Origin: an uncultured Prevotellaceae bacterium | GTDB taxonomy: Bacteria > Bacteroidota > Bacteroidia > Bacteroidales > Muribaculaceae | Reading direction: 5' to 3' | DNA length: 56,091 nucleotides | NCBI GenBank assembly: GCA_947165675.1 | Contig: CAMVBJ010000021.1 | Span: 1-56,091 of the forward strand | Shown here: positions 1-56,091 of the stretch, one piece after another | Layout: the number at the start of each line of letters is the position of its first letter | Position numbering within the stretch: position 1 is the stretch's first letter | Program-made: the position numbers and the translations under genes | Notes under the pieces: model-generated | Told to the model about the DNA's origin: nothing | What the model saw: the letters and a program-made list of their open reading frames with translations, nothing else | The model's database searches: none

Positions 1-353
1 CGCTGATTATCAGTCCCCATTTTTTCAAAAATCAAAGACCGCGGAAAACGGGTGCGTTTCTTGAATCGTGACTTAAGGCGCTTCCAGCCCTCGACACCTA
101 AAATGGTGAGTCCTGCATATTGAAAAGTCTTGGCCAGCCCAAAGAAAATGAACCACAACACGCCTTTGGCCACATCACTGATGGGTAAAGCCATCTGTGC
201 AAAGGAAAAAATATAGCAAGGCACACACAGGGCAAGCACAATGCCACCCGTGCGGAATGATAGCCCCGACAGCCAACGCTTGATGGCACTAATGGCACGC
301 TTGAAGGACCCTCCCGGTGCGCTTGATTGCTGAGTCAGTTTTCCGTCCTGCAT
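1..353 (-). CDS. Small membrane protein, C-terminus cut by window edge
   Basis: An open frame runs from an ATG at 353 off the left edge, giving at least 117 residues with no stop. It has a polar N-terminus (about 1-32), two hydrophobic segments (about 34-52 and 66-86, the second ending in LTILGVEGW), then a basic tail rich in Lys and Arg. This pattern looks like small two-helix membrane proteins of the transporter-suffix type, but I do not recognise it firmly. It lies downstream of rplS on the same strand, 90 bases away, so it may be read from the rplS promoter. Function unknown. Confidence 0.65.
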   Translation of the reverse strand, partial: MQDGKLTQQSSAPGGSFKRAISAIKRWLSGLSFRTGGIVLALCVPCYIFSFAQMALPISDVAKGVLWFIFFGLAKTFQYAGLTILGVEGWKRLKSRFKKRTRFPRSLIFEKMGTDNQ

Positions 354-443
354 TGTTTGTGACTGGAATAAAATAAGGGCCGGGGCTTGTGGAGTGTGCC
401 TCGGTCCTTGATTTTGTTGTTGAAAAAGACGGGAAGGGATGGA

Positions 444-809
444 TTAAGCCTCGTCCTTCTTGATGATACGGCGCTCCTTGATGCGAGCCTTCTTACCGGT
501 GAGACCACGCAGGTAATACAACTTGGCGCGACGAACCTTACCATGCTTGTTGATGGTAATGCTGTCGATAAACGGAGACTCGAGCGGGAAAATACGCTCA
601 ACACCGATGTTGTCACTAATCTTGCGGACGGTGAAACGCTTCTTCTCACCTTCGCCGTTAATCTTAATCACCACACCACGGTACTGCTGGATACGCTCCT
701 TGTTACCCTCCTTGATGCGGTATGCTACCGTGATTGTGTCACCCGGGAAAAACTGCGGGTGCTGCTTGCCTGTAGCAAATGCTTGTTCAGCAACTTTAAT
801 CAAGTCCAT
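444..809 (-). CDS. rplS: 50S ribosomal protein bL19
   Basis: The 121-residue product is bL19, a protein at the 30S-50S interface near the A-site side. The typical core is visible: an N-terminal helix, the FFPGDTITV and QYRGVVIKI strands, and the family end around [16 protein letters not shown]. The frame stays open ten codons further upstream, but MDLIKV at 809 is the usual Bacteroidota start and leaves room for the promoter at 894-923. A leader of about 80 bases is implied. The gene stands apart from the main ribosomal cluster, as is normal for rplS. Confidence 0.96.
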
Positions 810-893
810 TGTTATATCATTTAATGTGTTAATAATCACTTCGTAATATACACAAGCTACTCTATTTCTTGTCAGAGATTACGAAAAGCGGGG

Positions 894-923
894 CAAAGGT
901 AGTACATTTTCTTGAACTGGCAA
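894..923 (-). promoter_or_regulatory. rplS promoter, Bacteroidota type
   Basis: On the minus strand TTG (923-921), 19 bp and TACCTTTG (901-894) match the primary sigma consensus of Bacteroidota (TTG, 19-21 bp, TAnnTTTG). It reads into rplS. The -33 box sits right beside the hairpin that ends the upstream CotH gene. Confidence 0.85.
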
Positions 924-924
924 T

Positions 925-957
925 AAAAAAATGACGGTTTTTTTACCATCATTTTTT
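925..957 (-). terminator. Terminator after the CotH-dockerin gene
   Basis: Arms AAAAAATGACGGT and ACCATCATTTTTT pair with one C-A mismatch on the plus strand, which becomes a G-U pair on the minus strand, so the structure is formed by leftward RNA. It is followed by a T run in that direction and lies 42 bases past the stop of the CotH gene at 999. Confidence 0.7.
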
Positions 958-998
958 ATCACGTTCCATTGTAGCTGAGTATAGCCAGTCAATAGAGG

Positions 999-2732
999 CT
1001 ACCTGGAAAGAAGAATATCAATAATGGCATTCACGTCAGAAATTCCCACTTCGCCATCAGCATCAACATCAGCGAGCTCAAAGATATCATCATCGACAAT
1101 GCCTCGCAAGAGGATATCAATGAGGACGTTCACGTCGCTGATGCTCACCTCGCCATCCTGATTCACATCGCCTATCAGGAAGGCATGATCACTCTTGAAC
1201 TTATTCTTGTCCAAATAATCGATGCGACGATTAATCCAGTCACTCAAGTACTCCAACTCATTGGCAAAATTGAGTTCACGACCTGTGAGATCGGTGCTGT
1301 GGTTGAAAAGTTCCTCCTCGCGATAGACGGCACCATACTCACGCAACTCGTCATAGATTGTCGAGAAACGATGAATTATTCTCTTGGGTTTAAGGACACT
1401 CCTGCGCAATTGCCAGTAGCGTTTAGCGACCTGTTCACTAAACTCTGGCCAAGCCATCAATCGATTAAAAAGGCGATTACGACCGAGAGGCGAAACAGAA
1501 TCAAGATCGTTCTCTGGAGCAACCATCGGGCCACGATAATATCCGTCATCATTGGACCAATACTGTCCCATGACTGCATCAAGATCCCACACGGCAATGG
1601 TGAGTTTTTTATCCACTGCTGCGTCATAGCAGCCCCACAGGACATTTTTCCCAGTATTATCTGAAGCTAACAGCACATTAATGAAAATATAGTAATCCAC
1701 GAGCACGGGCAAATCAAAATATTCACCCACATGCTGCTGGAACTCATCGTCACTACTGTTCACCACAAAGTCGATTGCATCGCTCAAGACATGATAGTCG
1801 GTGGGATTGGCATCTTCCAGCTTGGGGTACTCCAGATCGAAGCCACACCAGTGATCCAAACTGTTATCGTAAGTTGCAGTGGCTGCAAAGAGCACCTGAT
1901 CAGTAGCCTCCTTTGCCTTCCAGAGCATGCCGTGGAACTCACCAGTAACATCGTCATATTTTTTCAACTTCATCTGTTTACGGTCCAGATACTCGGTCAT
2001 GTCACAAAATCCCCTGTACCGCTCGTTTTCAAAGACGTCAACAAGAAATCCCCTACAATAGGTCCTGGCATTAGGTTGAACATCAGAATAATAAGGTCCA
2101 GTCGTTATGTCGGCCCACAAGCCATGTGAAACCTTGTTGCGCACTCTTCCCAAATCTATCACTCCGCCATCAATGCGCCAGTGATTGTCTTTGCGCAGGC
2201 CGTAGAAAGTGACATCCATCTTCTGCAGACTGTCGTCCAGAAACTTGATATGGAAATTGTGCTTCTTGTACCATGGCCGATTGGTTGATGAGCCGGCCCA
2301 CTTGATCTTGGCATTCATCTCAAGGGTTGACTTGTCCTCGGGCACCTGCATCAACATCTCGCCCTGGACATAATCTTCACCTATGTCACCGACAAGTTTC
2401 ACAACCGGCAACGAAGTGAAACGCAGTCTTGCTGGATAACCGACCCCTCGAACCCAATAGCTGAAGGTATAGGTCGTATCACTCTTCAGTTTCCTGAAAT
2501 ACATGCTATTGGTGACATACCACGCGTCCTGGGAGACCCAGTCTACAGAATCATCAGCCACAAAGCTTAATGTGCATGGCTTGCCGAAGTAATCGGCTGG
2601 CACAGGCAACAAGTAAGTGCGCGAACGACTGTCATAGAAAGGGCGACGCCCATCTAAGACGAATTGAGCATTTAACAAATTAGCCGCAGCCAACAGCAAT
2701 ATTGCCATGCAGAAGAATCTAATTCTAATCAT
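999..2732 (-). CDS. Secreted CotH-family kinase-like protein with C-terminal dockerin pair
   Basis: A 577-residue protein with a signal peptide (MIRIRFFCMAILLLAAANLLNAQ region). Its middle is a CotH domain (Pfam CotH, an atypical protein-kinase fold known from Bacillus spore coat CotH and eukaryotic Fam20-like kinases): WKAK, the DN..KN element and WDLDAVMG, which would hold the metal-binding aspartates, are all present. The last 60 residues contain two dockerin-type calcium-loop repeats (GDVNQDGEVSISDVNVLID and ADVDADGEVGISDVNAIID). The neighbour at 2769 is a close paralogue. Kinase activity and the partner of the dockerins are inference. The start ATG at 2732 directly precedes the signal peptide. 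Confidence 0.88.
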   Translation of the reverse strand: MIRIRFFCMAILLLAAANLLNAQFVLDGRRPFYDSRSRTYLLPVPADYFGKPCTLSFVADDSVDWVSQDAWYVTNSMYFRKLKSDTTYTFSYWVRGVGYPARLRFTSLPVVKLVGDIGEDYVQGEMLMQVPEDKSTLEMNAKIKWAGSSTNRPWYKKHNFHIKFLDDSLQKMDVTFYGLRKDNHWRIDGGVIDLGRVRNKVSHGLWADITTGPYYSDVQPNARTYCRGFLVDVFENERYRGFCDMTEYLDRKQMKLKKYDDVTGEFHGMLWKAKEATDQVLFAATATYDNSLDHWCGFDLEYPKLEDANPTDYHVLSDAIDFVVNSSDDEFQQHVGEYFDLPVLVDYYIFINVLLASDNTGKNVLWGCYDAAVDKKLTIAVWDLDAVMGQYWSNDDGYYRGPMVAPENDLDSVSPLGRNRLFNRLMAWPEFSEQVAKRYWQLRRSVLKPKRIIHRFSTIYDELREYGAVYREEELFNHSTDLTGRELNFANELEYLSDWINRRIDYLDKNKFKSDHAFLIGDVNQDGEVSISDVNVLIDILLRGIVDDDIFELADVDADGEVGISDVNAIIDILLSR

Positions 2733-2768
2733 TTCTTGTCTTTTAATTGTATCTACTTTAATCCTTGT

Positions 2769-4508
2769 TTATTCAATTCCACCATACAACAATAAATCAA
2801 TCAGAGCCGTCAAGTCTGAAACACCGACACCACCCTTGCGGTTAACATCGGCATTACCAAGAACAATACCCGTGTCGTCGCCCGAGAGCAAGTAATCAAT
2901 CAAGAGCGTCAAGTCCTTCACGGTAACCCGTCCATCACCGTTAACGTCACCGCGACGATGATTAAACGTGAACTTGTCAAGATACATAATGCGACGATTA
3001 ATCCAGTCGCACATGTAGGAGAACTCGTCCTCAAAGTCAAGGTCACGTCCCGACAAATCGCGGTCACCGCTCCAGCGCTCACTCTCACGAATGAGAGCTC
3101 CACTCTTGTCAAGGTTGTCATAGATGGCCTGATAACGACTGATCAAACTATCGGGTGCCAATACCGTTTTGCGCAATTCCCAGTATCGCTCTACCACTTG
3201 ATCAAAAAAATCAGGATTCTGCTTCAATCTCATGAACAGCTTGCTGCGCGATAATAATGAGAACCGGTTCTTGGGGTCATCGAGCTCATTCTCGGGCTGA
3301 ATTTCACTTGCACGATAGTAGCCGTCACCATTATACCAGTGTTGCCCTGTCGTTGCCTCAAGGTCCCAAACAGACAAAGTCAGTTTCTTGTCAACAGCGC
3401 TATCATAGCAGCCCCAGATGATATTCTTGCAAGAATTATCAATGGCAAACAGCACATGGATAAACACATAGTAATCAACCAGGATGGGAAGATCAAAGAA
3501 TTCATCAACTTGTGTAGCGAAAGTCAAAGAATCACTTTGGTCCACAAATTTCACAGCATTGGCAAGGATGCTGAAATCCGTCGGATTAACCTCGTCAAAG
3601 TCAGGGTACATCACCTCAAAGCCAGCCCAATTCTCCGCGGTGTTATCATAAGACGCCATCGATGAGAACAAGGTCTGATCGGTACCTTCCTTAGCCTTCC
3701 ACATCAAGCCATGGAAAGCCTCTTGCGCTTCATCATACTTCTTGAGTTTCATCTGCTTGCGGTCAAGGAACTCGGTCATGTCAAAGAATCCCATATACTC
3801 GCCATTGATGAACACCTCTACATGATGACCCCGAGAATAGTTGCGTGCATTGGGCTGTGAAGCCGCATAATAAGGTGCGTTTCCAAAATCGCCCCATAAG
3901 GAATGGGCGGCCTTGTTGCGGAAACGGAGCATGTCCACAATGCCGGCATCGAGACGCCAATGATTATCATTTCGAAGTCCGAAGAAAGACACATCCATCT
4001 TTTCCATATTAGCATCAACAAACTTGATATGGAAATTGTGCTTGTTGATCCAGTCATAGGTCGTCGTTCCTCCAGCCCACTTGATACGGGCATTATAATT
4101 GAGGGATGACGATGCGTCGGGCATAGTCATCTGAACCTGACCCAGGCTATACTCGGCATTGAATGTGCCTTCAAGGCACAGGATAGGCAGATAGGTCAAC
4201 CGCAATTGGGCTTGGGTCAAGTGTCCATTGTGGGCAAACATCATGGAATAGGTTGTGTCGCCCTTGACAATCGGGAAATTGGCGACACCTTGTCTGATCA
4301 TTTTACCCCCGAGGGTCACCCAAGATACCGTGTCGTCAAATACGGCAACAGCTTGATAGGGACGACCAAAAGTCGTGTCGGGCAAAGTCAACAAGTAGGT
4401 CTTAGTCAACTTGTCATAGACAGGGCGTTTGCCGTCAAAGGTCAACTGTGCCATCATCGGCAGATGCATTGACCACAGCAACACTACAAACAGATGTTTC
4501 AGTTTCAT
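2769..4508 (-). CDS. Secreted CotH-family kinase-like protein with C-terminal dockerin pair, paralogue
   Basis: A 579-residue tandem paralogue of the protein at 999-2732, with the same order: signal peptide (MKLKHLFVVLLWSM...MAQ), long CotH domain, two dockerin-type repeats at the C-terminus (GDVNGDGRVTVKDLTLLID and ADVNRKGGVGVSDLTALID). Stretches such as DRKQMKLKKYDE are nearly identical in the two. One difference: the WDLD element of the first copy is WDLEATTG here, so the second acidic metal ligand is Glu. The second dockerin loop also has RKG in place of the acidic DxDG. I chose the ATG at 4508; the frame is open only to a TTG at 4517, which overlaps the upstream stop. Confidence 0.88.
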   Translation of the reverse strand: MKLKHLFVVLLWSMHLPMMAQLTFDGKRPVYDKLTKTYLLTLPDTTFGRPYQAVAVFDDTVSWVTLGGKMIRQGVANFPIVKGDTTYSMMFAHNGHLTQAQLRLTYLPILCLEGTFNAEYSLGQVQMTMPDASSSLNYNARIKWAGGTTTYDWINKHNFHIKFVDANMEKMDVSFFGLRNDNHWRLDAGIVDMLRFRNKAAHSLWGDFGNAPYYAASQPNARNYSRGHHVEVFINGEYMGFFDMTEFLDRKQMKLKKYDEAQEAFHGLMWKAKEGTDQTLFSSMASYDNTAENWAGFEVMYPDFDEVNPTDFSILANAVKFVDQSDSLTFATQVDEFFDLPILVDYYVFIHVLFAIDNSCKNIIWGCYDSAVDKKLTLSVWDLEATTGQHWYNGDGYYRASEIQPENELDDPKNRFSLLSRSKLFMRLKQNPDFFDQVVERYWELRKTVLAPDSLISRYQAIYDNLDKSGALIRESERWSGDRDLSGRDLDFEDEFSYMCDWINRRIMYLDKFTFNHRRGDVNGDGRVTVKDLTLLIDYLLSGDDTGIVLGNADVNRKGGVGVSDLTALIDLLLYGGIE

Positions 4509-4513
4509 CTTTT

Positions 4514-5095
4514 TCAATCTAAATATTCTTTAATATACAATTCACATGCAGCAACCAGATGGTCATACCACTCCTGGCCGTAGCGCTCGATGAGCGGTTC
4601 TCGCAGGAATTGATAAAGGCGGATGCCCTCACGGCGACCTAAGACCTCGGCACTTTTACAGATTTTCCAGCGGTCAAAATTTACCGCGTCATATCCCGGA
4701 TAACGCTTGATGCGTACGGGATAGAGATAGCAGGACATGGGTTTGCGCCACTTGATACGGCCCTCTCGATAGGCTTTCTCAATGGCACACAAGCACATGC
4801 CTCCCCGCTCATAGGTGGTAAAAACACAGTTGGCTCCACCCACGAGTTGGGTCACCAGCTCGCCCTCAACGTCAACATAGGCCACACCATTCTCGGTGAT
4901 CTGTTGTTGAGCTTGAGGCAAGAGGTCGTCCCACACTTCGGGCAGAACCGCCTTGAGCTGCTCATACTCCTCACGAGTCAATGGCGCACCCGAATCGCCC
5001 TCGATGCAGCATGCACCCAGGCAGGCATCCAGGTCACAGCAGAAGAAGCGCTCTACCAGATCAAGGCTTACCAGTGTTCCATCTATATCAAACAT
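4514..5095 (-). CDS. DUF3109 family cysteine-rich protein
   Basis: A 193-residue cytoplasmic protein matching the DUF3109 family: the start reads TLVSLDLVERFFCCDLD, followed by GACC and GDSGAPLT, the family hallmarks. Further cysteines (CVFT, CLCAIEK, SCYLYP, KICKSA) make a set consistent with a metal or iron-sulfur site, as in the related YkgJ/UPF0153 group; no biochemical role is established to my knowledge. It sits 21 bases downstream of cdaA and 5 bases upstream of the second CotH gene, so it is probably the third gene of the folP transcript. Confidence 0.85.
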   Translation of the reverse strand: MFDIDGTLVSLDLVERFFCCDLDACLGACCIEGDSGAPLTREEYEQLKAVLPEVWDDLLPQAQQQITENGVAYVDVEGELVTQLVGGANCVFTTYERGGMCLCAIEKAYREGRIKWRKPMSCYLYPVRIKRYPGYDAVNFDRWKICKSAEVLGRREGIRLYQFLREPLIERYGQEWYDHLVAACELYIKEYLD

Positions 5096-5116
5096 AACAA
5101 TCTTTTATTCGCATTC

Positions 5117-5908
5117 TTAATCATTCTCGACAAGCGCCGACAAGGCGTGTTCGAGTTCAGTGCTCGACAGATTGAGGTGCAACTCGCCCTTGTGGGCATA
5201 AGAGATGCGTCCTGTCTCCTCACTCACCACAATGGCGATGGCATCGGTGGCCTGGGAAATTCCTTTGGCCGAACGGTGGCGAAGTCCCAGATAGCGCGGG
5301 ATACTGGTGTCGTGGGACACGGGCAGGATGCAACCGGCACTCATAATCTTACTGCCAGCTATTATCAACGCACCGTCATGCAACGGGCTGTTCTTAAAGA
5401 AGATATTTTCAATCAGTCTCGAATTAATGTCCGCATTGATCATGTCGCCCGTGCGCTCATAATCAACAAGCGGAATCGTGCGCTGCACTACAATGAGGGC
5501 TCCAGTCTTTGACTTTGCCATGTTCATGCAGGAATAGACCACAGGCAGAATCCACTTCTTTTCGTCCTCAATCTCACTCTTGCTCTTGAACAGCTTCTCA
5601 AAGATCTTAAGACCCCTCCTGGAACCTAACTCAGTGAGAAAGCGCTTGATCTCGTCCTGAAACAGGATGACAAGAATAAACAAGCCGATGTCGATGAACT
5701 TGTCCATGATAGTGCCAATGAGGCGCATATCCATGATCTTGTACATCACAACCCACGCCACGACAAAAGCCAACACGCCCACAAAGATGTCGAGTGAACC
5801 CGAGTCCTTCATCGTTCGATACAGGTAAAACAGCAGCGTGGCGACCAGCAGGATATCGATCAAATCCTTGATGCTGAACAGTGTAAATATTGATGTTGCC
5901 AGTATCAT
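5117..5908 (-). CDS. cdaA: Membrane diadenylate cyclase CdaA (DacA)
   Basis: Makes cyclic di-AMP from two ATP. The 263-residue protein has three N-terminal membrane helices (about 12-30, 38-57, 66-84), a linker, and a DAC domain from about 105. The two catalytic signatures are intact: DGA at 178-180 (LHDGALII) and RHR at 210-212 (GLRHRSA). The gene follows folP after 4 bases and precedes DUF3109, so the three are likely co-transcribed. In other phyla cdaA is paired with cdaR/glmM; here folP is upstream, an arrangement I associate with Bacteroidota. Confidence 0.95.
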   Translation of the reverse strand: MILATSIFTLFSIKDLIDILLVATLLFYLYRTMKDSGSLDIFVGVLAFVVAWVVMYKIMDMRLIGTIMDKFIDIGLFILVILFQDEIKRFLTELGSRRGLKIFEKLFKSKSEIEDEKKWILPVVYSCMNMAKSKTGALIVVQRTIPLVDYERTGDMINADINSRLIENIFFKNSPLHDGALIIAGSKIMSAGCILPVSHDTSIPRYLGLRHRSAKGISQATDAIAIVVSEETGRISYAHKGELHLNLSSTELEHALSALVEND

Positions 5909-5912
5909 GATT

Positions 5913-6785
5913 TCATATCATCGTCAATGGATTATTAATGCCCTGCCGCAACAGGGTAACGAGTTTCACAGTCTCGACTGCGGCTTTCACGTCATGAACC
6001 CGCAGGATGTGAGCACCTTGTTGCAGTGCAATGGTATGGATGACCGTTGTCCCGTTCAATGCATCGTCGGCACCACAACCCAGGGGAGTATATATCATGC
6101 GCTTGCGTGACACGCCCACCAGCAGCGGGGCATTCAGTGCATGGAAAGCGCCAAGACGCCCGAGCAACTCATAATTCTGCTCGACAGTCTTGGCAAATCC
6201 GAAACCTGGATCAGCAATCACATCCGCTACACCCATCTGGCGCATCTCATCTACTCGTCGCGCCATCCACTCGAGGACTTCGGCAGCGACGTTCTCATAG
6301 TTGGTGCATGACGACATCGTTTGAGGGGTGCCACGCATGTGCATAAGCACGTAAGGCACATTCAGACCTGCCACCGTCAGGGGCATGTCATGATCGAGGG
6401 TTCCGCCTGATATGTCATTAATGATATCAGCGCCCCACTCTTCAACACAACGTCGCGCCACAGCAGCACGGTAGGTATCTACCGAGACTATCATGTCAGG
6501 GGCTTCGCGGCGTATCACCGTCAAGGCCCACTGCAAGCGCTCCATTTCACTCTGAGCATCCACCGGCTCACTACCAGGTCGGGTCGAGCAAGCGCCCACA
6601 TCGATGATGTCCGCTCCATCAGCAATCATCTGGCGCACACGTTCGGCGAGAGTAGTCTCGTCAGTGATGCGGCTACCACTATAGAACGAGTCTGACGTGA
6701 CATTAATGATTCCCATCACCCAGGGGCGGTCGATGGTCACCAGTTTGCCATGCAGATTGAGGCTATAAATCTTAAACGGTAGCAT
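5913..6785 (-). CDS. folP: Dihydropteroate synthase
   Basis: Condenses 6-hydroxymethyl-dihydropterin pyrophosphate with p-aminobenzoate in folate synthesis, and is the sulfonamide target. The 290-residue TIM barrel carries both signatures: GIINVTSDSFYSGSR near residue 25 and GADIIDVGACSTRPGS near 57, plus NDISGG, DPGFGFAKT and GVSRKRM for pterin and phosphate binding. It is the first gene of the leftward run folP-cdaA-DUF3109-CotH-CotH. A TAACTTTG box 28 bases before the ATG is the likely -7 element. Confidence 0.95.
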   Translation of the reverse strand: MLPFKIYSLNLHGKLVTIDRPWVMGIINVTSDSFYSGSRITDETTLAERVRQMIADGADIIDVGACSTRPGSEPVDAQSEMERLQWALTVIRREAPDMIVSVDTYRAAVARRCVEEWGADIINDISGGTLDHDMPLTVAGLNVPYVLMHMRGTPQTMSSCTNYENVAAEVLEWMARRVDEMRQMGVADVIADPGFGFAKTVEQNYELLGRLGAFHALNAPLLVGVSRKRMIYTPLGCGADDALNGTTVIHTIALQQGAHILRVHDVKAAVETVKLVTLLRQGINNPLTMI

Positions 6786-6813
6786 TGTTGAACAGTTATC
6801 ACATTTAAGTTTG

Positions 6814-6821
6814 CAAAGTTA
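6814..6821 (-). promoter_or_regulatory. -7 element upstream of folP
   Basis: TAACTTTG on the minus strand matches TAnnTTTG, 28 bases before the folP ATG. I see no clear TTG at the expected distance, so the -33 side is weak. Confidence 0.5.
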
Positions 6822-6844
6822 CAAAACATTTCCGAAAAATGACG

Positions 6845-6852
6845 TATCTTTG
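6845..6852 (+). promoter_or_regulatory. -7 element upstream of murI
   Basis: TATCTTTG matches TAnnTTTG, 20 bases before the murI ATG. With the folP box it forms a divergent promoter pair in an 87-base gap. No clear -33 TTG is visible. Confidence 0.55.
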
Positions 6853-6872
6853 CACTATAGAAATTAACCGAC

Positions 6873-7721
6873 ATGGCAATTACGACACAAAGCTACAATA
6901 ATGAGCAGGCTCCAATCGGGGTTTTTGACTCCGGTTTCGGCGGATTGACGATTTTGCGTGACATCAGGCGGGTATTACCTCAATATGATTATCTGTTCAT
7001 CGGTGACAACGCTCGCGCCCCTTATGGCACACGCTCGCGTGAACTGGTCTATGAGTTCACCTTGCAAGCCGTCAAACACCTGTTTGCCCAGGGTTGCCAT
7101 CTTGTTATCCTGGCTTGCAATACGGCTTCGGCCGAAGCCCTGCGCACCATCCAACAACAAGACCTACCCACCCTCGCTCCCGACCGCCGCGTGCTGGGCG
7201 TCGTGCGCCCCACGGTCGAGAAGGTGGGCGAGCTGACACGCAGTGGACACATCGGAGTTTTCGGCACTCCGGGCACTATTGCCAGCCGTAGCTACAATAT
7301 AGAGATTGAAGGAATGTATCCCAGCTACAAGGTTCATGGCCATGCCTGCCCCATGTGGGTGCCACTGGTCGAGAACCGCGAGAGCGGTAATGAGGGTGCT
7401 GACTATTTCGTGAAAAAAGACATCGATCTGCTCATGAGCGAGTGCCCCACGATTGATACGATCATATTGGGCTGCACGCATTACCCACTTCTCATCGACA
7501 AGATCAACCAGTACAGACCACAGGGCGTGAACATCATCCAGCAGGGACCCATCGTTGCCGACAGCCTGGCCGACTACCTGCACCGTCATCCCGAAATCGA
7601 GCACCATTGCAGCACGGGCGGGACATGCCGTTACTACACGACCGAGGATCCAGACCACTTCTCACCGCTGGCCAGCGTGTTTGTCAATGAGCCCGTCAAA
7701 GCCGAGCGCATCATCCTGTAA
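6873..7721 (+). CDS. murI: Glutamate racemase
   Basis: Interconverts L- and D-glutamate to supply peptidoglycan synthesis. The 282-residue protein shows the family start (IGVFDSGFGGLT), the substrate segment IGDNARAPYG, and both catalytic cysteines: Cys82 in ACNTASAE and the second in LGCTHYPLL near residue 200. Length is normal. It is transcribed alone, divergent from folP, and converges with the lipoprotein gene at 7829. Confidence 0.96.
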   Translation: MAITTQSYNNEQAPIGVFDSGFGGLTILRDIRRVLPQYDYLFIGDNARAPYGTRSRELVYEFTLQAVKHLFAQGCHLVILACNTASAEALRTIQQQDLPTLAPDRRVLGVVRPTVEKVGELTRSGHIGVFGTPGTIASRSYNIEIEGMYPSYKVHGHACPMWVPLVENRESGNEGADYFVKKDIDLLMSECPTIDTIILGCTHYPLLIDKINQYRPQGVNIIQQGPIVADSLADYLHRHPEIEHHCSTGGTCRYYTTEDPDHFSPLASVFVNEPVKAERIIL

Positions 7722-7735
7722 CACCCCCTATCGGT

Positions 7736-7793
7736 GGGACACAACATAAAACAGTTCGGGACTACAAACATCATTACGTTGTGTCCCGAACTG
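7736..7793. terminator. Bidirectional terminator with two alternative stems
   Basis: CAGTTCGGGAC (7752-7762) pairs perfectly with GTCCCGAACTG (7783-7793). A second perfect stem, GGGACACAAC (7736-7745) with GTTGTGTCCC (7778-7787), uses part of the same right arm, so the two exclude each other. The site separates murI from the convergent lipoprotein gene; leftward RNA has TTTT after the first stem, rightward RNA an A/T-rich tail. Confidence 0.6.
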
Positions 7794-7828
7794 ATTCTTA
7801 TTATTACGTCCTTATTATCTATATATCA

Positions 7829-8494
7829 TCAGCGCTTGTGAGTGCGCAACTGGAAGGAGCGCATGGTGTAGAGTTTGTCGCCGTCCGAGAAGCCGATCGA
7901 GAAGTCGGCGGTGCCGTTCTTCAGTTTCCTGGTAGCGATGACCTCGCTCTGGTAACGCACAGCCTTGCCCGGCCCCAACTCCTTGATGATGGCTGTGGGC
8001 GAGAGGTAGATTTCCTTGGTGCCACTGACGGTGATCACCGGGGCGATGTCATAGACATAGTCACGGCCTGTGTTGCGGATGATGAACACAAGACGGGCAT
8101 GCTCCTCGGCATCCAAGGTCCGGTTATTGTTATCGTCAACAAAGCGCAGCTCCTCAATGTCAAGGCTGGCATAGGGGCTGTATGCATTATTCTGGCGGTA
8201 ATCATCGGTGCCATACTCATAGTAGTAGTCCGACGAGCGGTAGTTGCCGTCATCGGTCTTAGGAGCCGTGGCCGCAGCGCCAATCATGCCTCCCACGGCC
8301 ATACCGACAACAGTACCCAAGTTATGTCCACGCGGGCCGTCGGCGATACCGCCGATTGCCGAACCAAACATGCCTCCCAGTGACGCTCCGGTCGTGGCGC
8401 CATAGAATTGACTCATCGACTGGCAACTCGACATCATCACCAGTAAAGCGGCCACCAGGGTTACACAAACACTCTTCTTCATCTTCTTGATCAT
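7829..8494 (-). CDS. Glycine-zipper lipoprotein
   Basis: A 221-residue predicted lipoprotein: a signal peptide ends in MMSSC with Cys24 as lipid site. Residues about 30-80 form a Gly/Ala-rich zipper (GASLGGMFGSAIGGIADG, VVGMAVGGMIGAAA), typical of outer-membrane-associated glycine-zipper proteins. A Tyr/Asp-rich linker follows, and the C-terminal half (from about 110) looks like a beta-rich domain with a D-rich loop (VDDNNNRTLDAEE), perhaps calcium binding. I do not recognise that half. Both neighbours point towards or away from it, so it is probably monocistronic. Confidence 0.75.
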   Translation of the reverse strand: MIKKMKKSVCVTLVAALLVMMSSCQSMSQFYGATTGASLGGMFGSAIGGIADGPRGHNLGTVVGMAVGGMIGAAATAPKTDDGNYRSSDYYYEYGTDDYRQNNAYSPYASLDIEELRFVDDNNNRTLDAEEHARLVFIIRNTGRDYVYDIAPVITVSGTKEIYLSPTAIIKELGPGKAVRYQSEVIATRKLKNGTADFSIGFSDGDKLYTMRSFQLRTHKR

Positions 8495-8590
8495 CTATTT
8501 AGAAATTTCACGTTGCTAAATTACTCATTTGCAAGAACTGTGCCAAAATTTTTCGACCAAAACAGCAATAACCTCTACTAATAGCCCCAA

Positions 8591-8636
8591 TAGCAACAAC
8601 TCTCACAGCTGTTCATGGCTGTGAGAGTTGTTGCTA
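8591..8636 (-). terminator. Long perfect hairpin after the aldo/keto reductase gene
   Basis: A perfect 19-bp inverted repeat (8591-8609 and 8618-8636) with an 8-base loop lies 20 bases past the stop of the leftward reductase gene. There is no T run on either side, so it may end transcripts imperfectly or protect the 3' end. Confidence 0.6.
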
Positions 8637-8656
8637 AGTTATAGACGTGTAGCGGC

Positions 8657-9499
8657 TTAGCCGTAGGTCTCGATAAGGAACTTGATGAAGTTGGGATCAT
8701 TGAAGTTAACGGTTCCGTCATCGGTCTGGTTCATCTGGGCAATGCGCTGGATGTCAACTGGCGTGAGTTTGAAGTCGAAGATGTCCAGATTCTGCGCCAT
8801 GCGGTCGCGGTGGGTACTCTTGGGGATGGCGACAATGCCACGCTGGGTGAGCCAGCGCAGGGCCACCTGGGCTGGCGACTTGCCATACCGTGACCCAATC
8901 TCGGTGAGCACGGGATCGGCAAACAGGTTGTTGCGTCCCTGACCTAACGGCGCCCAAGCCATCTGCATGGTGCCAAACTCGGCCAGCCACGGCATAATGT
9001 CGTTCTGCTGAGAGAACACATTGGTTTCCAACTGGTTGACCATGGGCTTAACATTGGCCTTGAGCGCCAAATCAACAAAGCGGCCAGCTTGGAAGTTGGA
9101 CACGCCGATGGCGCGTACCTTGCCTTGTTCGAGGGCTCTCTCCATTGCGCGATAGGAGCCGTAATAGTCGCCATAGGGTTGATGAATGAGCAGCAGGTCA
9201 ATGTAATCGGTCTGTAACTTGCGCAACGACTCGTCAATGGAACGAGTGGCACGCTCTTCGCCTGCATTGGAAATCCACACCTTGGTGGTAATAAACATTT
9301 CGTTGCGGGGCACACCGCTCTTGACGATGGCATTACCCACACCTTCCTCGTTAAAATAAGCTTGAGCTGTATCGATAAGTCGGTAACCCACTTCAATGGC
9401 ATCACTCACACAGCGTTCACACTCCTCGGGAGATACTTGAAACACGCCATAACCCAGCACGGGCATTTCCACTCCATTTGATAACTTGATGGTTTCCAT
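8657..9499 (-). CDS. Aldo/keto reductase
   Basis: A 280-residue NADPH-dependent oxidoreductase with a TIM-barrel fold, of the 2,5-diketo-gluconate reductase type. The catalytic tetrad is present with start at 9499: Asp43, Tyr48, Lys73 and His106 (LIDTAQAYFNEEG, TTKVW, LLIHQPYGD). NADPH-binding segments GVSNF and AIPKSTHRDRM are clear. The frame extends seven codons upstream only to a TTG, so I prefer the ATG METIKLSNG. The flavodoxin gene is 31 bases upstream on the same strand; the pair forms an operon opposite an AraC regulator. Substrate unknown. Confidence 0.92.
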   Translation of the reverse strand: METIKLSNGVEMPVLGYGVFQVSPEECERCVSDAIEVGYRLIDTAQAYFNEEGVGNAIVKSGVPRNEMFITTKVWISNAGEERATRSIDESLRKLQTDYIDLLLIHQPYGDYYGSYRAMERALEQGKVRAIGVSNFQAGRFVDLALKANVKPMVNQLETNVFSQQNDIMPWLAEFGTMQMAWAPLGQGRNNLFADPVLTEIGSRYGKSPAQVALRWLTQRGIVAIPKSTHRDRMAQNLDIFDFKLTPVDIQRIAQMNQTDDGTVNFNDPNFIKFLIETYG

Positions 9500-9530
9500 T
9501 GTGAAATTGTCAGTTTTCAATTGTTTTTTG

Positions 9531-10154
9531 TCAAAATCCTAAGTTCTTGAGCCACTTCTCGACTTTGTTGCGTCCCGAGCGCACCTCGTGTCCGTATATG
9601 GCAAAGCCGGGCTTTACATCAGCATTGGGATAGGCCTCCTTCACGTCCTCGACACAACTGGCCAGACCACTGCCCTCATGGGTGGTAAAGGGGATGAGGG
9701 TCTTGCCGTTGAGGTCATAATCGCGAAAGAAGGTAAACATCACCTGGGGATAGGTACCCCACCATACGGGACCGCCAATAAAGACGGTATCGTACTGGTC
9801 CACATTCTCGAGTTTTCCCACCATCGGGGGCAACTCGTTATTGTTAGCCTCCTGCTTGGCAACCTCGATGAGTTGCATGTAGGGCATGTCATAGTCCTTG
9901 TCGGCCACGATTTCAAACTGGTCGGCACCCGTCATTTCACTGATGTAATCGGCAACCACCTTGGTATTGCCCACTTCAATGTTACCCACACTGTAGTTCT
10001 CACCTGCGTGTGAGAAGAACACCACTAAAGTCTTTCCATTCTTGTCCATACTGGTTTCGTCTTGATTATTCATTGTTGATTGATTGGCACTGGCGGTGCA
10101 GCTCATGGTCAACAGGGCCACGATAGCTGCGAGACATGATTTTATTCGTTTCAT
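9531..10154 (-). CDS. Flavodoxin-like lipoprotein
   Basis: A 207-residue protein: a lipoprotein signal ending at Cys19 (LLTMSC), a short polar linker with NQ repeats, then a flavodoxin-like fold from about residue 42. The FMN phosphate loop region reads FFSHAGENYS, and FIGGPVWWGTYP and FTTHEGSGLASC mark the isoalloxazine-binding loops. A membrane-anchored, extracytoplasmic flavodoxin is unusual for an electron carrier, but such fusions are common in Bacteroidales genomes. It is co-transcribed with the aldo/keto reductase. Confidence 0.85.
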   Translation of the reverse strand: MKRIKSCLAAIVALLTMSCTASANQSTMNNQDETSMDKNGKTLVVFFSHAGENYSVGNIEVGNTKVVADYISEMTGADQFEIVADKDYDMPYMQLIEVAKQEANNNELPPMVGKLENVDQYDTVFIGGPVWWGTYPQVMFTFFRDYDLNGKTLIPFTTHEGSGLASCVEDVKEAYPNADVKPGFAIYGHEVRSGRNKVEKWLKNLGF

Positions 10155-10188
10155 TGTTATTAAGAATATCGAGTTGTTATTTCGATGG

Positions 10189-10196
10189 CAAAATTA
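10189..10196 (-). promoter_or_regulatory. -7 element upstream of the flavodoxin-reductase operon
   Basis: TAATTTTG on the minus strand, 34 bases before the flavodoxin ATG, matches TAnnTTTG. It is back to back with the araC box at 10264, so one regulator bound between them could control both directions. Confidence 0.5.
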
Positions 10197-10263
10197 CAAT
10201 CAAAGCCGTAGCGAGATATTACACTTTTGGCGGTAGTAATTTCATTTTTTGGCAAAAAAGCCG

Positions 10264-10271
10264 TAACTTTG
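10264..10271 (+). promoter_or_regulatory. -7 element almost touching the araC start
   Basis: TAACTTTG ends 9 bases before the ATG at 10281. With a usual distance from -7 box to transcription start this gives a leader of only a few bases or none. Confidence 0.5.
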
Positions 10272-10280
10272 CAATGCCGT

Positions 10281-11090
10281 ATGGACTTCAACCGTAATCA
10301 TATCATTATCGAGAACGACCTGCACGACCTGGCATCAGACAGGCTTCGCAACTACGTCGCCCATGTGCTGTGCTATGAGGGTCAATGTGAATTCACGTTC
10401 AACCTGGGACGTTTCCACTTGCAAGGCCACGACTCGATGATCGTGCGCCAGGGGCGCATGGTCGAGGACATCATCACAAGCGAGGATTTCAAGGCCAAGG
10501 TCATCTATGTGGACGACCGCTTCATCGAGATGGCGACCCCACAGAGCAACTATGGCATGCAGGGTGCCCTGTCGCTGTTTCTCAATCCCGTAATGCCACT
10601 CACCGACAGCCGCTTTGCCATCCTCAGGCAGGACTTTGACAACATCGAGACGCGCCTCAACTGGCAACAGAGCATGTTCCACCAGGACGTGATGATCAAT
10701 GCGGTACAGACGATGATTATCGATTACTTTGAGATTCATGCCCACATTTACAAGGAGACCGAGCAGAGCACCCAGACGACCAAGGTGATGAGCGATTTCT
10801 TGGCCATGCTCTCACGCGGTGATTACCGTGAGCATCGCGATATCGCCTACTATGCCGACCAGCTGTGTGTCACACCCAAATACTTGTCCGAGGTCAGCAA
10901 GAAGTCAAGTGGCATGGCGGCCAACTTCTGGATCAACCGCTTTACAATTTTGGAGATATCACGCCTGCTGCGCGACAAGACGATCTCGTTCACCGAAATC
11001 ACCGACATGTTCAACTTTTCAAGCACGTCCTACTTTAGCCGCTACGTGCAGAACAACCTCGGAGTATCTCCGTCGGCCTACCGTGGCTAA
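10281..11090 (+). CDS. AraC-family transcriptional regulator
   Basis: A 269-residue regulator with a cupin-like N-domain (about 1-150) and a C-terminal double helix-turn-helix (about 175-269). The second helix-turn-helix has the usual end: ITDMFNFSSTSYFSRYVQNN, LGVSPSAYR. The frame is open to an upstream ATG at 10227, but that would place the promoter box at 10264 inside the gene, so MDFNRNH at 10281 is preferred. It is divergent from the flavodoxin-reductase operon, its most likely target. The inducer is unknown. Confidence 0.88.
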   Translation: MDFNRNHIIIENDLHDLASDRLRNYVAHVLCYEGQCEFTFNLGRFHLQGHDSMIVRQGRMVEDIITSEDFKAKVIYVDDRFIEMATPQSNYGMQGALSLFLNPVMPLTDSRFAILRQDFDNIETRLNWQQSMFHQDVMINAVQTMIIDYFEIHAHIYKETEQSTQTTKVMSDFLAMLSRGDYREHRDIAYYADQLCVTPKYLSEVSKKSSGMAANFWINRFTILEISRLLRDKTISFTEITDMFNFSSTSYFSRYVQNNLGVSPSAYRG

Positions 11091-11098
11091 GACAAAAA

Positions 11099-11524
11099 TC
11101 ATTTATTGAAGTCCCTGGGTCCAAGGGTAATGAGGGCGGTTTTCTTGCTACCCTCGGGGTGAAGATTAAGGATGATACGACGGTCAGCCCCTACCATCAT
11201 GTCCACAAAGCGGTTCCATCGTTCACCGTATTGCTTGAGCTGCTTGATCCACAACTGCCTGACTTTATCAGTATCAGCACCGAACGATGAGAGAAACATC
11301 GACAAGTTGGCTGGCAGCTTGATATCGACCAGCGCATAGCGGTCGCCGACCATCGTGAATGAGTTGACGCCCCAGTCGCCATCGTAATTCTTGGGACACT
11401 CGGCATTAAGTTCCTCGACATAGTCGTCGAGGTTGACTGTCGTGGTGTCCTGGGCTTCACCTGTTATCGAGAAGGAGAGCGTCAGAAGCAAGATCGAGAA
11501 TATAGCTATTAACTTTTTAATCAT
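11099..11524 (-). CDS. Secreted protein of unknown function
   Basis: A 141-residue protein with a clear signal peptide (IAIFSILLLTLSFSITGEA, cleavage near residue 24). The mature part is about 117 residues with a conserved-looking GPRDFNK end and no motif I recognise. It has one cysteine (AECPKNY), so no internal disulfide. The 22 bases just before its ATG are repeated 230 bases further upstream, at the end of the XRE gene, so its promoter region was rearranged by the element at 11525-11776. Confidence 0.65.
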   Translation of the reverse strand: MIKKLIAIFSILLLTLSFSITGEAQDTTTVNLDDYVEELNAECPKNYDGDWGVNSFTMVGDRYALVDIKLPANLSMFLSSFGADTDKVRQLWIKQLKQYGERWNRFVDMMVGADRRIILNLHPEGSKKTALITLGPRDFNK

Positions 11525-11776
11525 GTCGCTTGTTTTTCACTCTTCAGCCAAAACGCATTATCACAAATTCACGCTAAGCCGCCAAGTCGCTAAGTTTTTA
11601 ATATTAAGGATTTTATCATTTACTATCAACAAACATCTGAGAGTTACGTATCAGTATCAATAATAAATGAACACAAGAGAACGCAATGTAAACACCTTAC
11701 AAATAATATCTCTTAGCGGCTTTGCTGCTTTGCGTGAGTTGAAGTGGCTGGATAGTCGCTTGTTTTTTACTCTTCA
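11525..11776. mobile_element. MITE-like element flanked by 22-bp direct repeats
   Basis: A 22-base sequence (11525-11546) recurs at 11755-11776 with one mismatch. Between them are inverted repeats of 26 bases (11569-11594 and 11712-11737; 22 of 26 positions agree) built on the words CACGC, AAG and CGCTAAG. The inner 117 bases are A/T-rich and code for nothing I can see. The structure resembles a small non-autonomous element or a gut-Bacteroidota interspersed repeat; no transposase is present. Confidence 0.5.
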
Positions 11777-11970
11777 CGATACTCAAGGATATCGCCTGGG
11801 GTACAATCCAGCGCACGGCAGATGGCGTCGAGCGTCGAGAATCGCACGGCACGCGCCTTGCCTGTCTTGAGGATAGACAAGTTGGCAATGGTAATGCCTA
11901 CGCGCCCACTCAACTCGTTAAGCGACATCTTGCGGCGTGCCATCATCACGTCAAGGTTAACGACAATCAT
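11767..11970 (-). CDS. Small XRE-family regulator
   Basis: A 67-residue protein made almost entirely of one Cro/CI-type helix-turn-helix: NLDVMMARRKMSLNELSGRV, GITIANLSILKTGKARAVRF, LDAICRALDCTPGDILEY. Such short forms often control a neighbouring operon or act in stress circuits. Its last codons form part of the direct repeat at 11755-11776. The gene lies 30 bases after the TerB-like gene on the same strand and may share its promoter. Confidence 0.88.
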   Translation of the reverse strand: MIVVNLDVMMARRKMSLNELSGRVGITIANLSILKTGKARAVRFSTLDAICRALDCTPGDILEYREE

Positions 11971-12000
11971 CTTGTTGAACCCGATAGTGAATAGGGACAG

Positions 12001-12396
12001 TTACTTAGTATCTGCCGCATCGGCATCGAGGCTGTCAACAACGCCAGCTATCATGCCGTCAACGATACTGCTACGGTAGCCCAATGCCATTGCATAAATC
12101 TTGCAGATTGACAGTTCCTGCTCGTCAAGCTCACCGTCAATCATCATCATTGCCACCATGTCACGCAGGTAGGCAAGTTTGGTATCCTCGTCATCGGGCA
12201 GGTTAATGGTAACACTGTCGGGAGCATCGATGACCTTATTAAACTCGTCAGGCGAGATGTTCTCACGAGAAGCCACAGCAAGCAGCACCGCCAACTCCGA
12301 GTCGGTCAAGTGGCCATCGGCAGCAGCGAGCATCACGAGGTTCTTGAGTTGTCCCAGCCGCTGGCTGTCCTGGGGATTGTCTATTATCTGATTCAT
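12001..12396 (-). CDS. TerB-like protein
   Basis: A 131-residue all-helical protein with two acidic helix-loop motifs typical of the TerB fold: LAAADGHLTDSEL near residue 30 and MMIDGELDEQEL near 88. TerB-like proteins are linked to tellurite resistance and metal-dependent stress signalling, but the fold is used widely and tellurite resistance cannot be inferred here; no other ter genes are present. It is divergent from the TPR gene at 12485 and precedes the XRE gene. Confidence 0.7.
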   Translation of the reverse strand: MNQIIDNPQDSQRLGQLKNLVMLAAADGHLTDSELAVLLAVASRENISPDEFNKVIDAPDSVTINLPDDEDTKLAYLRDMVAMMMIDGELDEQELSICKIYAMALGYRSSIVDGMIAGVVDSLDADAADTK

Positions 12397-12423
12397 ATTA
12401 ATCGGTAAACAAATTTATTTTGG

Positions 12424-12462
12424 CAAAGGTAATGTTTTTTTCGTAAAGTTGGTGTAATTTTG
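12424..12462. promoter_or_regulatory. Overlapping divergent -7 elements
   Basis: TACCTTTG on the minus strand (12431-12424) reads to the TerB-like gene 27 bases away; TAATTTTG on the plus strand (12455-12462) reads to the TPR gene 22 bases away. Both match TAnnTTTG. The two polymerase footprints would overlap, so the promoters should interfere with each other. Confidence 0.55.
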
Positions 12463-12484
12463 CCCCTATAAAACTCAAGACAAG

Positions 12485-12769
12485 ATGAAAACCATTCAAG
12501 AAATCAAGGATATGCTCTCGCGCAGCGAGGGACAACAGGCCCTTGAGGCCGCCAACGAGATTGTGGACAATAAGGCCACCAGTCGCGAGACACTGGCCAT
12601 GGCCTACTACCTGCGCGGCAACGCCTACCGCCAGCAGGGCAACGTGCGCCTGGCACTCAACAGTTACCTTGAGTCGATGGAACTCGACCCCGATGGCCCA
12701 GCCGCCGAGGCCTATCGACACGTGCAGGAACTGTTAGACTTCTACAACAAGGACTACTACAACCCTTGA
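12485..12769 (+). CDS. Small TPR protein
   Basis: A 94-residue cytoplasmic protein with one clear tetratricopeptide repeat (about 37-70, LAMAYYLRGNAYRQQGNV, SYLESMELDPDGPA) flanked by helices. No signal peptide. TPRs bind partner proteins; the partner is unknown. It is divergent from the TerB-like gene. Confidence 0.78.
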   Translation: MKTIQEIKDMLSRSEGQQALEAANEIVDNKATSRETLAMAYYLRGNAYRQQGNVRLALNSYLESMELDPDGPAAEAYRHVQELLDFYNKDYYNP

Positions 12770-12851
12770 TTGAGTTAGAAGTCGACAGTTAGAAACTGTT
12801 GGCATCTGCGCCTGGATGTACACTGATTAGTACTGACGGGATGTCCTATAA

Positions 12852-13391
12852 CTACTTATTCTTGCAGCTCTTCTGGTGGGTTTTGAGGAGTTTCACTGCC
12901 TGACCATAGGGGCTGGTGGTGACGCTGACAAAATAGGCCGCCATCGTTGTGGTGTAGGTGTTCTTGTAGAACCCCTTAGTGAAGAGTTCTTCTTCGGTAA
13001 AGCCGTCGGCAAGGCTTAGCATTTCTTCTTGGGAATGACGTAGCAGTCGGTCGGCTTCGTCCAGCGGGGTGGTCTGATGCTTCTCGACCAGCATCTTGTC
13101 CATCTCATGGTAGTTGCGACGATATTCATCGGGCAGATAGTCTCTGGGATGGCCATCACGGATATTCTGTACAAACTCTCGCATGAGCACTTGCCACTCA
13201 TGGAGGTGAATGAGCAGATCACGCAGGCAGCGGTCATATTGCCAGCGCACGCCGCATTTCTTGGGGTCAGCAATGAAATCAAAGGGTGCAACCTTTTCCT
13301 CGTCGCTCATCTTGGCAATCTGGTCACACAACTTGGCATATCCATCAGTGATGGATACCAATAATTCCTGTTTATTTTTGGGGTTAGCCAT
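12852..13391 (-). CDS. ClbS/DfsB-type four-helix bundle protein
   Basis: A 179-residue protein with the ClbS/DfsB pattern: N-terminal PKNKQELLVSITDGYAKL, WQYDRCLRDLLIHLHEWQ in the second helix region, and a C-terminal SPYGQAVKLLKTHQKS. The family lies in the DinB-like superfamily; ClbS itself protects against colibactin, but most relatives are uncharacterised and no colibactin genes are here. A role in protection or small-molecule handling is inference. An inverted repeat at 13411-13451 lies just upstream of its start. Confidence 0.8.
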   Translation of the reverse strand: MANPKNKQELLVSITDGYAKLCDQIAKMSDEEKVAPFDFIADPKKCGVRWQYDRCLRDLLIHLHEWQVLMREFVQNIRDGHPRDYLPDEYRRNYHEMDKMLVEKHQTTPLDEADRLLRHSQEEMLSLADGFTEEELFTKGFYKNTYTTTMAAYFVSVTTSPYGQAVKLLKTHQKSCKNK

Positions 13392-13410
13392 GATATCTTT
13401 ATCAATTAAA

Positions 13411-13451
13411 GCGTCGCTTGTCGCCTCGCATTGAGTGTCGACAAGCGACGC
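13411..13451 (-). terminator. Hairpin between the dockerin-FISUMP gene and the ClbS-like gene
   Basis: A perfect 13-bp stem, GCGTCGCTTGTCG (13411-13423) with its complement at 13439-13451. It lies 33 bases past the stop of the leftward gene at 13485 and is followed by TTTAATT in that direction. It probably ends that transcript. Confidence 0.6.
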
Positions 13452-13484
13452 AATAGTTATTTTCTAACAGTAGAGAAGGTGTTA

Positions 13485-14984
13485 TTAGTTAGCAACACGC
13501 ACGGCACGCACCGGGAAGCCGCAATTGCGATCAGCTGAGTTCCACGTCAGTCCAGCATCAGTCAGGTAAATCTTATATGCAGCGGTCGGGAAGGAAACGG
13601 TCTCATTCAGGACATAGAGCGAGCGTGACCAGTAGTTGCCGGCCTCACCCAAATGGAAGATACTCGTTCCCATACGCTCACCAACGGCAGGCAAGAACAT
13701 CGTGTTCCCGTTGGGACCTGTAATCAGTTGACCGTTCACGCCGTTCAACTGAGTCCACTCCCACGTGCAATTCGCCAACAATTCATCGATATCAGCCTTT
13801 GACGGCATACGCCACTCTGAGCCCATGTTAACATAGGCGGCATCGTCTTCAGGCTCCAACTCAATCTTGTTGTCAACGGGACCATAATCACTCTTGGTGT
13901 TGTACTTGGAAATACGCTTTTGACCATCCTCTACATACAAGAACGCAGTACCTTCCCACACATAGTTAGCCTTAGGCGCGGTCTCACCCCAAGCGAAGAA
14001 GTCACCTAATTCCTCGGGGTTATTTGCTCCCACGTTGTGGGTCGCCCACAGTATGCCACTAGGCAAGCCCAGATCAACGTAATCCACAACGGGAATGGGA
14101 TCGGGCCATACGTTCGACAACAGATAGTCGATCAAGGTGGTTACGTCGGCGATGGTTACGCCACCGTCCTGGTTGACGTCGCCACGCTCATAATCACTGG
14201 TTGGCACATCTTGTGAAGCATATACAGGACGCACCGAACAACCTTGGTTACGCGCGCCAGATATTGTTTGCTTAGATGATTTGCCAAAGTATAACTTGGA
14301 AGCACTGTTAGGCTTAACGGTACCCGATGCGACATAGAGTTCGCGCGACCAATAGTTACCGTTCGAGTTCAGACCACTGAGGTTCGCTGCCGAGCGCTGT
14401 CCTGCTGCCGGCAAGAAGATGGAGTTACCGCTAGGACCGGTGAGCATTTGACCTGACACGCCGTTCACCTCTGTCCATACCCAAGTGCATTGTGTACGCA
14501 ATTCATCTAATTGAGCCTTGGTCGGCATACGCCACTCAGATCCCCAGTTGGCATAGGCGGCATCGTCTTCAGGATCCAACTCGGTTTTGTTGTCAATTTC
14601 GCCATATTGGCTATCAGTGTTGTACTTACTGAAGCGAAGAGCACCATTCTCATAAAACGCCCATGCGGTGGTTGCCCACGTATAGGTTTCTTTGTTAGGT
14701 ACAATCTCGCCCCAAGCAAAGTAGTCGCCGTTGTCCTCGGGGTTAGTAGCACCAACGTTGGTCGTTGCCCACAGCGTACCGCTGGACAAGCCCAGATCAA
14801 CGAACTCATGAACGGGTCCAGAGGGAGCCGGCCATTCATTCGACAGCAGATAGTCGATCAAGGTGGTCACGTCGGCGATGGTCACGTCGCCACTCTGGTT
14901 CACGTCACCACGCTCGTACACTACACTGGCCATCATGGGAAATGCCATGGCCAGAGCAAGCATGAAAATAGAAATTTTTTTCAT
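13485..14984 (-). CDS. Secreted protein with two dockerin-repeat/FISUMP modules
   Basis: A 499-residue secreted protein (signal peptide MKKISIFMLALAMAFPMMAS). It is an internal duplication: each half has one dockerin-type repeat (GDVNQSGDVTIADVTTLID; GDVNQDGGVTIADVTTLID) followed by a FISUMP domain (Fibrobacter succinogenes major paralogous domain; LGLSSGTLWATTNVGA, YFAWGE, SEWRMPT; and LGLPSGILWATHNVGA, FFAWGE, SEWRMPS). FISUMP domains occur in many copies in surface proteins of gut Bacteroidota; their ligand is unknown. The frame extends 27 codons upstream of the signal peptide, but the ATG at 14984 is the natural start. Confidence 0.88.
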   Translation of the reverse strand: MKKISIFMLALAMAFPMMASVVYERGDVNQSGDVTIADVTTLIDYLLSNEWPAPSGPVHEFVDLGLSSGTLWATTNVGATNPEDNGDYFAWGEIVPNKETYTWATTAWAFYENGALRFSKYNTDSQYGEIDNKTELDPEDDAAYANWGSEWRMPTKAQLDELRTQCTWVWTEVNGVSGQMLTGPSGNSIFLPAAGQRSAANLSGLNSNGNYWSRELYVASGTVKPNSASKLYFGKSSKQTISGARNQGCSVRPVYASQDVPTSDYERGDVNQDGGVTIADVTTLIDYLLSNVWPDPIPVVDYVDLGLPSGILWATHNVGANNPEELGDFFAWGETAPKANYVWEGTAFLYVEDGQKRISKYNTKSDYGPVDNKIELEPEDDAAYVNMGSEWRMPSKADIDELLANCTWEWTQLNGVNGQLITGPNGNTMFLPAVGERMGTSIFHLGEAGNYWSRSLYVLNETVSFPTAAYKIYLTDAGLTWNSADRNCGFPVRAVRVAN

Positions 14985-15082
14985 AGATAATCTCTTGTGG
15001 GTCCTGAAATCCATATCACTGCCATCCAGAGAGCAGAACCCGATTAATCCCTCCAGAATGGTCATCCTATTTAAATAAATTA

Positions 15083-16321
15083 TTAATTTTCTAAGTCTTC
15101 ATAGGTCTGGAACAAGAAGTCATTGTAGGGGAAGCGGGCAGTGTGAACGGCCTTGGCTTTGTTGTACAATAGTTTCTTGAGACCGTCGATGTTCTGCTGC
15201 TTCTTGGCACTGATGAAGACGCAGTTTTCGCCCATGCGCGCCATCCAGGTCTCCTGGAGTTCTTTCAGGGGGATGTTCTCACGCAAGCGTGGCGTGAGGT
15301 CATCTTCATCCTTAGGCACATAGGTGAACTGGTCAATCTTGTTAAAGACCATGATCATCTCCTTGTCACCCGCGTCGCACACTTCCTGAAGCGTGCGGTT
15401 CACCACTTCAATCTGTTCCTCGAACTGGGGGTGAGAGATGTCGACAACGTGCACGAGTATGTCGCTGTCACGCACCTCGTCGAGGGTACTCTTGAAGGAC
15501 TCCACCAGGTGGGTGGGCAGCTTGCGGATGAAGCCCACGGTGTCGGTCAGCAGGAAGGGCAGGTTGGAAATGACGACCTTGCGCACGGTAGTGTCAAGCG
15601 TGGCAAAAAGCTTGTTCTCGGCAAAGACCTCACTCTTGCTCAGCACGTTCATAAGCGTGGATTTGCCGACGTTGGTATAGCCCACGAGGGCGATACGGGT
15701 GAGCTTGCCACGGTTCTTGCGCTGTGTGACCTTCTGCTTATCGAGCTGGGCGAGTTTCTCCTTGAGCAAGGAGATCTTGGTCTTGACGATACGGCGGTCG
15801 GTCTCGATCTGAGTCTCACCAGGGCCGCGCATACCGATACCACCTCGCTGGCGCTCCAGGTGGGTCCACATGCCCGCCAGTCGCGGCAACAGGTACTGGT
15901 ACTGAGCCAACTCGACCTGCATCTTGGCACTGGCTGTCTGGGCCCGCTTGGCAAAGATGTCCAGGATGAGGCTCGTGCGGTCAAGCGTCTTGACCTTGAC
16001 AGCCTTCTCGATAAAGGCAACCTGCTTGGGGGTGAGGTCGTCATCAAAGATGACCAGGCTGATGTCGTTGTCCTCGACATAGGCCACTATTTCCTCAAGT
16101 TTACCCTTGCCCACATAGGAGGTGCTATTGGGTCCATCACAGCGTTGCAGGAATGTGCGAACGGTGGTAGCTCCAGCAGTCTCGGCAAGAAATTCGAGTT
16201 CATCGAGGTATTCACGAGCTTTGGCTTCGCCCTGCTGTGGGGTAATCAGTCCCACCAGGATGGCCCGTTCCTCGGTCAATTCTATTTCATTTATTCGCTT
16301 TTTATCGTCAATCAGTCCCAT
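15083..16321 (-). CDS. hflX: Ribosome-associated GTPase HflX
   Basis: A 412-residue GTPase that splits or rescues stalled 70S ribosomes, notably in heat stress. It has the N-terminal HflX domain (YVGKGKLEEI, DRTSLILDIFAKRA), the glycine-rich linker GGIGMRGPGETQIE, and a G domain with GYTNVGKST, DTVGF and NKID. Length matches the family. It lies 57 bases downstream of dgt on the same strand, with a small hairpin between; partial read-through is possible. Confidence 0.95.
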   Translation of the reverse strand: MGLIDDKKRINEIELTEERAILVGLITPQQGEAKAREYLDELEFLAETAGATTVRTFLQRCDGPNSTSYVGKGKLEEIVAYVEDNDISLVIFDDDLTPKQVAFIEKAVKVKTLDRTSLILDIFAKRAQTASAKMQVELAQYQYLLPRLAGMWTHLERQRGGIGMRGPGETQIETDRRIVKTKISLLKEKLAQLDKQKVTQRKNRGKLTRIALVGYTNVGKSTLMNVLSKSEVFAENKLFATLDTTVRKVVISNLPFLLTDTVGFIRKLPTHLVESFKSTLDEVRDSDILVHVVDISHPQFEEQIEVVNRTLQEVCDAGDKEMIMVFNKIDQFTYVPKDEDDLTPRLRENIPLKELQETWMARMGENCVFISAKKQQNIDGLKKLLYNKAKAVHTARFPYNDFLFQTYEDLEN

Positions 16322-16347
16322 TCACTTTAATTCTGTTTTAATATGAA

Positions 16348-16364
16348 CCGTGGCAATGCCACGG
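16348..16364 (-). terminator. Short GC hairpin between dgt and hflX
   Basis: CCGTGGC, three-base loop, GCCACGG. It lies after the dgt stop in leftward RNA but has no strong T run, so it may only weaken transcription into hflX. Confidence 0.4.
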
Positions 16365-16378
16365 CGTACATGACATGC

Positions 16379-17719
16379 TTATACTGTGGGTAGAGAGATG
16401 CCGTCGAGCTGGCGGTAGAGGTTCAGTGCATACACGTCGGTCATCGCGCTGATGTGGTCCAGCACAGCCTGGACCTGCTCAAAGAGCGTGGGGGCATGCA
16501 CATCGTACTGTTGCGGAAACTTGTTCATCAACAGTTGCGAGTAGTTGCGCTCGGGGTGCATGACGGCCTCGATGAGCTTCTCGAGCAACAGGTTGATGAT
16601 GCGGTTACCAGCCAGATCGACATCGACGACATAGCTGGCCCGGTAAAGGCGCTCCTGAGCAAGGGCGCTGCAAGCCCGATAAGCACTGGCAGGAAGCGAG
16701 TCAATGCAATCAATGAGACTTCCCTCGAAGCGTCCCTCCATGATTTCGTCTTCATGGTCGGCAAACGATGCCGCGCATTGCTCGACAAGTAGTCCCACAA
16801 TGCAGGAACGCAGGTAAGCAATCTTCTCGTTGGGGTCGGCAACGCGAGCCATGTGCTCACGCAGGTGAGCTTGACGCTCGGCAGTGAAGAAACCCAGCAG
16901 CAGGTCGATGGTCTCGTCTGTGCCGATAATCTTGAGCTTGTGGCCGTCCTCGATGTCCATGATCTGATAGCAGATGTCGTCGGCGGCCTCAACAATATAG
17001 ACCAGCGGATGACGGCAGTAGCGGTCCTCCTCAAGGCGGATGAGGCCCAACTCGTCAGCTATGCGCTCAAAGATGTCCTTTTCGGTCGTGAAATAGCCGA
17101 ATTTTCCTTTCTTGCCGGCGTGCATCGATGAATAAGGATACTTGACAATCGAGGCTAAGGTCGAATAGGTCATAGCAAAGCCTCCAGGACGGCGCCCCTT
17201 GAACTGGTGAACCAGCGTGCGGAACGAATTGGCATTGCCCTCAAAATGGATGAGGTCATTCCACTGCTCAATGCTGAATTTCTCCTTGAATTCCAAACCA
17301 CGGCCCTCGCTGAAGTAGGCTCCGATGGTTTTCTCACCCGAGTGACCGAAGGGCGGATTGCCCAGATCATGAGCCAGACACGCAGCAGCGACAATCTCGC
17401 TGATATCACGCAGTTTCTCGACCCACGGCTCACCAGTGTAACGCGGCATGAGACGGATAGCCACCTCACGCGCCATCGACTTTCCCACGCTCGACACCTC
17501 TAAGCTGTGCGTCAAGCGATTGTGCACAAAGATGCTATCGGGCAGCGGAAACACCTGGGTCTTATTCTGCAAACGGCGGAAGGGCGACGAGAACACCAGG
17601 CGGTCGTAGTCGCGCTCAAAGTCGCTGCGCACTCCCCCACCCTTGTCGTCGTGATAATGTTCCAATCCCAGGCGCTTGTCCGAAATCAATCGGTCCCAAT
17701 TCATTCGTTTTGTAGCCAT
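16379..17719 (-). CDS. dgt: Deoxyguanosinetriphosphate triphosphohydrolase
   Basis: Cleaves dGTP to deoxyguanosine and triphosphate. The 446-residue HD-domain protein has the family start (DRLVFSSPFRRLQNKTQVFP), the first metal His71 in NRLTHSLEVSS, and the HD pair His117-Asp118 in AHDLGNPPFGHSGE. A later EAADDICYQIMD completes the metal site. Length is near that of typical Dgt. The promoter at 17736-17766 has an A/T-rich palindrome over its -33 box, suggesting repression. Confidence 0.94.
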   Translation of the reverse strand: MATKRMNWDRLISDKRLGLEHYHDDKGGGVRSDFERDYDRLVFSSPFRRLQNKTQVFPLPDSIFVHNRLTHSLEVSSVGKSMAREVAIRLMPRYTGEPWVEKLRDISEIVAAACLAHDLGNPPFGHSGEKTIGAYFSEGRGLEFKEKFSIEQWNDLIHFEGNANSFRTLVHQFKGRRPGGFAMTYSTLASIVKYPYSSMHAGKKGKFGYFTTEKDIFERIADELGLIRLEEDRYCRHPLVYIVEAADDICYQIMDIEDGHKLKIIGTDETIDLLLGFFTAERQAHLREHMARVADPNEKIAYLRSCIVGLLVEQCAASFADHEDEIMEGRFEGSLIDCIDSLPASAYRACSALAQERLYRASYVVDVDLAGNRIINLLLEKLIEAVMHPERNYSQLLMNKFPQQYDVHAPTLFEQVQAVLDHISAMTDVYALNLYRQLDGISLPTV

Positions 17720-17735
17720 GTCTTTAATTAGCGCA

Positions 17736-17766
17736 CAAAGTTAGCAACAATCCTATTAATTATCAA
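17736..17766 (-). promoter_or_regulatory. dgt promoter, Bacteroidota type
   Basis: TTG (17766-17764), 20 bp, TAACTTTG (17743-17736) on the minus strand. The -7 box is only 16 bases from the dgt ATG, giving a very short leader. Confidence 0.8.
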
Positions 17767-17791
17767 AAAGTGACTACCATTTTTTGATAAT
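17759..17791. promoter_or_regulatory. Palindrome over the dgt -33 box
   Basis: ATTATCAAAAA (17759-17769) and its exact complement TTTTTGATAAT (17781-17791), 11 bases apart. The left arm contains the -33 box. With no GC core it is a poor terminator, so an operator for a dimeric repressor is the better reading. Confidence 0.45.
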
Positions 17792-17935
17792 CACTTTACA
17801 ATAATGCATGAAATACTATAAAAAACTACTTTTTTGACAACTTTTCTACCCAGATGCCCCATTCATTGTTGTTGTAGGTCAAACGGGCGGGGCAAGTCGA
17901 TAAAGATGCCGAGGGCAATGCCCGTTGCAATAGTT

Positions 17936-18983
17936 TTACCCTCTGAGAAGTCTATCAATCAGATCTGTCACGTCTTTAATACTAATCACGCCATCGCCGT
18001 TGACGTCGCCGCCCTCGCTGGCACCCACTTGGACGAAGCAGCCTGCCGTGAGGTTACTGCCGTCGACTGTCGTGGCAAGGATGACCGACCAGCCATTGGA
18101 CAAGCAGGACATCAGGCCGTTGTTATCCACCGAAACGACATCGGGATTCATGCTCGTCCAGGTCACCTGCTTGTAGGTGGCATTCTCGGGGGCTATCGCC
18201 GTAATGAATTGATAAGTGTCGCCTATCGACATCTGCAACTGGTCTTGGTTTAATGACAGGTTGCTCACCATCGTCGGGGTCACGGTCACTTCGCAATCTT
18301 CGCGTAAACCGTTTTCCGTGATACAGGTGATGGTTGCGTCACCAACGGCCTTGGCAGTAATCTTGCCGTCCGAGACGGTTGCCACATTGGTGTTCGACGA
18401 GTACCACGTCAACGTACTGGACGTTCCCGAGGGCAACAACCTGGGCGACAAAGTATGCTCTTGCCCTAACCCCAGATGCAAATGATGCTGCATCACCATC
18501 GACGTGGGATCGGTTCCCGTTACAGTAATCTCAATCCTTCTTATAGCTATCCTACTAAGATTCACAGCATATAGATTTTGAGGATAGTGTTCATATAGTT
18601 GTTCAATTACAAGACACTTTCCAGGCTTTACTGCAATTATGGGCACATATCCTTGAACAGTACTACACCAATCTTCATAAACATAACCGTTTCCAGCTAT
18701 CTGTTCACCGAGAGACACTTCCAAGGGATCTGCAATAACGACCTGATCTCCAATAACCTCAAACGCACGATTATGTTTGAAGTAGTCAACATAGCCAATT
18801 CCTTCAACATCCACCATATAATGCTTTAACAAATAGACCTCGCCCACATTCATAGTAATTTTTTCTACTGAGCCCACCTTAATGGCCGACTCACTAGTAA
18901 TAAGTAATAGTAGCAAAGCTAAAAGTCCAATAATTCATTACAATGAGAAAGCTCATCAACAACACTTTATAAATCTGTTTCAT
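17936..18983 (-). pseudogene. Ig-like/dockerin surface protein with signal peptide out of frame
   Basis: The open frame 17936-18913 encodes about 325 residues: an unrecognised N-domain, Ig-like BIG2 strands (TLTWYSSNTNVATVSDGKIT; YKQVTWTSMNPDVVSVDNNG), and a C-terminal dockerin-type repeat (GGDVNGDGVISIKDVTDLID). It has no ATG before the mature part. An ATG at 18983 opens another frame with an ideal signal peptide (MKQIYKVLLMSFLIVMNYW, ending FSFA) that stops at TAG after 29 codons, just as the long frame begins. The junction lies in the repetitive stretch ACTATTACTTATTACTAGT. A one- or two-base slip would restore a full secreted protein of about 345 residues. A decayed gene, a phase-variable gene or a sequence error are all possible. 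Confidence 0.6.
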
Positions 18984-19285
18984 GATTGATAATAGTTTTT
19001 GTATTTCCATGGCCCTGGGGAAACGGAAAAACTAAAAAAGAAAAGCGGAGCCTCCATTCCCCTTATCCTCCATGTAGGGCTTGGACTCCCCGTATTAACA
19101 GATAAGGAAGAAGATGCTCCACTTGGATGTATTTCGCTAATAGACGAATACACACCAAGAGAGCGACCATTCCATTATTCTGATTAATACTTTAGTGAAG
19201 TGTCCAAGTTCACATGGTTAGAATAGCGAAAATGCGCTTTCTCATTTTGACATGTCCACTACCCACCTCATGGCGGGTAACGATG

Positions 19286-19317
19286 CAAAGATAGTTCAAT
19301 TCTTGCATCGAAGCCAA
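19286..19317 (-). promoter_or_regulatory. Orphan leftward promoter
   Basis: TTG (19317-19315), 21 bp, TATCTTTG (19293-19286). It points to the truncated 11-codon frame at 19245 and, 300 bases on, to the frameshifted Ig-like/dockerin gene. Confidence 0.6.
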
Positions 19318-19368
19318 CGAACCATCATAAAAACTGCTAAAAAATCGCCATCATTTAATAATTTGCAT

Positions 19369-19376
19369 TATTTTTG
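19369..19376 (+). promoter_or_regulatory. -7 element of the antitoxin-GNAT pair
   Basis: TATTTTTG matches TAnnTTTG, 31 bases before the ATG at 19408. No clear -33 TTG at the right distance. Confidence 0.45.
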
Positions 19377-19391
19377 CAGAGTAAAAACGAG

Positions 19392-19400
19392 AAAGGAGGA
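19392..19400 (+). promoter_or_regulatory. Strong Shine-Dalgarno site
   Basis: AAAGGAGGA, with 8 bases between GGAGG and the ATG at 19408. It decides the start of the 54-residue gene over the longer open frame. Such sites are uncommon in Bacteroidota outside ribosomal genes. Confidence 0.7.
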
Positions 19401-19407
19401 ACAGACT

Positions 19408-19572
19408 ATGTTAGGTATGAATTCACCACGTGAGTTAGTCCGTGGCCATTTTGCAGTGGAAGTGAAGTCTTCCCTCGAAAGAGCCTTGACCCACAAACTC
19501 ACTGACGCCGAAAAAGAAGCAAGGCGTCAATTCAAAGAGACCGATAAAGAATGGAGCGCAGTATGGACCTAA
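19408..19572 (+). CDS. Small protein, candidate antitoxin of a GNAT toxin
   Basis: A 54-residue charged, probably helical protein (GHFAVEVKSSLERALTHKLT, then Lys/Glu/Arg-rich DAEKEARRQFKETDKEW). The start is set by the Shine-Dalgarno site. Its last 22 bases overlap the next gene, an acetyltransferase, which is the usual layout of a type II toxin-antitoxin pair with the antitoxin first. It has no ribbon-helix-helix pattern like the DUF1778 antitoxins of TacT/AtaT, so it may be a different antitoxin type. I do not recognise the family. Confidence 0.6.
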   Translation: MLGMNSPRELVRGHFAVEVKSSLERALTHKLTDAEKEARRQFKETDKEWSAVWT

Positions 19573-20141
19573 AATCGATACTGCGACAAGTTGTCATAGA
19601 ACCCATCAAAGATTTCCATTGTCTTTCAGATTTTCATTCTGGAATAGAGACAATGGATACTTTTATTCATGGTGATTTCCGGCTAAGCGTTGAGAATCAT
19701 TATTGTTCCGCTTATTCTGTCAAGCACCATGACGAAATCATAGCCATCTTTGCCTTGAGTTTTGATTCCTTAGACCTTGACATTGATGACAAGGAGAATC
19801 TTGAAACACTTTCTCACGAAACGAACAAACCGAACATAGACTGGAACTATCAAGACACTTTCTACTCCAAACCTCGTTATCCTGCGCTTGATATAGCCTA
19901 TCTGGCTGTGAAAAAGGAATGGCAACGACAGCACATCGGCAAATTCCTGATCAGCCAAATTGCTGAAAAAGCAAGGACACAAAAATTTGCTGGATGCCAG
20001 TTCTTGACGGTTGAGTCTTTGGCAACCAAGGACTATAGTGCAGTGGGTTTCTATGAGAATTGCGGTTTCTTGCCAAGTGAGTTCAGGAGGCCCGACAAAG
20101 ATACCCTTAGAATGAATTTCACCCTATATGCATTAGAATAA
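19551..20141 (+). CDS. GNAT-family N-acetyltransferase, candidate toxin
   Basis: A 196-residue acetyltransferase. The acetyl-CoA loop lies in LAVKKEWQRQHIGKFLI (about 118-134) and the C-terminal FYENCGF holds the likely general acid Tyr168, as in toxins of the TacT/AtaT group that acetylate aminoacyl-tRNA. The third small residue of the Q/RxxGxG/A loop is Phe here. A downstream ATG at 19563 is also possible. Base composition is more A/T-rich than the flanking dut gene, suggesting transfer. Toxin activity is inference from layout and fold; an ordinary acetyltransferase is the alternative. Confidence 0.75.
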   Translation: MERSMDLKSILRQVVIEPIKDFHCLSDFHSGIETMDTFIHGDFRLSVENHYCSAYSVKHHDEIIAIFALSFDSLDLDIDDKENLETLSHETNKPNIDWNYQDTFYSKPRYPALDIAYLAVKKEWQRQHIGKFLISQIAEKARTQKFAGCQFLTVESLATKDYSAVGFYENCGFLPSEFRRPDKDTLRMNFTLYALE

Positions 20142-20157
20142 AACAACTTTTTGAAGC

Positions 20158-20601
20158 ATGGACAATATAAATGTGAAGATTGTGAACCGTGGACCGCATG
20201 AGGTGCCGCAGTACGGGACGCCAATGAGCGCGGGCATGGACCTGCGGGCGTGGCTCCAGGAGCCCCTGACCTTACAACCGTTGCAGCGTGCGCTGGTACA
20301 CACGGGTATCTATATCGCCTTGCCTGAAGGCTATGAGTGCCAAATCAGGCCCCGTAGCGGGCTGGCCCTGAAGCGTGGCTTGACGGTGCTCAACACGCCA
20401 GGCACCATCGACGCTGACTACCGTGGCGAGATCGGGGTCATCCTGGTGAACTTGAGCAATGAACCGCAGACCATCGAGAACGGCGAGCGCATCTGCCAGA
20501 TGGTGGTTGCCCGCCACAGCACGGTGGAGTGGACACTCGTTGAAGACCTCGACGTGACGGAGCGCGGCGCAGGCGGATTCGGACACACGGGAACGAAATA
20601 A
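20158..20601 (+). CDS. dut: Deoxyuridine 5'-triphosphate nucleotidohydrolase
   Basis: Hydrolyses dUTP to dUMP and pyrophosphate, keeping uracil out of DNA and feeding dTMP synthesis. The 147-residue trimeric-type dUTPase shows all five motifs: [39 protein letters not shown] and [10 protein letters not shown]. It heads dut-TPR-DUF4292, an order I associate with Bacteroidota. Confidence 0.95.
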
Positions 20602-20644
20602 GCGAATAGTTAACAGTGAATAGTTAATAGAGTTTGTAATATTG

Positions 20645-22375
20645 ATGAAACGACATTTAGCGATAATAACCATCATCTTGCTGGCACTGAGTGCTATGGC
20701 CGGGAAGAATAGCACAGCCAAGACGGCCGTAAGTCTCAAGGACCAACGCAAGGCGGAATACATCTTCCTGCAAGCCCAGAACGAGAAGATGAAGGGCAAC
20801 TTTGACGCCTTTCATGACCTGTTGGCCTATGCCCACAAGATTGATTCGAGCAACACGGCAATCTCGTTTTACTTGGGGTTCTGCAAGATACGCATGAACA
20901 ACACCAACAAGACACTGTGTGAGGAGGGTTTAGCCCTGATGAAGGAACACTTTGAAGCACAGCCCGAGGACCTGTACGAGACCACCTTCTACAGCGATGC
21001 CAACATGCAGTTAGGGCACCCCGAGGAAGCCCTGCGTGCCATCAAGTTGCTCAATGAGTACAATCCCAACCGACTTGAACTCCAAGTGCGTCTCGCCGAG
21101 GCTTATTCCCACTCGGGCGATTATGCCAAGAGCAATGCCACATACGACAGCATTGCGGCTATCTTTGGCGACGCGATTCAGATTACATCGAGCAAAATTG
21201 ACAACTACATGGCGATGAATGACAGCACTGGTGCCCTCAGGGAAATGCGTGGCTTGCTGGCCACAGCCCCCCAAAACGACACCTACAACATTGCCATGAG
21301 TGGCCTGTTCCAGCACTATGGCATGAACGACAGTGCTCTATACTACCTGGACCGTGCACAGGAAATCGCGCCCGATAACGGCTACGTCTATTTAGCCCGC
21401 GCCGAGTATTACAACATGGCCGGTGACAGCGTGGCTTATGAGCAACAGATTTATAACGCATTGACAGCCGAACAGCTGGATGTGGATTCCAAGTTGGGCG
21501 TGCTGTTAGGCTACATACGCGAGCAACTGGCCAAGGAGGACACGACCCAGCGTATCAATAATCTGTTTACCGTCCTCATCCAGCAACATCCCCATGAGGC
21601 CAAGATTCACCAGCTCTACAGCGAGTACTTCTTCACCAAGAAGGACTACAAGAACGCTATCGAGCAACTGGGCTACAGCCTCGATGTCAACCCCACCGAT
21701 GCCGATGGCTGGCGCAACATGGTCATCCTGAACATGATGGACGACAACTATCCCGATGCCATCAAGGCATCGGAAAAAGCACTCGAGTACAATCCCGATA
21801 ACCTCGACCTGTATGGCTATGTGGCGGGATGCTACCACCAGATGAAGGAATACGGCAAGGCCATTGAGACCTACGAAAAAATCCTCACCTTGACCGACTC
21901 GACCGACCTGGAGCGACGTGCCGAACTCATCACGGGCATGGGCGACACCTATAGTGAGATCAATGACACAATTAAGGCTATCGAATGCTATGAGCGTGCA
22001 TTGGAACTCGACCCCACCAACTCTGGTGCGCTCAACAACTACGCCTACTACCTGGCTCAACGAGGCGAGAATCTGGACCGTGCCGAGCGCATGGCCGCTA
22101 TGGCCATCAAGGAAGATCCTGACAATGCCAACTTCATCGACACTTATGCCTGGGTATATTTCGCCAAGAAAGACTATACCAAGGCACTGCTCTACATTAA
22201 GAGCGCCGTCGAGAAAGATGAGGATAACCACCTGCTGGAGCACTATGGCGACATCCTGTGGTTCAACGACGAGAAGGAGCAGGCTGTCGAGCAATGGACC
22301 AAGGCTCTGGAAGAGGACAAGGACAACGAACTGCTGCAACGCAAGGTAAAAGACAAAACCTATTATGAGAAATAA
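20645..22375 (+). CDS. Secreted multi-TPR protein
   Basis: A 576-residue protein with a signal peptide (IITIILLALSAMAG) and many tetratricopeptide repeats along its length (for example YLGFCKIRMNNTNKT, YLARAEYYNMAGDSVAYEQQ, LYGYVAGCYHQMKEYGKAIE, AIECYERALELDPTNSGALN, YAWVYFAKKDYTKALLYI). It is probably periplasmic and scaffolds an envelope complex; the target is unknown. The frame opens with TTG at 20642, but the ATG three bases on is the sensible start. It lies 43 bases after dut and its end overlaps an in-frame upstream extension of the next gene. Confidence 0.88.
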   Translation: MKRHLAIITIILLALSAMAGKNSTAKTAVSLKDQRKAEYIFLQAQNEKMKGNFDAFHDLLAYAHKIDSSNTAISFYLGFCKIRMNNTNKTLCEEGLALMKEHFEAQPEDLYETTFYSDANMQLGHPEEALRAIKLLNEYNPNRLELQVRLAEAYSHSGDYAKSNATYDSIAAIFGDAIQITSSKIDNYMAMNDSTGALREMRGLLATAPQNDTYNIAMSGLFQHYGMNDSALYYLDRAQEIAPDNGYVYLARAEYYNMAGDSVAYEQQIYNALTAEQLDVDSKLGVLLGYIREQLAKEDTTQRINNLFTVLIQQHPHEAKIHQLYSEYFFTKKDYKNAIEQLGYSLDVNPTDADGWRNMVILNMMDDNYPDAIKASEKALEYNPDNLDLYGYVAGCYHQMKEYGKAIETYEKILTLTDSTDLERRAELITGMGDTYSEINDTIKAIECYERALELDPTNSGALNNYAYYLAQRGENLDRAERMAAMAIKEDPDNANFIDTYAWVYFAKKDYTKALLYIKSAVEKDEDNHLLEHYGDILWFNDEKEQAVEQWTKALEEDKDNELLQRKVKDKTYYEK

Positions 22376-22391
22376 TCATCAAGAACCCATC

Positions 22392-23234
22392 ATGAACAAG
22401 ATATCCATCACACTGATCATCACCCTGGTCATGCTCATGACCGCATGTGGCACCGCTAAAAAAGCGACGGTGACCAATCCCACCGACAACACCACCCAAC
22501 AGACAACAGTACAGACCCAGACCACGGCCCACTATGATGAGATCATTGCCACATTAGGGACCTGGCAGACAATGCAAACAGGAGGCTCATTGACGATTGA
22601 TGTGGGTTCGACTTTTTCATCGGGCGTCCAAGTGCGCATGGTGCGCGACGAGGCCATCTTCATCTCGTTGCGGCCCATGCTGGGCATCGAGGTGGGACGA
22701 CTGCTGATCACAGCCGACAGCATATATGTCATCGACAAGGTCCACAAGCGTTATGCCGCCGAGAAGGTATCGCTGCTCACGGCTGGGCTCCCCATTACCG
22801 TGAGCACCGTGCAGGACATGTTCTTGGGCAGACCATTTATCATCGGCCAGGGCACACTGAACCAAGCCAACAAAGAGAAGGCGACCTTAACAAACGACGG
22901 GGCCGTATCAGTTCTCACTCCCAATGACAAATACAAGGGTTACAGCTACGTGTTCACGTTCAATAAGTCTCATAACATCACTTCGCTCAACATCACTCCA
23001 GCCAGTGCCTCAACATCAGCCTATCAGGTTCGGTACAGCAATGTCAAGAAGACGACAGCCGGTAACATCGCCCACACATTCAGAGCTAACGGCACCGTGG
23101 GTAAGAAAAGGTTGACGCTCGAACTCAATTACAACAACATCGAGTGGAATGGAAGTGTCAAGATTGACCACAGTCTGCCCAGCAGTTATTCACGGGTCAA
23201 TGCTAACCAACTGTTGAACCTGTTCTCGAACTAA
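22392..23234 (+). CDS. DUF4292 lipoprotein
   Basis: A 280-residue lipoprotein (signal ending LMTAC, Cys19) with a low-complexity Thr/Gln linker and a beta-rich DUF4292 domain: IFISLRPMLGIEVGRLLIT and VIDKVHKRY are characteristic. The fold is thought to resemble LolA/LolB-type lipoprotein carriers, which would fit a role in envelope assembly; this is inference. The frame also opens at 22365 inside the TPR gene, but the signal peptide begins at 22392. Confidence 0.82.
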   Translation: MNKISITLIITLVMLMTACGTAKKATVTNPTDNTTQQTTVQTQTTAHYDEIIATLGTWQTMQTGGSLTIDVGSTFSSGVQVRMVRDEAIFISLRPMLGIEVGRLLITADSIYVIDKVHKRYAAEKVSLLTAGLPITVSTVQDMFLGRPFIIGQGTLNQANKEKATLTNDGAVSVLTPNDKYKGYSYVFTFNKSHNITSLNITPASASTSAYQVRYSNVKKTTAGNIAHTFRANGTVGKKRLTLELNYNNIEWNGSVKIDHSLPSSYSRVNANQLLNLFSN

Positions 23235-23282
23235 GTAGGCTAAATCTTTGGGGACGCAATATACTTTATCGGCGTTTTACTC

Positions 23283-23300
23283 GTTATGTTATTACATAAC
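23283..23300. promoter_or_regulatory. Short palindrome upstream of the TonB-dependent receptor
   Basis: GTTATGT, four bases, ACATAAC, 14 bases before the receptor ATG. It could be an operator or a hairpin in the leader; it is short and A/T-rich, so chance is possible. Confidence 0.3.
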
Positions 23301-23313
23301 ATGATTTAACTCA

Positions 23314-25695
23314 ATGAAATTCCATTTCCGCATATTGTCACTGCTTGCGTGCTTGTTGTGCGCCATGACAGTGTATTCTCAAGTCAAGATTACAGGTAAA
23401 GTCGTTGATGCCGCTGGAGAGCCCATCGAATTTGCCACGGTCCGCCTGTTAGGCACCGCTGTGGGTACAAACACTGATACCCAGGGCGCCTATGAGATGA
23501 CAGTTCCCAAGGCAGACACCCTGATGGTGGAATTTTCCTGCTTGGGCTACTCGACGGTGACACGCCAGCTCATCAAGCCCGAGGGTACCGTGACCATTAA
23601 CCCCAAGCTGTATGAAAAAACGCTTGAATTGGGTGAAGTGGAAATCACCGAGTATAAGAAGCAGACTAACGGTATGCAAGGCATCGATGTCGAGATGCTG
23701 AAACGCACCCCCGATGCCTCGGGCGGCAGCGTTGAGGCAGTGCTGACCACCATGGCGGGTGTGAGCTCCAAGAATGAGCTGAGTTCGCAATACATGGTGC
23801 GTGGCGGCTCCTACGACGAGAACAGCGTCTATATCAACGGCATCGAGGTCTATCGTCCACAGTTGATCAGTTCGGGCCAACAGGAGGGCATGAGCATCAT
23901 CAACCCCGACATGGTGCGCAAGGTCGATTTCTCGACAGGTGGCTTCAGCGCCGCCTATGGCGACCGCATGTCGTCGGTTCTCGACATCACTTACCGCGAA
24001 CCCGAAGCCTTTGAGGGTGCACTGGCCGCCAGCCTGCAGGGCGGTAGCCTGATGCTGGGTCATAGCACGCACCATTACTCCCAAATGCATGGCATACGTT
24101 ACAAGCGCAACTCGTCACTGATGGGTTCGCTGGAAAGCAAGGGCGAGTACGATCCGCAATACTTTGACTACCAGACAAGCCTCGTGTTCAAGCCGACCGA
24201 CAAGCTGCGCATTGCCCTGCTGGGCAACGTCAGCATCAACGATTACCGTTTCACGCCCGTAAACCGTGAGACCAGCTTCGGTACCAGCGAGGATGTGAAG
24301 TCGTTTACGGTCTATTTTGATGGCTACGAGAAAGATAAATTCCAGACCTACTTTGGCGCGGGTGCTGTCACCTATGCATTCAATAACAGGGGAACCGATC
24401 TCACACTGCAAGCCTCGGGTTACCGAACCGACGAGCTGGTATCCTATGACATCCACGGGGAGTACTGGCTTGACCAGGCAGGTCAGGAACTGGGCGTGGG
24501 CAAGTACCACGAGCACGAGCGCACACGCTTAAAGATGAACGTGATGGACCTGACCCTGAGAGGCAACGTCGGCATCAACAATAACAGCATCTCCTATGGT
24601 ATCTCGATGCGCAAGGAGGACATCTATGACCGCTCACGCCAGTGGCAATGGCGAGATAGCGCAGGCTATTCACTGCCCCACATCCCCAATCAGGTCAACG
24701 TCATCTTTACCGAGACGTCGAGCAACGACCTCAATACCACCCGCATCGCCGGTTGGCTCATGGATACGTGGCGATTTAACTCAGCCGCTGGTTACTGGTC
24801 GCTGAACGCGGGAGTGCGTCTGTCACACTGGAACTTCAACGGCGAGACCCTGATTTCGCCCCGCGTGAGTGTTGGCTTTGTTCCTGAGCGCAACGGCAAT
24901 TTGTCACTGCGACTCGCTGGTGGAGTCTATTATCAAGCTCCATTCTATAAAGAATACCGCCAGCAGATTATGGACACCCTGGGTAACCGCAACATCTTGT
25001 TGAACAAGGACATCAAGTCGCAGCGCAGCATCCAGGTCATCCTGGGCAGCGACTACACCTTCCGCGCTCTGGACCGTCCCTTCAAGTTCACTGCCGAGGC
25101 CTATTACAAGAACCTGTCAAACCTCATCCCCTACGAGATCGACAACCTCAAGCTTGTCTATAGCGGTGTCAATTCATCCAAGGGCTACATTGCCGGTATC
25201 GACATGAAGCTCTTCGGCCAATTTGTTGAGGGCACTGACTCCTGGCTCAGCTTCTCACTGATGAAGACCCAGGAGGACCTGAACGGTATCAAAGTGCCAC
25301 GCCCCACCGACCAGCGCTACAGCATCGCCTTGTTTTTTACCGACTATTTCCCCAACATCCCGCGGTTGAAGTTCAGCCTTAAGGGCATCATCAGCGACGG
25401 ACTGCCCACCACAGCCCCCCACTTGACTCGTGCCGACTCCTACGTGCGCCAGCCGTCCTACAAGCGTGTGGATGTGGGACTGAGCTATGAACTCATCGGC
25501 AAGGAGCATCGTCCTCACAGCGGATTTTTCAGCCACTTCAAGGAGATGTGGCTCGGACTGGACTGCTTCAATCTCATGGACATTTCCAACGTGAGCAGCT
25601 ACTACTGGGTCACCGACGTCAACAACATCCAGTACGCCGTCCCCAACTACCTGACCCGTCGCCAGCTCAACGTCCGCCTCTCCGCCACCTTCTAA
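23314..25695 (+). CDS. TonB-dependent outer-membrane receptor
   Basis: A 793-residue receptor: signal peptide (about 1-22), carboxypeptidase-regulatory-like domain (KITGKVVDAAGEPIEFATV, about 24-105), plug domain (RTPDASGGSVEAVLTTMAGV, SSQYMVRGGSYDENSVYING) and a beta barrel ending RRQLNVRLSATF with terminal Phe. There is no SusD partner next to it, so it is not a standard SusCD pair; iron chelates, vitamins or peptides are possible cargo. It stands 79 bases after DUF4292 with no clear promoter of its own. Confidence 0.92.
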   Translation: MKFHFRILSLLACLLCAMTVYSQVKITGKVVDAAGEPIEFATVRLLGTAVGTNTDTQGAYEMTVPKADTLMVEFSCLGYSTVTRQLIKPEGTVTINPKLYEKTLELGEVEITEYKKQTNGMQGIDVEMLKRTPDASGGSVEAVLTTMAGVSSKNELSSQYMVRGGSYDENSVYINGIEVYRPQLISSGQQEGMSIINPDMVRKVDFSTGGFSAAYGDRMSSVLDITYREPEAFEGALAASLQGGSLMLGHSTHHYSQMHGIRYKRNSSLMGSLESKGEYDPQYFDYQTSLVFKPTDKLRIALLGNVSINDYRFTPVNRETSFGTSEDVKSFTVYFDGYEKDKFQTYFGAGAVTYAFNNRGTDLTLQASGYRTDELVSYDIHGEYWLDQAGQELGVGKYHEHERTRLKMNVMDLTLRGNVGINNNSISYGISMRKEDIYDRSRQWQWRDSAGYSLPHIPNQVNVIFTETSSNDLNTTRIAGWLMDTWRFNSAAGYWSLNAGVRLSHWNFNGETLISPRVSVGFVPERNGNLSLRLAGGVYYQAPFYKEYRQQIMDTLGNRNILLNKDIKSQRSIQVILGSDYTFRALDRPFKFTAEAYYKNLSNLIPYEIDNLKLVYSGVNSSKGYIAGIDMKLFGQFVEGTDSWLSFSLMKTQEDLNGIKVPRPTDQRYSIALFFTDYFPNIPRLKFSLKGIISDGLPTTAPHLTRADSYVRQPSYKRVDVGLSYELIGKEHRPHSGFFSHFKEMWLGLDCFNLMDISNVSSYYWVTDVNNIQYAVPNYLTRRQLNVRLSATF

Positions 25696-25740
25696 ATCAC
25701 AGTTGCGCGTAAGTATAGATAAAAAATCGCCAGCATCATA

Positions 25741-25770
25741 TTGTCATAAGGGTAAAAATTGTTACCTTTG
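25741..25770 (+). promoter_or_regulatory. Promoter of the ROK kinase gene
   Basis: TTG (25741-25743), 19 bp, TACCTTTG (25763-25770). It implies a leader of about 50 bases before the ATG at 25828. Confidence 0.82.
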
Positions 25771-25827
25771 TGCTTCAAGTATGTAACAACATTATATTAT
25801 CAACTTATAAAAAAGAGAACCAAAATC

Positions 25828-26790
25828 ATGGCAAAACCTTATGTTATCGGTATCGACATGGGCGGGACTAACACCGTCTTTGGCATCGTGGACGCTCGCG
25901 GCAATGTGATTGCCAGCAGTTCTATCAAGACTGCTAAGCACAGCGATTTTAATGACTATATCGACGAGTTGCACACCGAGCTGTCACGCTTGATGAAGGA
26001 CAATGATGTTGAGGACAAGATCAACGGCATCGGCATCGGCGCCCCTAACGGCAACTACTATACTGGCTTGATCGACCAGGCTCCCAACCTGCCCTGGCCC
26101 ACCCCCATCCCCCTGGCCGAGATGGTGACCAAGAAATTTGGCATCCCCTGTGTGATCACCAATGACGCTAACGCAGCCGCTATCGGCGAGATGACCTATG
26201 GCGTGGCTCGCGGCATGAAGGATTTCATCATGATCACGCTGGGCACAGGTGTGGGTAGCGGTATCGTGGTAAATGGCCAGATGGTGTATGGCCACGACGG
26301 CTTTGCCGGTGAACTGGGCCACGTGATCGTTAAGCGCACCAACGGCCGAGTGTGTGGCTGTGGCCGCACGGGATGTCTGGAGGCTTACTGCTCTGCAACT
26401 GGTGTGGCTCGCACTGCACGCGAGTTCCTGGAATTGAGAAATGAACCATCAAAGCTGCGCGACTATGACATTGAGGCCATCACGAGCAAGGATGTGTATG
26501 ACTGCGCTATGGCTGGTGACAAGTTGGCTAAGGAGATATTCAACTACACTGGCACCATCCTGGGTGAGGCGCTGGCCGACTTCACCAACTTCTCGAGCCC
26601 TGAGGCATTTGTGCTCTTCGGTGGTCTAACCAAGAGCGGTGACCTGATTATGAATCCGGTTAAGGAGGCATTTGATCGCAACGTGCTGGGCATCTACAAG
26701 GGCAAGGTGAAAATCCTCATCAGCGAGCTCAAGGAGAGCGATGCGGCAGTGTTAGGTGCGAGCGCACTGGGTTGGGAAGTGAAGGAATGA
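25828..26790 (+). CDS. ROK-family sugar kinase, probably glucokinase
   Basis: A 320-residue kinase. It has the phosphate loop GIDMGGTNT near the start, the catalytic TNDANAAAIGE, GTGVGSGIVVNG, and the zinc-binding CGCGRTGCLEAY that defines the ROK family. Glucose is the most common substrate for this type, but N-acetyl-sugars are possible. The frame extends 23 codons upstream through the promoter; MAKPYVIG at 25828 is the start. Confidence 0.9.
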   Translation: MAKPYVIGIDMGGTNTVFGIVDARGNVIASSSIKTAKHSDFNDYIDELHTELSRLMKDNDVEDKINGIGIGAPNGNYYTGLIDQAPNLPWPTPIPLAEMVTKKFGIPCVITNDANAAAIGEMTYGVARGMKDFIMITLGTGVGSGIVVNGQMVYGHDGFAGELGHVIVKRTNGRVCGCGRTGCLEAYCSATGVARTAREFLELRNEPSKLRDYDIEAITSKDVYDCAMAGDKLAKEIFNYTGTILGEALADFTNFSSPEAFVLFGGLTKSGDLIMNPVKEAFDRNVLGIYKGKVKILISELKESDAAVLGASALGWEVKE

Positions 26791-26809
26791 TTCAACCTGC
26801 ATTGAGATC

Positions 26810-27160
26810 ATGAAACTTATCACATCACTGCTGACAGCCGCAATGGCGATAGCCTGTCTGTCATCTTGCAACGAGAAGCCAAGGCATTACACGTTTATTC
26901 AAAACATGTCGGACGGCAAGCAGATTGTCGAACAGATTGACGCTAAAAATGACACTGTCGCGCTAAACCTGTTCCTGGACCGCATGACCAAGGCGATTGT
27001 CGATAATCTGGAAGATAGCGACAGCACGAGCGCTAAAGTTGAATCGACGTATATCATATCACCAGACGGTGACACGTTGAACACCAACTTGGAACTCACA
27101 CAAGCCATTGAGAAGCAGATCCTGAATACACAGAAGAAGGGCGCCGTCCCCACTCGATAA
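26810..27160 (+). CDS. Small lipoprotein of unknown function
   Basis: A 116-residue lipoprotein (signal ending CLSSC, Cys20) with a short acidic mature part; no family recognised. It is 19 bases after the ROK kinase and probably co-transcribed, ending at the terminator at 27196-27239. Confidence 0.75.
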   Translation: MKLITSLLTAAMAIACLSSCNEKPRHYTFIQNMSDGKQIVEQIDAKNDTVALNLFLDRMTKAIVDNLEDSDSTSAKVESTYIISPDGDTLNTNLELTQAIEKQILNTQKKGAVPTR

Positions 27161-27195
27161 CAACCAGGGCGCGGTTAACTTCTGAGAGTATGATC

Positions 27196-27239
27196 AAAAA
27201 ACACCCCCGTACACAACCAGTGTACAAGGGTGTTTTTTT
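27196..27239. terminator. Bidirectional terminator
   Basis: AAAAAACACCC and CGTACAC pair across a short loop with GTGTAC and GGGTGTTTTTTT, giving a GC core flanked by A and T runs. It serves the rightward lipoprotein gene and the leftward ribosomal superoperon, which ends at 27331. Confidence 0.85.
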
Positions 27240-27330
27240 GATATGAATTAGTCTCTTAAAGAGAGCGGCCTTATCGCGACAAGACCGCTGTCTCTTATGT
27301 TGCCTTGAGTAGTTGTTATATTTTTTTGAA

Positions 27331-27813
27331 TTACTCTTCGGTCTTGGGAGCTTCCTCGGTAGCAGCGGCTGCAGCGGGAGCAGCTTTCTTGCGGCTACGA
27401 CGGGTGGTCTTCTTGGGAGCAGCCTTCTCCTGGTTCTTAGCCTCGAGCATAGCCTCATTGAAGTCAACGAGCTCAATGAAGCAGGTCTTAGCGTTGTCAC
27501 CCAGACGGTTGCCGAGCTTCAGGATGCGGGTGTAGCCACCGGGACGGTCGGCCACCTTAGCGGCAACGGTCGAGAAGAGTTCCTTGACGGCCTCCTTGTT
27601 CTGGAGGTGCTTGAAGACGAGGCGGCGCGAAGCGGTGGTGTCGTCCTTGGTCCTGTTAATCAGGGGCTCGGCATACACGCGCAGGGCTTTAGCCTTGGCG
27701 AGGGTCGTGATGATGCGCTTGTGCATGATGAGGGAGATGGTCATGTTGGCCAACATGGCATCACGGTGGGCGCTCTTACGGCTCAGGTGGTTGAATTTCT
27801 TATTGTGTCTCAT
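27331..27813 (-). CDS. rplQ: 50S ribosomal protein bL17
   Basis: Last gene of the superoperon. The bL17 core ([24 protein letters not shown]-like [25 protein letters not shown]) fills about the first 125 residues. The rest of the 160 residues is a Lys/Arg then Ala/Glu-rich tail, a Bacteroidota-type extension. It lies 6 bases after rpoA. Confidence 0.97.
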
Positions 27814-27819
27814 CGTTTT

Positions 27820-28812
27820 TTACTCTTTTTCTAATTTGTATTTAGTGATATCCATGCCAAAGTGCAGATTGAGTGTGGCCAACAGCTCCTCAAGCTCGCT
27901 GAGTGACTTCTTACCGAAGTTGCGGAACTTGAGCAGGTCGGTCTTGTTGAAGACCACGAGTTCTCCAAGCGTCTCGACTTCTGCCGACTTCAGGCAGTTG
28001 AGAGCGCGAACAGAGAGGTCCATGTCAACAAGTTTGGTCTTAAGGAGCTGACGCATCTTGAGTACTTCCTCGTCAAACTCCTCGTTGCCGTTGCTCTCGG
28101 TGTTATCGAGAACGATTTCACGATCGGTGAAGAGCTGGAAGTGCTGAATCAAGATTTCGGCAGCGCCCTTGAGAGCGTCCTTAGGATGAATGGAGCCATC
28201 GGTAGTGATCTCGATAATGAGCTTCTCGTAGTCGGTCTTCTGCTCGACACGGAAGTTCTCGACGGCGGTCTTCACGTTCAAGATGGGCGTGTAGATCGAG
28301 TCGATGGCGATCACGTCGATGGGGTCATTGGCGTTGCGGTTCTCCTCGGCAGGGAGGTATCCCCTACCCTTGTTGATTGAGAGCTCAATCTGGAAACCGC
28401 AAGAGGGGTCGATGTGACAAATCTCAAGCTCGGGGTTAAGCACCTCGAATGCACTGAGTACCTTGCCGATGTCGCCCGCCTTGAAGACGCTTTGACCTGA
28501 AACCTTGACAACGGCCTTCTCGGTGTCGGTATCTTCAACAATGCGTTTGAGTCTCACCTTCTTGAGGTTAAGGATGATATTGGTAACATCTTCCTTGACA
28601 CCCGTGATGGTTGCGAACTCATGCTGCACGCCGTCAATGCGGATGCTGCAGATTGCGAAGCCTTCGAGTCCAGAGAGGAGAATGCGGCGCAGAGCATTAC
28701 CGATGGTAATACCGTAACCAGGCTCCAAGGGTCGGAACTCGAATTTGCCGAACGAGTTGTCGGCTTCCAACATTAAGACTTTGTCGGGTTTCTGAAATGC
28801 TAAAATAGCCAT
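27820..28812 (-). CDS. rpoA: RNA polymerase alpha subunit
   Basis: A 330-residue subunit that starts assembly of RNA polymerase and contacts promoter DNA and activators. The N-domain (about 1-235) shows [22 protein letters not shown]; the C-domain (about 255-320) has [20 protein letters not shown] and [19 protein letters not shown]. Twelve bases after rpsD, as in the classical alpha operon. Confidence 0.98.
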
Positions 28813-28823
28813 GGATAAAAATT

Positions 28824-29432
28824 TTACTGTTTAGAATACAACTCGACGATCAACTGCTCCTTGATGTTCTCAGGGATATCCTCACGAACGGGCATGTGCA
28901 AGAGCTTGCCACCCTTTACACTTTCATCCCATTCGATCCAGGGATACTTGCTGTGGTTGAAGCCTGCAAGAGCGTCCTGGATAACCTCCAGAGACTTGGA
29001 CTTCTCACGAACAGCAACAATCTGACCCTCGCTCACCGAGTAGGAAGGAATATTGACAACCTTACCGTCAACGGTGATGTGGCGGTGCAGGACGATCTGA
29101 CGTGCAGCAGCACGGGTGGGAGCGATGCCCAGACGATAAACGACGTTGTCGAGCCTTGCTTCGAGCAATTGCAGGAGCACCTCACCAGTAACACCCTTCA
29201 TGCGAGAAGCCTTGTTGAAGAGGTTGCGGAACTGACGTTCAAGAACGCCATAGGTGTATTTTGCTTTCTGTTTTTCGCGAAGCTGAGTGCCATACTCGCT
29301 CATCTTCCTGCGACGGTTGGCACCATGCTGGCCCGGGGGATAATTCTTCTTGGCAAAGTACTTGTCTTCACCGAAGATGGGTTCACCCAGTTTGCGGGCA
29401 ATTTTAGATTTTGGACCGGTGTATCTAGCCAT
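28824..29432 (-). CDS. rpsD: 30S ribosomal protein uS4
   Basis: A 202-residue primary 16S rRNA binder that nucleates the 30S body. It has [17 protein letters not shown] and the S4 RNA-binding domain ([34 protein letters not shown]). It lacks the zinc cysteines of some uS4 forms. A 173-base gap separates it from rpsK; I see no gene or hairpin there. Confidence 0.97.
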
Positions 29433-29605
29433 AGTCTTCTTTTAAAAATAAATTTACTGTTGTGAATTGGAATCGCTTCAGTGCAGCCGCGATTGCAGAG
29501 AGGTCGTTAAAAAATGCAATCCATTCACTGATAGAGATTCGCGAAAAAGTTTGTTAATAAAAACTGTTAAAACAGATGTTGCGACGAGCGAAGCGCCTAA
29601 ATCTC

Positions 29606-29995
29606 TTAGACCCTTCTTCTCTTGGGAGGACGGCAGCCGTTGTGGGGCAGCGGCGTGACGTCGATGATCTCGGTAACTGCAATGCCTGCGCCATGGATAG
29701 TGCGGATAGCTGACTCACGTCCATTACCCGGACCCTTGACATAGGCCTTCACCTTGCGCAAACCGAGGTCGTAAGCGACCTTTGCGCAATCTTCGGCAGC
29801 CATTTGGGCAGCGTAGGGCGTGTTCTTCTTAGAACCGCGGAAGCCCATCTTGCCAGCCGAGGACCACGAAATTACCTGTCCCTCACCGTTAGCGAGGCAC
29901 ACAATGATGTTGTTGAATGAAGAATGCACGTGCAGTTGACCAACACCGTCAACACGAACGACTCTCTTCTTAGCTGCGACTGTCTTTTTAGCCAT
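29606..29995 (-). CDS. rpsK: 30S ribosomal protein uS11
   Basis: A 129-residue platform protein near the Shine-Dalgarno helix. The core [27 protein letters not shown], and the end [18 protein letters not shown] are typical. Fifteen bases after rpsM. Confidence 0.97.
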
Positions 29996-30010
29996 AGTAA
30001 TTCAATAATG

Positions 30011-30391
30011 TTATTTAGTAGCTTTCTTCTTGTTAGCAACAGTTTTCTTGCGTCCCTTGCGGGTACGAGCATTGTTCTTGGTGCTCTGACCACGAACGGG
30101 GAGACCGTTGCGGTGACGGATGCCACGATAGCAACCGATATCCATCAGTCGCTTGATGTTCATCTGGACCTCGCTGCGCAGGTCACCTTCTACCTTGTAT
30201 TCGTTACCGATCACCTCACGCACTGCGGCTGCCTCGGCATCGGTCCAATCCTTCACGCGGGTGTTCTCATCGACACCAGCCTTCTTGAGGATTGTAGCGG
30301 CTGAGCTGCGCCCGATACCAAAGATGTAGGTCAAGGCGATGACGCCGCGCTTGTTTTGGGGAATATCAACCCCGACAATTCTTACTGCCAT
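30011..30391 (-). CDS. rpsM: 30S ribosomal protein uS13
   Basis: A 126-residue head protein that contacts the 50S subunit and P-site t[23 protein letters not shown], the [20 protein letters not shown] segment and a Lys-rich tail are standard. A candidate promoter box lies 22 bases upstream. Confidence 0.97.
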
Positions 30392-30413
30392 ATATCTAAT
30401 TCAAAATTTTTTG

Positions 30414-30421
30414 CAAAGTTA
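30414..30421 (-). promoter_or_regulatory. Candidate internal promoter of the alpha operon
   Basis: TAACTTTG in the gap between rpmJ and rpsM, 22 bases before the rpsM ATG, with an A/T-rich run upstream but no TTG at the right distance. It could give extra rpsM-rpsK-rpsD-rpoA-rplQ transcript. Confidence 0.4.
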
Positions 30422-30431
30422 ATACTTTTTT

Positions 30432-30548
30432 TTATCCCTGACGCTGTTTGAACTTGGGATTTTTTTTGTTAATCACATAAAGGCGCCCTTTGCGACGAAC
30501 GATCTTGCAGTCCTCGTTGCGCTTCTTAATAGATGCTCTAACTTTCAT
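30432..30548 (-). CDS. rpmJ: 50S ribosomal protein bL36
   Basis: A 38-residue protein, one of the smallest in the ribosome. It begins [10 protein letters not shown] and ends PKFKQRQG. Of the usual zinc ligands (three Cys and one His) only one Cys remains, so this is the zinc-free form. It is 17 bases after infA. Confidence 0.95.
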
Positions 30549-30565
30549 AATATGTTGTGATTTAG

Positions 30566-30784
30566 TTATTTGTATCGAAATGAGATTCTTCCTTTAGACA
30601 AATCGTAGGGTGACATTTCCACTCTCACCTTGTCACCAGGCAAAATTTTAATATAATGCATTCTCATCTTGCCGCTGATGTGAGCGGTGATCTGGTGTCC
30701 ATTCTCAAGCTCCACACGGAACATGGCATTGGACAATGCCTCAACGATTGTGCCGTCTAATTCAATTGCAGTCTGTTTTGCCAT
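30566..30784 (-). CDS. infA: Translation initiation factor IF-1
   Basis: A 72-residue OB-fold protein that binds the 30S A site during initiation. [34 protein letters not shown] and the end KGRISFRYK match the family. Between map and rpmJ as usual. Confidence 0.97.
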
Positions 30785-30840
30785 ATAAAATCTATTAATT
30801 AACGTTTACTGGATTCTTTAAAAAGTCAGTTTTATTTCAA

Positions 30841-31626
30841 TCAGATAAACCGGTCACCGAGAACCTCCTGGATTCCATCGAAGGAGGACAGGATGTCGGC
30901 CTTGCCATGATGGATGGCAATGGAGTGCTCAAAGTGAGCACTGGGTTTGCGGTCGCGAGTACGGGTTGTCCATCCGTCGCGCTCGGTAATGATGTTCTTG
31001 CCACCCATGTTGATCATGGGCTCGATGGCAATTGTCATGCCATTGCGCAGGAGGGGTCCTGTTCCACGACGTCCATAATTAGGCACCTCGGGATCCTCGT
31101 GCAGCTTGCGCCCCACTCCATGACCAGTCATCTCACGGACGACGCTGTAATTGCGTCGCTCACAGTACTGCTGGATGGCATTGGAGATATCTCCGATGCG
31201 ATTGCCAGCCACTGCGTGCTCGATGCCGACATAGAGTGACTCCTTAGTCGTGCGCAGGAGCTGCTTGGTCTCTTCGGCAACCTCACCGACACAGAAGGTG
31301 TAGGTGCTGTCGCCGTTGAACCCCTCGGGGGTGACGGCACCACAGTCACAGGACACGATGTCGCCATCCTCGAGAACGTAGTTCGACGGGATGCCGTGCA
31401 CTACAACCTCGTTGACCGAGGTGCAGAGCGTGGCGGGAAAGCCATACAAGCCCTTAAAACCGGGCGTGCAGCCTTGGGACCGGATATACTCCTCGGCGAT
31501 TTGATCGAGACGACGGGTAGTAATACCCGGTTCAATCCACTTGGCCAGTTCGGCCAGGGTGCCAGCGACAACCAGATTGGCCTTGCGCAGCAACTCGATT
31601 TCCTCGTCGGTCTTGAGATATATCAT
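30841..31626 (-). CDS. map: Methionine aminopeptidase, type I
   Basis: Removes the initiator methionine from new proteins. The 261-residue enzyme has all five metal ligands: the two Asp in DIVSCDCGA and NGDSTYTF, His in GHGVGRKLHE, and Glu in AIEPM and FEHSI. It is the short form without an N-terminal extension. Located 46 bases after secY. Confidence 0.96.
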   Translation of the reverse strand: MIYLKTDEEIELLRKANLVVAGTLAELAKWIEPGITTRRLDQIAEEYIRSQGCTPGFKGLYGFPATLCTSVNEVVVHGIPSNYVLEDGDIVSCDCGAVTPEGFNGDSTYTFCVGEVAEETKQLLRTTKESLYVGIEHAVAGNRIGDISNAIQQYCERRNYSVVREMTGHGVGRKLHEDPEVPNYGRRGTGPLLRNGMTIAIEPMINMGGKNIITERDGWTTRTRDRKPSAHFEHSIAIHHGKADILSSFDGIQEVLGDRFI

Positions 31627-31672
31627 AATGCGATTGAAAAACTGCTTTTCAAGAAGTCCAGTTATACGTCAT

Positions 31673-33010
31673 TTAACGGGAACGACCCTTGATTTTACCA
31701 GACTTCATCAGACCATCGTAGTGGTGCATCATCAGATGGGTCTCAATCTGCTGGAGCGTGTCAAGAACAACACCCACGATAATGAGCAGTGAGGTTCCAC
31801 CGAAGAACTGAGCAAACTGCTGGTTGACACCAAAGTAGCGGGCAAATGCCGGCAGAATGGCGACGATACCGAGGAACAGTGAACCCGGCAGGGTGATGCG
31901 CGACATGATCGAGTCGAGATACTCAGCAGTCTTCTTACCAGGCTTGATGCCAGGGATGAAACCGCTGTTCTTCTTCATCTCTTCAGCCATCTGCGTGGGA
32001 CGCACGGTGATGGCAGTATAGAAATAGGTGAAGGCTACGATCATGAGGAAATAAACCACATTGTACCAGAAACCGTTCATGTCACCGAAGGTGCGCGAGA
32101 GTGAGCCGAGGAAACCAGCTTCATTCTGGCGTGCACCAAAACCGGCGAGGGTGATGGGGATGAACATGAGGGCCTGTGCAAAGATGATGGGCATCACGTT
32201 AGCAGCATTGACCTTCAATGGGATATACTGGCGAGCGCCACCATACTGCTTGTTGCCGACAATGCGCTTGGCATACTGCACGGGCACCTTACGTGTGCCT
32301 TGAGTAAGCATGACTGCACCTGCGGTAACAGCGAACAAGATAACGATCTCAACCAGGAACATTACGAGACCACCCTGAGCAGTGTTCAGACGGCCAGTAA
32401 ACTCTTGAACGATGGCTCCAGGGAAGCGAGCGAGGATACCCACCAAGATGATGATGGAAATACCGTTGCCGATACCCTTGTCGGTGATCTTTTCACCAAG
32501 CCACATAATCAACATCGCACCTGCGGTGAGGACGATAGACAGATAAATCATCATCAAGCCCGAAATGTTGGCATGACCACCGGCTGCATTAACCTGATAC
32601 TGGAGGTTCATCAGATAGGCAGGAGCCTGGATGAGAAGGATGAACACAGTGAGGTAACGGGTGTACTGATTGAGCTTCATGCGGCCACTCTCGCCCTCGC
32701 GCTGCATCTTCTGGAAGCTGGGCACGACCATACCCATCAATTGGATAACGATCGAGGCGGTGATGTAGGGCATGATACCCAATGCGAAGATCGAAGCCTG
32801 ACCGAACGCACCACCCGAGAACATGTCGAGCAGCTGCATCAGACCACTGTTAGTAAAGTTGCGCATGGCTTCCAAGTCGCTGGGATTGATACCCGGCAGT
32901 ACCACATGGCATCCAAAGCGATAAATCACAATGAACAGGAATGTGGTGATGAGGCGCTTGCGCAAGTCCTCGATCTTCCAGATGTTTTTTAGTGTTTCAA
33001 TGAGTTTCAT
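31673..33010 (-). CDS. secY: Protein translocase subunit SecY
   Basis: The 445-residue channel protein of the Sec translocon, with ten hydrophobic helices. The N-terminal IEDLRKRLITTFLFIVIYRF, the plug region after ILPGINP-like VLPGINPSDLEAM, and the C5 loop (RPTQMAEEMKKNSGFIPGI) are clear. Seven bases after rplO. Confidence 0.97.
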   Translation of the reverse strand: MKLIETLKNIWKIEDLRKRLITTFLFIVIYRFGCHVVLPGINPSDLEAMRNFTNSGLMQLLDMFSGGAFGQASIFALGIMPYITASIVIQLMGMVVPSFQKMQREGESGRMKLNQYTRYLTVFILLIQAPAYLMNLQYQVNAAGGHANISGLMMIYLSIVLTAGAMLIMWLGEKITDKGIGNGISIIILVGILARFPGAIVQEFTGRLNTAQGGLVMFLVEIVILFAVTAGAVMLTQGTRKVPVQYAKRIVGNKQYGGARQYIPLKVNAANVMPIIFAQALMFIPITLAGFGARQNEAGFLGSLSRTFGDMNGFWYNVVYFLMIVAFTYFYTAITVRPTQMAEEMKKNSGFIPGIKPGKKTAEYLDSIMSRITLPGSLFLGIVAILPAFARYFGVNQQFAQFFGGTSLLIIVGVVLDTLQQIETHLMMHHYDGLMKSGKIKGRSR

Positions 33011-33017
33011 CGTCGGG

Positions 33018-33464
33018 TTAGAGTTTTACGATTGAGCCACCGGCAGCGGTGATGATCTCCTCGGCCTTCTTGGAGAAGGCATGGGCTTCAACCTCAAGCT
33101 TGTGGCTGAGCTGACCCTGGCCCAAAATTTTAACAAGTTGGTTTTTACGTACCAAACCAGCCTCAAGAAGGTTGGCAACGGTAATTTTTTCGAGACTATT
33201 CTGCTCGGCGAGTGCTTCAAGCACAGCAACGTTTACGGCCTTATACTCCACACGGTTGATGTTCTTGAAACCACCCTTGGGGACACGACGCTGGAGAGGC
33301 ATCTGGCCGCCTTCGAAGCCGACCTTCTGCTTGTAACCCGAGCGCGACTTTGCACCCTTGTGACCACGAGTCGATGTACCGCCCTTGCCCGAACCGGGAC
33401 CGCGGCCGATGCGACTTTTCTTCTTATTTGAACCTACAGCAGGTTTTAAATCATGTAATTCCAT
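33018..33464 (-). CDS. rplO: 50S ribosomal protein uL15
   Basis: A 148-residue late assembly protein with the Gly/Arg-rich N-terminal extension (RIGRGPGSGKGGTSTRGHKG) that threads into 23S rRNA, followed by the globular domain. It is 31 bases after rpmD. Confidence 0.96.
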   Translation of the reverse strand: MELHDLKPAVGSNKKKSRIGRGPGSGKGGTSTRGHKGAKSRSGYKQKVGFEGGQMPLQRRVPKGGFKNINRVEYKAVNVAVLEALAEQNSLEKITVANLLEAGLVRKNQLVKILGQGQLSHKLEVEAHAFSKKAEEIITAAGGSIVKL

Positions 33465-33495
33465 AATGTTGTTTCTTGTTTTAAGAATTTAAGAA

Positions 33496-33678
33496 TTAAT
33501 CAACATTGGTGACTTCCACCAGATGACGAACTGCGTTAACCATACCCAGCACTTGAGGGGTTGCCTCAAGGGTAACGGTGTGGTTGAGTTTCCTCAGACC
33601 GAGGGCATCGAGGGTTCTCTTTTGGCGAGCCGGACGATTGATGCGGCTTTTCACTTGTTTAATCTGAATCTTTGCCAT
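33496..33678 (-). CDS. rpmD: 50S ribosomal protein uL30
   Basis: A 60-residue protein in the short bacterial form: IKQVKSRINRPARQKRTLDA, LGLRKLNHTV and a C-terminal MVNAVRHLVEV. Seventeen bases after rpsE. Confidence 0.96.
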   Translation of the reverse strand: MAKIQIKQVKSRINRPARQKRTLDALGLRKLNHTVTLEATPQVLGMVNAVRHLVEVTNVD

Positions 33679-33695
33679 AACTTTTCAACAAAAAT

Positions 33696-34214
33696 TTAAC
33701 CGTTAAACACCTTGTCCACACTGATGCCGCGGTAGTGAGCCACGGTAGCCGGGCTGCGCATCTCGTCGAGAGCCTTGAGCGTGGCCTTCACGAGGTTGTG
33801 AGGGTTGCTGGAGCCCTTGGACTTACAAATAACATCGGTAACACCTACCGTCTCGAAGACGGCACGCATAGCACCACCGGCCTTAACACCGGTACCAGCG
33901 CTTGCAGGCTTCATGATAATGCGGCTGCCGCCAAACTTGGCAACGACCTCATGAGGAATAGTACCCTTGTGAATGGGGACCTTAATCAGGTTCTTCTTAG
34001 CCACCTCGGTACCCTTTGAAATAGCTGTGGTAACCTCATTGGCCTTACCCAGTCCGTAGCCGATAACGCCATTGCCGTCACCGACAACAACGATAGCAGC
34101 GAAGGTGAAAGTGCGACCACCCTTGGTAACCTTGGTGGTGCGGTTGATAGCCACCAGACGCTCCTTGAGTTCGGCGTCGGCTGCAACCTTTACTCGATTA
34201 TTTTTCTTCAGCAT
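33696..34214 (-). CDS. rpsE: 30S ribosomal protein uS5
   Basis: A 172-residue decoding-fidelity protein near the mRNA entry site. It has [30 protein letters not shown] and the end [15 protein letters not shown]. Residues known to be hit by ram and spectinomycin mutations look normal. Eight bases after rplR. Confidence 0.96.
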
Positions 34215-34222
34215 GATGTTTC

Positions 34223-34564
34223 TTAGAATTTAAGACCGCCCTTGCGTGCGCCGTCGGCCAACGATTTAACTCTACCATGGAACAGGAAGCCATTGCGGTC
34301 AAACACTACAGTGTTGATGCCAGCCTCAAGGGCTTTCTTGGCAACAGCCTCGCCCACCTTAGCGGCGATTTCGCTCTTGGAACCCTCGGTGATGCCCTTA
34401 GAAGAGGCAGAGCAGAGAGTATTGCCAGCTACATCGTCGATGACCTGGGCATAAATTTGCTTATTGCTGCGGAAGACGCACAGCCTGGGACGCTCCGGGG
34501 TACCGCTGATGCGACCGCGGATGCGGGCCTTGATCTTGTTTCTTCTATCTGATTTGGATATCAT
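34223..34564 (-). CDS. rplR: 50S ribosomal protein uL18
   Basis: A 113-residue 5S rRNA binder: [38 protein letters not shown], and the end [17 protein letters not shown]. Twenty bases after rplF, with AAAGGAAACG before the ATG. Confidence 0.96.
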
Positions 34565-34584
34565 ATCGTTTCCTTTCTACTTAA

Positions 34585-35139
34585 TTATTTGGCAGCTGCC
34601 GTTTTACCAGACTTACGACGAATAACTTCGCCAACAAACTTAACACCTTTACCCTTGTAAGGCTCGGGCTTGCGGAAGGAGCGGATCTTGGCACAAATTT
34701 GACCAAGGAGCTGCTTGTCGCACGATTCGAGGGTAATGAGCGGGTTCTTGTTACGCTCACTCTTGGCTTCAACCTTAACCTCGGGCGGCATCTTCAAGTA
34801 GATAGCGTGTGAATAACCGAGCGCGAGCTCCAGTACTTGACCGTTGCTGGTTGCGCGGTAACCGACGCCGACAATTTCCAATTCTTTCTTGAAACCCTGG
34901 CTCACACCAACCACCATGTTGTTGATGAGTGCGCGGTACAGACCGTGCTGAGCACGTGACTCACGCTCGTCATTGGGGCGGGTCACCTTGATTTCATTGT
35001 TCTCGATCTCTACCGTGATGTCGGGGTTGAGGGTCTGCTTGAGCTCGCCCTTGGGGCCCTTTACGGTAAGAACATTATCCTTCTGTTCAACTGTTACGCC
35101 AGCGGGGATGGCGATGTGCAATTTACCAATTCTTGACAT
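34585..35139 (-). CDS. rplF: 50S ribosomal protein uL6
   Basis: A 184-residue two-domain protein near the sarcin-ricin loop. MSRIGKLHIAIPAGVTV, the NMVVGVSQGFKKELEIVGVG linker and the PEPYKGKGVKFVGEVIRRK end are typical. GGAGG lies 6 bases before the ATG, one of the few clear Shine-Dalgarno sites here. Confidence 0.97.
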   Translation of the reverse strand: MSRIGKLHIAIPAGVTVEQKDNVLTVKGPKGELKQTLNPDITVEIENNEIKVTRPNDERESRAQHGLYRALINNMVVGVSQGFKKELEIVGVGYRATSNGQVLELALGYSHAIYLKMPPEVKVEAKSERNKNPLITLESCDKQLLGQICAKIRSFRKPEPYKGKGVKFVGEVIRRKSGKTAAAK

Positions 35140-35154
35140 AGCGCTCCTCCTTTA

Positions 35155-35556
35155 TTAATAAACGTAACACAATACTTCGCCACCGATCTTCAGGTTCTTG
35201 GCCTCCTTGTTGGTCATAACGCCCTTGGAGGTTGAGATGATGGCAATACCTAAACCATTGAGCACGCGGGGCATGTCCTTGTAGCCAGTGTACTGGCGCA
35301 GGCCGGGCCTTGAGACGCGTGTAAGGCACTTGATAGCGCTAACGTGGTCAACGTTGTCATACTTGAGCGCGATCTTGATGGTGCCACGGGGAGAGTTCTC
35401 TTCCTCAACGAACTTGTAGTTCAGGATGTAACCCTGGTCGAAGAGGATCTTGGTGATCTCCTTTTTGAGCTTGGAAGAAGGGATTTCAACGACACGGTGC
35501 TGTGCCTTGATCGCATTCCTCAATCTAGTCAGATAATCTGCAATAGGATCTGTCAT
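35155..35556 (-). CDS. rpsH: 30S ribosomal protein uS8
   Basis: A 133-residue central-domain 16S binder and translational regulator of spc operons elsewhere. MTDPIADYLTRLRNAIKA and the C-terminal GIAIISTSKGVMTNKEA and GGEVLCYVY match. Fifteen bases before rplF. Confidence 0.97.
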   Translation of the reverse strand: MTDPIADYLTRLRNAIKAQHRVVEIPSSKLKKEITKILFDQGYILNYKFVEEENSPRGTIKIALKYDNVDHVSAIKCLTRVSRPGLRQYTGYKDMPRVLNGLGIAIISTSKGVMTNKEAKNLKIGGEVLCYVY

Positions 35557-35641
35557 TATTGTAACTTGTTTTAAATTGATTCGACCTTGTCGAACAATAT
35601 TTAATACTTAATGTTATTGTTGTTAGAAAAGTGGTAGAAAA

Positions 35642-35911
35642 TCACCAGCTTGCCTTGTGGACGCCGGGGATCAGGCCGTTAGAAGCCATCTCGCGGAAGT
35701 TGATACGTGAGATGCCGAACTGGCGCATGTAACCCTTAGGACGGCCAGACATCTTGCAGATGTTGTGAAGGCGCACGGGAGAAGCGTTGCGGGGAAGCTT
35801 CTGGAGAGCCTCATAGTCACCGTCCTTCTTGAGCTGCGCGCGCTTGGCAGCGTACTTAGCGACGAGGCGCTCACGCTTGGCCTGGCGGGCTTTCATTGAT
35901 TCTTTTGCCAT
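35642..35911 (-). CDS. rpsN: 30S ribosomal protein uS14, zinc-free form
   Basis: An 89-residue protein of the 30S head. Its length and lack of CxxC pairs show the long, zinc-independent form. The end [32 protein letters not shown] is diagnostic. An 85-base gap follows to rpsH. Confidence 0.96.
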
Positions 35912-35925
35912 AATTTAACTCTCAA

Positions 35926-36468
35926 TTATTTGTTGTTAAACGGGATTCCGAATTCCTTGAGAAGTGCATAGCCTTCCTCGTCGGTCTTGGCAGTGGTGAC
36001 GAAGGTGATATTCATACCTGTCATCTTGGTCACGTTATCGATGTTGATCTCGGGGAAGATGATCTGCTCGGTCACACCAACAGTGTAGTTGCCACGGCCA
36101 TCGAGCTTACCGTTCACACCCTTGAAGTCGCGGATACGCGGCAGGGCGATGCGGATGAAACGCTCCATGAACTCGTACATGCGGTCACGACGCAGGGTCA
36201 CGCGCACGCCGATGGGCATCTTCTTACGAACCTTGAAGTTGGAGATATCCTTCTTCGACAGGGTCTGTACGGCCTTCTGGCCGGTGATTGCTGTGAGCTC
36301 GTTGATAGCAGTCTCGATGATCTTCTTGTCCTGGGTAGCGTCACCCAGACCCTCGTTGAGGACGATCTTGACCAGACGGGGGATCTGCATCGGGGTGCTG
36401 TAGTTGAATTGCTTCATCAACGCGGGAGCAATCTTCTCGTCATATTGTTTCTTCAGCGTGGTACTCAT
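35926..36468 (-). CDS. rplE: 50S ribosomal protein uL5
   Basis: A 180-residue 5S rRNA binder that touches P-site tRNA. KQFNYSTPMQIPRLVKIVLN, TGQKAVQTLSKKDISNFKVR, RDFKGVNGKLDGRGNYTVGV and FGIPF are typical. Its ATG shares one base with the rplX stop, so translation is probably coupled. Confidence 0.97.
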   Translation of the reverse strand: MSTTLKKQYDEKIAPALMKQFNYSTPMQIPRLVKIVLNEGLGDATQDKKIIETAINELTAITGQKAVQTLSKKDISNFKVRKKMPIGVRVTLRRDRMYEFMERFIRIALPRIRDFKGVNGKLDGRGNYTVGVTEQIIFPEINIDNVTKMTGMNITFVTTAKTDEEGYALLKEFGIPFNNK

Positions 36469-36797
36469 TACTTAATCTCCTCTCCAGTTTTTTTAGAATA
36501 ACGAACAGTTTTGCCATTCTCATCCTTCCTGAAACCGACGCGAGTCGGCTTGGGGTCGCGGCCACTCTTAGGCTCAACGACAGCCAGGTTGCTCAGGTGA
36601 ATGGGGGCTTCCATCTTGACAATGCCACCCTGGGGGGCCTTAGCATTGGGCTTCGTGCTCTTGGACACGATGTTGACACCCTCGACGATAGCCTTACCCT
36701 GTTCGGGCAGGACGTTCAGGACGCGACCGGTCTTACCCTTGTCATCACCAGCGAGAACATAGACGGTGTCACCCTTCTTGATTTTTAACTTAGCCAT
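36468..36797 (-). CDS. rplX: 50S ribosomal protein uL24
   Basis: A 109-residue assembly initiator: a KOW motif near the start ([20 protein letters not shown]) and a C-terminal basic tail with [15 protein letters not shown]. Ends in TAATG with rplE. Confidence 0.96.
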
Positions 36798-36826
36798 ATA
36801 ATGTTTATTGCTATTTTAAAGATTGA

Positions 36827-37192
36827 TTAAAGAACCTCGGGAGCGAGAGAAACGATCTTCATGTTGGTGGCACGCAGCTCGCGGGCTACGGGACCGAAGA
36901 TGCGCGTTCCGCGCAGCTCGCCGGTATTAGTGAGCAATACACAGGCATTGTCGTCGAAGCGGATATAGGAGCCGTCCTGACGACGGATTTCCTTGCTGGT
37001 GCGAACAACGACAGCCTTGGAAACGGTACCCTTCTTCACCTCGGAAGCGGGGATAGCCTTCTTGACGGTGACAACGATGATGTCACCCACCGAAGCGTAA
37101 CGACGACCGGAACCGCCCAGCACCTTGATGCAGAGGACTTCCTTTGCGCCGCTGTTGTCGGCAACTGTCAATCTACTTTCAGTCTGTATCAT
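36827..37192 (-). CDS. rplN: 50S ribosomal protein uL14
   Basis: A 121-residue interface protein that makes bridge B8 and binds Rsf[41 protein letters not shown], and FGPVARELR are standard. Nine bases after rpsQ. Confidence 0.97.
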
Positions 37193-37201
37193 AATAAATA
37201 A

Positions 37202-37462
37202 TTACTTCGCTTTTTCGATGATTTCAACTAATCTCCACCTCTTGGTCTTGCTCAACGGGCGGGTCTCCATCAGGCGAACGGTATCGCCAACGTTGCACTC
37301 GTTGTTCTCGTCATGAGCGTGGTACTTCTTTGTCTTGTTGACAAACTTGCCATAGATTGGGTGTTTCTCCTTCCACTTGATGGTCACAGTGATGGTCTTG
37401 TCACCCTTGTTGCTGGAAACAACCCCAATTCTTTCTTTTCTTAAATTACGTTTTTCTTCCAT
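37202..37462 (-). CDS. rpsQ: 30S ribosomal protein uS17
   Basis: An 86-residue OB-fold primary 16S binder. [39 protein letters not shown], and [16 protein letters not shown] match. Seventeen bases after rpmC. Confidence 0.97.
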
Positions 37463-37479
37463 TGTAGTGGTTGTTGGGA

Positions 37480-37677
37480 TTATTTGTTCTTGAGTTCACG
37501 TTCGCGGATTTCAGTCTTGATGCGCGCGATCAACTTCCTGTCAAGCGTTATCTTGGCCGGATTATCGAGCGGAGAAATCGTGTGCTGGATCTTTTCCTGA
37601 ACATACTCCTTCTGGACTTGGTCGAGACGATCCTGCAATTCCTTATCGGTCAGTTCCTTGATATTTTCCTTTTTCAT
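37480..37677 (-). CDS. rpmC: 50S ribosomal protein uL29
   Basis: A 65-residue helical hairpin at the tunnel exit, a docking site for trigger factor and [23 protein letters not shown] and [19 protein letters not shown] match. Fifteen bases after rplP. Confidence 0.95.
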
Positions 37678-37692
37678 AATCTGGTCAAATTA

Positions 37693-38124
37693 TTAAACGA
37701 GTTGAGTGGGATCATAGTCGCGACGAACGACAAACTTAGTAGCCACGGGAAGCTTCTGAGCAGCAAGGCGGAGTGCCTCCTTGGCGATATCAAAGCTCAC
37801 ACCATCGACCTCGATGAGGATGCGACCGGGATGAACGGGAGCGACATAACCTGCAACATCACCTTTACCTTTACCCATGCGGACATCGGCAGGCTTGCGA
37901 GTGTAGGGCTTATCGGGGAAAATGCGGAGCCAGATTTGACCCTGACGCTGCATGTAACGGGTCACAGCGACACGAGCTGCCTCGATCTGGCGAGCAGTGA
38001 TCCACTTGCTCTCCAGGGTCTTGATTCCGAAGGAACCAAAGGCGAGCTGGTTACCACGCTTGCTGTACTGGCGAGGATGCCCATCACTTGGACGACGATA
38101 TCTTAATCTCTTAGGTTGTAACAT
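37693..38124 (-). CDS. rplP: 50S ribosomal protein uL16
   Basis: A 143-residue protein near the peptidyl-transferase centre and A-site t[63 protein letters not shown] are typical; the YVAPV segment is the usual bacterial FWVA region in changed form. Confidence 0.96.
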
Positions 38125-38176
38125 TTTAAATTTCGTTTTTTAAAGTCACACTTCAAGTTACTGGTTGTGACTGGGT

Positions 38177-38923
38177 TTAACGATTGTTGTTTCTCTTGCC
38201 ACCGCGGAAACCACGACGCTCGCCGCGCTCTCCACCACGACCGCCACCACCGCGACGCTCATTGGCATTGTTGGCAAAGTTAGGAGCTAAGTCGCGCTTG
38301 CCATAGACCTCACCACGGCAGATCCAAACCTTGACACCGATGACACCGACCTTGGTGTGGGCGGGCACGAGTGCATAGTCGATATCGGCACGGAGGGTGT
38401 GCAGGGGAGTGCGGCCTTCCTTAAACATCTCGCTGCGGCGCATCTCAGCACCATTCAAGCGACCCTTGACCTGGATCTTGATGCCCTCGGCACCCATGCG
38501 CATAGTGCTGGCGATAGCCATCTTGACTGCACGGCGATAGGCAATCTTACCCTCGATCTGGTGAGCGACGTTAGCGGCGACGAGCTGGGCATCCAGTTCG
38601 GGGCGCTTAACCTCGTGGATATTGATTTGAACGTCCTTGTTAGTGAGCTTGATGAGCTCCTGCTTGAGAACCTCAACCTCTGATCCCTGCTTACCGATAA
38701 TGATACCGGGGCGAGCGGTGCAGATGGTGATGGTGACGAGCTTGAGCGTGCGCTCGATAACGATGCGCGCTACACTGGCCTTGGCAAGACGCTCGTTGAG
38801 ATACTTGCGGATCTTGTCATCCTCTACCAGGGTATCTCCATATTTACGGCCACCGTACCAGTTGGAATCCCAACCGCGGATGATGCCTAAACGATTACTG
38901 ATTGGATTAACTTTCTGTCCCAT
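38177..38923 (-). CDS. rpsC: 30S ribosomal protein uS3
   Basis: A 248-residue mRNA-entry protein with helicase role. [20 protein letters not shown], the KH domain with [16 protein letters not shown], and the C-domain are standard. The last 28 residues are an Arg/Gly-rich tail ([20 protein letters not shown]) that looks like an RGG-type RNA-binding extension. Six bases after rplV. Confidence 0.97.
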
Positions 38924-38929
38924 TTCGTT

Positions 38930-39337
38930 TTATGCGTCTTTTTCAGTGTTAATAGTGTCCACGTAGATGGTCACGTGGTTGGAACGTTTGCGGATGCGGT
39001 AGCCACGACCCTGAGGAGCCGGACGGAGGCGCTTGAGCATCGGAGCTGCATCAACCGTGATGGTCTTGATATAGAGCTCACCGCTCTCGGCCTTCTTGCC
39101 ATTCTTCTGTTCCCAGTTGCTGATAGCGGACTTGAGGAGCTTCTCAACATCAGCGGCAGCCTGCTTGTTGGAGAAGTGCAGGAGTCCAAGAGCCTTGAAG
39201 ACTTCGACGCCGCGAACCATGTCAGCGACGAGGCGCATCTTGCGAGGCGAGCTGGGAATGTTGCGCAACTTTGCGAAGGACTCGTTGCGACGAGCTTCCT
39301 TCTTCAAGTTAGCTGATTCTCTTTTTCTTTTACCCAT
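38930..39337 (-). CDS. rplV: 50S ribosomal protein uL22
   Basis: A 135-residue protein whose loop lines the exit tunnel. It has an N-terminal basic extension before [20 protein letters not shown]; the loop reads [20 protein letters not shown]. The extension makes it longer than the roughly 110 residues of E. coli. Confidence 0.96.
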
Positions 39338-39388
39338 TGTATTTAATTCTTTTTTGTTCTAAAAAACGTTGAAATAATCCCGGGCCCA

Positions 39389-39658
39389 TTATTTCTTGTT
39401 GTTGCCGCTGTGACCACGGAAGGTGCGTGTGGGAGCGAACTCGCCGAGCTTGTGACCTACCATGTTCTCGGTAACATAGACGGGAATAAACTTGTTGCCA
39501 TTGTGAACGGCAAAGGTGTGTCCCACAAATTCGGGAGCGATCATGGATGCGCGCGACCAAGTCTTGATCACACTCTTCTTGCCACTCTCGTTCATGGCGT
39601 CAACCTTCTTTTCCAGTTTCACACTGATGTAAGGGCCTTTTTTAAGTGAACGACTCAT
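39389..39658 (-). CDS. rpsS: 30S ribosomal protein uS19
   Basis: An 89-residue head protein: [71 protein letters not shown]. Twenty-one bases after rplB. Confidence 0.97.
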
Positions 39659-39679
39659 AATTAATCGAATTTAATCAAA

Positions 39680-40504
39680 TTACTTCTTTCTTCTTTCAAT
39701 GATGTACTTCGAAGACTGCTTCTTCGGCGCACGGGTCTTCAAGCCCTTAGCATACAAGCCATTGCGGTTACGGGGATGACCACCACTCTGGCGACCTTCA
39801 CCACCACCCATGGGGTGATCAACAGGGTTCATAACCACACCACGGTTGTGGGGACGGCGACCGAGCCAGCGAGAGCGACCGGCCTTACCGGACTGCTCAA
39901 GTGCGTGGTCACTGTTGCCAACCACACCAACGGTAGCCTTGCAGGCTGCAAGGACCTTGCGTGTCTCACCCGAAGGTAATTTGATAATTGCGTAGTTACC
40001 CTCGCGGCTGGTGAGCTGAGCGAAGGTACCGGCTGCACGTGCCATAGCGGCACCCTGTCCGGGACGCAACTCGATGTTGTGAATTAAAGTACCAACAGGA
40101 ATCTTGCTCAGTGGAAGCGCGTTTCCCACTTCGGGGGCCACGTTCTCACCGCTCTCGATCGTTGCACCCACTTCGAGTCCGTTGGGAGCAATGATGTAAG
40201 CTTTATAGCCGTCTACGTAGTAGAGGAGAGCGATACGAGCCGAACGGTTGGGATCGTACTCGATAGCTTTCACTACTGCCGGCACACCGTCTTTATTCCT
40301 CTTGAAGTCGATCAGGCGGAGTTTACGCCTGTGACCACCTCCACGATAGCGAGCGGTGAGGTGACCCTCGTTGTTGCGACCGCCGGTGGAGCGCTTACCG
40401 ACCGTAAGAGACTTCTCTGGTGTACGCTTTGTAATGTCGTCAAATACACCAATAACCTTGTGTCTTTGCCCCGGTGTTGTGGGCTTCAATTTTCTTACTG
40501 CCAT
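39680..40504 (-). CDS. rplB: 50S ribosomal protein uL2
   Basis: A 274-residue protein needed for subunit joining and peptidyl transfer. [20 protein letters not shown], the conserved [16 protein letters not shown] with the key His, and the C-terminal tail are intact. Six bases after rplW. Confidence 0.97.
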
Positions 40505-40510
40505 TTTTTA

Positions 40511-40804
40511 TTATAAATTACTATAGAAATCAATAGTTTGTCCTTCGGCAACAGTCACGACAGCCTTCTTGAAGGCGACAGTCTTGCCCTTGATGATACC
40601 ACTCTTGGTATAGCGCTGCTTGTTCTTGCCAGCATAGTTCATGGTGCTCACGTCGACGACCTTTACATCGTAAAGCTTCTCAACGGCGTCCTTGATCTGA
40701 TACTTATTGGCATCAGGAGATACCTTGAACGTGTAACGGTTACCCTTCTCGGTAATAGCGTTGGCCTTCTCGGTCACAACGGGAATGATCTGAATGTTCT
40801 CCAT
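40511..40804 (-). CDS. rplW: 50S ribosomal protein uL23
   Basis: A 97-residue tunnel-exit protein and docking site for trigger factor. TEKANAITEKGNRYTFKVSP, ANKYQIKDAVEKLYDVKV match. A clear AAGGAGG lies before the ATG, in the 12-base gap after rplD. Confidence 0.96.
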   Translation of the reverse strand: MENIQIIPVVTEKANAITEKGNRYTFKVSPDANKYQIKDAVEKLYDVKVVDVSTMNYAGKNKQRYTKSGIIKGKTVAFKKAVVTVAEGQTIDFYSNL

Positions 40805-40816
40805 TGTCTGTCCTCC

Positions 40817-41443
40817 TTATTTTAAGTTATTGAGCGCATCCACCGAGCTCTCGGTAACGAGAATCATGCGGTTGTCAAGCACGCGGTAGGTGTTGATGTC
40901 GCTTGCGGTAATCAGACTTGCGGTGGGCACGTTGCGCAGTGACAAGTAGAGGTTGCGCTCCTGGCCAGCCAGGACGAGAAGCAACTTCTGACCCTCGAGC
41001 TTGAGGTTGCGGGTAATGTTTACAAATTCCTTGGTCTTGGGAGCATCAAACTTGATATCCTCGATGACCATGATCTGGTTGTTCTGAGCCTTGTAGGTAA
41101 GAGCAGAACGACGGGCCAGAGCCTTCATCTTCTTATTCAGCTTGAAGCTGTAGTTGCGGGGACGGGGACCGAACACGCGACCACCACCATGGAACAGCGG
41201 AGACTTGATGTCACCGTGACGGGCACCGCCGCCACCCTTCTGGCGACCGAGCTTCTTGGTCGAGCCAGCGATTTCACTTCTCTCTTTAGCCTTGTGGGTT
41301 CCCTGGCGCTTGTTGGCCATGTATTGCTTAACATCGAGATAAACGGCATGCTCGTTAGGCTCGGCGATGGCGAAGATCTCATCGTTAAGGGTCACCTTGC
41401 GTCCGGTGTCCTCACCCTTGATGTTATATACTGCGAGTTCCAT
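40817..41443 (-). CDS. rplD: 50S ribosomal protein uL4
   Basis: A 208-residue protein whose loop reaches the tunnel constriction. [20 protein letters not shown] with the [20 protein letters not shown] segment is diagnostic. In E. coli L4 represses the S10 operon; no such leader is evident here. Two bases after rplC. Confidence 0.97.
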
Positions 41444-41445
41444 TA

Positions 41446-42063
41446 TTACATTTCAATAATTACGATTGAACCTTTGCTGCCCGGTACTGAGCCTTTCACC
41501 ATGAGAAGATTGTTCTCGGGCAATACTTTAATCACTTGCAGGTTTTGAGCGGTGCAGCGCTTGTTGCCCATCTGGCCAGCCATGCGCATACCCTTGAAAA
41601 CCTTAGCGGGATAAGAGCAGGCACCGATGGAACCGGGAGCGCGCTGACGGTCGTCCTGACCGTGAGTGGTCTGTCCCACGCCGCCGAAGCCGTGACGCTT
41701 CACGACGCCCTGGAAGCCTTTACCCTTACTTGTGCCGATCACATCAACAAATTCAACATCGTTGAGCATCTCTACGGTGAACTCGTCACCAGCCTTGTGC
41801 TCTCCATTAAATCCTTTGAACTCGGCCAAGAATCTTTGCGGTTTCACTCCTGCTTTCTTGAAGTGACCGGCCATGGGCTTGGTGGTGTGCTTGTCTTTCT
41901 TCTCGACAAAACCCAGCTGCAAAGCCTCGTAACCGTCGTTTTCAACAATCTTCACTTGAGTGACAACGCAAGGACCTACTTCGATAACAGTGCACGGCAC
42001 ATTCTTGCCGTCGGCACTGAAAACGGATGTCATTCCGATTTTCTTTCCTAATAATCCTGGCAT
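41446..42063 (-). CDS. rplC: 50S ribosomal protein uL3
   Basis: A 205-residue early-assembly protein. [20 protein letters not shown], the [20 protein letters not shown] loop, [20 protein letters not shown] are typical; its central loop lies by the peptidyl-transferase centre. A 69-base gap separates it from rpsJ. Confidence 0.97.
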
Positions 42064-42132
42064 TTCTCTTGAAATTTTAAAAATTACTGTTTGTTAATGC
42101 TGTTAATTTTACTCGTTGTTCAATCTCTTGTA

Positions 42133-42438
42133 CTACACCTTGATCTCAACCTCAACTCCACTGGGCAATTCGAGCTTCATCAGTGCATCAACAGTCTTAG
42201 CGGTTGAACTGTAGATGTCGATGAGACGCTTGAAGGATGCCAGCTGGAACTGTTCGCGGGACTTCTTGTTGACAAAAGTCGAACGGTTCACGGTGAAGAT
42301 GCGCTTGTGGGTGGGCAGGGGGATAGGACCGCTCACTACAGCGCCAGTGCTCTTCACTGTGCGCACGATCTTCTCGGCCGACTTGTCAACCAAGTTGTGA
42401 TCGTAGCTCTTCAATTTAATTCTAATCTTCTGGCTCAT
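42133..42438 (-). CDS. rpsJ: 30S ribosomal protein uS10
   Basis: A 101-residue protein that also serves as NusE in antitermination. [40 protein letters not shown], and [13 protein letters not shown] match. The frame is open far upstream inside fusA, but the ATG at 42438, 22 bases after fusA, is the start. Directly follows fusA, so str and S10 operons are joined without tuf. Confidence 0.97.
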
Positions 42439-42460
42439 TGTATTTATAATAATGAATGTA

Positions 42461-44587
42461 TTATTGCAATAATTCGACGTGACCCAAGTGTTCCTTGAGA
42501 ACCTTGACGGCAATAGGAGTTGCCACAGCGGCATAGTGCGAGAACGACATCGTGCTCGTTGCACGACCGCTGGTAATATTGCGCAGCGCAGTAACGTAGC
42601 CAAACATCTCGGCAAGCGGGGTGCTGGCCTTGACGATACGGGCACCGCTGCGTGCACTCTCCATGCCCTCGACCTGTGCGCGACGCTTGTTGAGGTCGGC
42701 AATGACATCGCCCATGTTCTCCTCAGGAGTAACAACCTCAAGCTTCATCATCGGTTCGAGAAGTACCGGGCGAGCCTTGCGGCAAGCGCTGCGGTAGGCT
42801 TGCATGGCACACAACTCGAAGCTCAGGCTGTCGCTGTCAACAGGATGGTAACTACCGTCCAGGACGGTCACCTTGAGGCTCTGAACAGGGAACCCGGCGA
42901 GCACACCACTGCGCATGGCACTCTTGAAACCCTTCTCGATAGCGGGCATGTACTCCTTGGGGATGTCGCCGCCCTTGACCTCGTTGACAAACTGGAGCGT
43001 GCCATCAAAGTCATCATCGATGGGCTCGACGCGGCACTCGATGTCGGCAAACTTGCCGTGGCCACCAGTCTGCTTCTTGAAGACCTCATGCACAGTTGCG
43101 GCCTGGGAAATAGCTTCCTTGTAGGAAACCTGGGGGCGACCCTGGTTGCACTCCACCTTGAACTCGCGACGCAGGCGATCGAGGATGATATCCAGATGAA
43201 GCTCACCCATACCACGGATGATGGTTTGTCCGGTTTCCTCGTTGCTCTCGACTTGGAAGGTGGGGTCTTCCTCAGCAAGCTTTGCAAGACCCACAGCCAT
43301 ACGGTCAAGGTCGTTCTGAGTCTTGGGCTCAACAGCGATACCGATCACAGGCTCGGGAAAATCCATTGCCTCGAGCGCAATGGCGGTGTCCTGGCTGCTG
43401 CACAAGGTATCGCCAGTGTGCACATCCTTGAAACCGACTCCAGCACCGATGTCACCACAACCAATCACATCCATGGGATTCTGACGGTTGCTGTGCATCT
43501 GGAACAGGCGGGAGATGCGCTCCTTGTGACCAGTGCGCACGTTGTAGATCTGGCTACCTGCCTGAAGTGAACCCGAATATACACGGAAGAACACCAAACG
43601 GCCAACATAGGGGTCGGTTGCAATCTTGAACACCAAGGCACACAGGGGCTCCTCGAACAGAGGCTTGCGGCTGAGTTCCTTGTCGGGGTCGTTGACGGCC
43701 ACGCCCTTAATCTCACCGGCATCGGCAGGACTGGGCAGATAGGCGCAAACTGCGTCGAGCAGCGTCTGCACACCCTTGTTCTTGAACGAGCTACCGCACA
43801 GCACGGGAACCATGTTGCGGTCGAGCGTGGCTTTGCGCAGCGCACTCTTGATCTCGTCCACGGTAATCGAGTCAGGATCGTCAAAATACTTGGTCATGAA
43901 CTCATCGTCAAACTCGGCGAGAGCCTCAAGCATCTTGTCACGGTACTCCTGTACCTCATCCATCATGTCGGCAGGGATGTCAGCAGTCTCATACTCGGCA
44001 CCGAGAGTCTCGTCATGCCAGTAGAGTGCCTTCATCGTCACCAGGTCAACGACGCCCTTGAAATTCTCTTCGGCACCGATGGGCAACTGAATGGGGCAAG
44101 GATTGGCCCCGAGGACCTCGCGAATCTGGCGCACTACGTCCAAGTAGTTGCAGCCCACGCGATCCATCTTGTTGACATAGGCAATGCGGGGCACCTCGTA
44201 CTTGTCGGCCTGACGCCACACGGTCTCGCTCTGGGGCTCTACTCCGCCGACAGCGCAGAAGGTGGCGATAGCGCCATCCAGCACGCGCAGCGAACGCTCC
44301 ACCTCGACGGTGAAGTCCACATGCCCCGGAGTGTCAATCAAGTTAATCTTGTACTTGCTACCGTCATAGTTCCAGAACGCGGTCGTTGCAGCGCTGGTGA
44401 TGGTGATTCCCCTCTCCTGCTCCTGCTCCATCCAGTCCATGGTGGCGGTACCCTCATGAACCTCTCCCATCTTATGGGTCAGGCCCGTGTAGTACAAGAT
44501 ACGCTCCGATGTGGTGGTCTTGCCGGCATCGATGTGTGCCATGATGCCGATGTTGCGTGTATATTTCAGTTGTGCGTCAGTGCCCAT
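42461..44587 (-). CDS. fusA: Elongation factor G
   Basis: A 708-residue GTPase that drives translocation and, with RRF, recycling. The G domain has [26 protein letters not shown] and NKMDR; domains II-V follow in normal length. The segment [17 protein letters not shown] and the loop ends typical of EF-G1 are visible. Bacteroidota often have a second EF-G copy elsewhere. Twenty-three bases after rpsG. Confidence 0.97.
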
Positions 44588-44610
44588 TGTCAGATCACGT
44601 CGTCGCTAAA

Positions 44611-45087
44611 TCAGAATCTAAAGTGAGCAAATGCGCGGTTAGCCTCGGCCATGCGGTGCATGTCCTCCTTGCGCTTGAATGCGCCACCCTGCTCGTTATA
44701 TGCGTCCATAATCTCAGCTGCGAGCTTGTCGGCCATAGTTTTGCCGCCACGCTTGCGAGCGAAAATGATCATGTTCTTCATCGAAACCGACTCTTTGCGG
44801 TCGGGGCGAATCTCGGTAGGAACCTGGAAGGTTGCGCCACCCACACGGCGGGACTTAACCTCGACTTGGGGAGTGATCTTCTCCAATGCGGCTTTCCAGA
44901 TCTCCAGGGGAGTCTTCTCTTCATTAGCCATCTTCTTGCCCACAAGTTCCAGTGCGCTATAGAAGATACGGTAAGAGGTGTTCTTCTTACCATCATACAT
45001 GAGGTGGTTGACGAACTTGGTTACGCGTACGTCACCGAACTTAGGATCGGGAAGAATGATCCTTTTTTTTGGCTTAGCCTTTCTCAT
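44611..45087 (-). CDS. rpsG: 30S ribosomal protein uS7
   Basis: A 158-residue head protein that starts 30S head assembly and contacts E-site t[59 protein letters not shown] match. A 182-base gap upstream to rpsL holds no gene. Confidence 0.97.
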
Positions 45088-45269
45088 TTTTTTAACACAG
45101 TTGTAGTTTTAAGTCTGCTTGGTTGTCTTTTGCTTTGTTCTTCAACGCCCGCCGCTGCGACGCGTTTACTCAACCAATAATCCAATCCAATAAAACTGAA
45201 AACTAAGTTTGAAATTAATTTTACTTTTTGAATTGTTTTAGTAAGTCAGGGCCTTGTTGGTCTCAAGTC

Positions 45270-45650
45270 TTATTTTTTCTTCTTGGGACGCTTGGCACCG
45301 TACTTGCTGCGGCGCTGAGTGCGGCCTTCTACACCGGCGGTGTCGAGAGTGCCACGGATGATGTGGTAGCGAACACCAGGAAGGTCCTTAACGCGACCAC
45401 CGCGCACCATGACGATCGAGTGCTCCTGCAGGTTGTGGCCCTCACCAGGGATATAGGAGTTCACCTCCTTACCGTTGGTCAGACGGACACGGGCAACCTT
45501 GCGCATAGCCGAATTCGGCTTCTTAGGCGTGGTCGTGTAAACACGAACACATACACCGCGACGCTGAGGGCAGGAGTCCAAAGCGGGCGATTTGCTGGCA
45601 GATTCCAGCGCAGTGCGGCCTTTTCTTACTAATTGCTGAATAGTAGGCAT
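45270..45650 (-). CDS. rpsL: 30S ribosomal protein uS12
   Basis: A 126-residue decoding-centre protein and first gene of the superoperon. [40 protein letters not shown] and [20 protein letters not shown] are intact. The two lysines (in TPKKPNS and RVKDLPG) whose change gives streptomycin resistance are wild type. Expressed from the promoter at 45790-45821. Confidence 0.98.
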
Positions 45651-45789
45651 CTTAGTTTGTTGTTTAGTTTTTTAATTAATTTGACATTTATTTTTCAGTT
45701 TGCTTCGCCGCCCCTCAAGAGCCCCTAATCACTCACGCTATCAAGCGGTTACATAGTCATTTAGGCGCTATCGGCGCAAAAAAGCGATG

Positions 45790-45821
45790 CAAAATTACAC
45801 ACTTTTTTCCGAACAGCCAAA
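45790..45821 (-). promoter_or_regulatory. Promoter of the ribosomal superoperon
   Basis: TTTG (45821-45818), 20 bp, TAATTTTG (45797-45790) on the minus strand. It is the only full-consensus promoter upstream of rpsL and may drive more than 18 kb of genes. Confidence 0.82.
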
Positions 45822-46027
45822 CTTTTCAGCAGATTTATTTTATATATAATGTAATTTCTAATTAACTGAAAACCACCAACATAACTCAAAAACGCCCGCT
45901 TTAGAGCCACCAATCAATCGTGAAATTTACTCAAACTTAACATTATTTAACATCATTTAGCTATATAATCACGTTTTTCATGGGAAAGAACAGCACTACA
46001 TCAGCGCAGTTCCTATTACAAACGACA

Positions 46028-46054
46028 GGGGCAAGCACTGCAGCGCCTCACCCC
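46028..46054 (-). terminator. Possible terminator after aat
   Basis: GGGGCAAGCAC and GCGCCTCACCCC pair imperfectly around TGCA. Better in leftward RNA because of G-U pairs; the following T content is low. Confidence 0.3.
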
Positions 46055-46090
46055 TTTCTTCTTATACATTATATATATAAGTATTTGCTC

Positions 46091-46789
46091 TTATTCTTGC
46101 AGCCCGTGCTCATCATGATGTCGCAAACTGGCGTATCCCCTGGGATTGAGAATGGACAAATAATCATCGTAGGATATAAAACGACCACCCATGGATTTAA
46201 GATGGGCTGTCTCGAGCTGGCAATCAATGAACTTGCCGCCCAATCGTTGCAACAACTTGGCTAAGTGAATGAGAGCCAGCTTGGAAGCATTAGGAACGCG
46301 CGAGAACATACTCTCGCCGATAAAGCATGGGCCACTGAGCACGCCGTACAACCCTCCCACCAGTTCGTTCTGAGCATTCCACACCTCAACACTCGACGCA
46401 TAGCCCTGGCGGTTCAGATGACGGTAAGCAGTGATCATCTCCTCGCCAAGCCAAGCACCATTCTGGTAATACCTGCCATCCACTTGGCTGCATCCTTCAA
46501 TAACACCATCAAAGTCGGTGTTGAACGAGACGCGATAGGTCGTCTTGTTCATCATCGTTCTCATCGAGTGAGAGATGTGAATCTCCTCAGGAAAAATCAC
46601 AAAGCGTTTCAAGGGACAGTACCAAGCAGGATGAGGCCAGTCTCGGAACGAGAACCACGGGAAGATGCCATAACTGTAGGCCAACAAAAGCCGTTCTTCA
46701 CTCAAGTCGCCTCCGATGGCCAACAGGCCGTCCTCTTCCCCAAGATAAGGATCAGGAAAAACCAATTCTTCGGACAATTGAAATACCAT
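46091..46789 (-). CDS. aat: Leucyl/phenylalanyl-tRNA-protein transferase
   Basis: Adds Leu or Phe from charged tRNA to proteins with N-terminal Lys or Arg, marking them for ClpS-ClpAP. The 232-residue enzyme shows FPDPYLGEEDGLLAIGGDLS, YSYGIFPWFS, GGLYGVLSGPCFIGESMFSR and HLKSMGGRFI, the full family pattern with the GESMFS site. It follows clpA after 9 bases in the order clpS-clpA-aat, which unites marking, recognition and unfolding in one transcript. Confidence 0.95.
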   Translation of the reverse strand: MVFQLSEELVFPDPYLGEEDGLLAIGGDLSEERLLLAYSYGIFPWFSFRDWPHPAWYCPLKRFVIFPEEIHISHSMRTMMNKTTYRVSFNTDFDGVIEGCSQVDGRYYQNGAWLGEEMITAYRHLNRQGYASSVEVWNAQNELVGGLYGVLSGPCFIGESMFSRVPNASKLALIHLAKLLQRLGGKFIDCQLETAHLKSMGGRFISYDDYLSILNPRGYASLRHHDEHGLQE

Positions 46790-46798
46790 AGCAATCTA

Positions 46799-49054
46799 CT
46801 ATTCCGTTTGTAACTCCTCAAGGACATATTCGCCGCCCTGCTTGAGAGAGCCGAACAGGATTTCCTTGACAAGGCGAGTCTTGAGTCGGTTGTGGATAAC
46901 CCTATCCATCTCGCGCGCGCCATAGACGGGGCTGAAGCCCTCGTCGAGCAACTGACGGCGCGCCTTGTCGCCCAACTTGAGGGTTACTCCCTTGGGGCTG
47001 AGCATCTGCTTCAACTCACGTAGTTTTTTGTCAAGAATCATGCCAGCCATCTTGTAATCCATGTCATTGAATACAACAATTGACGACAGGCGGTTAATAA
47101 ATTCGGGCTTAAAGGTCTTCTTGACCTGCTTGAGCATAGCACTACCGGCTGTAGTCGTCGATGCAAAGCCAACTGAAGCCTGATGAGCGAACTGGGCGCC
47201 AGCATTGCTAGTCATGATGAGAACCACATTGCGGAAGACAGCCTTGCGGCCCTTGTTGTCACTCAATGTGCCATAGTCCATGACTTGCAGCAGCAGGTTG
47301 AAGATATCATTATGGGCCTTCTCAATCTCGTCGAGCAAGAGCACACAATCAGGATGCTTGCGAACGGCATCGGTCAACAAGCCGCCGTCATCATATCCCA
47401 CATAACCTGCCGGCGAACCAATCAGCTTTGCTACGGTATGTTTCTCGACATACTCACTCATGTCGAAGCGCACAAGTTCCACACCCAGTTCTCGGGCAAG
47501 AACACGTGCCACCTCAGTCTTGCCGACTCCTGTCGGACCGACAAACAGCAGCGAAGCCAGTGGCTTGTTCTCATCGATGAGACCGGCCTTGGCCATCTGC
47601 ACTGCTTGAACAACCTGCTTAACCGCGTCATCTTGGCCATAGATTTGATCCAGGATGCGAGGTTCCAGGGACTCGAGTTTATCCTTGTCGTTCTCATCCA
47701 TCGTGAGGGATTCCACCTTGGCAATGCGGGCAAGGACATCAGCGATCAACGCCTTATCAACACGGCGAGCATCACCCTCCTTGCTATTCATCTGCACCCA
47801 CGCACCAGCCTCGTCTATCAAGTCAATCGCTTTGTCGGGCAAGTAACGATCTGTAATGTGACGGGCACTGCCTGTCACGGCATATTCCAGCGCATCGTCA
47901 TCATACTTTACATGATGAAATGACTCATAGCCATCCTTGAGCATCTGCAGAATCTTGATGGTTTCTTCGATTGACGGTTCGTTAATTGCCACTTGTTGAA
48001 AGCGGCGCATGAGTCCTTTGTTACGCATAATGTAGCGGTTATATTCCTCATAGGTCGTCGCCCCGATGAAACGCACCTTGCCACCTTCGAGATAAGGCTT
48101 GAGCAGGTTGCTCGCATCCATTGAGCCTTCGCCAATCTGGCCTGCACCCACAATATTGTGTATCTCGTCGATGTAAAGAATGGCGCCCTTCTCGGCAGCG
48201 ATGCCCTTCATCACTGCTTTGAGGCGCTTCTCAAAGTCGCCACGGTACTGAGTGCCGGCAATCAGCGATCCCAGATCCAGCTGATAAATGCGGCTGCCCC
48301 GCAGCGATTCAGGAACATTGCCATCCTCAATGCGCTGCGCCAAGCCATATACAATAGATGTCTTACCCACACCTGGCTCGCCGATGTGTAGTGGATTGTT
48401 CTTGTCCTTACGGCATAGCACCTGAATCGTGCGATCCAACTCACTGTCCCGCCCGATGAGCGGATTGTGATCGGCGAGGTGTTCGTTTATGCATAATACA
48501 AAATCGCGCCACGACCCAGCCGATGGATTTGCCTTCTCCGGCAACTCCACATCCCCTTCAATTTCATCACTTATTTCATCTTCCTGCTCACCATCTCGAT
48601 GGACATTGATAGGATCATATACATAGTCCATGCGTTTAAAGAAACGGTCCTTGTCTTCATTCAAGAGAGCCGTAAGACAATTGGTGGCAAATGAATCTTT
48701 AAGCACCATCAATGATCTGAAAAACAACGGCACATCAAGTAGAGTTGCTTTCTCCGACTCACTGGCCTGCTGTTCCATGATTTGCATGAGCTCACCATAC
48801 TGGTGGGAAGCAAACATCTGACGGCTGCTCTCATCATCTTCAAAGTGCTCCTGTCGATCAATATAGTCACGCAACTGTTCCTTCACATCATCAAGAGGAA
48901 GGTCTATAACGGTTGATTCCAAAACAGAAACAACTACTTTATCCCCTAAGGCAGAAAGTAATAGATGTTCCGGTGTCACCAGTTTGTTGCGACACGTGTC
49001 GGCAAGAATCATTGCCGATGTAAAAATATTTTCAAGATCAGTCGAAAAATCCAC
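46799..49054 (-). CDS. clpA: ATP-dependent Clp protease ATPase subunit ClpA
   Basis: A 751-residue two-ring AAA+ unfoldase that feeds ClpP. N-domain about 1-145 (NIFTSAMILADTCRNKLVTP), first AAA+ with Walker A GEPGVGKTS near 225 and YIDEIHNIVGAG, second AAA+ with GPTGVGKTE near 505 and LLLDEIEKAHNDIFNLLLQV. There is no ClpB-type middle coil. No ATG fits: the frame is closed by a TAG just upstream, so translation starts at GTG 49054. clpP is not in the window. Confidence 0.94.
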   Translation of the reverse strand: MDFSTDLENIFTSAMILADTCRNKLVTPEHLLLSALGDKVVVSVLESTVIDLPLDDVKEQLRDYIDRQEHFEDDESSRQMFASHQYGELMQIMEQQASESEKATLLDVPLFFRSLMVLKDSFATNCLTALLNEDKDRFFKRMDYVYDPINVHRDGEQEDEISDEIEGDVELPEKANPSAGSWRDFVLCINEHLADHNPLIGRDSELDRTIQVLCRKDKNNPLHIGEPGVGKTSIVYGLAQRIEDGNVPESLRGSRIYQLDLGSLIAGTQYRGDFEKRLKAVMKGIAAEKGAILYIDEIHNIVGAGQIGEGSMDASNLLKPYLEGGKVRFIGATTYEEYNRYIMRNKGLMRRFQQVAINEPSIEETIKILQMLKDGYESFHHVKYDDDALEYAVTGSARHITDRYLPDKAIDLIDEAGAWVQMNSKEGDARRVDKALIADVLARIAKVESLTMDENDKDKLESLEPRILDQIYGQDDAVKQVVQAVQMAKAGLIDENKPLASLLFVGPTGVGKTEVARVLARELGVELVRFDMSEYVEKHTVAKLIGSPAGYVGYDDGGLLTDAVRKHPDCVLLLDEIEKAHNDIFNLLLQVMDYGTLSDNKGRKAVFRNVVLIMTSNAGAQFAHQASVGFASTTTAGSAMLKQVKKTFKPEFINRLSSIVVFNDMDYKMAGMILDKKLRELKQMLSPKGVTLKLGDKARRQLLDEGFSPVYGAREMDRVIHNRLKTRLVKEILFGSLKQGGEYVLEELQTE

Positions 49055-49095
49055 GAGTATCTAATTTACGATCGTTATTGATTGGCACACATCCT

Positions 49096-49413
49096 TCACT
49101 CAGGTTCACAGGTAACTTGTAGCGGGAATCCTTCTTGACGTGCCATAGCGGTTGCTTGATACGCCTTTGACATCGCTACATCATAGCTAAACACGCCCAC
49201 AACCGCTTGCCCCTCGCGATGCACTCTCATCATCAATGTCACCGCTTCGTCGGCAGGCTTATTGAAAACGCGACGCAACACCTCGGTCACAAACTCCATC
49301 GTCGTGAAGTCGTCGTTATGAAAGATCACCTTATATTGACGTGGCTCCTCAATCTTGACTCGTTCACGGGTTTTGGTGCCAGTTCCTGTACCTTGATTCG
49401 GTTTATCTGCCAT
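49096..49413 (-). CDS. clpS: ClpS adaptor
   Basis: Delivers N-degron substrates to ClpA. The 105-residue protein has a Lys/Gly/Thr-rich flexible N-terminus and the core YKVIFHNDDFTTMEFVTEVL with the residues that form the N-terminal-residue pocket, and VHREGQAVVGVF. First gene of clpS-clpA-aat, 41 bases before clpA. Confidence 0.95.
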   Translation of the reverse strand: MADKPNQGTGTGTKTRERVKIEEPRQYKVIFHNDDFTTMEFVTEVLRRVFNKPADEAVTLMMRVHREGQAVVGVFSYDVAMSKAYQATAMARQEGFPLQVTCEPE

Positions 49414-49442
49414 TTCTTGCTATAGTTTCTTTTATTCTCTTA

Positions 49443-49473
49443 CAAAAGTACATATTATTCCTTAATTAGACAA
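49443..49473 (-). promoter_or_regulatory. Promoter of clpS-clpA-aat
   Basis: TTG (49473-49471), 20 bp, TACTTTTG (49450-49443) on the minus strand, 29 bases before the clpS ATG. Confidence 0.8.
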
Positions 49474-49573
49474 AAACCATGCCATGAACCATCAACAATA
49501 ATCATGACAACAAAATCGCGTTTATTATGTCAAAAAGTCCACTAAAAGCCTTCTTCCTTTTAAATAATTGATG

Positions 49574-49581
49574 TAACTTTG
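49574..49581 (+). promoter_or_regulatory. -7 element almost touching the hybrid regulator start
   Basis: TAACTTTG ends 6 bases before the ATG at 49588, so the transcript would be leaderless or nearly so. No good -33 TTG. Confidence 0.5.
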
Positions 49582-49587
49582 CACAAG

Positions 49588-52422
49588 ATGATATTAAAGA
49601 GTTATGCGCTATACCTCAGACGCACCCTGACGGCTCGACTGCTGGCAGTGAGCATAATGTTCGCCTTTTACCTGATCGTGGCAGGCGAACCTGTTGACTC
49701 GCTTTATATCATTTACAAAAACGCTCCCGCGCCACAAAAGACGCGAACTGCTAACGACATCTTCAATCTGCTCAAGAACGAGCGACTCACCGATTCATTA
49801 TTCAGCTTTCAGTCGAAAGGGAAACCCGAAACCGTCGATGCGCATGTGCACTACTGGATGGCCGAACACTACTACAGGCGAGGACAATATGACTCGTCAT
49901 TAGAAGCTGGACAGAACGCCATCTCGCTCATATCCCATGTCAAGGATGATCACTTCAAGAGCAATGTGTTAGGAATTGTTGCGAAAACGCAATTATGGCT
50001 CTGTAATTATGATGCTGCCCTCGAGACACTGATCAGGGCATACAAGATTGACTCTGGACTGAAACAGCCAGAACTCATTAGTAGGGACCTAACCACTCTG
50101 GCAACTCTCAGTCTTGAGACCAAGCAGCCTCATGAGGGCCTGAAGTTCATCGAGAAAGCCATCAGCATCGAACGCAACCTCAACCATCCCAATCTCTTGT
50201 CCACCCAGTTAGGCGTTGCCTGTGAATTATACCTCATGAATAATGAGCCAGACAAAGCCATTGCTGCGATTGACGAAGCCTATCAGATCGATTGTCAAGC
50301 AGGACGCAAGAAGAAAGCCGCCATTAGAAAGTCGCAGAAAGCGGCCATCTTCATAGCACAGCACCAGCTGGATAAGGCGTTACAGATGGTCAACGAGGCC
50401 ATGGCCATCTTGAAGCAGACCAACCACACTTATGCCATGGCCGTGTGCTACAACCAATTGGCCGATATCAACCACCAGCTCGGAAACAGAGAAAAGTCGC
50501 TGGAGAACTACAATAAAGCACTGGAAATGAGCATCAAGTGTGGTTCAACAAAGGTTGAGAGCAGAGCTGAAAGGGGATTATGGGAAAACTTACGAGATAG
50601 TAATCCGCCTGTTGCCCTACTCCATCTGGAACGCTATACCGCCCTGAACGATTCATTGTACAGCAAATATATAGCCACAAAGCTCAAGAACTTTGACACA
50701 TCCTTGTCTGATGCCGAATATCAGGTTGACGATCAGCCAGAGGGCAAGAAGACATTTCTCTACATAGCCGCTGCACTACTGGCAATCATGCTCATGCTGA
50801 TGCTCATAGGCTTGTTCAGCGCTTGGCGAAAGAATAAGAGTGCCTTGAAACTTTTTAAGCAATCACAAGACATCAAGAATCGCCTGCTAAGCAACATCAC
50901 AAAAGAGCTACAAGCTCCATTGACGGTTATTCTGGGAGCAGGAGAGCGGCTCGTTGATGAAGGCCGGACATCTGTTGAAGTGAACAAGCGTATGGGAGAA
51001 ATGATTATCAAGCATGGTAATAACATGCTGCATCTCGTTAACCGATTGCTTGACATCGACACTGTGGCCAATACCACGACCGGCCCCGACCTCAAGCCTG
51101 GAGATATCGTGATGTTCATGCGCCTGCTCGTGGAGAACTATACAGACGAGGCTCTACAGAAAATGATTAACTTGGAATTCATTTCTCCATTGAGCAGCTA
51201 CCATGTCATTTTTGCACCTGACAACCTGCGCAAATTCGCCCATATCCTTATTGACAATGCGTTCAAGTTCACCCCTCGCAATGGTTCGGTGACAGTTGCT
51301 CTCGATAGCATTGAGCACAACAAGATGCGACTTGTCGTCCAGGACACGGGCAAAGGCATTCCTGCCAGTGAAATGAATCGGCTATTTGAACCGTTATCCA
51401 ATCAGAATTACAACGATGATGGAGTCTCTACCGGGCTCGACTTATCATTAGCTCACCAACTTATCAGCAACATCAATGGCAGCATTACCGTGGACAGCGA
51501 GCCAGGTAGTGGCACCAAGTTCACCGTCATATTCCCTGTTCAACAATCATTATCCCAGAACAATCTCGATAACGAAGGAACAGCCCAGTTTGTAGAAAAA
51601 CGCATCCGTCAGACGGGAAAGTCAAAACAGAAGCAACTCGTATTCATTGTCGAGAACCATGACGACATCGCGTTCTTTATCGCCAGCATTCTGGGACAAC
51701 AATATGAACTGAGGTTTGCCCGTGATGGTAGCGAAGCGTTCCGCAACGCACAAGACCTGGCCCCGGACTTGATAATCACCAACATCATGATGCCCGTTAT
51801 GGACGGCAAGGAACTCATGAGAAAAATCAAGGGGAACCAATCCTTGAAGCACACACCCATCATCGCCTTGACTTCAAGATCCACTGAACAGGAAAGGATT
51901 TCATGCATTCAAGCCGGGGCCGATGCAGTGCTCGTCAAGCCTTTCAGTTCAACCGAGCTGAAGCTGGTTGCCCAGCGTCTCATTGCACAATGTACCAGCA
52001 TCCGCGAGCTGATGGCCAAGACGAGCTCCGAAGCAAATGACACAGGGGTCGCCGCGATGAGTAAGGAAGACAAGGAGTTTATTAACCGCCTGATCAGTGT
52101 CATCCATGCCCAGATGGCTAAAGATGACATCGATATGGAACATATTGCCGCCGCTCTGTCACTAAGCCGCAAGCAACTGCGCTCACGCGTCATGTCTATC
52201 ACAGGATTGACGCCTGTAGCTTATGTACTGCAAGTGCGTCTCAACTATGCACACCGCATGATCACAACCCAAGACCTATCACTGACTGAAATTGCCAGCA
52301 AATGTGGTTTCCAGAATCTATCCCACTTCTCCAAGACCTTTAAGCAGCAATTTGGTGTCAGCCCAATGCAGTTCCGCAAGAACATCATGGATAATATTTC
52401 ACCCCCTCAGGCTAAAACCTGA
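49588..52422 (+). CDS. Hybrid two-component-type regulator lacking both phosphoacceptors
   Basis: A 944-residue inner-membrane protein with hybrid two-component layout: signal anchor (about 15-32), TPR sensor domain (about 70-370), one membrane helix (about 389-411), HisKA/HATPase region (about 425-645), receiver (about 685-805) and AraC helix-turn-helix (about 840-935, ending FSKTFKQQFGVSPMQF). The H box, normally SHELRTPL, reads TKELQAPL with Lys439 in place of the phospho-His. The ATPase keeps DNAFKFT and DTGKGIP but its G2 loop is degenerate (STGLDLS). The receiver acceptor Asp is Asn732 (IITNIMMPVMDG) and the acidic pair is Glu-Asn; the Lys in VLVKPFS remains. The frame is intact over 2.8 kb, so the gene looks selected, acting by ligand- or conformation-driven means rather than phosphotransfer. 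The frame opens with TTG at 49579; ATG 49588 is the start. Confidence 0.9.
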   Translation: MILKSYALYLRRTLTARLLAVSIMFAFYLIVAGEPVDSLYIIYKNAPAPQKTRTANDIFNLLKNERLTDSLFSFQSKGKPETVDAHVHYWMAEHYYRRGQYDSSLEAGQNAISLISHVKDDHFKSNVLGIVAKTQLWLCNYDAALETLIRAYKIDSGLKQPELISRDLTTLATLSLETKQPHEGLKFIEKAISIERNLNHPNLLSTQLGVACELYLMNNEPDKAIAAIDEAYQIDCQAGRKKKAAIRKSQKAAIFIAQHQLDKALQMVNEAMAILKQTNHTYAMAVCYNQLADINHQLGNREKSLENYNKALEMSIKCGSTKVESRAERGLWENLRDSNPPVALLHLERYTALNDSLYSKYIATKLKNFDTSLSDAEYQVDDQPEGKKTFLYIAAALLAIMLMLMLIGLFSAWRKNKSALKLFKQSQDIKNRLLSNITKELQAPLTVILGAGERLVDEGRTSVEVNKRMGEMIIKHGNNMLHLVNRLLDIDTVANTTTGPDLKPGDIVMFMRLLVENYTDEALQKMINLEFISPLSSYHVIFAPDNLRKFAHILIDNAFKFTPRNGSVTVALDSIEHNKMRLVVQDTGKGIPASEMNRLFEPLSNQNYNDDGVSTGLDLSLAHQLISNINGSITVDSEPGSGTKFTVIFPVQQSLSQNNLDNEGTAQFVEKRIRQTGKSKQKQLVFIVENHDDIAFFIASILGQQYELRFARDGSEAFRNAQDLAPDLIITNIMMPVMDGKELMRKIKGNQSLKHTPIIALTSRSTEQERISCIQAGADAVLVKPFSSTELKLVAQRLIAQCTSIRELMAKTSSEANDTGVAAMSKEDKEFINRLISVIHAQMAKDDIDMEHIAAALSLSRKQLRSRVMSITGLTPVAYVLQVRLNYAHRMITTQDLSLTEIASKCGFQNLSHFSKTFKQQFGVSPMQFRKNIMDNISPPQAKT

Positions 52423-52456
52423 TAATCGTTATTAACCCATTAAAAAAGACACGCAA

Positions 52457-52645
52457 ATGATTTCCTCCGACAAGTTTATTGACAACGAAGTCCGGCTCTT
52501 TCAGCAAGCCGAAGAACTCATCGACAAGAGTATTGCCGACATGGGGCAAGATAGCCATGTCGAGTATGCCACGTCCATCGAACGCGATACCAGTTCCGCC
52601 AACAAATGGTTAAAGAAGGTCTTCCGCAAGCTATTCTGCGGTTGA
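52457..52645 (+). CDS. Small protein downstream of the hybrid regulator
   Basis: A 62-residue charged protein with no signal peptide or known motif: an acidic helical N-terminus (NEVRLFQQAEELIDKSIADM) and a basic amphipathic C-terminus (ANKWLKKVFRKLF). It begins 35 bases after the regulator and probably shares its transcript; a small regulator-partner role is a guess. A short hairpin overlaps its end. Confidence 0.5.
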   Translation: MISSDKFIDNEVRLFQQAEELIDKSIADMGQDSHVEYATSIERDTSSANKWLKKVFRKLFCG

Positions 52646-52783
52646 TGACCCATTGAGTGATGGCTGATGTCGCATCCACGAGGGTGACACTATGTCATCT
52701 TCATGTCTCACGTCCTTAGGAACAAGAAATGTGATTCACGAAGTTTTTAACACAATCTTTCATGGTATTACAATGATAATTTG

Positions 52784-52791
52784 TACCTTTG
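52784..52791 (+). promoter_or_regulatory. -7 element upstream of the SGNH hydrolase
   Basis: TACCTTTG, 31 bases before the ATG at 52823; upstream TTTCATGG is only a weak -33 match. Confidence 0.5.
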
Positions 52792-52822
52792 ACCATCAAT
52801 AATCAATAGAGCTTCATGGATC

Positions 52823-53521
52823 ATGAAACGTATAATCATCTTTATCATGTTCTGGAACCTGCTGTTTGGTAACATGGCCCATGAACAGGATTGGGCCAAC
52901 AAGGCACGCTATGCTCGTGCTAATGCGGAACTGCTTGCTCGCAGCAATCAGCCAGTCGAGGTGGTCATGATGGGTAACTCCATCACTGAATACTGGGAAG
53001 AGTTGCATCCACAGTTCTTTGTGGAACACAGATTGATTGGTCGAGGAATCAGCGGTCAAGTTTCAACCCAGATGCTCGCTCGATTCCGTCAGGACGTCAT
53101 TAACCTGAGACCGCGCATTGTAGTCATCAACTGCGGCACCAATGACATTGCCGAGAACAACGGCCCCTATGACGAGGATATCACGATGGACAACATCGAG
53201 TCTATGACTGAGTTGGCGCTATCACACGGCATCCAGGTCATGCTATCGTCAGTATTACCTACTGACAACTTCATTTGGAATCCTACAGTCAAAGATGTTG
53301 TCGGGAAAATTCAACGCCTCAATAGCCGCATCATGAGCTACTGCGCCACCAAGCACATTCCCTATCTTGATTACTACCCTTCCATGACATGCGATGGCAG
53401 GTCGATGACCAAGAGACTCACCGACGATGGCGTGCATCCCAACAACGCTGGCTATGACGTCATGGAAGTCAAATTACTGGAAATGCTTTCAATAATTAAC
53501 CAATATTACAATCAACAATAA
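52823..53521 (+). CDS. Secreted SGNH/GDSL-type hydrolase
   Basis: A 232-residue esterase or acetyl-hydrolase with a signal peptide (IIIFIMFWNLLFGNMA). The four SGNH blocks are present: GNSITE with Ser53, GRGISG, NCGTND, and DGVHPN with the Asp-His pair near residue 205. Such enzymes deacetylate sugars or lipids in the periplasm; the substrate is unknown. Fourteen bases before the M13 peptidase and probably co-transcribed. Confidence 0.9.
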   Translation: MKRIIIFIMFWNLLFGNMAHEQDWANKARYARANAELLARSNQPVEVVMMGNSITEYWEELHPQFFVEHRLIGRGISGQVSTQMLARFRQDVINLRPRIVVINCGTNDIAENNGPYDEDITMDNIESMTELALSHGIQVMLSSVLPTDNFIWNPTVKDVVGKIQRLNSRIMSYCATKHIPYLDYYPSMTCDGRSMTKRLTDDGVHPNNAGYDVMEVKLLEMLSIINQYYNQQ

Positions 53522-53535
53522 TCAACCACTTTTTT

Positions 53536-55548
53536 ATGAGAAAAATCACTGTATTCATCATGGCACTTGTTGCAATGACAGCGGCAGCCGGTAACAATAT
53601 CAAGGCCGTCGACCGTGAGAATCTGGACCCTAACACTGCTCCAGGAACTAACTTTTATCAGTATGCCTGTGGTGGATGGAAACTCAACAATCCACTGGAC
53701 CCACAGTATGCACGTTTCGGTACTTTTGACCAGTTAGCTGAAAACAGCCGCAACCAGGTCAAGGACATCATTACCAACCTCGGTACCAATAACCCTCTTG
53801 GCAGCATCAAGCAGAAGGTGGGTGACCTGTATGCTCTGGGAATGGACAGTGTGCGCCTCAATCAGGAAGGAATGGCACCTCTCGTCGAAGGCATCAAGAA
53901 ATACCAGGCGATGACAAGCAAGGACTTCTCGGTCGCTATCGCCGATATGCACAACGGTATAGCCGACCCATTTTTCAACTCATCAGTAATGGCCGACATG
54001 AAGGACTCTAACACCAATATGCTCTACCTGATGCAGGGCGGACTTGGCATGGGAGACCGTGACTATTACTTGGAAAATGACGCAAACACCGCCAAGGTTC
54101 GTAACGCCTATATCAATTATATCCAGCGACTATTCCAACTCATTGGCTACAAGAAGGGTAACGCCAAGAAGGCAGCTCAAAATATCATGTCGATTGAGAC
54201 TCGGTTAGCCAAGGTTGCCATGACCCGAGAAGACAGCCGTGACTACAGCAAACTCTATAATGTGACAACTGTGGCACAACTCAAGGCCGACTATCCTAAC
54301 ATTAATTGGGACCAGTACTTTAATGGTTTGGGAATAAAGAATCTGGATAAAGTTTGCGTTTTCCAGCCCAAATCGATAGCCCTGGTTAATGAAATGCTCA
54401 AGAGTCTCAAGGAACAGAACATCCGTGACTACCTTATCTTTAAGTATATTGATGCTGCATCACCCTACTTGAGCGACGCATTTGCCGATGCCAATTTTGA
54501 CATGTACAGTCGTGCCATGTCAGGAAAGCAGGTGAAGATGCCTCGCTGGAAACACTCACTTGATGTACCCAATACATTGCTGGGTGAGGCTGTTGGACAG
54601 CTCTACGTTGAGAAGTACTTCCCCGCTGACTCCAAAAAGAAGATGCAACAACTGGTTGACAACTTGAAGAAAGCTCTGGGCGAGCACATCGCCACACTGT
54701 CATGGATGAGTCCCAAGACTAAAGTTAATGCTCTCGTGAAGCTCAACAGCTTTACAGTCAAGATCGGTTATCCCGACAAGTGGCGCGACTACAGTAGCCT
54801 CAACATTGATCCGAGCAAGAGTTATTGGGAGAATGTTTTGAATGCTCGTCGCTTCCAGGCAAAATATGAGTACAGCCAGTTGGGTAAACCTGTTGACAAG
54901 GAACGCTGGTTCATGACTCCCCAAACGGTGAACGCTTACTACGAGCCCTCAAGCAACGAAATCTGCTTCCCCGCAGGCATCTTGCAGGCACCATACTTTG
55001 ATCCTAATGCCGACGAAGCCTGCAACTATGGTGCAATCGGCGTTGTTATCGGTCATGAGATGACCCATGGATTTGACGATCAAGGTCGCAACTTTGACCA
55101 CAATGGTAATATGGTGGACTGGTGGACCGCCGAAGATGCCGCTAAGTTCCAAGAGCTTGCCAACAAGTTAGGAGCTCAATACAGTGCTGAAATTGTTGCC
55201 GATGATGTACACGCCAACGGTAACTTTACAATGGGTGAGAACATTGCCGACCATGGTGGCCTGCGTGTTGCCTACAGCGCATTCAAGAAAACCGAGCAAG
55301 GCAAGGGTAACGAATTGATTGATGGATTCACTCCTGATCAGCGTTTCTATTTGAGCTACGCCAACGTCTGGGCAGCCAATATCACCAAGGAAGAGATGCT
55401 GCGCCGCACCAAAGTTGACCCCCATAGCTTAGGCATCAACCGCGTGAATGTTGCGATCCGCAACTTAGAAGAATTCTTTAACGCATTCAACATCGTTGAG
55501 GGCATGGGCATGTGGCGTGATCCCGCCGACCGTGTTATCATCTGGTAA
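53536..55548 (+). CDS. pepO: M13-family metallopeptidase (PepO-type)
   Basis: A 670-residue exported zinc endopeptidase of the neprilysin family. Signal peptide about 1-18; the M13 N-domain starts at DPNTAPGTNFYQYACGGW. The zinc site is intact: GHEMTHGFDDQGR (His507 and His511, Glu508) and ENIADHGG with Glu568. The end RVIIW is the usual one. It probably digests peptides in the periplasm or outside. Followed by a strong terminator. Confidence 0.94.
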   Translation: MRKITVFIMALVAMTAAAGNNIKAVDRENLDPNTAPGTNFYQYACGGWKLNNPLDPQYARFGTFDQLAENSRNQVKDIITNLGTNNPLGSIKQKVGDLYALGMDSVRLNQEGMAPLVEGIKKYQAMTSKDFSVAIADMHNGIADPFFNSSVMADMKDSNTNMLYLMQGGLGMGDRDYYLENDANTAKVRNAYINYIQRLFQLIGYKKGNAKKAAQNIMSIETRLAKVAMTREDSRDYSKLYNVTTVAQLKADYPNINWDQYFNGLGIKNLDKVCVFQPKSIALVNEMLKSLKEQNIRDYLIFKYIDAASPYLSDAFADANFDMYSRAMSGKQVKMPRWKHSLDVPNTLLGEAVGQLYVEKYFPADSKKKMQQLVDNLKKALGEHIATLSWMSPKTKVNALVKLNSFTVKIGYPDKWRDYSSLNIDPSKSYWENVLNARRFQAKYEYSQLGKPVDKERWFMTPQTVNAYYEPSSNEICFPAGILQAPYFDPNADEACNYGAIGVVIGHEMTHGFDDQGRNFDHNGNMVDWWTAEDAAKFQELANKLGAQYSAEIVADDVHANGNFTMGENIADHGGLRVAYSAFKKTEQGKGNELIDGFTPDQRFYLSYANVWAANITKEEMLRRTKVDPHSLGINRVNVAIRNLEEFFNAFNIVEGMGMWRDPADRVIIW

Positions 55549-55572
55549 GAAAAAATAGAATCTCATATACTT

Positions 55573-55607
55573 TGCCGCCCATCAACATAGTTGGGCGGCA
55601 TTTTTTT
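55573..55607 (+). terminator. Terminator after the M13 peptidase
   Basis: TGCCGCCCA, 10-base loop, TGGGCGGCA, then seven T. A canonical intrinsic terminator 25 bases past the stop. Confidence 0.9.
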
Positions 55608-56038
55608 GCAGTAAATTAAAGGAAATGATTTCGCATTCATTGACTTAAACTCGTCTAATTCACATTAGCCCAGCAGAGGTTAGGGACAGCATTTATATCA
55701 TTGAATAAATAAAAGAGAACCGCACGAGAATCGCTTATTTACCTCCTTTTCTAACCATCGCATCAGATAACCAAATCCACAAACACTAAAAACCGAAACA
55801 ACTCATTGACAATCAGCCAAATGAAGCAATATCAAAACACTACATCACAGAGCGCAGAAAATGATTGGAGGCACTAAATAATCCCTAACATGAAATCACT
55901 TCACCCATTTTCATGATTTCCACATTATATTTGTTTAAGCACAAGACTGTATCTTGTCTCGTGGGCCGTGGCTCTGACACGGTCAAGGTATGATAGGTTC
56001 CGAAGCCCTACAGGTCATGACCGGTGACCAAAACGCAC
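55608..56038. other. Intergenic stretch with a structured, promoter-preceded segment
   Basis: No coding gene is supported. From 55608 to about 55920 the sequence is A/T-rich and featureless to me. TATATTTG at 55926-55933 matches the -7 box. After it come ACAAGA-5-TCTTGT, CCGTG-7-CACGG, and GGTCA ... TGACC stems in a G/C-rich 90-base stretch to about 56030. This could be a small RNA or the leader of a gene beyond the edge; I recognise no known RNA family. Confidence 0.4.
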
Positions 56039-56078
56039 AAAAAAACGAGAGGCGACATCATTGCTGACATCACCTCTC
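56039..56078 (-). terminator. Leftward terminator at the right edge
   Basis: GAGAGGTGATGTCA, loop, TGATGTCGCCTCTC then GTTTTTTT on the minus strand. Three mismatches in plus-strand RNA become G-U pairs in minus-strand RNA, so it belongs to a leftward gene outside the window. Confidence 0.75.
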
Positions 56079-56091
56079 TTAGGGGGCGGTT

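Follow-up and report, generated by a model that had tools for sequence, protein, structure and literature searches.

The window, that is, the whole stretch of 56,091 nucleotides that was analysed, contains on its forward strand an open reading frame at positions 49588–52422 that encodes 944 residues; the ORF caller's own start is a TTG nine bases earlier. From the N-terminus, the chain consists of a hydrophobic segment, TPR-like helical repeats, a membrane helix and HisKA, HATPase, receiver and AraC domains. Pfam matches above the cut-off are TPR, HisKA (residues 430–490), HATPase_c (545–652), Response_reg (685–792) and HTH_18 (853–931). Both the reading of the frame and the Pfam matches bear out the initial annotation of a 944-residue hybrid regulator with a full layout and an unbroken frame. 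The features of the locus are as follows.

49096–49413, minus strand: divergent neighbour, presumably ClpS-like; then ClpA-like (46799–49054) and Aat (46091–46789)
49574–49581, plus strand: TAACTTTG, taken here to be a Bacteroidetes-type -7 element, ending 6 nt before the ATG
49588–52422, plus strand: hybrid regulator of 944 residues (TPR, membrane helix, pseudo-HisKA, HATPase, pseudo-receiver, AraC-HTH)
49693–50685, plus strand: TPR-like helical repeats, residues 36–366, putative periplasmic sensor
50755–50820, plus strand: hydrophobic stretch, approximately residues 390–411 with limits set by eye, putative transmembrane helix
50875–51057, plus strand: HisKA (DHp) domain (Pfam)
50902–50904, plus strand: Lys439 codon, replacing the phospho-acceptor His (alignment)
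51220–51543, plus strand: HATPase_c domain (Pfam)
51427–51447, plus strand: degenerate G2 ATP lid STGLDLS, residues 614–620 (alignment)
51640–51963, plus strand: pseudo-receiver domain (Pfam)
51652–51657, plus strand: Glu689-Asn690 codons, acidic pair with the second acid lost (alignment)
51781–51783, plus strand: Asn732 codon, replacing the phospho-Asp (alignment)
51928–51930, plus strand: Val781 codon, replacing the strand-5 switch Tyr
52144–52380, plus strand: AraC-type DNA-binding domain (Pfam)
52457–52645, plus strand: small ORF of 62 residues, 34 nt behind the regulator
52784–52791, plus strand: TACCTTTG, part of a conserved promoter-like word before the esterase gene
52823–53521, plus strand: GDSL/SGNH esterase-like protein, conserved neighbour
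53536–55548, plus strand: M13 (PepO-like) peptidase, conserved neighbour

In the alignment, Lys439 falls at the H-box His, Asn732 at the phospho-Asp, Glu689-Asn690 at the acidic pair and STGLDLS at the G2 lid, all as initially annotated. The accompanying statement that all other domains are maintained does not hold: Val781 stands in place of the switch Tyr, and Arg867 occupies the Lys position that the recognition helix contributes to the HTCS contact motif. A relocated H-box His can be dismissed, as residues 425–500 contain histidine only at 476 and 482 and the H box itself has none. The protein has the one-chain HTCS layout of sensor, HisKA, HATPase, receiver and AraC DNA-binding domain, and lacks the phospho-acceptor His and receiver Asp that serve intramolecular transfer in an HTCS; by descent and layout it derives from an HTCS and it is not counted as a working one. 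It combines a pseudo-histidine kinase (HisKA-HATPase fold without the His) with a pseudo-receiver (receiver fold without the phosphotransfer residues). The database cluster P0001 differs from it at five of the 944 positions, which all fall within residues 115–293, and is the same at the catalytic positions.

A protein search gave 163 relatives at E-values up to 1e-10; the best 120 of the 163 were taken, and 106 of these were aligned. Among the matches listed, P0002–P0092 (46–69% identity) form one clade with the window protein and together with it make up a set of 92 rows, from which P0001 and the short P0095 were excluded. Removal of short or near-identical rows (P0073, P0079, P0080, P0082–P0086 and P0092) left a de-replicated set of 83. 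Eleven outgroup hybrids (P0093, P0094, P0096–P0098 and P0100–P0105) were chosen for comparison. Most of the named records close to it are genomes assembled from ruminant-gut metagenomes and carry the labels Bacteroidales, Prevotellaceae or Muribaculaceae. A search of 297 genomes at family rank found a match at E-values up to 1e-120 in 22, of which 20 belong to the genus of the window and the other two have matches of only 29–31%.

The H-box residue in the 83 de-replicated rows is Asn in 60, His in nine, Arg in six, Ser in four, Lys in two and Thr in two. The phospho-Asp is kept in 7/83 and neither residue is present in 68/83; His and Asp occur together once (P0044, with a Glu-Asn pair), the second residue of the pair is acidic once, and His, acidic pair and Asp occur together in none. 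Orthologues with intact His and Asp, which alongside relaxed selection would point to a pseudogene, were not found among the nearest relatives of the window protein: its closest relatives after P0001 among the matches listed, P0002 and P0003, group with it and keep the His with Asn in place of the Asp. A second, genome-derived set agrees, in that L081 and L087 have the His and the acidic pair but Ser or Thr for the Asp. All 11 outgroup hybrids keep the His, the Asp, the acidic pair and the Tyr/Phe, and the active relative encoded in the same genomes keeps the His, pair, Asp and lid in 17/17 matched genomes. According to a published survey (PMC12632262), the catalytic site is missing from 0.9% of HisKA domains and from 2.0% of receivers. 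Because the orthologous family shares this state, the dead phosphorelay is, as read from the aligned residues, a property of the whole family and not the decay of one gene.

Other positions of these domains are retained to differing degrees. The pseudo-receiver keeps its Thr in 91/92 and its Lys in 85/92 family rows. The N-box Asn (78/92) and G1 Asp (89/92) are mostly kept and the G2 lid is mostly lost, with the glycines at 614, 616 and 618 present in 22, 29 and 32 of the 83 rows, respectively; this is the picture that the alignment gives of the nucleotide site of the kinase, on which the initially suggested ADP/ATP sensing would depend. Within residues 429–477 (positions 50872–51018), the family has its own histidines at 476 (78/83) and 432 (60/83; Arg in the window protein), neither of which is found in the 11 outgroup hybrids.

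The switch position 781 is Val in 91/92 family rows and Ile in the remaining one, so that Tyr or Phe occurs in none of the 83; it is Tyr or Phe in the 11 outgroup hybrids and Tyr in all 17 same-genome relatives. In the alignment this is an additional loss that the initial annotation overlooked. Gao, Wu and Stock describe an S/CHIP-DK contact that keeps the DNA-binding domain off in the unphosphorylated HTCS, note that the motif is not universal in HTCS and report that substitutions in this contact in BT4124 gave DNA binding independent of phosphorylation (PMC11253607). The window protein has KHTP-DR in place of S/CHIP-DK. Across the family, Arg replaces the Lys in 85/92 and 32/92 begin the motif with Ser or Cys, and the complete motif occurs in 4/92 family rows, 3/17 active same-genome relatives and 5/11 outgroups. 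Loss of the contact motif was therefore dropped as a special mark of the family: since the active relatives, most of which are without the full motif, and the outgroups often lack it too, it says little about the family.

A quick tree of 25 rows places intact TPR hybrids outside and a pair from another locus, L064 and L065 (∼36% identical), as sister to the family (SH-aLRT 95). In this pair the His is replaced by Asn, the second acid by Ser (giving a Glu-Ser pair) and the Asp by Ala, with the Tyr and the lid intact; the family has gone beyond this state in that the switch Tyr is lost and the lid mostly lost. This arrangement suggests that phosphotransfer was lost first and the switch and lid later, with parallel losses also possible, and L064 and L065 would represent a second or a shared loss of the phosphorelay. 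The presence of the His in 9/83 implies either several losses or some regains.

For four pairs, the least diverged of 14 listed and none including the window protein, dN/dS is 0.090 (L084/L080), 0.115 (L098/L097) and 0.103 (L081/L087) within the family and 0.071 for the sister pair L064/L065; the CA domain has the highest or second-highest dN among the domains in all four. The ten distant pairs were set aside; their ratios of 0.28–0.68 come from pairs picked by low synonymous difference, one consisting of two outgroup proteins and four more including one. The match is free of stops in 34/37 genomes over a wide divergence, and of the other three G060 is open for 942 codons. In G002 (locus L096) an in-frame stop separates the kinase part of the regulator from its receiver part; this could be a sequencing error or a natural split.

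Domain conservation was compared with that of the active relative in 17 of the 21 genomes that have this relative (G002 was omitted as split, and G021, G024 and G036 because the family member was not included). Mean pairwise identity in the family and in the relative, respectively, is 0.463 and 0.490 for the TPR part, 0.414 and 0.623 for the TM/linker, 0.584 and 0.671 for the DHp, 0.547 and 0.671 for the CA, 0.683 and 0.652 for the receiver, 0.478 and 0.287 for the receiver-HTH linker and 0.737 and 0.656 for the HTH. Thus, the receiver is held at least as tightly without phosphorylation, whereas the kinase part has loosened. Judged by these substitution patterns, the regulator is under selection. 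The proposal of a maintained pseudo-phosphorelay is upheld by the state common to the orthologous family, by the dN/dS of 0.07–0.12 in the four least diverged pairs and by the well conserved receiver and HTH; a recent pseudogene was rejected in view of the family-wide sharing of residues together with dN/dS.

The full-length structure model (mean pLDDT 82.7, pTM 0.42) matches the expected fold in each domain, with the TPR part resembling Rap and LGN and the kinase part resembling HK853, WalK, DivL (4q20) and RetS among many others. The receiver model lies 0.9 Å from the VicR receiver over 120 residues. In a model of the receiver-HTH part (pLDDT 89.9, pTM 0.56) the domains are confident and their arrangement is unfixed, and neither model can show dimer geometry. 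The solved HTCS receiver-HTH chain 12aw was matched by sequence. The models thus indicate that the domains retain their folds despite the loss of their catalytic residues.

Members of the family (at least 46% identity) are carried by 37 of 101 genomes of the genus, including G002, split by a stop, and G069, where the gene lies on two contigs. Copies of the M13 peptidase at 83% identity or more occur in 38 genus genomes, the other best copies among the matches listed being at most 78% identical, and 37 of these 38 genomes contain the regulator. The peptidase lies on the same contig as the regulator, behind it and in the same direction, in 37/37 (in G069, on the contig of the second piece). The exception, G009 (L124), has ClpS, the esterase and the peptidase, with the regulator gene missing. 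In a comparison of 30 family loci against the genes flanking the regulator in the window, all 30 have the peptidase, 27 the esterase and 26 ClpS. The gap between regulator and esterase is only 5–35 nt, operon-like, in five loci (L073, L075, L076, L099 and L101). In nine loci fetched from genomes that lack the regulator, no ClpS or esterase was found near the peptidase; L125 has a partial ClpA-like match ∼4 kb away. A link to ClpS-ClpA-Aat was considered and rejected: the regulator-peptidase unit stays together where no upstream ClpS was found (L075, L097 and L098) or where ClpS lies beyond the peptidase (L101, and L134 and L135, two loci outside the 30 that have peptidase, esterase and ClpS), so the Clp link looks positional.

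The small ORF behind the regulator was found in 19 genomes, with 61–76 codons and a start 15–65 nt behind the regulator in the 18 measured (the regulator frame of G002 being split). Met1, Ile22, His34, Glu36 and Tyr37 are invariant in the 19 sequences, which share an HIEY/HVEY motif, and pN is below pS in 171/171 pairs, the pairs being non-independent. Among the 101 genomes it is present in 19 of the 37 with the regulator and in none of the 64 without it above noise (four weak matches, E-values 0.001–0.008, lie elsewhere), an association with a Fisher p of 1.1e-10 when kinship is ignored. A profile search returned 58 proteins, of which the four with names are each called 'hypothetical protein', and Pfam gave nothing above the cut-off for three of the 19. 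By these searches the product is an undescribed family of ∼62 residues, located only directly behind the regulator in the 101 genomes. Judging from its linkage, the small protein, where present, probably acts in the cytoplasm as a partner that modulates the regulator.

In 26/30 family loci the word TAnnTTTG occurs no more than 30 nt from the chosen start and ends 6–13 nt before it; therefore, the transcript may have almost no leader, or translation may actually begin farther downstream. At 26 loci the promoter-like word before the esterase gene contains TTTGTACC in 17 and TACCTTTG in 18. A search of the upstream regions of the loci found no conserved binding site for the regulator. TCTGCCAT and CATGCCA upstream of the regulator were rejected as binding sites, as they are read here as falling in the ClpS start and promoter region. 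In many orthologous loci this region (49413–49588) contains, read along the ClpS strand, the word TGGCATG....TTTGC, which presumably resembles a sigma-54 -24/-12 pair or a -33 box; CATG[AC]CA is found on either strand in 21/26.

The loss of the phosphorelay residues in a protein that selection has retained makes signalling through shape change alone probable. The reading that best fits the sequence evidence is that of a phosphorylation-independent, membrane-spanning transcription factor derived from a hybrid regulator that has abandoned its phosphorelay, and this is considered probable. The periplasmic TPR superhelix would bind a peptide- or protein-like ligand, altered dimer geometry would relay the signal through the membrane helix and on through the DHp coiled coil, and the kinase core and pseudo-receiver would form a scaffold that moves or frees the AraC domain, making phosphoryl transfer unnecessary. 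Targets may include the linked esterase and peptidase genes. Signalling by conformation would be the best fit among the modes initially proposed. Against this reading stand the His still present in 9/83, including P0002 and P0003, the regulator gene missing in G009 and split in G002, the upstream search that yielded no conserved binding site, the esterase promoter word, which also occurs in G009 where the regulator is absent, and the less conserved kinase core, which would also fit partial relaxation.

The absence of a switch Tyr/Phe in all 83 rows and the Arg at the recognition-helix Lys in 85/92 could also indicate a pseudo-receiver locked in one state and a protein always bound to DNA, with control exerted through how much of it is expressed or through the small protein. 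The phosphorylation-independent binding reported for the BT4124 contact substitutions (PMC11253607) and the unfixed arrangement in the receiver-HTH model (pTM 0.56) are consistent with such constitutive binding. However, full-length orthologues keep the TPR sensor and membrane part, which such a binder would not need, and active relatives are often without the contact motif too; constitutive binding is possible but unlikely. If instead the drift of a leftover kinase half towards loss were in progress and only the receiver-HTH part mattered, the lower conservation of the DHp and CA than in the active relative and the events in G009 and G002 would be expected, but dN/dS near 0.1 in the least diverged pairs (which exclude the window's own branch) and a stop-free match in 34/37 genomes make slow decay very unlikely.

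Dependence on a partner, by analogy with DivL-CckA, would make the protein a pseudo-enzyme that either heterodimerises with an active kinase or hybrid regulator or serves as its inhibitory scaffold. The window genome does have an active hybrid relative, 20/20 further loci, all preselected from search matches, also yielded a relative, and DivL and RetS are among the many structures that the kinase core model resembles. This relative is, however, ∼31% identical in the DHp and is unlinked; besides the window protein itself, the one protein found in the genome with HisKA and receiver in a single frame shares 28% identity across the aligned part and is encoded on another contig, and no other HisKA match was found on the window contig. 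The pairing with an active homologue that was initially suggested thus gained no specific support, and a partner-dependent role is improbable. Transfer of the phosphoryl group to another conserved His, at 432 (60/83) or 476 (78/83), would agree with the absence of His from both positions in all 11 outgroup hybrids, but the window protein has Arg at 432, residue 476 sits on the second of the two DHp hairpin helices, and the receiver is without its Asp, second acid and switch Tyr; such a relocated phosphoacceptor is hardly credible.

The favoured reading, signalling by shape change, has single-site precedents. DivL of Caulobacter, whose structure 4q20 is matched by the window model, is a histidine kinase fold without the His; it acts as a pseudo-enzyme on CckA and reads a separate regulator, without a fused receiver or DNA-binding domain. 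BT4236, like other Bacteroides HTCS, is one chain of sensor, HisKA, HATPase, receiver and AraC domain; its phospho-acceptor His is replaced by Gln and its contact motif departs from the consensus, for which a phosphorylation-independent mechanism was suggested (PMC11253607). One-sided loss in an HTCS is therefore already in print, and the initial description as unusual holds, with BT4236 as a precedent. The window family differs in its TPR sensor, its linkage to the esterase and peptidase and the family-wide further loss of the receiver Asp, the second acid, the switch Tyr and, mostly, the ATP lid. In ALR/PsR proteins the phospho-Asp and second acid are likewise replaced, Asn being common at the second acid in PsRs (PMC12632262, PMC4395418), whereas the window pseudo-receiver is fused to its own pseudo-kinase and mostly keeps the Thr and Lys. 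FimS of Porphyromonas gingivalis also carries a periplasmic TPR sensor on a histidine kinase (PMC11053733) but pairs with a separate regulator, FimR, and the window protein scores 96 bits with the FimS NCBIfam model, below the cut-off of 600. In the open-licence literature searched, no paper on Bacteroidetes TPR-kinase-receiver-AraC regulators was found, and among the matches listed none describes such a family of degenerate hybrid regulators. What is new relative to BT4236, DivL and the pseudo-receivers is a conserved family that is dead at both ends and has a linked small protein.

A more speculative possibility is that a hybrid system has been converted whole and stepwise to a transmembrane transcription factor of the one-component type, with the switching once done by phosphorylation now performed by a dedicated small protein encoded behind the gene. 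How pseudo-receivers switch was termed a mystery in a 2025 review (PMC12632262). With sensor, pseudo-kinase, pseudo-receiver and output in one chain, and with intact relatives, an intermediate sister pair and many orthologues, the family forms a natural series, which allows one to ask how a phosphorelay is abandoned while the regulator stays and which bears on whether a change of shape is enough for a hybrid regulator to pass a signal through the membrane.
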